Source: a virus
DNA length: 28,941 bases
IMG/VR virus record: IMGVR_UViG_3300025930_000215
Coordinates: 1-28,941 of that record
Reading direction: 5' to 3' (one strand)
Shown: one piece after another, positions 1 to 28,941 of the stretch
Layout: the number at the start of each line of letters is the position of its first letter
Numbering within the stretch: position 1 is the first letter of the stretch
Made by a program: the position numbers and the translations under genes
Notes under the pieces: model-generated
What the model saw: the letters and a program-made list of their open reading frames with translations, nothing else
Database searches by the model: none
What the model was told of the DNA's origin: nothing

Positions 1-33
1 CCCCCCACCCCGCGAAAATGTGCATGCTTTGTT

Positions 34-363
34 TCATTTTATTGGCACAATTTTATTTGCTGGATGCTTTGGATCAATTGGCCACCCATCAAACCCTATT
101 GTGGTATCATATCCCCTCTTCTCAATCATTTGCTTTGTACCATCATGACACGGTCTACACAGCGACTGTATCGCGCCAAGAAAGAATGACTCTCTATTTC
201 CCTTATGAGGAATGACATGGTCAACAACTGTAGCAGGTTCTACCAAACCATTCTGTAGACATATTTTGCACAATGGATGATTTTGTAATTGCTGTTTAGC
301 CAGCTTCCGCCAACGACGCGAATCATACAAATAGTTTCGCATAGAGGTAGCTCCGCCATACAT
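34..363 (-). CDS. HNH endonuclease
   Basis: Small HNH-family nuclease of 109 residues. Visible motifs are a CxxC pair (C32, C35), the HNH core VVDHVIPHKG (D48, H49, H53) and a second CxxCH (C69, C72, H73). Together these form the zinc-braced beta-beta-alpha-metal fold that cleaves DNA with one divalent metal. In tailed phages, proteins of this size often sit beside the terminase genes and assist packaging; no terminase is visible here because the window ends. A second in-frame ATG at 342 (residue 8, starting MRNYLYDS) is preceded by GGCGGAG at good spacing and may be the true start. It lies 69 bp downstream of the NusG-like gene, with a stem-loop in the gap. Confidence 0.85.
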   Translation of the reverse strand: MYGGATSMRNYLYDSRRWRKLAKQQLQNHPLCKICLQNGLVEPATVVDHVIPHKGNRESFFLGAIQSLCRPCHDGTKQMIEKRGYDTTIGFDGWPIDPKHPANKIVPIK

Positions 364-391
364 GTGGAGAGGTTCTTACCCTTCCACCTGC

Positions 392-429
392 TAGCAGCTT
401 CCGCTAGGCCCATTGCCTATATGCTGCTA
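392..429 (-). other. Nested stem-loop between NusG-like and HNH genes
   Basis: The outer arms TAGCAGC (392-398) and GCTGCTA (423-429) are perfect complements. Inside them TAGGC (405-409) and GCCTA (415-419) close a CCATT loop. No T-run follows on the minus strand, so a canonical intrinsic terminator is unlikely. A processing site, a structure acting on the downstream HNH cistron, or a pause site is possible. Confidence 0.45.
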
Positions 430-432
430 ACC

Positions 433-1029
433 TTAAGCCTCTATCAAATCGCCTTCTAAGAAGCTCGCATGAACGACTGTACCGAGCATTTGTATCAAAA
501 CATCCGCTCGATCCTCAGACCTCATACCGCGATAAATGCCGAAGTGACCTTTCAACGCGCCACGCTCTACACGTACACGCTGACCAACTTGAAAGCGGAA
601 GCGATACGGCACATACACTCCATCCCGGTTACAACGGAGACGGATATCATCAACAATCTTTTCCGGAACACGTGCTGGCTTGCCGTTTGTCATAATGACG
701 CCAGCCACGCCAACAGTAGACAACAGAGAATGCCACTGATCAACCAAGCTGACGAAAAAGTATCTTGGGAAGAGTGGTTCTTCAATCCATTGTCGCTTCC
801 CACGGAAAGATTTGCGTGTCTGAATTCGCGGGAAGAAGATTTCAAGCCCCAGTTGCGTGACATTGTTGACAGCTTTTTGCTCTTGTTGTGGATGACTAAA
901 AGCGACGGACCACACACCACACCCAAAAGGTTTTTGACGGGAAGGAGCGATACGCCGAAATGGGAAAAAACGGAAGCGCGAAATAAAATTTCGTCCGTAA
1001 CCGTTCTCCATTTTTTCCACAAATCCCAA
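433..1029 (-). CDS. NusG/RfaH-like transcription elongation/antitermination factor
   Basis: A 198-residue NusG-family protein. An N-terminal NGN domain spans about residues 38-130, beginning WSVAFSHP and containing the family motif LFPRYFFV (86-93). A C-terminal KOW domain follows (about 146-195, GQRVRVERGALKGHFGIY). NGN domains clamp RNA polymerase and raise processivity; KOW domains bind NusE/S10 or Rho. The size matches RfaH/NusG, and the poorly conserved 37-residue N-terminal extension is unusual. The listed start is a TTG; an in-frame GTG at 1020 and an ATG at 1011 are alternatives, and none has a decisive Shine-Dalgarno sequence. The leader carries a 22 bp inverted repeat and its own candidate promoter, so the gene is probably regulated separately from the primase operon upstream. 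It is likely a phage antiterminator or specialised elongation factor. Confidence 0.85.
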   Translation of the reverse strand: MGFVEKMENGYGRNFISRFRFFPFRRIAPSRQKPFGCGVWSVAFSHPQQEQKAVNNVTQLGLEIFFPRIQTRKSFRGKRQWIEEPLFPRYFFVSLVDQWHSLLSTVGVAGVIMTNGKPARVPEKIVDDIRLRCNRDGVYVPYRFRFQVGQRVRVERGALKGHFGIYRGMRSEDRADVLIQMLGTVVHASFLEGDLIEA

Positions 1030-1109
1030 CTACCCCTACCTTAATTATTTTCTCTCTCCTTTATTCCTATACGGTATAGAAAAGCCAAAAAAATGGAGAA
1101 CGGTTACGG
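995..1109. repeat. 22 bp perfect inverted repeat flanking the NusG-like leader
   Basis: Arm 995-1016 is exactly reverse-complementary to arm 1088-1109, separated by 71 bp. On the minus-strand transcript the downstream arm covers the ATG at 1011 and the six As before it. A read-through transcript from the upstream operon would therefore fold this translation-start region into a 22 bp stem. Confidence 0.85.
1060..1088 (-). promoter_or_regulatory. Candidate sigma70-type promoter with palindromic operator
   Basis: On the minus strand TTGGCT (1088-1083) and AATAAA (1065-1060) are separated by exactly 17 nt; each matches 4 of 6 consensus positions. The spacer contains the perfect palindrome CTATAC-C-GTATAG (1079-1067), well placed for a repressor. 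Transcripts starting near 1054 would lack the distal arm of the 22 bp inverted repeat. This is inferred from sequence only. Confidence 0.4.
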
Positions 1110-1134
1110 CCATTGCCTAGTTTTAAAGCACTTT

Positions 1135-1317
1135 TCATTTTGGGTTGTTTTGGCCTCCGTCCGAGGTGGTCCCTTTCCACCCTTTGGGGTGCCACCCCAG
1201 AACCTCCGTCCGAGGCGGGAGGAGCCTCACAAAATCTCTCAAATTTGGCGCCCTAACGTCCACCTCTTCGCACCACCATTCGGCCTTTTCCGGGTCATAA
1301 ATCGGGATCACTTTCAT
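1135..1317 (-). CDS. Small conserved protein, tandem paralog B
   Basis: A 60-residue protein starting MKVIPIYD at 1317. The start overlaps the stop of paralog A by 4 bp and is preceded by GGAGGG; a longer in-frame start at 1344 is less likely. It aligns over its first 40 residues with paralog A: IPIYD..... EWWCEEVDVR, then LRDF and LPPRTEV. The strand-strand-helix look of this region is loosely reminiscent of HicB-type antitoxin folds, but I do not recognise the family. It is the last gene of the primase operon, before the gap that carries the NusG-like promoter. Confidence 0.7.
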   Translation of the reverse strand: MKVIPIYDPEKAEWWCEEVDVRAPNLRDFVRLLPPRTEVLGWHPKGWKGTTSDGGQNNPK

Positions 1318-1496
1318 GGATTTTCCCTCCGTTCCCGGTCCCAATATTCATGCATGTAATAATCATTGACCTTGGTCCTAGGTGGAAGCTTTCTCCGAAA
1401 TTCTTTCAAGCTTTTTCCTCTCACCTTTATTTCACGACACCACCATTCACCATTTTCAAAATCATAAATTGGATAGACTGTGAAGATTTTATTCAT
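1314..1496 (-). CDS. Small conserved protein, tandem paralog A
   Basis: A 60-residue protein (MNKIFTVYPIYDFENGEWW...) paralogous to its downstream neighbour. Shared elements in order are YPIYD, EWWC(R/E)E, V(R)xxxLxxF and the very similar LPPRTxV. The ATGA overlap at 1493-1496 couples it to the zinc-ribbon gene, and GAGGAA lies before the start. The leader sequence just before the start (GGATTTT..CCTC read on the plus strand) is also shared with paralog B, so the duplication unit included the ribosome-binding site. Function unknown. Confidence 0.7.
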   Translation of the reverse strand: MNKIFTVYPIYDFENGEWWCREIKVRGKSLKEFRRKLPPRTKVNDYYMHEYWDRERRENP

Positions 1497-1765
1497 GGAT
1501 TTTTCCTCACAAAATGCAACGCCTCCATAACCCTAACAAGCCGGGGATCACCCGCCATATTTTTAATCTCATCGTCATTCGGATCACGCAACTTTAGCCT
1601 CTCAGTAAAGACCGCAAGATGCCCGCACTTGATACAGATCGACACATCTCCTGGTTTCACACTCGCCTTCTCCACATTGACAGAGGCTGCCGAATCATTG
1701 ACCGTCCCGCAATTTGGACATTTAATTGGCTTTGTGCGTTGGCTCTTCCCCAGAAATGTTTTCAT
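1493..1765 (-). CDS. Zinc-ribbon protein
   Basis: A 90-residue protein with two knuckles, CPNCG (C16, C19) and CIKCG (C44, C47), typical of a structural zinc ribbon that binds nucleic acid or polymerase subunits. The rest is charged and helical. The start at 1765 (MKTFLGK) overlaps the primase stop as ATGA and has GGAA eight bases upstream; an alternative ATG at 1777 lacks a ribosome-binding site. Tight coupling to the primase-helicase suggests a role in replication or early transcription, but the exact function is unknown. Confidence 0.75.
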   Translation of the reverse strand: MKTFLGKSQRTKPIKCPNCGTVNDSAASVNVEKASVKPGDVSICIKCGHLAVFTERLKLRDPNDDEIKNMAGDPRLVRVMEALHFVRKNP

Positions 1766-4065
1766 CGTAGGTTCCATTCTTGTGCGAGTTTGATTACATC
1801 AAGTGGCTTGATCTGATCTACAAGCTCCAAGAGCCTTGTTTCAGCGAGCGACTTAGTAGAGCAAATCAATCTACAAGCTTGCCCTCTTGTATTCCATCGT
1901 TCTGTCTGTGCCTTATAATCAGTTATGAACCAACCTAGGTTCTTTGCAACCTTTCTGATTGTCATAGGACGTTCCAACTTGTCGCTTTGCTTTCCGTTGT
2001 AGATAAATTCCTTTATGAGCATTACCAAGTCAGTATCAACAACGACAACACCGTTGGCCTTCCATTCACCATTGGCGCCTGCAGGCTTGCTGTATGCCTC
2101 GACCCATTTTGGATCCTCCATTGATATCGCAACAAGCTCCAAGAACCGCGCAACAAGCTCCATACCTGGACTGTAGCTCTCTTTTATCAAGTCTCCTTTC
2201 AACGTAGACCACGGCGCACGGTCGCTTCGTGTTACAGCAGCGTGGCTCTTCAGAAAATCCTTTGCCCATCCCTTAATTATGGCAACACCATTCCCTTCAT
2301 CAAGCCAAGTGTAAAATTCATCCCACCATTCCTTCGGCTTCGTCTCTTCTGTAACCTTTGGTACAAACCAGCGACGGTCCTCTATCGACAGCTTCAAGGC
2401 ACGCGAGGAGTTTGAACACGCAAAGATGTGCACCCAATTCTCAATCTGGTAAGGTGCTAGATATTTTTTCAACACTGTTATGTAGCGGTCTGTGATTGCG
2501 CTCTTCAATGTATTGTATGCCTGAAAGGAATTACCAGCGTATATTTCGTGCACCACAGCTAGTCGTTTATGGGTTTGCCAATAGTTGTATTTTTCATTTG
2601 TTATTTCATCTTCATTTGGTATTGAGACATTTTCCCTTCCAACAAGTGGCACTAAAATACTTTCCCCAAGCGTCCCTTTCCCTACACCTTGCGTCTCTGA
2701 TATCAGCAACACACTATATGACATTTTGATCTCTGGATGAGCAATCAGTGTGGCACACCATCGCATAAGCTCCACACGGTCTGTCTCGATAGGAATGAGA
2801 TGCTCCATAAAATCGAGGAAAGGTTTAGCATCACCTTTCACTGGCTTGATAGGAGTTGGAACGTGCGTGTTGATGTAGCGCCCTTCCCTCTCTCCGTAGA
2901 TACCGGATGGATCTGCTGGAGAGTATTTAATGATGCCAGTCTTGCTAGCAGCATCCTTTTTTAAAAGCCTCGCAGTATCGTCTGTGTCGGAGAATGGCGA
3001 GACGGTGTTATTGAACTCACTTGCGATGAGCATTCTATTCGGACGGTCCTTATGGATGAACACCTCAGGTGTTACGCTGTGATACCACTCCTCCTTAAAT
3101 GTCCGTCGCAGGATTGTTTGTGGTGCACCTTTGCCCTCTGGGTTGGGCAGTTTCTCCGTCGCCCGTGTTGCTGGTGTTGTTAATTCTAGAAGCGTTGGAC
3201 CTGCGTAACGTCCATCTTTCTTGAACAGCTTCTTCGGCATCTCATCCGCAAGGTCCCAACTCATAGGCCACTTATCATCGAACATAATTCCTTTTAACGA
3301 TCCTCCGTACATGCGCGACACTTCCTGTAACACGCTCTTACCCGGATGATCATTGTCGCAGACGTAGATCACCTCAACCGGCTTCTCCCTCCTCAATTCA
3401 TCATAGTCCGTTCGATGCGGCGCCATTGCGCCACCAATCATTCCCCAATGCTCATACTTTTCAAGCTCCTCGCGCCAAGGATGTTTCCATTCACTCTCCT
3501 GTAGGTTGCGGGTTATGAACTCTGCGGCCTTGGCGCCTTCATGGATCATGATGCGCGGTTTCTTCAACTTAGCGGGCGGATGTGGCTTCCAGAACGGCAG
3601 CGCACCGTCCGGTTCCATACAACGCCATGCCCCATCACTCCAATACGTCCACGGTGGATAGATTTTTGTTCCATCTTGCAGAATGCGGCGCTCTTGTACC
3701 ATGATGATCCCGCTCTCCTTGCGAGAATGAAATTCGTACAAGGTCGATGCGCCAGTAACAAGCGGCCGCAATGCGTCGATGTTCCTTGCCAAGATTGAAT
3801 GGGGGAATTTCTCGGTAACAAGCGCAGCCTTGATTGCTTCGGCTTCTTCCTTCGTTGGCGCATAGTCTTTGTTGTTACATGTTATGTTACCGTCCTTGTC
3901 GATGCGGATGATGGCCCGTTCTGCGTAGTATGTGCCGTGGTACTCCTTGACCATGTATCTTTTAAAGTTTAGCTCCTCCGCTCCCACACGCTCGATGTAA
4001 GCGCAGAGGACCGGGATGGTTTTGTGGAAAAGCGGCTGTGCGCCGCGTGGTTTCTTCTTCGCCAT
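1762..4065 (-). CDS. Primase-helicase (TOPRIM plus SF3/DUF5906-type helicase)
   Basis: A 767-residue replication protein. A TOPRIM-like segment lies near residues 170-245: the acidic HEG motif (175-177) and CDNDHPGK (236-243, giving the DxD metal ligands). A superfamily 3/DUF5906-type ATPase covers the second half: Walker A SETQGVGKGT (456-465), Walker B-like AVVHE (503-507), a sensor/motif C region IFACSN (547-552), and EDRRWF (562-567). The family primes and unwinds DNA at phage origins. The start MAKKKPRG faces the divergent plus-strand block across a 108 bp control region. It is first in a minus-strand operon with the zinc-ribbon and paralogous small genes. All core motifs look intact. 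Confidence 0.88.
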   Translation of the reverse strand: MAKKKPRGAQPLFHKTIPVLCAYIERVGAEELNFKRYMVKEYHGTYYAERAIIRIDKDGNITCNNKDYAPTKEEAEAIKAALVTEKFPHSILARNIDALRPLVTGASTLYEFHSRKESGIIMVQERRILQDGTKIYPPWTYWSDGAWRCMEPDGALPFWKPHPPAKLKKPRIMIHEGAKAAEFITRNLQESEWKHPWREELEKYEHWGMIGGAMAPHRTDYDELRREKPVEVIYVCDNDHPGKSVLQEVSRMYGGSLKGIMFDDKWPMSWDLADEMPKKLFKKDGRYAGPTLLELTTPATRATEKLPNPEGKGAPQTILRRTFKEEWYHSVTPEVFIHKDRPNRMLIASEFNNTVSPFSDTDDTARLLKKDAASKTGIIKYSPADPSGIYGEREGRYINTHVPTPIKPVKGDAKPFLDFMEHLIPIETDRVELMRWCATLIAHPEIKMSYSVLLISETQGVGKGTLGESILVPLVGRENVSIPNEDEITNEKYNYWQTHKRLAVVHEIYAGNSFQAYNTLKSAITDRYITVLKKYLAPYQIENWVHIFACSNSSRALKLSIEDRRWFVPKVTEETKPKEWWDEFYTWLDEGNGVAIIKGWAKDFLKSHAAVTRSDRAPWSTLKGDLIKESYSPGMELVARFLELVAISMEDPKWVEAYSKPAGANGEWKANGVVVVDTDLVMLIKEFIYNGKQSDKLERPMTIRKVAKNLGWFITDYKAQTERWNTRGQACRLICSTKSLAETRLLELVDQIKPLDVIKLAQEWNLR

Positions 4066-4173
4066 CGTATTCCCCGAAATTAAGGACGCGGAGCCTCTTC
4101 CATTTTTTCTGATTTTTAAACCGCTTTCTTTTTCAGAAAAATTGGCGGACTATTCCCAGAGAGAGGATGAAAC
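4066..4173. promoter_or_regulatory. Divergent control region with 9 bp inverted repeat
   Basis: This is the only divergent junction in the window, between the primase operon and the rightward replication block. It is AT-rich in the middle. TTTTTCTGA (4104-4112) and TCAGAAAAA (4133-4141) form a perfect 9 bp inverted repeat around 20 nt. It must hold at least the rightward start signals and possibly an operator or origin. I could not assign -35/-10 boxes with confidence. Confidence 0.5.
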
Positions 4174-4812
4174 ATGGATCCAGCAGTCGCAGCGGCAATC
4201 AAAGCCAGTAAGTCGGAAGTTCCAAACGATAAGCTAGAGGCCATCCAAGCGGAAGCCAAAAAAGCGAGGGACCTAGAATTTACCATTGCAGAACTAGAGG
4301 CGAGAGTTAAGGAGCACCGTTCACGTCTCAATACTATCTACATCGAGACGCTTCCACAGATGATGATGGAGGTTGGGATTGATCATATTGGCCTCGCCAA
4401 GGAAGGCAACTATGCGGGTTACGATTACAAGTTGAAGAAATTCTACCGCGCCAACATCGCCGCAAGATGGGACGATGAGAAGCGCGAGCAGGGTTTTGCC
4501 TACGTCAAGCGTATGGGTGCCGAGGACCTAATCAAGACAGAGGTTGTCGTACTGTTCCCCAAGGGTGGTGTAGCACTAGCCAAGAAACTTGTTGCGTTTG
4601 CTAAAAAGATGAAAGTGAATATCAAGATTGGAAAGAAAAAAATTGCTAAACCTGTTACGGTGGAAATATCCCGTGGTATTCATTCTGGTACTTTATCAGC
4701 ATGGCTTCGGGAGCTAGTCGAGAAGCATCATAAATTTCCCAGCGTAGCCGATTTGGAAAAGATCGGAGGCACGATTGGGGTTGTCGTTGAACCTGAGGAA
4801 AGGAAAGAATGA
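4174..4812 (+). CDS. Phage protein with N-terminal coiled coil, unknown function
   Basis: A 212-residue protein. Residues about 17-52 are rich in Ala, Glu, Lys and Arg with heptad-like spacing and probably form a coiled coil. A central basic stretch follows (KKMKVNIKIGKKKIAK) and then a short helical C-terminal domain (HSGTLSAWLRELVEK). There are no enzyme motifs. The start is set by AGAGAGGATGA four bases upstream. It is the first gene of the rightward block and overlaps the next gene as ATGA, so the two probably act together. Position next to the primase suggests an accessory replication or DNA-binding role, which is inference. Confidence 0.75.
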   Translation: MDPAVAAAIKASKSEVPNDKLEAIQAEAKKARDLEFTIAELEARVKEHRSRLNTIYIETLPQMMMEVGIDHIGLAKEGNYAGYDYKLKKFYRANIAARWDDEKREQGFAYVKRMGAEDLIKTEVVVLFPKGGVALAKKLVAFAKKMKVNIKIGKKKIAKPVTVEISRGIHSGTLSAWLRELVEKHHKFPSVADLEKIGGTIGVVVEPEERKE

Positions 4813-5636
4813 TGGCAAAGGAAGTGTCGAAAAAAGAAGCAGGACTGCCAGCGTACCTTAAAGACAAAAAGATGCAGGGTGCTGGTGTATCAACTGATCA
4901 AGCTGATATGTTGATACCTATGCTGCGTATCCTCCAGGCACTCTCGCCAGAGGTTGAGAAGAAAGGCATAAGCTATCTGCCTGGAGCGGAGCCGGGAATG
5001 GGCTTACTGAAGAATGCACCTAATCCTCTCATTGATATGGACAAGGGCATTTTGTTTCAGCCGGTCTACGCCAACAAGGCAGTTGTGGAATGGATACCAC
5101 GGCAGTCCGGTGGCGGTGGCGGTGGCGGCTTCGTTGGAACGTATCCAGAGATGCCAAAGACAGCTACACAGGTCCCTGATCCGAATAATCCAAAGCGGAT
5201 GCTGACTGTGAATAAGGAGAATGGTAACCTGCTTGTAGAGACACGCTATCACGGTGGCTTCATTATAGATGAAGAGGGAAAAGCACCACCAATGCCGGCT
5301 GTGATCCCCTTCTCCTCGACCGGCCACACGGTTGCCAAGGGCTGGAATACGCTCATGGCGCAAAAGATATTTGAAGGGCAACGAGTGGATTCATGGGCAG
5401 TGTACTATCGAATAAGGACAAGGCTCAAGGTCCGTGGTACCCAATCATGGTACATCTTCGATATCACCGATGCTGCGACACCAAGTGAAGAAAATAGTCA
5501 TCTTGGCTATGTAGCACCTACGCCATCTGATTTTGACCGGGGCAAGGCGCTGTATGATTCACTCGCCTCCGGCAAGATGAAGTTTGAGCAAGGCGTGGCC
5601 GATGATGGCGACCACGACGATGACGGAAAGATGTAA
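4809..5636 (+). CDS. Possible ssDNA-binding/replication accessory protein
   Basis: A 275-residue protein (MMAKEVSKKEAG). It has a compact, probably beta-rich core with KGILFQPVYAN, EWIPRQ, a seven-glycine linker (near residue 102) and WNTLMAQKIFEG. The tail is strongly acidic (DDGDHDDDGKM). Acidic C-terminal tails after a beta-rich core are typical of phage single-stranded DNA-binding proteins such as T7 gp2.5 and bacterial SSB, where they recruit partners. The position immediately after the divergent promoter and beside replication genes fits. Sequence similarity to a named SSB family is not evident, so the role is tentative. The glycine run is encoded by a GGTGGC-type repeat at about 5109-5129. 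Confidence 0.7.
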   Translation: MMAKEVSKKEAGLPAYLKDKKMQGAGVSTDQADMLIPMLRILQALSPEVEKKGISYLPGAEPGMGLLKNAPNPLIDMDKGILFQPVYANKAVVEWIPRQSGGGGGGGFVGTYPEMPKTATQVPDPNNPKRMLTVNKENGNLLVETRYHGGFIIDEEGKAPPMPAVIPFSSTGHTVAKGWNTLMAQKIFEGQRVDSWAVYYRIRTRLKVRGTQSWYIFDITDAATPSEENSHLGYVAPTPSDFDRGKALYDSLASGKMKFEQGVADDGDHDDDGKM

Positions 5637-6002
5637 ATGAATAAGTGGTCTGGAAATGAATGGGCATGTGGCGTTCAATGCCCTTGGAGGTGGTTGCGTT
5701 GGGCTCATCCTCTCCGCTGCCCTTCAGGCTGCTGTGGTCACCAAACGCAGCGCTTTCGATTTCTGGGGCAACCCCAAACGCACGGGCCACTCATTTTCCC
5801 CCGCACCGCAGTCCTGTTTTTTCCGTGTGGCAAGGATTGCTAGAAGGAAGGTTGGCGATAGGCGGGCAATGTCGTCAAACCCTTACTGGTGGCACGGATA
5901 ACCAGTCATTTGCCGTTATGCGTAGCGGCAGGGTGTCCCTACCGATGGGACTGCGGTTGTGGGTGACGTAGGTTAGGAACCCTCAATTTTTAGGAGAGCA
6001 AA
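5637..6002 (+). other. 366 bp stretch without a convincing gene; several hairpins
   Basis: Three overlapping plus-strand frames stay open here (81, 68 and 103 codons), but none has a good ribosome-binding site or recognisable protein. Perfect or near-perfect hairpins are visible instead. GGGCAT/ATGCCC (5662-5667 with 5678-5683) and TGGGG/CCCCA (5764-5768 with 5772-5776) come first. Then follow in series ACTGGT/ACCAGT (5885-5890 with 5901-5906), an 8 bp stem with a TGCG loop (5911-5918 with 5923-5930), and GTCCC/GGGAC (5935-5939 with 5947-5951). A structured leader or small RNA upstream of the 6003 gene is plausible. An 81-residue protein from 5656 with a hydrophobic N-terminal part is the best coding alternative. 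Confidence 0.4.
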
Positions 6003-6185
6003 ATGCCGAAGTCAAAGAAGAAGGTCGTTGCTAGGAAGGCGGTTGCCGGTGGACGCAAGATGCGGGAGATTATGGGACGCTTCGACGACATCGAGCGTAG
6101 GATCGTGGCGCTAGAAAATCTTCACGCCAAGAAACAAATGGAGCCGGGAGGAGTGGCGGGACCGGTTGGGGACCCAACGCCATGA
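6003..6185 (+). CDS. Small basic protein with short coiled coil
   Basis: A 60-residue protein. The first 20 residues are very basic (MPKSKKKVVARKAV), followed by an amphipathic helix (FDDIERRIVALENLHAKK) and a Gly/Pro-rich tail. TAGGAGAG lies seven bases before the ATG, the clearest ribosome-binding site in this part. It overlaps the next gene by 4 bp (ATGA). It is likely a nucleic-acid-associated or scaffolding-type small protein; the family is not recognised. Confidence 0.7.
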   Translation: MPKSKKKVVARKAVAGGRKMREIMGRFDDIERRIVALENLHAKKQMEPGGVAGPVGDPTP

Positions 6186-6469
6186 GCGACACGCAATGGT
6201 ACGCGGTGCGTTGTTGCTGTACGCCTCAGAAAATTTTCGGCTTTCTCAATTTGCCAATGAACATCAGAATGGCAAGGGTGAGGCTAAAATCTGGCGAGCT
6301 TGTCGAGATACAAATCAAACAAAGCTGTCGAGCGAGTGTGCAATTTGCTCCGAGCAGCCTTAGTCCAGAGATTGACCATATTGAACAGCATTATGAAATG
6401 GCAATTTATTCGGAGGAGCGGCCAATCCAATTCTGGCGAGAGGTCGAAGGATTTATGGAGGTGGTATGA
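6182..6469 (+). CDS. Hypothetical phage protein
   Basis: A 95-residue protein beginning MSDTQWYAVRCCC, with a triple cysteine at residues 11-13. No known motif is recognised. ATGA overlaps at the 5' end and near-overlap at the 3' end place it in the same translationally coupled string as its neighbours. Confidence 0.65.
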   Translation: MSDTQWYAVRCCCTPQKIFGFLNLPMNIRMARVRLKSGELVEIQIKQSCRASVQFAPSSLSPEIDHIEQHYEMAIYSEERPIQFWREVEGFMEVV

Positions 6470-6643
6470 ATGAAATTAAACTTCTTTGAAATGATTGAGT
6501 TGAAAGGACGTAATGGTGGCAGACACAGTTGGCGATTTAAAATTGGTGTGTGGCTTGCCAAGCGGGTGCTGACTGCCTTGGCTAATGACAAGCAATTGCG
6601 AAAAGAATTGGGTGCGATTGTTCAAGTGGAAGGGAAAGAATGA
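6470..6643 (+). CDS. Short hypothetical protein
   Basis: A 57-residue protein (MKLNFFEMIELKGRN...IVQVEGKE). It begins one base after the stop of the previous gene and its TGA overlaps the ATG of the FAD protein gene at 6640-6643. GGAGGTGGT lies upstream of the start. The central part GGRHSWRFKIGVWLAKRVLTAL is amphipathic and basic. Function unknown; included because spacing, ribosome-binding site and coupling all fit a real gene. Confidence 0.6.
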   Translation: MKLNFFEMIELKGRNGGRHSWRFKIGVWLAKRVLTALANDKQLRKELGAIVQVEGKE

Positions 6644-7536
6644 TCATCATCGGGGCTGGGATGGCTGGGCTGCTCGCAGCGAATATGCTACGACGCTATA
6701 AGCCGCTTGTAGTCGAGAAGGCTGCAGCAATTCCAAACAACCATAGCGCCGTGCTACGCTTCCGCTCCTCGATAGTCGGGGACACACTCGGCATTCCTTT
6801 TAAGAAGATTAATATGATCAAGACGGCGGTGCCGTGGCGCAACCCTGTGGCCGATGCCTTGATGTACTCTTATAAGAACACCGGAACACGGCGCTCAGAC
6901 CGTTCCATAATATCCGGCCTCACAGCTGAGATCAGATACATCGCGCCTTCGGATTTGATCGCACAAATGGCCAAGGACGTTACCATTACCTACAATATTG
7001 AATTTAAATTTGATGCGAGGGTCAACAAGCCAATCATCTCAACAATCCCCATGCCGTTTCTTATGAAGGCTCTGGGATACGATCCAGGACCGGATATCAA
7101 CTTCACTTGGGCCGCTGGCGAGACGCTGCGCGCAACGATCAAGGACTGCGATGCCTATGTCTCGCTGCTCGTTTCTGATCCTGATTACAAATTCTCCCGG
7201 CTCTCTATCACAGGAAGTGAATTGTTTGTCGAGACGCACAACGCAAAAGCTGGCGCCATCGTACTTTCCCAAGCAGCGGACCTTTTGGGAATACCAATGA
7301 GTGAATTCTTTGATGTCAAGATCAAGTCGCAAAAATTCTCCAAGATCAATCCAATCGACGACAACGCCCGCAAGCGGTTCATGCATTGGGCGACCGTCAC
7401 ACATAACATCTACAGCCTTGGACGCTATGCCACTTGGCGTCCCTCCCTTCTCCTCGATGATCTTGTCAATGACCTACGGCTCATCGAGCGTTGGGCGCAA
7501 CAAGGCCACAAATATGAGATCGCAAAAGTATCTTAA
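6640..7536 (+). CDS. FAD/NAD(P)-binding Rossmann protein
   Basis: A 298-residue protein opening directly with a dinucleotide-binding motif, MIIIGAGMAGLLAAN (GxGxxG at 5-10), followed by the ribose-binding acidic residue in VVEK (24-27). This is the standard N-terminus of FAD-dependent oxidoreductases of the amine-oxidase/GidA-like group. The rest is shorter and divergent, with a C-terminal GRYATWRPSLLLDDL motif. The substrate cannot be read from the sequence. It lies in the block that contains ThyX, a glycosyltransferase-like protein and a MazG-like protein, so a nucleotide- or DNA-modifying redox step is possible. It is coupled to the upstream 57-residue gene by ATGA. Confidence 0.75.
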   Translation: MIIIGAGMAGLLAANMLRRYKPLVVEKAAAIPNNHSAVLRFRSSIVGDTLGIPFKKINMIKTAVPWRNPVADALMYSYKNTGTRRSDRSIISGLTAEIRYIAPSDLIAQMAKDVTITYNIEFKFDARVNKPIISTIPMPFLMKALGYDPGPDINFTWAAGETLRATIKDCDAYVSLLVSDPDYKFSRLSITGSELFVETHNAKAGAIVLSQAADLLGIPMSEFFDVKIKSQKFSKINPIDDNARKRFMHWATVTHNIYSLGRYATWRPSLLLDDLVNDLRLIERWAQQGHKYEIAKVS

Positions 7537-7550
7537 CCAGAGAGGATGAA

Positions 7551-8309
7551 ATGAAAAATTCAAACCAAGCGAAAGCAGCACGTGCCAGATGGGCTGATCC
7601 TATTTACAGAGCAAATCAACTAAAAGCCATACGTGCAAAATTATCCGATACTTCTTATACAAAACGGCGACTCAAAGCACTGCGTACTTCTGAGTACAGA
7701 AAACGTCGAAGCAAAGAAATGTTCGCTCGCTGGGCTGATCCTGTTTACAAAGAACGTCTAAGTAAATCTATACGTCTCGCATTATCTGATCCTGTAGTTC
7801 GAGAACGTCAAAGTAAAATTATGCGTGCCATATGTGCCGACCCTAAGAATAAAAAACGTCGAAGCAAGGCCATGCTTGCTATCTGGGCTGATCCTGTTTA
7901 CAGAGAGCGTCGGGTCAAAGCTATGCTTGTTACATTTTCTGATCCAGCAGTCCGAGAACGTATAAGTAAATCATTGCGCGCTAGATGCGCTAATCCAGAA
8001 CGCAGAGAAAAGATGAGTAAGACTATGCTTGCTGTCTGGACTGATCCTGCTTACAGAGAGCGTCACAAAAAAGCTGTACTTGCTTCTATACAGACTCCTG
8101 CTCACAAAGAACGTCAAAGTAAACAATCTCGTGCTCGATGGAAAAATCCTGAATACAGAGAAAAAATAAGCAAAGCCCTACGTGCTAGGTGGATTAATCC
8201 TGAATATAAAAAACAAGCATCTAAAAAGATGTCCATCAGAATGCAAAAAGAAAAACAGCTCATCCAATTTGCTAAACAAATCCTCAAAGAGACAGGAGTT
8301 GAACTATGA
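7551..8309 (+). CDS. Tandem 17-residue repeat protein (NUMOD/IENR-like)
   Basis: A 252-residue, strongly basic protein made almost entirely of 13 tandem repeats. Twelve are 17 residues long (typical unit DPVYRERRVKAMLVTFS) and one, the second, is only 13. The pattern D/N-P-x-Y-R-E-R-x-S-K-x-M/L-R-A-x-W-A resembles nuclease-associated modular domains (NUMOD3/IENR) that bind DNA in homing endonucleases, but no nuclease domain is attached. A short tail (residues about 230-252) ends the protein. AGAGGATGA precedes the start directly, giving ATGAAATGA. It is followed by an ATGA overlap with the next gene. Probably a DNA- or RNA-binding array protein. Confidence 0.75.
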   Translation: MKNSNQAKAARARWADPIYRANQLKAIRAKLSDTSYTKRRLKALRTSEYRKRRSKEMFARWADPVYKERLSKSIRLALSDPVVRERQSKIMRAICADPKNKKRRSKAMLAIWADPVYRERRVKAMLVTFSDPAVRERISKSLRARCANPERREKMSKTMLAVWTDPAYRERHKKAVLASIQTPAHKERQSKQSRARWKNPEYREKISKALRARWINPEYKKQASKKMSIRMQKEKQLIQFAKQILKETGVEL

Positions 8310-8800
8310 TTGAACTCAATCCAATCTACGGCGGTCCTGGTATCCACAAAAGCAAGACTGTGAGCCCATATGAAGTGTTGAAAAGGATCATGGATGAGAT
8401 GCCGAATGCAACAGGAGGGCAAACTTTTCGACCTTTTGCTGATGCCATGAAAAATGATCCTGAGATGTTAGACGCTTGCTTGGAATATTGTCATACCAAT
8501 TTCCGTAGCAGCATTGAAGGTTTGATGCGAAGGAGGAAAAAGCCAAGGTCAACTCCGGAGGAGGAAAAAGCAACCAAGGAAAAAGTTGCTGTTGCTATTG
8601 AGGCTGTTAAGAAAACACTGATCCTCGATCACTTTATGCCGAATGGTAAGAGGCTCCGCGATTGTACATTTGGCTATATTGGAAAGATTGGTGGGCAATT
8701 CCAAAGTCTTAGTAAAATGGGAAAACCAGAGCAAATCATTGGCAAAAAACTTTCCAACAAACAAGTTGCAGCGGCTATGAGAGGAGCTACCAAATGTTAG
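8306..8800 (+). CDS. Hypothetical phage protein
   Basis: A 164-residue protein (MIELNPIYGGPGIHKS). The middle is helical and basic (RRRKKPRSTPEEEKATKEK), followed by DHFMPNGKRLRDCTFGYIGKIGG. No family recognised. ATGA overlap upstream and a 7 bp overlap with the DUF6197-like gene downstream place it in the same operon. Confidence 0.7.
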   Translation: MIELNPIYGGPGIHKSKTVSPYEVLKRIMDEMPNATGGQTFRPFADAMKNDPEMLDACLEYCHTNFRSSIEGLMRRRKKPRSTPEEEKATKEKVAVAIEAVKKTLILDHFMPNGKRLRDCTFGYIGKIGGQFQSLSKMGKPEQIIGKKLSNKQVAAAMRGATKC

Positions 8801-9090
8801 TCGATCCAAAATGGGAAGTGAAATTCAAAGCCAGTGAAGTATTGCGTCATGCCGCGCAATACCTAGAGACGCACGGTTGGTGCCAACACGCGATGCAATA
8901 TAAAGGCCGTGTCTGCCTGTTTGGCGCAATCCGCGCTGTGAACCGGTGTTCTGAACTATCGGTTGAACTTGAAATTACCAACCGGCTCCGCAAGACAATA
9001 AGGCACACTCAGGTTACGTCATGGAACGATGCCACAGGACGTACCAAGCAAGAGGTCATCGACGTACTAAACAAAGCAGCGAGAGGATGA
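8794..9090 (+). CDS. DUF6197-like protein
   Basis: A 98-residue protein. The core LRHAAQYLETHGWCQHA followed by GRVCLFGAI matches the pattern I associate with DUF6197 proteins, which are common in phages and actinobacteria; no enzymatic role is established. The assignment is from memory of the motif. Its TGA stop is part of the AGAGGATGA signal serving the next gene, so it is translationally linked to thyX. Confidence 0.7.
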   Translation: MLVDPKWEVKFKASEVLRHAAQYLETHGWCQHAMQYKGRVCLFGAIRAVNRCSELSVELEITNRLRKTIRHTQVTSWNDATGRTKQEVIDVLNKAARG

Positions 9091-9091
9091 A

Positions 9092-9853
9092 ATGAAAGTC
9101 GATCTGATAGACTACACCGGCGCAGGTCGTGAAGACCCAGCCAAATATGCGGCCGGAATTTTGATCTTTACCAAGTCAACACGGTTGGAGATGCAACCAG
9201 ACTTGTTCGCTGAAATTATGTTCTGGCCAGAACAGAAGGTGCTAGAGGAATTGCGCTACATGGCCAACACAATTCCTTCCTCTTGGGAATTTGTTGACTA
9301 CACATTCCTAATTCGAGATGTGAGCCGCGCCTTCACGCATCAATTTGTTCGCTCCCGGCAATTCTCCTTTGCGCAGCAAACAATGCGCGTGTTGAACGTA
9401 GAGGGTTGGGATTATCTGTCCGGTCCCTCGATTGACAACCGCAAATTAAAAACCGGAGAGGACCTAACAATCAGGGACAGCTATGATGGCGCCATGGCCG
9501 TTATCGCAGACACCTATGATGAATTGATCGAGGCTGGTGCTGAGATTGAAGATGCGCGTGGCATTCTCCCAACCAATATTTTAACCAACATCGTAGCAAA
9601 GTGTAACATGCGGACCTTTGTAGAGCTAGTCCGCAAACGCTCCTCGCCACGCACGCAGGACGAATACCGCAATGTGCTAGACGCGATGCAGATTGAAGTG
9701 ATGGGCGTACATCCGTGGATCCGGCTCTTCACCGCTCGCACATTTGAGACAGCAGCCAAGGACCTCGATGAACGCATCAAGAACCTCGACATTCCAAACG
9801 TCCAGCGTCTCGAAATGATCAAGCTGGTCGATCAAATGCGAGGGCAGTCTTGA
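9092..9853 (+). CDS. thyX: Flavin-dependent thymidylate synthase (ThyX), variant active site
   Basis: A 253-residue ThyX. The family makes dTMP from dUMP using FAD, NADPH and methylene-tetrahydrofolate. The signature appears as RSRQFSFAQQTMR (87-99) where the usual form is RHRxxSxxxxSxR: the flavin-contacting His is Ser and the second Ser is Thr. The C-terminal substrate region is well kept: ARGILP (155-160), NMRTFVEL (172-179) and RKRSSPRTQDEYR (181-193). The start follows AGAGGATGA by one base. It sits in the nucleotide-metabolism block, ahead of the HAD phosphatase and glycosyltransferase-like genes. Most likely an active thymidylate synthase; an altered uridylate-modifying activity is a less likely alternative. 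Confidence 0.88.
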   Translation: MKVDLIDYTGAGREDPAKYAAGILIFTKSTRLEMQPDLFAEIMFWPEQKVLEELRYMANTIPSSWEFVDYTFLIRDVSRAFTHQFVRSRQFSFAQQTMRVLNVEGWDYLSGPSIDNRKLKTGEDLTIRDSYDGAMAVIADTYDELIEAGAEIEDARGILPTNILTNIVAKCNMRTFVELVRKRSSPRTQDEYRNVLDAMQIEVMGVHPWIRLFTARTFETAAKDLDERIKNLDIPNVQRLEMIKLVDQMRGQS

Positions 9854-10068
9854 TTATCCCACCACCTAATTGTGAACATCTAGACAACTGGCGCTGTTGT
9901 AAGCTACCGAGCCATAGCAATTGGTTTTTGCGGCTTTTCAATTTGCGACCTCCATGTATCCTCGACCGGGCAGACCGTCCACGCGATGGTGAATGGATCT
10001 GTCCAGATCAAAAACCACGTCCACGTCCACGTCCCCCAATGACAAGCAGCGGTGTCAAACAAAAATGA
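9850..10068 (+). CDS. Small cysteine-rich protein
   Basis: A 72-residue protein starting with TTG inside the thyX stop (TTGA), with GAGGG upstream. Five cysteines are arranged as C8, C16-C17, C36 and C51, ending in a Pro/Arg tail (KPRPRPRPP). The spacing suggests a small zinc-binding fold. Its stop overlaps the HAD gene start as ATGA. The non-ATG start lowers certainty, but the coupled position on both sides supports a real gene. Confidence 0.55.
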   Translation: MIIPPPNCEHLDNWRCCKLPSHSNWFLRLFNLRPPCILDRADRPRDGEWICPDQKPRPRPRPPMTSSGVKQK

Positions 10069-10496
10069 AGTCAATTCTAGTAGACATTGACCATACGCTC
10101 TCCAACGCATTCTGGCGGGACGCGATGATTGGCTACTCGACTTGGGATGAATATCATTTAGCTTCGGAGCGGGATGAACCGCTGCATGACGTTGTCGATA
10201 TAATTCGCATACTGCGGTCTGTCTATTCAATCATTGGAATAACGGCCCGTCCAGAAAAATTCCGCATGATGACAAACCGGTGGTGTTTGTTACATCAGGT
10301 CCCACTTGATGAACTGCTCATGCGGCCTGATGAGTTGTTTCTTCCGGCTCCGGAGATTAAGCTTGGCCTCATCAATAAGAGATTTATCAATCCACAGCAG
10401 GAGATCAAGCTGGCCTTGGAGGACCGGGAGGATTGCTGTAACATGCTGCGTGGCCTTGGCATAACTGTTCTACAGGTATTTGGGAGAAAGGTATGA
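10065..10496 (+). CDS. HAD-superfamily phosphatase, PNK 3'-phosphatase-like
   Basis: A 143-residue HAD hydrolase. Motif I is VDIDHTLS (D7 nucleophile, D9), motif II is ITARP, and LEDREDCC supplies the acidic motif IV. The architecture matches the phosphatase half of T4 polynucleotide kinase-phosphatase (PseT), without the kinase domain. Such enzymes remove 3'-phosphates from nucleic acid or dephosphorylate small substrates. The start at 10065 is chosen because it begins the HAD fold directly and overlaps the previous stop as ATGA; an upstream in-frame ATG at 9993 would add an unrelated low-complexity N-terminus. Coupled to the glycosyltransferase-like gene by a 4 bp overlap. Confidence 0.75.
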   Translation: MKSILVDIDHTLSNAFWRDAMIGYSTWDEYHLASERDEPLHDVVDIIRILRSVYSIIGITARPEKFRMMTNRWCLLHQVPLDELLMRPDELFLPAPEIKLGLINKRFINPQQEIKLALEDREDCCNMLRGLGITVLQVFGRKV

Positions 10497-11338
10497 AGCT
10501 CTGTATCACGATGATTTCAAACCGGCCACTTATGGCGAAGGAGCGTTGGCTGTCGAGCGTTCACAAGCTCGATCCGCTGCGGGCAAAAATTGATACGGTC
10601 TTTTCCTTCGTGTTTGAGGAACCGTTCACGTCAGAGGATGCGTTACCTTACACAGCCCTCGGTGCGACCAAGATCGTAAAGAAGCGCAACGCAAAAAGAT
10701 TTAACTGGTGGCCAGATCGCAACGAAGTAATGAAACAAAGCCCAGCTGACATTTATCTTATGACGGATGATGATTGCCGCTTTGGCGGGCCAACAACCAG
10801 CGGCTACACATCTTGGAAACGCTACCACGACGCAATTCTGTACATGGAGAAAAATCCTAGTTGCGGCGCTGTGTGTATGCTTCCATTCCTTGGTGGGGCG
10901 CCATCGGGCAAAAAGATTTTAATTGCTGAGGATGACTTGTTTGCCTTAGGAAGTGGCTTGCTATTGCGACGGCTTCCGGACCTCGACTACAGCCACAAAG
11001 TTTTTGATATACCGGGAGCCTTGGATGAATCAGGTGCGGTGTTCTCGCGGATTGAACGTGGCTACTATACAGCCAAGACCTTTAACACACCAACATTCCG
11101 CCCACCGACCAAGAAGGTAGAGCCGGGAGCCGCGCACCCCGGTTACGATGACGATTATATCAACACAAAGGGACTTGGGAGCGTGATCCGCAAACGCTAC
11201 AACGATCCGACTTGGCATCATAACGCCAGACGGATACCGCATGGCTGTTTGGCGAGCTACCATATTCAATGCAAGCTTCGTGGATTCAAACCTCGATACG
11301 GAGAGCCAAATGAAAACAGTGCCGCAGCGGCTGAGTGA
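10493..11338 (+). CDS. Glycosyltransferase-like protein (GT-A, DxD)
   Basis: A 281-residue protein with a GT-A style start (MKLCITMISNRP) and a metal-binding aspartate cluster, IYLMTDDDCRFGG (D92-D94), after a Rossmann-like strand. A probable acceptor-side region follows (ESGAVFSRIERGYY). GT-A enzymes transfer sugars from nucleotide-sugars. In phages the acceptor may be DNA bases, capsid or host surface. The neighbours (MazG-like, ThyX, HAD phosphatase) favour a nucleotide/DNA context, though this is inference. The ATGA start is coupled to the HAD gene, and the 3' end overlaps the next gene by 29 bp. Confidence 0.65.
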   Translation: MKLCITMISNRPLMAKERWLSSVHKLDPLRAKIDTVFSFVFEEPFTSEDALPYTALGATKIVKKRNAKRFNWWPDRNEVMKQSPADIYLMTDDDCRFGGPTTSGYTSWKRYHDAILYMEKNPSCGAVCMLPFLGGAPSGKKILIAEDDLFALGSGLLLRRLPDLDYSHKVFDIPGALDESGAVFSRIERGYYTAKTFNTPTFRPPTKKVEPGAAHPGYDDDYINTKGLGSVIRKRYNDPTWHHNARRIPHGCLASYHIQCKLRGFKPRYGEPNENSAAAAE

Positions 11339-11687
11339 CCTCGGTGAGATGTACAAGGAGCGCAATAAAAAATACGGCAGCAACTATCTGGAATTTGGCG
11401 CCATCATGAAGGCGATGTTTCCAATGGGGCTGCGGCTAGAGACGGAAGAGGAGTTCAACCGTTTCACAATTTTTGTACAAGCCTTTGCCAAGTTTACCCG
11501 CTATGCTAAGGCAATCAAGAGCGGAGGTCATGCCGACAGCCTTGATGATATCTCAGTGTATTGCCAAATGATGCGGGAATATGACGACGCGATGAAAGGC
11601 TTTTCATCAAAGCCTCCAGTTGATTGGGGACCAAAATCTCAAGTGGAACTAGAAACAAGCGCGATTAGGGAAATGCGAGGTGGCTGA
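11310..11687 (+). CDS. MazG-like/DUF1599-like nucleotide-metabolism protein
   Basis: A 125-residue all-helical protein. YKERNKKYGSNY near the N-terminus and the downstream GGHADSLDDISVYCQMM form the paired E/D-rich helices seen in MazG-like NTP pyrophosphohydrolases. DUF1599, described as nucleotide-modification-associated domain 1, is the closest match I recall. Such proteins often travel with phage base-modification genes. The start at 11310 has GGAGAG seven bases upstream; a longer frame from 11241 runs inside the glycosyltransferase-like gene and is unlikely. It overlaps the preceding gene by 29 bp and the next by 1 bp. Confidence 0.7.
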   Translation: MKTVPQRLSDLGEMYKERNKKYGSNYLEFGAIMKAMFPMGLRLETEEEFNRFTIFVQAFAKFTRYAKAIKSGGHADSLDDISVYCQMMREYDDAMKGFSSKPPVDWGPKSQVELETSAIREMRGG

Positions 11688-12220
11688 TGCGAGCTTTGTT
11701 GTACGATACGGAGACGACTGGCTTGCTCTCCAATCATACGATGAAGATCATTCATCAGCCTCACGTCATCGAATTTTACGGCTGCGTTGCTAGTCTTAAG
11801 ACCGGCAAAATTGAAAAAGAAATGAATGTGCTTGTGAAACCTCCAGTTAAGATTGAACAGGAGATCACAAACATAACAACGATCACCGATGAGATGGTGA
11901 AGGATGCACCGAGCTTTGACCGCGTTGCTGTTGACATTTTCTCCTTCCTAGAAGGCGCACCAGTCATCTTCGCGCACAATGCTTCCTACGATAAGGAGAT
12001 AATTGATCTGGAAGCGGAGCGGCTAAAGCGTACAGTCAAATGGCCGCGCATGGTTTGTACAGTTGAACAGACTGTCTCCTTGCGCGGTATTCGTCTCTCA
12101 CTTAGCGATTTACACGCGTATCTTTTTGGTGCTCCCTTCGCAGGAGCTCATCGCGCCGAAGCTGATGTCAAGGCTCTGTTGCGTTGTTGCGTTGAACTTT
12201 ACAAAAGAGACGTGCTATGA
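11687..12220 (+). CDS. DnaQ-like 3'-5' exonuclease (DEDDh)
   Basis: A 177-residue exonuclease. ExoI is YDTETTG (D7, E9), ExoII includes FAHNASYDKE, and ExoIII is HRAEADVKA with the DEDDh histidine. These coordinate two metals for 3'-5' removal of nucleotides. Because the window encodes a DnaE-type polymerase, which lacks its own proofreading domain, this protein is the likely proofreader, as epsilon is for Pol III. Its start overlaps the MazG-like stop (TGATG). Confidence 0.88.
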   Translation: MRALLYDTETTGLLSNHTMKIIHQPHVIEFYGCVASLKTGKIEKEMNVLVKPPVKIEQEITNITTITDEMVKDAPSFDRVAVDIFSFLEGAPVIFAHNASYDKEIIDLEAERLKRTVKWPRMVCTVEQTVSLRGIRLSLSDLHAYLFGAPFAGAHRAEADVKALLRCCVELYKRDVL

Positions 12221-12312
12221 TGTTTGGTGATCTACATCCTGTTATCCAAATCATAATTGTTGTGATCATGGTAATTTTCCTCTGTGTAGCAATTTGGTAT
12301 GGTGGCCTATGA
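12217..12312 (+). CDS. Tiny single-pass membrane protein
   Basis: A 31-residue protein (MMFGDLHPVIQ...WYGGL) with one uninterrupted hydrophobic helix of about 20 residues from the IQII segment to the VAIW segment. Both ends are coupled by ATGA overlaps (12217-12220 and 12309-12312), which is the main evidence that it is translated. Possible roles include a holin-like or superinfection peptide, but nothing in the sequence decides this. Confidence 0.55.
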   Translation: MMFGDLHPVIQIIIVVIMVIFLCVAIWYGGL

Positions 12313-12623
12313 ACCGCACACGTCTTCCAAATCGCCGTGCTGCTGAGACAATGAACTTTTCCGTCGATGGACAAAACTATATTCTAACCGTTGGACTTTT
12401 CCCCGACTCAGGAAAGGTCGCGGAAATTTTTATCAACTCTGGAATGCGGCTTGGGTCGATGTCGGATATCAACGCTGTGGACGGAGCCTTTGCTGTTTCG
12501 CTCGCACTCCAGTATGGTTGTCCGCTAGAGGTTTTGCGAACAGGAATGAAACGCAACGCTGATAGCACGCCCCAAGGTCCGCTCGGCGCTGCGCTCGATA
12601 CGATCATCAAGGAGAGGAAATGA
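12309..12623 (+). CDS. TSCPD-domain protein (RNR-associated)
   Basis: A 104-residue protein starting MNRTRLPN. The pattern GKVAEIFINSG, then FAVSLALQYGCPLEVL and PQGPLGAALD, closely follows the TSCPD domain found at the C-terminus of B12-dependent ribonucleotide reductases and as a free-standing phage protein. No reductase gene is visible in this window, so it could act on the host enzyme or on a phage reductase elsewhere. The start is fixed by the ATGA overlap with the membrane peptide gene; the stop overlaps the next ATG. Confidence 0.75.
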   Translation: MNRTRLPNRRAAETMNFSVDGQNYILTVGLFPDSGKVAEIFINSGMRLGSMSDINAVDGAFAVSLALQYGCPLEVLRTGMKRNADSTPQGPLGAALDTIIKERK

Positions 12624-12847
12624 CCAACAAGGATATCATAGAGGCTTTTCAAAAAGAAGAAAAAGCAATCTTTGATGCGTTGTCGGATTGGTTTGCATCG
12701 CAAGACGTTCCGCCTGAGATTGCCTGGTTGGTTTGTGCAGATATGATTGGAACAATTTGCTTGGCGATAGCAGAGAACGAAAAAGAAAAAGAGCATATTA
12801 TAAATACTGCGATTGAAGTAATAAGAGAAACTGCGGAGGGAAAATGA
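12620..12847 (+). CDS. Small acidic helical protein
   Basis: A 75-residue protein (MTNKDIIEAFQKEEKAIFD). It is acidic and predicted largely helical, with a hydrophobic middle (IAWLVCADMIGTICLAIAE) that is probably a buried helix rather than a membrane segment. AAGGAGAGG precedes the start. ATGA overlaps at both ends. Function unknown. Confidence 0.65.
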   Translation: MTNKDIIEAFQKEEKAIFDALSDWFASQDVPPEIAWLVCADMIGTICLAIAENEKEKEHIINTAIEVIRETAEGK

Positions 12848-13215
12848 CCGCGAATGATTTTGAAAAATTTATAAAGCTCATGATGATGACGACATCGGAT
12901 CATGAGCAGGAAGCCTTGGTTGCGCTCCGCAAGGCCAACGCCTATCTCGCAGGAATGAATCGCAATTGGGAAGAGGTCCTGCGTGGTAAGGTTACAATCG
13001 TGGGAGGAACAACTCAACGGCCAGATAATTTTGTCAAACACGACAACGCTCAGGATATAGACGCGATGTTTGATATACTGCTACAAACCGTTCCACTACA
13101 TTCCTCCTTTCGGGAATTTGTAGATGACGTTCATGAGTATTGGGAGAAGCGTGGATACGTTACAGATGCGCAGTACAAGGCGCTGAAGCGCGCAGTTGAA
13201 AGGGCAAGGGCATGA
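12844..13215 (+). CDS. Hypothetical phage protein
   Basis: A 123-residue protein. The N-terminal MMTTSDHEQEALVALRKAN, followed by LAGMNRNWEEVL, is a recurring pattern in phage and rhizobial proteins of unknown function and resembles the start of DUF2786-type helical domains. The C-terminal helix YVTDAQYKALKRAVERA is basic. Coupled by 4 bp overlaps on both sides. Confidence 0.65.
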   Translation: MTANDFEKFIKLMMMTTSDHEQEALVALRKANAYLAGMNRNWEEVLRGKVTIVGGTTQRPDNFVKHDNAQDIDAMFDILLQTVPLHSSFREFVDDVHEYWEKRGYVTDAQYKALKRAVERARA

Positions 13216-13478
13216 CACAACGTCTAGGTGATGCTCCAATTGAACCGAAACACCACGAGTTTATGAATGCGTTAGCGCATGCGATTGATAAGATGTTCAA
13301 CGGTGATATGAAAGGCAAAGACCGCAAGATTGGTTTCATCTTAATGGTATTCAATTTTGACGACAACAAAGGCCGTACCAACTATATCAGCAACGCTGAT
13401 CGCAAGGACGTTGTTACGATGCTCAAGGAGCAGATTGCACGATTTGAAGGTCAGCCAGAAATGGAAGGGCACGGATGA
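13212..13478 (+). CDS. Hypothetical phage protein
   Basis: An 88-residue protein (MTQRLGDAPIEPKHHEF). A probable small alpha/beta domain, IGFILMVFNFDD, is followed by NYISNADRKDVVTMLKEQ. The YISNA-R-DVV segment recurs in small phage proteins, but its role is unknown. ATGA overlap at both ends. Confidence 0.65.
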   Translation: MTQRLGDAPIEPKHHEFMNALAHAIDKMFNGDMKGKDRKIGFILMVFNFDDNKGRTNYISNADRKDVVTMLKEQIARFEGQPEMEGHG

Positions 13479-13600
13479 GGCATCATTGCACTTGTCATCC
13501 GTCCGAAGCTCCTTGGCCGTGTGCTCGATATTATGCCTACAATGAGTGCGCAGCTACACCACTTTGGAAAAGGATTTGGAGAGCGATAACGTGCGCATAA
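13475..13600 (+). CDS. Tiny cysteine-rich protein
   Basis: A 41-residue protein (MRHHCTCHPSEAPWPCARYY...ITCA) with five cysteines (C5, C7, C16, C25, C40) and two adjacent histidines, consistent with a small zinc-binding fold. Its start overlaps the previous stop as ATGA and its end overlaps the preferred polymerase start by 10 bp. It is evidence against the longer polymerase start at 13546, which would overlap it by 55 bp. Confidence 0.5.
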   Translation: MRHHCTCHPSEAPWPCARYYAYNECAATPLWKRIWRAITCA

Positions 13601-16434
13601 GAACCGGCTTCAGTTTCCGCACCGCTGTGGGGCATCTGGAAGATGTGATGTCCCGCATCAAGGAGATTGGATGGAACGTCGCGCCCATATCAGATCGCTG
13701 CTCGACCTTTGGCTTTGTAGACTGGACTGAGCTTGCCATAAAAAATAACCTGCGGCCACTCTATGGCGTGGAGCTTGCTGTGGTCCCGGAGCTAGGTGCG
13801 AGCAAGCCAGTCATCGACTATTGGACCTTCTTTGCAAAGAAAAGCTTGAAAGACTTGCACGAGCTAATTGCGATCGCAACCGGCCATCCGGGAAAGGAAC
13901 CAAGTCTGCTCTATAGCGAAGCAATGAGTGCGAAGGGATTGATCAAGATTGCCGGTGAACGGGTTTTGCTAGAGCATGTGAAGAAACCAACAAAAGATTT
14001 TTTTGTTGGTTTATCCCCATCCCTTCCAAAAATTACATACAAGGAGGCGAAGAAGCGCAAGCTCAATTTCATAGCAACGAGTGATAACGTCTACCCGAGG
14101 GAACAAGACAAGGAATTTTACCGCGTGGCGCTAGGCTGGCGCTCCGGGACGCAGACCTATCCGCAGCACATTCTCAAATACGACGAATGGATGGAGGCGT
14201 GTTGGCAATTCTCCAATGAGGATAAAAAAGATGCGATGTGTAATATGGGAATTGCCTTCACATATTGTAACGCTGAATTGAAGAAGGCCACGCTGCTAGT
14301 CCCGGAGAAGCCCAAGAGCCTCCTCACGATGTGCGAGGAGGGTGCTGCCCGTTTAGGCATTGATCTGAAGAATGAGGTCTACAAAGCCCGTCTCAAAAAG
14401 GAGCTAGACCTAATTGCGGAGAAAAAATTTGAGGACTATTTTTATATCATTGCGGATATGATTGCCTATGCCAAGACCAAGATGATTGTTGGTCCTGCGC
14501 GTGGATCCTCTTGCGGCTCCTTGGTCTGCTATCTCATCGGTATCACTGCCATTGATCCTATTCCCTTTGACTTAATCTTTGAACGGTTCATCGACACAAC
14601 CCGCGTTGACCTTCCGGATATTGATATTGACTTCTCCGATGAGCGGCGCAGCCTTGTTTTTGACTACGTCGAAAAGAAGTATGGCAAGGATCGTGTTGCG
14701 AGGCTTGGCACTGTTATGTCCTTTCAGCCACGATCCGCGATGAAGCAAGCGGGAGCCGTCCTAAAAATTCCGGTGTGGCGAGTGGAGAAGGTTCTTGATG
14801 GCTTGATTGAACGGTCGAGCGGAGACAGCCGCGCACTACAGGCTCTGGAAGATACACTCAAGGATACCGAAGCCGGAAGAGATATGCTGAAGGAATTTCC
14901 AGAGGTCCTAATTGCCCAAGGTATGGAAGGGCACCCTGCGACAGCGGGCCAACACGCGGCTGGCGTCGTTATAACGCAGGAGCCAGTTATCAAATACGTC
15001 GCAATTGATAAGCGGACCAATGCGACGATGTGCTCAAAATACGATGCGGAGAAATTAAATCTTTTAAAGATTGACGCATTGGGTCTCACGCAGCTTTCTA
15101 TCTTTGAACGGACGCTAGAGTTGATCGGTGAAAAGCCAATCAACGGCTACCTCGAAAAGCTGCCGCTCGATGATAAGAAGGCTTTTGACGTTCTCAACTC
15201 CGGAAACTTCTCCGGAGTTTTTCAATTCACCGGCCTCGCATTACAATCCCTTACCAAACAGATCAAGGTTGAACACATCGAGGACATGATTTCAATTACA
15301 GCGCTGGCACGTCCCGGTCCTATGGCCTCTGGCGGAGCGAATGAATGGGTGAAGCGAAGGACAGGGATGGCGCCAGTAACGTATCCGCACGAATTGTTCA
15401 AACCCTATCTCGAAAAGACCTTGGGGATTGTCGTCTACCAAGAGCAGGTGATGGAGATTGGCCGCAACATAGGTGATTTGACTTGGGATGATGTTACGCT
15501 GCTCCGCAAGGCAATGTCAAAAAGTCTCGGCAAGGAGTATTTTGATCAATTCGGTAACAGATGGAAGGCTGGCGCTATCCAAAAGGGAATACCAGAGCAC
15601 ATTCTGACGCGTGTCTGGGATGACTTGTGTGCGTATGGGTCGTGGGCTTTTAACCGGTCGCACTCGGTAGCGTATGGTCTTGTGTCCTACTGGTCCTGCT
15701 GGTTGAAGGCCCACTACCCAATTGAGTTTGCGGCCGCCACGCTCGATGCCGAAGCAGACGCACAAAAGCAAATCTCCCTTCTGCGTGAATTGTCGCAAGA
15801 GGGCATTGAATATATTTCCGTCGATCCAGATCATTCAACCGATAAATGGACGCCAGTGCAGAAAGGCAATCGTCACATTCTCGTTGGACCGCTCACGTCG
15901 ATAAAAGGAATTGGTCCAGCGAAGATGGCAGAAATAATTGATGCGCGGAAAAGCGGAACAGAACTTAAGCCGGGAGTTGCGAAAGCTCTCGCCAATGCCA
16001 AGACTGATATTGATACGCTCTCTCCCGTCGCTGATACGATCAAGCGGCTCCATCCCAACCTAGAAGCGATCAACATCACATCAACACCAACTCCGATTAA
16101 GGAGGTCCAGTGCGGCATCAGGGGACCAGTCTTGATCCTAGCCGTCGCAAAGTCAATAGCGCCACGCGATGACAACGATGCGCAGAAGGTCGCACAGCGC
16201 AACGGAAAGCGCGTGTGGGGGCCATCCATGGCGCTCAATATGTTCCTGCGAGACGACACAGATGAAATTTTCTGCAAGGTTCACCGTTCGCAATTCGAGA
16301 CACTAGCACGTCCGATAATTGAAACTGGCCGTGCTGGGAAAGCTCTCTATGCGATCAAGGGATCAGTCCCAGATAACTTCCGGATGATCTGGGTCGAGCG
16401 TGTCAAGTTTCTTGGGTTCATGGACGATGACTGA
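13591..16434 (+). CDS. dnaE: DNA polymerase III alpha subunit (DnaE-like)
   Basis: A C-family replicative polymerase of 947 residues from the GTG at 13591, or 962 from a GTG at 13546. GGAGAG seven bases upstream favours 13591. Catalytic aspartates are in PDIDIDFSDE (encoded near 14614-14640) and LLKIDALGL (near 15064). GPARGSSCGSL, GHPATAGQHAAGV, ITALARPGPM and FNRSHSVAYGLVSYW are classic alpha-subunit motifs. Helix-hairpin-helix SIKGIGPAKM and an OB-like C-terminus follow. The N-terminal PHP domain is degenerate: the usual HxH is RIRTG and TDH is SDR, so its metal site is lost. The protein is shorter than host DnaE (about 1,160). Proofreading is probably supplied by the DEDDh protein at 11687. 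Confidence 0.93.
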   Translation: MRIRTGFSFRTAVGHLEDVMSRIKEIGWNVAPISDRCSTFGFVDWTELAIKNNLRPLYGVELAVVPELGASKPVIDYWTFFAKKSLKDLHELIAIATGHPGKEPSLLYSEAMSAKGLIKIAGERVLLEHVKKPTKDFFVGLSPSLPKITYKEAKKRKLNFIATSDNVYPREQDKEFYRVALGWRSGTQTYPQHILKYDEWMEACWQFSNEDKKDAMCNMGIAFTYCNAELKKATLLVPEKPKSLLTMCEEGAARLGIDLKNEVYKARLKKELDLIAEKKFEDYFYIIADMIAYAKTKMIVGPARGSSCGSLVCYLIGITAIDPIPFDLIFERFIDTTRVDLPDIDIDFSDERRSLVFDYVEKKYGKDRVARLGTVMSFQPRSAMKQAGAVLKIPVWRVEKVLDGLIERSSGDSRALQALEDTLKDTEAGRDMLKEFPEVLIAQGMEGHPATAGQHAAGVVITQEPVIKYVAIDKRTNATMCSKYDAEKLNLLKIDALGLTQLSIFERTLELIGEKPINGYLEKLPLDDKKAFDVLNSGNFSGVFQFTGLALQSLTKQIKVEHIEDMISITALARPGPMASGGANEWVKRRTGMAPVTYPHELFKPYLEKTLGIVVYQEQVMEIGRNIGDLTWDDVTLLRKAMSKSLGKEYFDQFGNRWKAGAIQKGIPEHILTRVWDDLCAYGSWAFNRSHSVAYGLVSYWSCWLKAHYPIEFAAATLDAEADAQKQISLLRELSQEGIEYISVDPDHSTDKWTPVQKGNRHILVGPLTSIKGIGPAKMAEIIDARKSGTELKPGVAKALANAKTDIDTLSPVADTIKRLHPNLEAINITSTPTPIKEVQCGIRGPVLILAVAKSIAPRDDNDAQKVAQRNGKRVWGPSMALNMFLRDDTDEIFCKVHRSQFETLARPIIETGRAGKALYAIKGSVPDNFRMIWVERVKFLGFMDDD

Positions 16435-16858
16435 CGGCAATCTCCGCTCGATCTTTCAAACTTACATTCCGCAATTCCATTGGCAAGCCGTTGAGACGTG
16501 GTCAACCGGGCAAGGCGTTCCAGATTGTAACTTTTGCGGCAAAGGAATTGAAGGTTGGATTGAAAATAAACGTACTGCTGCTTGGAAGGTTGATATGCTT
16601 CCGGAGCAAGTCGGTTGGATTGAAAGAAGGTTGCGCGCTGGTGGAAGAGTTTTTATTGCAGTGAGACGAAAACATTTTGGCGGAATTAAAAAAGGCAAGC
16701 CAGAAGATGAACTGTGGCTCTTCAACGGAGGCGCGGCGCGGCATTTGGCGAAAGCCTCCCTGCGGGAGGTCCCGTCCAGTTTTCTCCTTGGAAAGTGGTC
16801 CGGAGGCCCTTCCGGCTGGGATTGGTTAAAGTTGCGTGAAAACCTGCTGCGGCTCTAG
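16427..16858 (+). CDS. PD-(D/E)XK nuclease (VRR-NUC/resolvase-like)
   Basis: A 143-residue nuclease. GQGVPDCNF supplies the first acidic residue (D33), GWIENKRT the ExK (E46, K48), and PEQVGWIERRLRAGGRVFIA the conserved Q and following helix/strand. This is the VRR-NUC or Hjr-like arrangement used for Holliday-junction or flap cleavage. The start at 16427 overlaps the polymerase stop by 8 bp; an upstream in-frame start at 16400 lies inside the polymerase. It is the last gene of the continuous rightward replication block. Confidence 0.8.
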   Translation: MTDGNLRSIFQTYIPQFHWQAVETWSTGQGVPDCNFCGKGIEGWIENKRTAAWKVDMLPEQVGWIERRLRAGGRVFIAVRRKHFGGIKKGKPEDELWLFNGGAARHLAKASLREVPSSFLLGKWSGGPSGWDWLKLRENLLRL

Positions 16859-16904
16859 GGAAAATAATTCATTAAATCTGACTTCTTTCTCTTTTCTTTT
16901 TCCT

Positions 16905-17205
16905 CCGGATAGGCGATAACTAAGTACCGGTTCACCCCGGTTGCGGCCTCCTCGGCCTAAGTAGCTCCCCAGCCAGACGAAGGCGAGCGCAAGAGGACCT
17001 GACACGGTAGAGGCTCCCGCGAACGCAAATGCGGAATGGAGGGCCGCTGGTTTCCGAGAAGGTGACGACCACCGCGAGACGATGCGGGGTGATATGCGCA
17101 ACCAACCAAATGACAAAATGGAAAGCGTGACTGATGGGCGCACCGCAGTAGCGAGTTGACCCAAGCGTTGCTAAGCACACCGCAGTAGCGAGTTGACTTA
17201 GGCTC
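16905..17205 (+). ncRNA. Candidate structured RNA in 500 bp gene-free region
   Basis: The 502 bp from 16859 to 17360 has no convincing protein gene. After a pyrimidine-rich tract (16882-16915) the sequence is locally self-complementary. Examples are ACCGG/CCGGT around TTCACC (16926-16941), GGCC/GGCC around TCCTC (about 16945-16957), CGC/GCG around AAAT, and GGTG/CACC. GCCTAAGT (16955-16962) and ACTTAGGC (17196-17203) are perfectly complementary and could close a 250 nt domain. A 64-codon plus-strand frame (16965-17159) is open but has no upstream start, so a gene remnant is an alternative. I do not recognise RNase P, tmRNA or an intron. Confidence 0.35.
17138..17197 (+). repeat. Two direct repeats, 37 bp period
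   Basis: A 20 bp sequence (17141-17160, CACCGCAG...GAGTTGAC) is repeated exactly at 17178-17197. Three bases upstream match with one difference, giving 23 bp with one mismatch. The intervening 17 bp differ. Each copy ends in TTGAC, but no good -10 box follows either copy. Possible protein-binding iterons, duplicated promoter parts, or RNA arms. Confidence 0.8.
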
Positions 17206-17258
17206 TCCGATTTAATTCGGTGAATGGACAAACGCGCAGCAAATGGAAAACGAAATAG

Positions 17259-17295
17259 AAAAGCGAAGCGAGATTAAAACATCGCTTCGCTTTTT
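17259..17295 (+). terminator. Strong intrinsic terminator-like hairpin
   Basis: A perfect 13 bp stem (17259-17271 with 17282-17294) has a 10 nt AT-rich loop and runs directly into TTTTT. The 5' arm begins with AAAA, so it could act in both directions. It separates the gene-free region and everything upstream from the accessory block. Confidence 0.75.
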
Positions 17296-17302
17296 CTCTT
17301 CC

Positions 17303-17329
17303 ACTAAAAAATCTTTCAGATTTTTTAGT
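17303..17329 (+). terminator. Second AT-rich hairpin
   Basis: A perfect 12 bp stem (ACTAAAAAATCT with its complement) closes a TTC triloop just 8 bp after the first hairpin. The 3' arm contains six consecutive Ts but ends AGT, so it may be a back-up terminator or a structured 5' end for the 17361 gene. Confidence 0.5.
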
Positions 17330-17360
17330 CGAGGCAAATCGCAAACAGAGAGAGGACAAG

Positions 17361-17510
17361 ATGACATACCTACAAGCGAATGATGAGACACCGGACTACT
17401 CCTGCGGCTATGTGGATGGATTGGAAGGACGTACGCACAACTGTCCTGCTGGTGTGGATGAAGACTTGTACACTGAAGGTTATGAAGCTGGTACTGAGCG
17501 ACGTAAGTAA
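17361..17510 (+). CDS. RMF-like small protein
   Basis: A 49-residue protein (MTYLQANDETPDYSC...). GYVDGLEGR (16-24) followed by CP (28-29) and a later YTEGYEAG closely parallels ribosome modulation factor, whose pattern is GYxxGxxGR...CP...W.xGWxE. RMF dimerises 70S ribosomes into inactive 100S particles. GAGAGAGGA lies before the ATG. It is the first gene after the terminator pair. Either it modulates host ribosomes or it is a general member of the short GYxxG family; the conserved tryptophans are replaced by tyrosines. Confidence 0.6.
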   Translation: MTYLQANDETPDYSCGYVDGLEGRTHNCPAGVDEDLYTEGYEAGTERRK

Positions 17511-17554
17511 GTGATCTGGCCCTTTGGTGGGGCTTAACGAAGAGGATGAGAGAA
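17511..17554 (+). promoter_or_regulatory. Short hairpin leader before papain-like gene
   Basis: Immediately after the RMF-like stop comes GTGATC, then GGCCC/GGGCT (a 5 bp stem with one G.U) and AGAGGATGA at 17541-17549. The order (GTGATC, hairpin, AGAGGATGA) echoes the longer leaders at 18524 and 20917, without the second hairpin. Confidence 0.4.
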
Positions 17555-18169
17555 ATGGAAACCATTAGAATGTTTCGCAACAATTGTACATTGGTTGCGA
17601 TCAAGGAAGTCACCGGAGCGGATGATGCCGCGGTGCTCGCTGCGGTCCGCAAGCACAACTACAAAGACAACCACGGCATGTACGCAGATGACTATATGGC
17701 TGCGGCGCGTGACCTTGGAATTAAGTTTGGCGAAATGAAACCAACGTTCCAACTTCTTCCTACCAGTGGAACGATCAGCGGTTGGGCAACAAAGCGTCCA
17801 ACTCTTAAGTCTGTGATCGCAAAACTGACCAAGGGAACATTCTTCGTGCGAACCCGTCGCCACGTTCTGGTCGTGCGTGATGGAGCGGTTATTGATCACA
17901 ATTGGAGCAAGCCGTCGCTTGGCCGTGAGACTTTTGACTATGTTGAGGTCCTCAACGCTCATAAGCCGGTTAAGACCGGCGTGCTGAAGGTTGCGCGGCG
18001 CAATTCCCGGAAGTATGGAACAAGCGCATGGGTCATCGGCCAGAGAGCCTTTGACTACATCCGGGCAAATCCGAAAGCGACGGCTGAGGATGTTCTGAAG
18101 AACTGCCCAGGCTACAAAAAGAATTGGCTGGCTTGGGATATGAAACGTGGTAACATCGTAGAAGTTTAA
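17555..18169 (+). CDS. Papain-like cysteine peptidase-like protein
   Basis: A 204-residue protein. FRNNCTLVAIKEVTG puts a Cys (C11) at the head of a helix, and much later RTRRHVLVVRDG presents a His (H103) on a strand followed by VIDHNW (D114/N116). This Cys-helix, His-strand, Asp/Asn order is that of papain-like and C39-type peptidases or transglutaminases. A helical C-terminal domain (AFDYIRANPKATAEDVL) may bind a partner. Of two in-frame ATGs (17546, 17555) the second is chosen because AGAGG would touch the first. Substrate unknown; activity is inferred only from the residue order. Confidence 0.6.
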   Translation: METIRMFRNNCTLVAIKEVTGADDAAVLAAVRKHNYKDNHGMYADDYMAAARDLGIKFGEMKPTFQLLPTSGTISGWATKRPTLKSVIAKLTKGTFFVRTRRHVLVVRDGAVIDHNWSKPSLGRETFDYVEVLNAHKPVKTGVLKVARRNSRKYGTSAWVIGQRAFDYIRANPKATAEDVLKNCPGYKKNWLAWDMKRGNIVEV

Positions 18170-18193
18170 ACATCGAAACAAAGGAGAATGAAA

Positions 18194-18523
18194 ATGTTTG
18201 TTGTCTATCATATCGCTTCCACGCACATGGTTGGTCCTGCTCCGGGATACGCTAGTCCACATACAATGTATGCCCGTACTTATAAGACGGCGCACATGGC
18301 GAAGCGGACCTGTGATAAGTTTAACGCCAAGGAGCATCGTACTTGGGGTGGTGAGACGCTTGAAGGTCCTGGCTCCTATGGCTGGTGCTCCGCTGACCAC
18401 TACCAGAAGCGGGTTGTGCGGATGGTTGAGCGTACCAATATGATGTCAGGAAAAAAGTTCATGGAGCCGAGCAACACTCCGGGTTACATGAGCCCTTCGT
18501 CCGAAGCTTACTGGTCTATGTGA
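18194..18523 (+). CDS. Conserved phage protein, unknown function
   Basis: A 109-residue protein beginning MFVVYHIASTHMVG, with YKTAHMAKRTCDKFN and ending SNTPGYMSPSSEAYWSM. The C-terminal tail pattern (N-T-P ... PSSE-x-YWSM) recurs in proteins of many phages, with no known role. AAAGGAGA stands at good spacing before the ATG at 18194; the ATG at 18188 is too close to it. It is followed by the first copy of the two-hairpin leader. Confidence 0.7.
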   Translation: MFVVYHIASTHMVGPAPGYASPHTMYARTYKTAHMAKRTCDKFNAKEHRTWGGETLEGPGSYGWCSADHYQKRVVRMVERTNMMSGKKFMEPSNTPGYMSPSSEAYWSM

Positions 18524-18597
18524 GGTGATCATCGAAGCGGGGCAGCGTGCTGCCCCGTCACGATGCGATCCTGCATCAAACAGAGAGGATGACTAAA
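18524..18597 (+). promoter_or_regulatory. Two-hairpin leader, copy 1
   Basis: After the stop comes GGTGATCATCG, then hairpin 1 (CGGGGCAG/CTGCCCCG, 18538-18545 with 18550-18557), TCA, hairpin 2 (GATGC/GCATC, 18562-18566 with 18573-18577), then AAACAGAGAGGATGA. CATCG (18530-18534) can also pair with CGATG (18561-18565), which excludes hairpin 2 and encloses hairpin 1. Hairpin 1 lacks a T-run, so it is not a standard terminator. See copies 2 and 3. Confidence 0.6.
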
Positions 18598-18813
18598 ATG
18601 AAAATGCTTGCTAGCTTTGAACTCCAAGCGAATGATCCTACAGTAGCTCCCTGCCGTATCGTGCTCGTTGATACGGAGGCCGGTTACCATCCGCTTGTTA
18701 CTTGGTTAGAGAACACAGCAAATGGTGGCCGCGTTTGGGGCCACTACTTCTCCCGCGAACAAGAGACGGAAGCCAGAGCAGACTTCATGGCCCGTGTAAA
18801 GAGAGGATACTAG
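18598..18813 (+). CDS. Small phage protein
   Basis: A 71-residue protein (MKMLASFELQANDP), with YHPLVTWLEN and GHYFSREQETEARADF. The HPLVTW...GHYF pattern suggests a compact alpha/beta domain. Start chosen at 18598, six bases after AGAGGATGA and downstream of the first two-hairpin leader; an upstream in-frame ATG at 18547 lies inside hairpin 1 and is rejected. No function recognised. Confidence 0.7.
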   Translation: MKMLASFELQANDPTVAPCRIVLVDTEAGYHPLVTWLENTANGGRVWGHYFSREQETEARADFMARVKRGY

Positions 18814-18814
18814 A

Positions 18815-19024
18815 ATGACTTTAAGTTTTGAACGACGCGTGTACATCGTTAAGCGGATCGCACGCCTCACCGACAAGCTGAACAAGATCAACAATCTGTA
18901 CGCTTGTCGATCCCACTCTGGTCATCCGGAGGATATCAAGGTGCGTGAGTCTCTAAAGAAGGATCGTGCCTCAACGCTGGCTTCGCTTAAGCGTTGGGAA
19001 AAGCAACTTGGCATTCAGGCCTAG
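18815..19024 (+). CDS. Small basic helical protein
   Basis: A 69-residue protein (MTLSFERRVYIVKRIARL). It is highly basic and almost entirely helical with heptad-like leucines (LTDKLNKINNL, LASLKRWEKQL), suggesting a coiled coil or helical hairpin. GAGAGGATAC, a variant of the common leader signal, precedes the start. One base separates it from the previous gene. Function unknown. Confidence 0.65.
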   Translation: MTLSFERRVYIVKRIARLTDKLNKINNLYACRSHSGHPEDIKVRESLKKDRASTLASLKRWEKQLGIQA

Positions 19025-19146
19025 TGGACCGAGGGTAACACTCGACTCAGCCGCGACGGCAACGGGAGTGCGCATAGCAACAAGACGGGGTTGTGGTCCT
19101 TGGTCCACTGCATGGTAGGCATACCATTGAAACCCCGTAAGCCGTC
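19023..19146 (+). ncRNA. Structured leader with potential pseudoknot
   Basis: An 8 bp stem, AGTGGACC (19023-19030) with GGTCCACT (19102-19109), closes a domain containing CGAG/CTCG and GCCG/CGGC hairpins. ACGGGGTT (19085-19092), inside that domain, is perfectly complementary to AACCCCGT (19131-19138) outside it, which makes an H-type pseudoknot possible. GACGGC (19055-19060) also matches GCCGTC (19141-19146), and ATGGT/ACCAT forms a hairpin between. The element ends 28 bp before the 19175 start. It could be a cis-acting regulatory RNA or a processed small RNA. Confidence 0.5.
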
Positions 19147-19174
19147 ATTTAACTTCAAACACAGAGAGGATGAA

Positions 19175-19387
19175 ATGACTACAATCTTTGCTATCCTAGT
19201 ATGTACAAAAATTCTATCAACTGGACAAGAAGGCTGCATATTTCAGAACAATATGCCAATCTTTAGTTCAGTTGAACAGTGTAATGCAACAATCGACAAA
19301 ATTGGTAGGCGTGAAACCTTCCAAGCTGTAGCCCTAGAACGATTGTGCGTGAAGAAAGAAACATCAACTTGGCAACTTGCCAAATAG
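19175..19387 (+). CDS. Small probable exported cysteine-containing protein
   Basis: A 70-residue protein starting MTTIFAILVCTKILS, a short hydrophobic N-terminus resembling a weak signal peptide, followed by GCIF, EQCNATI and ERLCVK. The four cysteines could form two disulfides in the periplasm. AGAGGATGA precedes the ATG with one base between (ATGAAATGA). It is downstream of the pseudoknot-like leader. Function unknown; the signal peptide is less clear than those of the 20988 and 21451 proteins. Confidence 0.6.
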   Translation: MTTIFAILVCTKILSTGQEGCIFQNNMPIFSSVEQCNATIDKIGRRETFQAVALERLCVKKETSTWQLAK

Positions 19388-19413
19388 TCAAATCAAACAG
19401 AGAGGATGAAACG

Positions 19414-20916
19414 ATGAACTGGAGTGAACAACAAGCCGCGTTTCTCGATTGGTCAGTCAACGGGACCGGCTCATGCGTACTGGAAGCCGTCGCTGGCGCG
19501 GGCAAGACCACGGTCCTGCTCGCGGCCGCAGAGCAGATGCCCGGAGCCGTCGCAATCATGGCGTACAATAAAAAGATTGCGGTTGAGATCGAGGGCAAGC
19601 TGAAGAAGAAGGGTGTGGACGGGAAGAAGGCGAAAGCCGGCACGGTTCATTCCTTTGGCTTTGGCGCGTACCGCAAGGCCAACGCCAGAGTGAAAGTGGA
19701 AGGCTTCAAGGTCGCCAACCTTGTAGAGAATTTGCTTCCACAAAACCACCCGTTGGAAAAGTATTCTGAAATGGTGGTGAAGCTGGTTAGCCTCGCCAAG
19801 CAGACTGCGCTTGGCATCTTCGGATCGGTCGAGGATACCGCAGAATGGTTTGCGATCGCAGACCACTATGATGTATTTGAAAGCGACAACGGTCCTGTAC
19901 CGGCTGAGGAGCTAGTCGAGACAGCGAAGCTCGCCTTGCGGGCTTCCAACGCGCAAAAGGAGATCATCGACTTTGATGATATGATCTATTTGCCGCTGCT
20001 GTTCCGCCTTCCGTTCTTTCAATACGATGTTGTGATGGTAGACGAAGCGCAGGACACAAACGCTGCGCGCCGTGCGCTGGTGCGGGCGATGGTAAGGAAG
20101 GGAGGCAGAGTCATCGCAGTCGGTGACCGGCATCAGGCAATCTACGGCTTCACCGGAGCCGATGCGAACAGCCTCGACCTGATAGCGAATGACTTTAATT
20201 GCGAGCGGCTTCCGCTCACAATCACCTATCGCTGTCCGAAGAATGTTGTGGCCTTCTCTCAGCGTTGGGTAAGCCATATCACCGCTGCTGAGGCTGCGCC
20301 CGAAGGGACAGTTTCAGCAACGACTGTTCCGGAGTTCATGAAGCGGAATGATCTGAACGGTGATGCTGCGATCCTCTGCCGTGTAACGAAGCCGCTTGTG
20401 TCGTTAGCCTTCCAACTGATCCGTGCGCGTATCCCTTGCCGCATCGAGGGACGTGACATCGCTGCTCAGATCAAGAAGCTGATCACGCGCTGGAAGGTCG
20501 CGGACCTCGATGCGCTTGAAGTGAAGCTCGATGACTTCCTAGCAAAGGAGACGACCAAGCTCCTCGCAAAGAAGCAAGAGGCCAAGCTGGCCGTGGTAGA
20601 AGACAGCGTGGAGACGATCCGCGTTATCATCGACCAGTGCCGGCAGGAAGGTAAGGAGACAATCAGCGACGCAACGGCATATGTGGACAGCATGTTCGCG
20701 GATGACGTAACGGGCTTGCTGGTACTCTCGACCATCCACAAGGCCAAGGGACGCGAATGGGAGAAGGTCTTTTGGTTGGACCGTCCCGGCACCTGCCCGT
20801 CCAAATGGGCGCGGCAGGAGTGGCAGCAGGAACAGGAGCGCAATCTTATGTATGTTGCTGCGACGCGAGCCAAGGCTGAATTGATTGAGTTGGCTCTAGC
20901 AAAGAAGGAAGGGTGA
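19414..20916 (+). CDS. UvrD/Rep-like SF1 helicase
   Basis: A 500-residue superfamily 1A helicase. In order: Walker A VAGAGKTT (26-33), motif Ia with AYNKK, motif II VMVDEAQDT, motif III GDRHQAIYGFTG, motif IV TYRCP, motif V STIHKAKGREW and motif VI YVAATRAKAEL. The domain 1B and 2B insertions are reduced compared with UvrD (about 720), giving a compact phage type. Such 3'-5' helicases act in replication restart or recombination. The start at 19414 follows AGAGGATGA by four bases. Its stop lies in the first bases of the second two-hairpin leader. Confidence 0.9.
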   Translation: MNWSEQQAAFLDWSVNGTGSCVLEAVAGAGKTTVLLAAAEQMPGAVAIMAYNKKIAVEIEGKLKKKGVDGKKAKAGTVHSFGFGAYRKANARVKVEGFKVANLVENLLPQNHPLEKYSEMVVKLVSLAKQTALGIFGSVEDTAEWFAIADHYDVFESDNGPVPAEELVETAKLALRASNAQKEIIDFDDMIYLPLLFRLPFFQYDVVMVDEAQDTNAARRALVRAMVRKGGRVIAVGDRHQAIYGFTGADANSLDLIANDFNCERLPLTITYRCPKNVVAFSQRWVSHITAAEAAPEGTVSATTVPEFMKRNDLNGDAAILCRVTKPLVSLAFQLIRARIPCRIEGRDIAAQIKKLITRWKVADLDALEVKLDDFLAKETTKLLAKKQEAKLAVVEDSVETIRVIIDQCRQEGKETISDATAYVDSMFADDVTGLLVLSTIHKAKGREWEKVFWLDRPGTCPSKWARQEWQQEQERNLMYVAATRAKAELIELALAKKEG

Positions 20917-20987
20917 TCATCGCAGGACGGCTCCTCAGTGGGAGCCGTCTCACGATGCGATCCTGCATCAGAAGAGAGGATGAGAAA
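20917..20987 (+). promoter_or_regulatory. Two-hairpin leader, copy 2
   Basis: It begins with GGTGATCATCG, which overlaps the helicase stop codon. Hairpin 1 is GACGGCTCC/GGAGCCGTC (20926-20934 with 20941-20949). TCA is followed by hairpin 2, identical to copy 1 (20954-20958 with 20965-20969), then AGAGGATGA (20975-20983). A 21 nt block (20950-20970) is identical to 18558-18578. CATCG (20918-20922) can replace the hairpin 2 pairing by binding CGATG (20953-20957). The hairpin 1 sequence differs completely from copy 1 while its pairing is kept. Confidence 0.65.
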
Positions 20988-21374
20988 ATGAAATACATAA
21001 TTGTTCTGCTAGTCGGATTGGTGGCTTCGTTGACATCAGCGGAAGCAAGTTGGCGCTCGCCTGTTGACGGTACTAAGTCAGGATATTGTATGAGTGCTTA
21101 TTCCGGTAGGCCCATCAGTCAATACTGGGCTAGGGATATTCGCTTTTGCCCTGAGAACCGAAAACAAAAGCCAAAGGTAAAAAAGGTCAAAACGGTTTCT
21201 GTAGAGCCGTACGCAAACCTCACACTGGACGAAGCTCAGCGGCAGGAGTTTGTACCGCAAGTCTCCGTCTACGAGACAATTGACCGCGTGTTGAGTTTGC
21301 CGAAGGGTACCACGTTGCAGTCGTTGCGGATGCCTCCGTATGACGGCACCGAGGCATATGCGCAGGTTAAATAG
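20988..21374 (+). CDS. Exported protein of unknown function
   Basis: A 128-residue protein with a clear signal peptide: basic start MKYI, a hydrophobic core of about 12 residues, and a probable cleavage after AEA (about residue 20). The mature part has C36 and C53 (YCMSAYSGRPIS, IRFCPENRK), a Lys-rich linker (KQKPKVKKVK) and a charged C-terminal half. It probably works in the periplasm, perhaps in superinfection exclusion or envelope change; nothing decides this. Start fixed by AGAGGATGA after leader copy 2. Confidence 0.7.
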   Translation: MKYIIVLLVGLVASLTSAEASWRSPVDGTKSGYCMSAYSGRPISQYWARDIRFCPENRKQKPKVKKVKTVSVEPYANLTLDEAQRQEFVPQVSVYETIDRVLSLPKGTTLQSLRMPPYDGTEAYAQVK

Positions 21375-21450
21375 TGTAGCGCAGCGCGGCTCTTTCCGAA
21401 AGGAGCCGCGTCACGGTACACTTCTGTACCAAAACAGAGAGGATGAGACT
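21375..21450 (+). promoter_or_regulatory. Two-hairpin leader, copy 3 with covarying stems
   Basis: Hairpin 1 is CGCGGCTC/GAGCCGCG (21385-21392 with 21403-21410). TCACG is followed by hairpin 2, GGTACA/TGTACC with a CTTC loop (21415-21420 with 21425-21430), then AAAACAGAGAGGATGA. AGTGTA (21373-21378), which includes part of the stop codon, can pair with TACACT (21417-21422) and exclude hairpin 2. Both the hairpin 2 stem and the alternative pairing are retained although their bases differ from copies 1 and 2. Confidence 0.65.
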
Positions 21451-22128
21451 ATGTTAAAACAATTAGCAGTTATAGCCGGGGTGACGCTTGCGTTATCGGC
21501 TAGTGCGAAGGCTGACGTCAAACAATACTATCAATCTGGCGGTTGGACAAATTATGCCGGGACCGGCAACGATGGCTTGGTCTGCGGTATGAGCATCAAG
21601 AACCGTGATGCATCTCAGTCGGTGCATTTCAAATACTTCGCTAAGTCTGATAAAATCTACGTGCAGGTTTTCAAGGCCAGCTGGCGGATACCGGAAGGCA
21701 CCAAGGTCGCAATTGAAGTCGGCTTTGATAAGGAGGCTTGGGGCGGTGTCGATGATGCCTATGGTGAGACCATGACTGGTAGCACCGGCTACAAGATGGG
21801 AGTCATTACCGTACCAATCAATCCAAAGTCTGTGTCCAGCTTCTTGCAGCAGGCATCTGAAGCAAACAGCATGTGGCTACGTTTCCCCAGTGGAAATGAA
21901 ACGACATGGACTGCCGACATGACTGGGAGCCGCAGTTCTGTGGTTGCGTTCAAGATGTGCATCACAAAGGTCGGCGGCAATGGTAACACTCAACCGTATG
22001 GTAACACTCAACCGTATGGTAACACTCAGCCATTCGGTAAAAATGAAAAGCCCGATACTGGTGGTGACAAGCAAATGGAAAAACCATCGCCAGCGTTCAG
22101 ACGTAAGCCGGGAGAGGGAGACGCATAA
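21451..22128 (+). CDS. Exported protein with GNTQPYG repeats
   Basis: A 225-residue protein with a signal peptide (MLKQLAVIAGVTLALSASAKA, probable cleavage before DVKQYY). The mature part reads like a beta-rich domain with two cysteines (VCGMSIK, KMCITK) and ASWRIPEGTKVAIEVGFDKEAW, reminiscent of periplasmic IalB-type or similar rhizobial proteins. A flexible tail carries three GNTQP(Y/F) units and ends Pro/Lys-rich. Start chosen at 21451 after AGAGGATGA; a longer frame from 21340 reads through the leader and is rejected. Role unknown. Confidence 0.7.
   Translation: MLKQLAVIAGVTLALSASAKADVKQYYQSGGWTNYAGTGNDGLVCGMSIKNRDASQSVHFKYFAKSDKIYVQVFKASWRIPEGTKVAIEVGFDKEAWGGVDDAYGETMTGSTGYKMGVITVPINPKSVSSFLQQASEANSMWLRFPSGNETTWTADMTGSRSSVVAFKMCITKVGGNGNTQPYGNTQPYGNTQPFGKNEKPDTGGDKQMEKPSPAFRRKPGEGDA
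21982..22035 (+). repeat. 18 bp tandem repeat, three units
   Basis: GGTAACACTCAACCGTAT occurs twice exactly (21982-21999, 22000-22017) and once with changes in its last part (22018-22035). It encodes the GNTQPY units in the linker of the exported protein. Copy number could vary by slippage, in frame. Confidence 0.9.
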
Positions 22129-22129
22129 G

Positions 22130-22537
22130 ATGCCAAAAAGAGTATTCACAGAAGAAATGTTTGCGTTGATCACGCAAATGGTCTCTCAAAATATGAAAGC
22201 CTCTGAGATAGCGGAACGGCTTGGTTGTAAGCTTGGCAGCCTTAAGGTCCGTTGCTCTCAACGCAAGATCAGCCTCCGTACTCCCAATTGGAAAGACGGA
22301 AGAAAGAAACGAGAGCCAAAAGTTTTGCCATGCGCGGTGGAACAAAAGGAAGAGGTGATCAAGTCAAGACCTCTGCTCACAATGCAATCGTCCTTGATGC
22401 TTAGCCGGGTTGCTGCCTCCCGGCTACGGCAACACGCAGAAACTTTAGGAATGACGGAAGCTGAATTGGCCACGTCGCTTCTTGAGCTGATAGCGAAAGA
22501 TGATCTGTATGATGCCGTTCTTGACACGGCAGCGTAG
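22130..22537 (+). CDS. DNA-binding regulator with GcrA-like HTH and RHH-like tail
   Basis: A 135-residue protein. The N-terminal region FTEEMFALITQMVSQ, with ASEIAERLGCKLGSLKVRCSQRK, is a helix-turn-helix of the sigma-region-4/GcrA type. The C-terminal MLSRVAASRLRQHAE, then MTEAELATSLLELIAKDDLYDAVLD, looks like a ribbon-helix-helix or dimerisation segment. GGAGAGGG lies upstream, and one base separates it from the previous gene. The lack of GcrA's cysteine-rich C-terminus means it is not a full GcrA. It probably regulates phage or host promoters. Confidence 0.65.
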   Translation: MPKRVFTEEMFALITQMVSQNMKASEIAERLGCKLGSLKVRCSQRKISLRTPNWKDGRKKREPKVLPCAVEQKEEVIKSRPLLTMQSSLMLSRVAASRLRQHAETLGMTEAELATSLLELIAKDDLYDAVLDTAA

Positions 22538-22559
22538 TCCAGAAAGTTGTAGACTAAAG

Positions 22560-22594
22560 AAAAAGAACGGGGCACGCTCGGCTCTGTTCTTTTT
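22560..22594 (+). terminator. Bidirectional intrinsic terminator
   Basis: A 14 bp stem (22560-22573 with 22581-22594, two G.U pairs) has a 7 nt loop. Five As start the 5' arm and TTTTT ends the 3' arm, so it can terminate in either direction. It follows the HTH gene and precedes AGAGGATGA of the next gene by only 6 bp, so the downstream gene may depend on read-through or a promoter I cannot see. Confidence 0.75.
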
Positions 22595-22613
22595 CAATAG
22601 AGAGGATGAAATA

Positions 22614-23210
22614 ATGCTGATACTAGAAAGCTGGGAATTTCCATTGGGGAAAACTACGATAAAGGAAGGCACTTGCTTCGTTGATATTGAGACGAAAAAA
22701 GTGCCAACCCCAAAAGGTTTCAAGGAAAAATTGTCTACTGGTTATCCAATGAGAAACCGGTGGGCTGCTTTTATGATTGGACTTGCTCATTGGGTCGAGG
22801 GTGAATTCATCTTGGATATTTTCTATGGTGATGAAGTCTCGCTTCTCGGTGAGTTTGAAATGAAAGTGGAGAAAGCCAAAAAGATTATTTATGGAGCAAC
22901 GCGAAGCTTTGATGAAATGGTTTTGAAAGGCCGTTTCATAAATGCGCGTGACCGGTTTCTCGATAAGCCGGGACCTTGGCCTCACGTCTCTCAGAAACTT
23001 CCTTTTGTGAATGAAAGGAAAGCTCTGAAAAAATTTAATCGGCTCCCAGATGTTGCGTCTAAATTCGTTCCAGAATTTTGGGAAGTTGGAAAGACTGATG
23101 AAGTAATTTCTCATTGTGCCCGTGACGTAGCTGAAATGATTCTCTCCTACGATAACGGGAACAAAGTTTGTAAGGCAATTCTGAAAACTGAAAACCCTCA
23201 TTTAACGTAG
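22614..23210 (+). CDS. Second DEDD-type 3'-5' exonuclease-like protein
   Basis: A 198-residue RNase H-fold protein. FVDIETK gives D24 and E26 (ExoI), IYGATRSFDEMVL gives D100 (ExoII), and SHCARDVAEMIL gives D171 (ExoIII); the residue arrangement suggests the DEDD superfamily. It resembles polymerase-B-like or YprB-type nucleases more than DnaQ. Start at 22614 after AGAGGATGA. It may degrade host DNA or trim RNA. Activity is inferred from four acidic residues in the right order. Confidence 0.6.
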   Translation: MLILESWEFPLGKTTIKEGTCFVDIETKKVPTPKGFKEKLSTGYPMRNRWAAFMIGLAHWVEGEFILDIFYGDEVSLLGEFEMKVEKAKKIIYGATRSFDEMVLKGRFINARDRFLDKPGPWPHVSQKLPFVNERKALKKFNRLPDVASKFVPEFWEVGKTDEVISHCARDVAEMILSYDNGNKVCKAILKTENPHLT

Positions 23211-23246
23211 TCCAACACTTAAACAAAGAGGAGAGAGAGAAGGGAA

Positions 23247-23360
23247 ATGCCGTATGGTTGCTCTGTGGCGGTATTAGTCCTTGGGCTCCTTTTAACCGCC
23301 GCATGGATTGGAACTGGCCTTTACTGGATCGGTTCCATTCTTTATAGTTTATTTTTCTAG
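23247..23360 (+). CDS. Tiny membrane protein
   Basis: A 37-residue protein (MPYGCSVAVLVLGLLLTAAW...) that is nearly all hydrophobic, with glycine breaks, giving one or possibly two short transmembrane passes. A purine-rich AGGAGAGAGAGAAGGG precedes the ATG. It is followed by AGGAGGAGAGG for the next gene, one base into its stop region. Could be a holin-like or inhibitory peptide; there is no proof of function. Confidence 0.55.
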   Translation: MPYGCSVAVLVLGLLLTAAWIGTGLYWIGSILYSLFF

Positions 23361-23369
23361 GAGGAGAGG

Positions 23370-23711
23370 ATGAAAAAAGATAGGATGGTGTTCGCAATTC
23401 ACCCGGATGGAAACATCAGCGTGAGGCGTCAACAGAAGTCTCCGAAGCTTGCTCAACTACAAGAAGCTGTAGGTGGCTACATTCAGGAGATACCTCACTT
23501 CACCCGCTTTGAACACAATGGAGTGAGCTACACAAGAGGCGTTGCCTACTGTAATGAACACGGACGGAGAAAGGAGCTTCCGTTCAATGAGGCAGCGTCA
23601 AAGGCATGGAAGGTCTGTTTGGGAAATGCTCCGCTTTGGTATGAGCCGCATATCCTAGGCACAGTTGTTTTTGTAACAACTGCGAAGGGAGGAGAGGATG
23701 AAAGAAAGTGA
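23370..23711 (+). CDS. DUF3846-like protein
   Basis: A 113-residue protein. AIHPDGNISVRR, LQEAVGGYIQEIP, AYCNEHGRRKELPFNEAA and ILGTVVFV follow the order of the DUF3846 family: a small phage/plasmid domain starting with I-x-PDG, then LQ-x2-VGGYI, N-E-x-G and G-x-V. The start ATG at 23370 is the ATG of the AGAGGATGA signal itself, with AGGAGG further upstream; an in-frame ATG at 23385 is possible. Overlaps the next gene by 14 bp. Function unknown. Confidence 0.65.
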   Translation: MKKDRMVFAIHPDGNISVRRQQKSPKLAQLQEAVGGYIQEIPHFTRFEHNGVSYTRGVAYCNEHGRRKELPFNEAASKAWKVCLGNAPLWYEPHILGTVVFVTTAKGGEDERK

Positions 23712-24372
23712 ACTGGAAATTTCTGACGATCTGTCTATTCCAAAATTCCTTCGTGTAACGGAAGCAGACAAAGAGAAGAGACGAAAGGCCGCTCAGCTGT
23801 ACAGCCAAACTCATAAGACGGAAACGATTGCTGAGCGGTATGACTCCCGCAAGCCAGCCTCGATGTCTTGGGAGGAATGGGACCGGAGGCAGGTGGAGCG
23901 GAAGGAAGAGGAGCGTAGGACGGCTGAGCGTCTGGAGGTAGAACGACAGGCTAGGAAGCCTCCGAAGCCTGAGGCTATTAGCCGGGCAGGGAAGCGCTGG
24001 GATCAGCGTAAAGGCCGCTGGGTGGACGATCCCCTAGCCCATCTCGCGGGACCGGCTCCTACAGCCTCCGTAAAGGCTCCCCGCAGCCTTAAACCAGTGC
24101 CCCGCAAGACGGTTCCGGCCAACTCCTTCGGTATCCCCGAAGGCACCAACCGGGACAAACTCGCTAGGGCCATGGCGAAGCGGATTGGGGAGCTAGTCCC
24201 ACTGACCGATTGGAGCAAGGTGGTCTATGGGTCAGAAAATAATGCGGCCGCATGCGGCCGTGTTATGGATGGTTTCATCTATGTGCTTAAAAAGAACAAG
24301 CTCAAATTTGAAATCATCAAGGATAAAAATGAACATGGCCAAATCGTCTTTGGCCTTTTTGAAACAGAGTAG
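23698..24372 (+). CDS. Winged-helix-like protein, paralog 1, with long charged linker
   Basis: A 224-residue protein. The C-terminal ~75 residues, from GTNRDKLARAMAKRI through KVVYGSENNAAACGRVMDGFIYVL to IVFGLFETE, form a small domain shared with the 25936 protein and more distantly with the 26342 protein; it reads as a winged helix. The first ~140 residues are highly charged and low in complexity (EEWDRRQVERKEEERRTAERL), probably a coiled coil then a disordered linker. The start is the ATG inside AGAGGATGA. Probable DNA-binding protein. Confidence 0.65.
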   Translation: MKESELEISDDLSIPKFLRVTEADKEKRRKAAQLYSQTHKTETIAERYDSRKPASMSWEEWDRRQVERKEEERRTAERLEVERQARKPPKPEAISRAGKRWDQRKGRWVDDPLAHLAGPAPTASVKAPRSLKPVPRKTVPANSFGIPEGTNRDKLARAMAKRIGELVPLTDWSKVVYGSENNAAACGRVMDGFIYVLKKNKLKFEIIKDKNEHGQIVFGLFETE

Positions 24373-24386
24373 AAAGAGAGGATGAA

Positions 24387-24692
24387 GTGAAAAGCAAAAT
24401 ACCATTCGAGAAATTGAAGCGGGAAGAGTTTGATCTCATCGATGAGATCGTTACACGTGCGCTCGATATAGCAAACGATGCTGATGTCAAGATCAAAAAG
24501 ATTGATCTGATCCTGAGCATATCAGCATGTCATTTAGTCGCGTGTCCGCTCGATCTGTACCGGCTCTTTGTGTCTGATGTTGAAAACTTCACGCACGATG
24601 TGTTCGGTATCCACCGTCATCTTAACCGGGAGAGCCTACAAATGAATGATTGCTTCTCTCCCCGGTTTGCGAAGCGGGAGGAAGCTGCCTGA
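24387..24692 (+). CDS. Hypothetical phage protein (DUF6874-like)
   Basis: A 101-residue protein starting with GTG two bases after AGAGGATGA. The mostly helical N-terminal half (FDLIDEIVTRALDIAND) is followed by CPLDLYRLFVSDVENFTHDVFGIHRHLNRE. The HDVxGIxRHLxR segment is a recurring phage motif that I associate with DUF6874, from memory and without certainty. Its stop overlaps the next start (TGATG). Confidence 0.6.
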   Translation: MKSKIPFEKLKREEFDLIDEIVTRALDIANDADVKIKKIDLILSISACHLVACPLDLYRLFVSDVENFTHDVFGIHRHLNRESLQMNDCFSPRFAKREEAA

Positions 24693-24871
24693 TGGAATTA
24701 TTTTTACTCGCTGTCGTGGTCTGGCTGGTAACACGACGGAGAGAAACTATCGTCATCAGCCACGATCCCCAAACCCTCCACGATCTAGAACGGAGGGTCT
24801 GGGTGATTGAGCAGATTATCAACCGGCTCCAATTTGAATTGAAGCCAATCATCAAAGGAGAGAGAGGATGA
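24692..24871 (+). CDS. Small membrane-anchored protein
   Basis: A 59-residue protein. One N-terminal transmembrane helix (MELFLLAVVVWLVT) is followed by RRR, so the body should be cytoplasmic, and by a helical tail (LHDLERRVWVIEQIINRLQFEL) able to form a coiled coil. The overall plan is like Rz-type or membrane-tethered helical phage proteins, but no lysis context is visible. TGATG overlap upstream and ATGA overlap with the exported protein downstream. Confidence 0.6.
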   Translation: MELFLLAVVVWLVTRRRETIVISHDPQTLHDLERRVWVIEQIINRLQFELKPIIKGERG

Positions 24872-25116
24872 AACTCTTGATTGCTACGGTGTTGGTTGTT
24901 CTATCAACAACCGCACATGCGCAATATAACAACCGCACATACTACGGTCCTAGTGGATCCGTGGTTGGTCGCTCCACAACGGGCAGCAGCGGTCAGACTA
25001 CCTTCTATGGCACAAGTGGTGCCGTGGTCGGACGTACCCAACCCTTGAGCGGTGGCACGACCGTCATCTATGACGCGAATGGCCGCAGGGTTGGAACAGT
25101 ATCACGCTACCACTAA
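24868..25116 (+). CDS. Small exported Gly/Ser/Tyr repeat protein
   Basis: An 82-residue protein with signal peptide MKLLIATVLVVLSTTAHA cleaved before QYNN. The mature chain has about three imperfect 20-residue repeats of the form TYYGPSGSVVGR, TFYGTSGAVVGR and VIYDANGRRVG. Similar short-repeat exported proteins are common in rhizobia, so host origin is possible. The start is the ATG of AGAGGATGA and overlaps the upstream stop. Function unknown. Confidence 0.65.
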   Translation: MKLLIATVLVVLSTTAHAQYNNRTYYGPSGSVVGRSTTGSSGQTTFYGTSGAVVGRTQPLSGGTTVIYDANGRRVGTVSRYH

Positions 25117-25129
25117 GGGAGAGGATGAT

Positions 25130-25480
25130 ATGTTTCGCATCGTTGTGTACTGCGAGGATAAACGTCTTGCTCCAATTCTTAAGGAGCTAACAAGCTTGAT
25201 CGTTGGCCGGCCTGAAATCCAGCCAGTCGTCAATGCCGAAGTTTCTGACGGAGTGATCAAGGCAAAGACCAACGGCAAGAGCAAGGAAAAGTTTTTACAT
25301 TATGCCAAGCAGCATCATGTTAAAGACTTCTCCCCGGCTGAAGGCAAAAAGATTTGCCAAGCAATCGGTATGGCGCCTGGATCGGCATCATACTTTTTCA
25401 AGCAGCTTGTTGATGGAGGCATCGTTAGGCGGGGAGGCGGCAAGACCTCCAGTGCCCGGTACATTGTGGTGGCTAAATGA
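25130..25480 (+). CDS. Probable winged-helix DNA-binding protein
   Basis: A 116-residue protein. The N-terminal half is a small alpha/beta segment (MFRIVVYCEDKRLAPILKEL). The C-terminal half, AEGKKICQAIGMAPGSASYFFKQLVDGGIVRRGGG, has the helix-turn-helix plus basic wing of winged-helix regulators. Start chosen at 25130, one base after AGAGGATGA. ATGA overlap with the next HTH gene suggests a paired regulatory unit. Confidence 0.6.
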   Translation: MFRIVVYCEDKRLAPILKELTSLIVGRPEIQPVVNAEVSDGVIKAKTNGKSKEKFLHYAKQHHVKDFSPAEGKKICQAIGMAPGSASYFFKQLVDGGIVRRGGGKTSSARYIVVAK

Positions 25481-25737
25481 GCTACCCAATCTACAAGGCT
25501 TACAACTTCCGGACGAAAGACCCAGAGGTTGATATCCTGAGAACACTGATCGAGGATCACTTTGGCCATCGCATAAATCATAAGTCAATTCGGAAAATAA
25601 CCGAAGGCGGTGGACCATCACAATCCGCGATGAGCAGTTGGTTCTTTGGTAAGACACTACGGCCGCAAAATGCTACGTTGGAAGCAGCTGGCCGCGCAAT
25701 TGGCTACAGGCGTGTTTGGAAGAAGGAAGGCAAATGA
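25477..25737 (+). CDS. Small HTH regulator
   Basis: An 86-residue protein. INHKSIRKITEGGGPSQSAMSSWFFGKTLRPQNATLEAAGRAIGY matches the layout of phage Cro/CI-type helix-turn-helix domains with an S-x-W-F-x-GKT recognition helix end and the downstream RP-x-NATLEA helix. ATGA overlaps both neighbours. Likely a sequence-specific phage repressor or regulator; the target is unknown. Confidence 0.65.
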   Translation: MSYPIYKAYNFRTKDPEVDILRTLIEDHFGHRINHKSIRKITEGGGPSQSAMSSWFFGKTLRPQNATLEAAGRAIGYRRVWKKEGK

Positions 25738-25916
25738 AATACATTGTATCACTCGCTGATACGATGGGAGGTGCAGTCACCTTAACGGTCTACGAGGGTG
25801 ACGACTATCAGGCAGCATTTGATAAGGCTTGTGATGTCCGCTCTATAATTGAGTGGCGTAACAAGTGGATCAAATTTGAGACGCCTGAGAGAACAAAGTG
25901 GGCCATCATAAAATGA
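25734..25916 (+). CDS. Small hypothetical protein
   Basis: A 60-residue protein (MKYIVSLADTMGGAVTLTVYEG). It has two probable beta strands then a helix (AAFDKACDVRSIIEW). No family recognised. The start at 25734 is fixed by ATGA overlap with the HTH gene. Confidence 0.6.
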   Translation: MKYIVSLADTMGGAVTLTVYEGDDYQAAFDKACDVRSIIEWRNKWIKFETPERTKWAIIK

Positions 25917-25935
25917 AATCAAAAGAGAGGATGTA

Positions 25936-26382
25936 ATGACTAAAGCAGTATCTGAAATGAGCGGTCCTGAACTCGTTGCCGAGTACAACCGTTTATCGAA
26001 TGGCGCGAAGCCTGTGAAGCGGTTCGCGTCCCGCAAGGTCGCAATGAAGAAGATTGCGGAACTGAAGAAGCAGCCTTCCACAAAGAAGGAGGCGAAGAAA
26101 AAGGAGGACAAGCGGTCCAAGATCGGAATTGAGTTCAATGTCCGGGCAGGGACCAATCGTGAGAAGCTTCTGGAGACACTCCACTCCAACTTCAAGAAGC
26201 CAGTAACGAAGCGCGACATTTTGAAATCGGTCTATGGGTCCGCTTCTGACGAAAACAAGGGAGCCGTTCAGATGGTCATGAAGGGTTTGTATTTCATGAT
26301 CGACAAGGGCAAGCTCCCTTACAAGATCGTGAGAGACAGGAATGAACAAAAGGAGACGACATTTGGGCTTTACCCTAAATGA
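25936..26382 (+). CDS. Winged-helix-like protein, paralog 2
   Basis: A 148-residue protein. The N-terminal motif ELVAEYNRLSNGAKPVKRF is a short helical module common in alphaproteobacterial and phage DNA-associated proteins. A Lys-rich linker follows (KKEAKKKEDKRSK). The C-terminal domain, from GTNREKLLETL through SVYGSASDENKGAVQMVMKG to TTFGLYPK, is clearly paralogous to the end of the 23698 protein. Leader signal AGAGGATGT lies just before the ATG. Probably binds DNA; target unknown. Confidence 0.65.
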   Translation: MTKAVSEMSGPELVAEYNRLSNGAKPVKRFASRKVAMKKIAELKKQPSTKKEAKKKEDKRSKIGIEFNVRAGTNREKLLETLHSNFKKPVTKRDILKSVYGSASDENKGAVQMVMKGLYFMIDKGKLPYKIVRDRNEQKETTFGLYPK

Positions 26383-26629
26383 ATCTAATGTGTACTATTC
26401 AAGAGCGGAATTGCTCTTGTTTCGTCACATCCCAAAGAACGGGAGCAAGGTCACCACAAGTGACCTTGCGTCTCGCATTCATGGGAAGGCAAGACATGGA
26501 CGTGTCCGCATCGTCAGTGCTCTCAACAGCCTGATGTATAAGACACGTGTGAACCGCGAGCCGTTCCGTATCAGAAAAGATGCACGGAATGGTCCGCACC
26601 CGATTGGTATTTGGCTAGAACGCAAATGA
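26342..26629 (+). CDS. Winged-helix-like protein, paralog 3 (divergent)
   Basis: A 95-residue protein (MNKRRRHLGFTLNESN). The region AELLLFRHIPKNGSKVTTSDLA, then RIVSALNSLMYKT, FRIRKDARNGPHPIGIWLE follows the same order of elements as the C-terminal domains of the 23698 and 25936 proteins, with low identity. The start overlaps the previous gene by 41 bp; a GTG at 26390 would remove the overlap but has no ribosome-binding site. Probable DNA-binding protein. Confidence 0.55.
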   Translation: MNKRRRHLGFTLNESNVYYSRAELLLFRHIPKNGSKVTTSDLASRIHGKARHGRVRIVSALNSLMYKTRVNREPFRIRKDARNGPHPIGIWLERK

Positions 26630-26630
26630 G

Positions 26631-28049
26631 ATGAAGTATCAATCATTAATGCAGCCGCGTGACTATCAAACGAAAGCCAACCGGCTTATGAAAGGCCGGG
26701 AGGCTTTCGCCCTCCTCATGGCAATGCGGACGGGCAAGACCAAAGTGGCGCTCGATGACTTTGGGACGATGGAGCTAAAAGGGAAAGCCTCAGACCTTCT
26801 GGTTATAGCACCTGCAGGCGTCTATAAGACATGGCTAGAGGCGATTAGGGAGCACGTAAGCCTCGACCTACAGAAGCGGCTCCTTACCCACGTCTGGGAG
26901 GCCGGGAAGGCCAAAGCGGCTGTCGGCTTTATGATCGTTAAAAACAGGCCTCGCATCCTCCTTATGAATGTGGAGGCTCTGTCACGTCCCGGTGACGCAC
27001 GCAAGCTCGCCATTGAGTTTGTAAAAACAAATCGGGCTGGCATCATCGTCGATGAATCAACTGCGATCAAAAACCCCAAAGCAAAGCGGACCAAGTTCAT
27101 CAATACTGAACTTGCTCCGCTTTCATCTTTTAGGAGGATACTGAGTGGACTTGTAATACCCCGCTCACCACTCGATCTATTCTCCCAGTTTGAATTCCTC
27201 GATTGGAACATACTGGGCTTCCGTTCCTATTATGCCTTTCGTGCGCGCTATGCAATTATGCGGAATGAATTCTTCGGTGGGCGTCGTGTTGCGATCGTGA
27301 CCGGTTACAGAGATTTGGAGGAGTTACACGCGCTGATTGAGCCACACTCCTTCCGTGTTCCGTTCCGGCCAAACATTCCTTCTACCTATTCAGTCCGTCA
27401 TGTACGGCTCTCCAAGGAGCAAGAGACAGCTTACAAGGAGATAAAGGAATTTGCGACGACACAACTCGCCAACGGCCAGCACGTCACAGCCACAATCGTT
27501 ATCTCACAAATGCTGAGGCTTCATCAAATCCTCTGCGGTCATGTGAAGGATGAAGAAGGGAAGGAGAATGAGATACCAGAATACAGGACGGAGGAGCTAA
27601 TTGAATTGCTGGAGGACTACGAAGGCAAGGCTGTGATCTGGTGCAGCTACGATATTGATATCCGAAAAGTCTCTGCGGCCCTCGCCAAACATTTTGGCGT
27701 CAACGTTGCGAGGTTCTGGGGCGGCAATCTGAAGACAAGGGAGGAAGAGGAGCGGGCATTCAAGACGCGGGATGATACGCCCTACATGGTCGCCACGCCA
27801 GACGCGGGAGGCTGGGGCCGCACATGGGATATGGCTGACCTTGTAATTTACTACTCCTCAAAAAATAATCTTGAACACCGCGAACAATCCGAGCAGCGTG
27901 TACAAGGGACGGACAAAAAACGTCCAGTGGACTATGTTGACTTGATCGTTCCGAATACGGTGGAAATGAAATTCCTAGAGGCGTTGCGTAACAAGATCAA
28001 TATGGTCACAACGATCAACGGTGACAACTATAGGGAATGGCTGATATGA
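26631..28049 (+). CDS. SNF2-type SF2 helicase
   Basis: A 472-residue DEAD/SNF2-family translocase. Motif I is LMAMRTGKTKVA (about 29-40), motif Ia lies in LLVIAPAG, motif II is VDESTAIKN (DEST in place of DEAH), and motif III is SGLVIPRSP. The C-terminal RecA domain carries AVIWCSYDIDI, VATPDAGGWG and motif VI EQRVQGTDKKR. Phage SNF2 proteins of this size remodel or unwind DNA in replication, recombination or transcription. One base separates it from the preceding gene; its stop overlaps the GcrA start as ATGA. Confidence 0.88.
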   Translation: MKYQSLMQPRDYQTKANRLMKGREAFALLMAMRTGKTKVALDDFGTMELKGKASDLLVIAPAGVYKTWLEAIREHVSLDLQKRLLTHVWEAGKAKAAVGFMIVKNRPRILLMNVEALSRPGDARKLAIEFVKTNRAGIIVDESTAIKNPKAKRTKFINTELAPLSSFRRILSGLVIPRSPLDLFSQFEFLDWNILGFRSYYAFRARYAIMRNEFFGGRRVAIVTGYRDLEELHALIEPHSFRVPFRPNIPSTYSVRHVRLSKEQETAYKEIKEFATTQLANGQHVTATIVISQMLRLHQILCGHVKDEEGKENEIPEYRTEELIELLEDYEGKAVIWCSYDIDIRKVSAALAKHFGVNVARFWGGNLKTREEEERAFKTRDDTPYMVATPDAGGWGRTWDMADLVIYYSSKNNLEHREQSEQRVQGTDKKRPVDYVDLIVPNTVEMKFLEALRNKINMVTTINGDNYREWLI

Positions 28050-28438
28050 GTTGGACGCATGATCAAATTGAAACGCTGAGGCGTCTTAAGTCGCTAGGCA
28101 TGCACAGCGCAGAGATTGTAAGACGCTTTCCCAAAAAATCAAAAGGCGCTGTGATGGGAAAGCTGCACCGGCTAGGTCTGCTTAAGCAGAAGGATAAAAA
28201 CCGCAGACAGGTTTTCAATCCAAAGCCCAAAAACCTTGCGCCACTTCCACTTGCGCCAAGGACGGATCCACCAATTGATATTTCGAGAGAGGATGGTGTG
28301 GAGCTTTATGATCTAAAGTCTCATCATTGCCGCTGGCCCTTTGGCGATGTAAACTTTTATTTCTGCGGACGGACGAAACAGGAAGGCTCACCCTATTGTG
28401 AGTATCACTACAAACGTGCAAGGACAGGAAGTCAGTGA
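28046..28438 (+). CDS. gcrA: GcrA-family cell-cycle regulator
   Basis: A 130-residue protein with both GcrA halves. The N-terminal helix-turn-helix starts MSWTHDQIETLRRL and includes AVMGKLHRLGLL. The C-terminal sigma-binding part has LKSHHCRWPFGD, FYFCGRTKQ and SPYCEYH. In Caulobacter, GcrA binds RNA polymerase sigma70 and activates promoters bearing CcrM-methylated GANTC. A phage copy could redirect the host cell-cycle programme or use methylated phage promoters. Start at 28046 by ATGA overlap with the helicase stop. Confidence 0.92.
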   Translation: MSWTHDQIETLRRLKSLGMHSAEIVRRFPKKSKGAVMGKLHRLGLLKQKDKNRRQVFNPKPKNLAPLPLAPRTDPPIDISREDGVELYDLKSHHCRWPFGDVNFYFCGRTKQEGSPYCEYHYKRARTGSQ

Positions 28439-28740
28439 AAAGAGTATTCAGTGAAGGTGAGGATCGAGTGTTGCGTGAGCAAGCAGCTGGGCGTCTAGAA
28501 ATATCAATCCACCGTTTGGAAGTTGATATGAAGACTAGCCGCGAGACTTTGTTCAGGCGTGCTGCTGAGTTGGGTATTGAGTTGAAGATAACGAAGCGGT
28601 CATTTTATGATGCAGAAAGAGGGACCGAATCACTTCCCAGTGATGTGCCCTATCGCATCAAGGATGACTTGCTTTTAAAACGGTTGAAAAAATATCATGG
28701 AGGTAGCAATGACGACAAAGCAACCGACAGTGGCAGCTAG
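28435..28740 (+). CDS. Small HTH protein related to GcrA N-terminus
   Basis: A 101-residue protein with a GTG start overlapping the GcrA stop (GTGA). KRVFSEGEDRVLREQ, then TSRETLFRRAAELGIEL aligns with the N-terminal HTH of the 22130 protein (KRVFTEEMF) and of GcrA, without GcrA's cysteine-rich end. The C-terminus is polar. Likely a DNA-binding regulator paired with GcrA. Confidence 0.6.
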   Translation: MKRVFSEGEDRVLREQAAGRLEISIHRLEVDMKTSRETLFRRAAELGIELKITKRSFYDAERGTESLPSDVPYRIKDDLLLKRLKKYHGGSNDDKATDSGS

Positions 28741-28941
28741 CAACGGTGGAAAAACTCCGGAGATGTTAGCTGTGGAACATGGGATAGCAAATTACCAACG
28801 TGTCATTTCAGAGAGGGATGAGCTCAAGAAACAAATCGAGAAGCTCGCCATCGGTGAGCTCAAGAAGTCGAACATCCAAAGGCCGTTCATCGACATCAAG
28901 CCCAAGCGTCCTTCCGGCAAACAGACGCTCACCATCGAAGG
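28709..28941 (+). CDS. Partial phage protein, cut by window end
   Basis: An open frame of 77 codons (MTTKQPTVAASNGGK) runs off the window. GGAGGT lies before the ATG. The visible part is polar with a helical stretch (YQRVISERDELKKQIEKL) suggesting a coiled coil, then a basic segment. It overlaps the previous gene by 32 bp. Family not recognised from this fragment. Confidence 0.6.
   Translation, partial: MTTKQPTVAASNGGKTPEMLAVEHGIANYQRVISERDELKKQIEKLAIGELKKSNIQRPFIDIKPKRPSGKQTLTIE

Follow-up and report, generated by a model that had tools for sequence, protein, structure and literature searches.

The window, a 28,941-nucleotide stretch from an uncultured phage (IMG/VR record IMGVR_UViG_3300025930_000215, positions 1 to 28,941), contains three leaders of similar build, which we found exactly where a sequence-only reading had placed them. 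The elements and their neighbour genes are all on the + strand. The first copy (w1, 18524..18577; 71.8 bits with model R1) follows a 111-aa gene for which no family was found (18188..18523) and precedes a 71-aa gene without Pfam or PHROG match (18598..18813), which is missing from the near relative L007. The second copy (w2, 20910..20969; 67.3 bits) follows a gene for a UvrD/REP-type helicase (19414..20916), and the third (w3, 21373..21430; 40.5 bits) lies behind the 128-aa gene that separates it from w2 (20988..21374). This gene and the 225-aa gene downstream of w3 (21451..22128) both encode proteins with an apparent signal peptide, judging by inspection, and the 225-aa protein is 36% identical to the one behind another copy of the element, L004_1981. 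Gene gaps in the window measure 71-76 nt where the element is present, against -4 to 26 nt at most other junctions.

Each leader comprises an upstream strand and two hairpins, P2 (hairpin 1) and P3 (hairpin 2). P2 had been described as pairing over at least 8 bp everywhere, and it has 9, 11 and 12 bp in w1, w2 and w3 (arms 18537-18545 and 18550-18558; 20925-20935 and 20940-20950; 21384-21395 and 21400-21411). P3 is indeed built from GATGC/GCATC in two leaders and from GGTAC(A)/(T)GTACC in the third, and the upstream strand, CATCG in the first two and AGTGTA in w3, is complementary to the P3 5' arm, forming helix P1. In w1, the P1 5' strand CATCG (18530-18534) faces CGATGC (18561-18566), which is both P1 3' strand and P3 5' arm; the P3 loop GATCCT (18567-18572) and 3' arm GCATC (18573-18577) follow. 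In w2, P1 joins CATCG (20918-20922) to CGATG (20953-20957), and P3 joins GATGC (20954-20958) to GCATC (20965-20969). One helix had been overlooked: P0, between the upstream strand and the P3 loop, formed in w2 by AGGGT (20910-20914), which overlaps the stop TGA (20914-20916), with ATCCT (20960-20964). The outer helix of w3 pairs AGTGTA (21373-21378) with TACACT (21417-21422) and, beyond a G.G mismatch, CG (21380-21381) with CG (21414-21415), while its P3 pairs GGTAC (21415-21419) with GTACC (21426-21430). P2 is followed by CACG, CGCG, TGCG or similar without a U tract, in support of the earlier view that the element is no intrinsic terminator.

The copies are flanked by an upstream stop (TGA 18521-18523 for w1, TAG 21372-21374 for w3) and by the SD and ATG of the next gene (SD 18582-18592, 20973-20983 and 21436-21446; ATG 18598, 20988 and 21451). 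The hairpins and the upstream strand of the leader plan hold, but AGAGAGGATGA, also counted as part of it, lies outside the element and is an SD motif associated with starts genome-wide (17 sites, 0.6 expected by chance). The 70% identical helicase homologue in L009 is preceded by a P0-P1-P2 copy, whereas the helicase gene of the window is not.

Pattern scans together with a covariance model extended the set to 36 copies of an element of about 60 bases between genes, in about 18 viral contigs and one bacterial contig; the roughly 17 other viral contigs are mostly distant from this phage. Model R1 recovered w3, which had been left out of its training, with an E value of 1e-11, and scans that did not require hairpin 1 found it present in the same register in about 17 viral contigs; the leader family is therefore far beyond chance. 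Our first structural scan did demand P2, and to avoid circularity P2 was verified on copies that came from scans with no such requirement. In bacteria, the model, run on 297 genomes of one order, found a single convincing copy (L412/L429), placed between an ArdC-like gene (by inspection) and a ParB-like gene; three other matches lacked the full layout or lay inside coding DNA. A pattern scan of bacterial genomes gave no copy with P2 among the at least 118 stretches listed, and plasmids gave no convincing copy. Among cultured phages, blastn with the consensus found no copy, and the model search of eight related ones returned only weak matches, by inspection coding DNA or a terminator-like hairpin. 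The window had no match in Rfam 15 at the gathering threshold, and below it just unrelated matches near the leaders.

The aligned copies carry compensatory changes in every helix. P2 is paired in 100% of 281 cells although its sequence is almost unconserved, with a covariation of 1.00 against 0.21 in shuffled alignments. P3 is paired in 99.4% of cells, with five compensatory cells, a level reached in 0 of 500 shuffles. P1 is 95% paired and tolerates mismatches (permutation P of 1e-5 for all copies and 0.001 for distinct types). For P0 the permutation P is about 1e-4 or less, and it stays at about 2e-4 or less, also for the P0+P1 duplex, on just 10-11 separate types; the strand/loop covariants include GGAT/ATCC, GAGT/ACTC, GTTG/CAAC, CATT/AATG, AGTG/CACT and GAGG/CTTC. 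Hand alignment was used for parts of the rows L408b, L411b and L009, and the P0 and P0+P1 results stand without these rows. Judged from these sequence patterns, P0, P1 and P2 are a single long irregular hairpin (fold A) mutually exclusive with P3 (fold B), and covariation supports both folds. The sequence-only reading had tied its proposal to further copies and to covariation, and both were found; its claim that compensatory change maintains two folds is borne out by P1 and P3. Fold A pairs over only about 9+5+4 bp, interrupted by internal loops, with a 2x2 loop separating P1 from P2; the inner mismatch of this loop is a standard pair in 0 of 36 copies (weak, P 0.1). In fold B, P3 stands three nucleotides behind P2 (33 of the 34 aligned copies; L356:10156 has one extra) and, in most copies, 1-12 nt ahead of the SD.

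Each copy occupies the space from the stop codon of one gene to the SD of the next, and a same-strand gene follows. The upstream stop ends between -7 and +6 nt from the element start in 35 copies, and at -14 in the remaining one. The proteins encoded downstream are mostly unrelated to one another, as already noted for the window, and most of them match no family; the element is therefore not gene-specific, and on the same grounds we rejected a gene-specific riboswitch. Two further candidates did not survive inspection: a pseudoknot between the P3 loop and the SD (ATCC with GGAT/GGA) could form in many copies yet is not universal, the loops of L007_20569, L339_2001 and L412 having no complement, and sequestration of the start codon by the P3 3' arm (GCATC with GATG) breaks down in covarying copies.

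In computed folding of the free RNA, P1 reached 0.80 and P3 0.15; when the upstream stop was occupied by a ribosome, the values became 0.07 and 0.88. The long hairpin is thus predicted to be favoured in free RNA, and P3 once a ribosome occupies the stop. The computed effect on the downstream ribosome site was small: in the P3 fold the SD is clearly more open in 14 of 34 copies and less open in 2, and opening the site costs on average 4.6 kcal/mol, against 5.2 in fold A, being easier in 19 of 33 copies and harder in 9. Such a small difference between folds does not demonstrate a classical on/off translational switch. Of the earlier proposal of selection for a switch, the retention of two exclusive folds stands, but the computed accessibilities, which differ little and non-uniformly, do not establish a regulatory switch.

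On this sequence evidence, the element is a cis-acting RNA at gene junctions of phage polycistronic mRNAs with two mutually exclusive folds. As both folds have been kept in evolution, it probably controls the hand-over of the message between successive genes. The explanation that we rank first, and favour tentatively, is hand-over through RNase III-type processing. Comparison of the copies shows the sequence around the upstream stop paired, in the resting fold A, with the loop and the 5' arm of P3. A double-strand-specific, RNase III-type enzyme would cut the P1/P2 internal loop on its 3' side. P2 would then remain on the upstream message as a protective 3' hairpin, and the freed strand would form P3 at the extreme 5' terminus of the downstream message, directly ahead of its SD; removal of the 5' arm is predicted to convert fold A into fold B. 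The covariation seen is also accounted for by processing, if the cleavage product refolds. The refolding could equally be driven by a ribosome terminating at the upstream stop, and the position of this codon suits a ribosome-driven switch just as well. Other points count against processing. Several copies, namely the L356 set, L319 and L411, have folds A and B within about 2 kcal/mol of each other, a balance that processing does not need; and fold A is short and broken by loops, whereas the one rhizobial RNase III studied needs longer double-stranded RNA than the E. coli enzyme (PMC6121014). The loop NATCCY is also conserved beyond what P0 pairing needs, so another partner (SD or protein) may exist.

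We rank second, as possible but rather unlikely, a translational switch in which the terminating ribosome melts P0 and P1, P3 forms, and downstream initiation or re-initiation changes. In practically all copies the stop lies in or beside the 5' arm, the computed shift from P1 to P3 and the opening of the SD by forced P3 in 14 copies agree with it, and coupling via RNA unfolding is an established mechanism (PMC12548453). On the other side, fold A does not clearly close the ribosome site, and the 60-90 nt or so between stop and start, with a stable hairpin in between, would lower coupling (PMC12548453). Junctions without the element in the same genome are tightly spaced, and the wider gaps at the element fit separation of neighbours rather than coupling. 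It appears improbable that a phage or host protein binds P3 or the P1/P2 internal loop to repress, protect or recruit, with the alternative fold gating its site. This would agree with the P3 arms and the loop NATCCY being far more conserved in sequence than P2 across distant phages; yet w3, L007_20569, L004b, L408b and L339_2001 have altered arms and loops and preserve the structure, complementarity among three strands by itself slows sequence change, and no candidate binding protein was found.

We regard it as highly unlikely that P2 acts alone, passively insulating the messages or stabilising mRNA 3' ends, with incidental flank pairing: no helix is more stable than P2 or covaries more, but P0, P1 and P3 covary individually and the P2-P3 spacing is nearly invariant. 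We hold just as scarcely credible an attC-like DNA recombination site between gene cassettes, which the location in the stop-to-start gaps that separate small variable genes might suggest. The w2 copy matches the left part of L007_11502 and the right part of L007_11906, joined in CGATGC, so one gene together with an element was gained or lost, but a 6-bp junction fits ordinary recombination between repeats equally, and the junction of the difference at w1 lies in the SD repeat, outside the element. The element is always oriented like both neighbour genes, and the attC core sites RYYYAAC/GTTRRRY are, by inspection, no shared feature of the 34 aligned copies. Moreover, sense-strand wobble pairs are frequent (14 U.G at P1 column 4 and 15 G.U at the P2 base, the P2 count being biased by a scan for standard pairs only, which leaves P1 column 4 unaffected) and A.C almost absent, indicating a sense RNA.

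More broadly, and with considerable doubt, the element may be a portable, gene-independent junction element in which one strand has two successive roles: it serves as the 3' arm of the hairpin that closes the upstream message and, once a ribosome has passed or a nuclease has cut, as the 5' arm of the hairpin that opens the downstream one. Such an element would be spread over distant phage lineages and would also occupy at least one locus in bacteria, a probably mobile one. Phage operons are usually viewed as simply packed genes; if the element is portable, it would explain how accessory genes that enter at any position keep their own mode of expression. The RNA family, absent from catalogues and under selection for two exclusive folds in unrelated environmental phages, can be searched for with the covariance model and offers a concrete test system for intercistronic RNA remodelling by a terminating ribosome or a nuclease.

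Competition of three strands for two mutually exclusive helices is also the principle of leader attenuators and of the expression platforms of riboswitches. Our element shares this competition, but it has no terminator and no Rfam match, is not bound to a single gene family, and is intergenic rather than at an operon 5' end. The RNase III signals R1.1 and R1.3 of T7 early mRNA recur at several unrelated gene junctions. Like them, the element is an intercistronic, gene-independent, irregular hairpin of about 60 nt near the next start (PMC6121014, PMC8708148). The T7 signals separate messages and stabilise them, and R1.1, a 60-nt hairpin with an internal loop that is cut on a single strand, matures and protects T7 mRNAs (PMC6121014, PMC8708148). 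P0+P1+P2 likewise holds an internal loop, a putative cleavage site between covarying arms, but this loop is 2x2 instead of the asymmetric 4/5-nt loop of R1.1, and plain folding of T7 R1.1 and R1.3 gives no counterpart of P3, a hairpin further downstream in which the strand of the lower stem is used again. The SAS/ESAS system of cluster K mycobacteriophages also combines a repeated SD-like start motif (here AGAGAGGATGA; the 13-bp SAS consensus GGGATAGGAGCCC was not matched at the starts) with an inverted-repeat element ahead of a subset of the motifs, where the gene gaps are wider than usual (PMC3203893). Among ESAS repeats a 17-bp sequence is conserved, departures from which do not support RNA pairing (PMC3203893), whereas the arms of our element vary and covary and form two exclusive folds. 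Finally, as in coupling by RNA unfolding (phage f1 VII/IX, MS2 coat/lysis, rpmI-rplT), where an upstream ribosome can open the intergenic structure (PMC12548453), the upstream stop lies in or beside the structure; those structures directly block the downstream ribosome site, whereas here the site is computed to be exposed to a similar degree in either fold, and the element appears portable between genes.

Comparison of the leader sequences shows an RNA-like element at gene junctions with two mutually exclusive folds under selection. The 28,941-base IMG/VR viral record carries phage replication genes (DNA polymerase III alpha subunit, UvrD-type helicase, ThyX and primase), and its three leaders occupy the junctions 18523/18598, 20916/20988 and 21374/21451, exactly as the sequence-only reading described them. 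From 5' to 3', a leader comprises the stop codon of the upstream gene, the 5' strand of helix P1 (CATCG, or AGTGTA with a mismatch and CG), 2 nt, hairpin P2, 2 nt, the strand CGATGC, the loop and 3' arm of hairpin P3, the Shine-Dalgarno sequence (SD) and ATG. CGATGC doubles as the 3' strand of P1 and the 5' arm of P3. The SD belongs to a genome-wide start-associated motif, AGAGAGGATGA (up to one mismatch), with 17 sites in the window against 0.6 expected, mostly directly 5' of start codons (for example at 4160, 7539, 18582, 19163, 19399, 20973, 21436, 22599, 24375 and 24861); other carrier phages seem to have versions of their own (AGGAGCAAGCC, GAAAGGAACRAACC).

An exact search with CACGATGCGATCCTGCATC matched four viral loci, and the set was enlarged by a structural scan of the fetched loci, two further pattern scans and a covariance model, R1. 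The proposed family does have further members: these searches, covering part of the sequence collections, brought the number of copies to 36; the carriers are about 18 distinct contigs of viral origin and a single bacterial one. Leader 3 was outside the R1 training set, yet it scored 40.5 bits. Contig L356 has at least five copies, L007 five, and L004 and the window three each; along long stretches, L007 and the window share about 97-98% identity. Among carriers with terminase matches, the nearest cultured phages by blastn differ by group (Rhizobium RHph_N2; Paracoccus Pyei1 and Bordetella phages; Enterobacter Tyrion and Salmonella SPN1S), and therefore the element is not restricted to one lineage. 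The copy at L429:9588-9649 (the L412 site) lies on a bacterial contig, outside recognised phage contigs, between an ArdC-like gene (by inspection) and a ParB-like gene, probably within a mobile element; model R2, whose training set included this copy, scored it at 48 bits, and R1, trained without it, at 36 bits.

Both folds covary, as had been proposed from three copies. In the 34-row model alignment A3, all P2 cells were paired (100%; 102 two-sided changes), against 99.4% of P3 cells (five such changes) and 95% of P1 cells (three), the changes in P1 and P3 coming from few independent lineages. Under random re-pairing of strands, P was 1e-5 for P1 and <1e-5 for P3 over all copies, and 0.001 for each over distinct types. 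Where the P3 arms vary (GGTAC/GTACC, GGTGC/GCACC, GCTGC/GCAGC), the upstream strand is usually altered too, preserving four or five of the five P1 pairs. P1 is less tightly held than P3, since its central pair is often a purine-purine mismatch. Minimum-energy folds also revealed a helix missed earlier, P0, in which the strand just before P1 pairs with the P3 loop. Its pairs covary (GGAT/ATCC, GGGT/ATCC, GAGT/ACTC, GTTG/CAAC, CATT/AATG, AGTG/CACT, GAGG/CTTC; permutation P <2e-5 over all copies, about 1e-4 or less over 10-11 separate types), and the duplex of the whole 5' and 3' arms reaches -10.5 kcal/mol versus -7.5 when shuffled (permutation P 4e-5). Fold A is thus a single long hairpin with internal loops, P0+P1+P2, and fold B is P2+P3. 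Because the shared strand has two partners, any change in it requires matching changes at two sites, which can explain why P1 and P3 are conserved in sequence while P2 is free to drift.

Secondary-structure calculations restricted to pseudoknot-free folds put fold A ahead of fold B, the median advantage being 3 kcal/mol; A led by more than 1 kcal/mol in 24 of 34 copies, and B was the favoured fold in three. Mean probabilities in free RNA were 0.80 for P1 and 0.15 for P3; when the stop codon and the 9 nt after it were masked to mimic a terminating ribosome, they reversed to 0.07 and 0.88. The RNA is thus predicted to switch folds once the 5' arm is lost.

In 35 of the 36 copies, the end of the upstream stop codon falls in the interval from 7 nt before the element start to 6 nt inside it, and the next gene is on the same strand. 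The proteins encoded downstream are mostly unrelated to one another, though a few small families can be recognised among them. Element presence varies between homologous genes of different phages; the helicase gene is preceded by a P0-P1-P2 copy in contig L009 and lacks one in the window. Window junctions with the element have gaps of 71-76 nt, versus mostly -4 to 26 nt without it. Frequent G.U pairs and constant orientation indicate that the element acts as sense RNA rather than DNA.

As to its job, we tentatively infer RNase III-type processing at the gene junction, for which T7 R1.1 is a precedent (PMC6121014, PMC8708148). If the P1/P2 internal loop were cut on its 3' side, the upstream message would keep P2 as a 3' hairpin and the downstream message would begin with P3; this would explain the reuse of the P1 strand by P3, the fixed P2-P3 spacing and the separation of genes by the element. 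A translational switch driven by termination, which we consider somewhat less likely, accounts better than such a cut for the stop codon position, but it has no clear output on the ribosome site: SD unpaired probability is 0.45 in fold A and 0.54 in fold B, and opening the downstream site costs 5.2 and 4.6 kcal/mol, both small effects. Moreover, structure directly behind a stop codon reduces translational coupling (PMC12548453), which also counts against the switch.

The second leader joins the left part of copy L007_11502 to the right part of L007_11906 inside CGATGC, and the gene between those copies (within L007 11502-11965) is missing from the window. At the first leader, the window has an extra gene (18598-18813), bounded by the SD repeat and absent from L007. 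With one junction within the element and one in the SD repeat, both sequences lie where genes have been gained or lost; ordinary recombination between short homologies is enough to account for this.

Other features were noticed. The 151-nt intergenic stretch 19025-19175 is well conserved in L007 and, by eye, offers pairing of GTGGACCGAGG with CCTTGGTCCAC and a crossing 8-bp helix of ACGGGGTT with AACCCCGT; it is possibly a pseudoknotted RNA (fold -48.5 kcal/mol, z -1.75), with no match in Rfam. The 76-nt gap 22538-22613 contains, by inspection, an A-run, a GC hairpin and a T-run (AAAAAGAACGGGGC..GCTCTGTTCTTTTT), likely an intrinsic terminator and possibly a bidirectional one. Another, distinct pair of intergenic hairpins, CCCCGTTGAGCGGGG followed by GGGGCGCC..GGCGCCCCTTTT, occurs both in Bradyrhizobium phage BDU-MI-1 and in an environmental phage (L425:1501-1573 and L014:20077-20147) and is probably a terminator. 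The gene at 7551-8309 is made up of tandem repeats, each 51 nt (17 residues) long and following the pattern W-ADP-YRERxSKAM, and weakly matches an HNH-endonuclease PHROG, and a perfect 22-bp inverted repeat (995-1016 and 1088-1109, 71 nt apart) lies near the contig start.

Rfam has no family matching the element, and we found no described equivalent among open-licence papers. In position it is similar to the SAS/ESAS of cluster K mycobacteriophages, from which it is distinct in sequence and covariation (PMC3203893).
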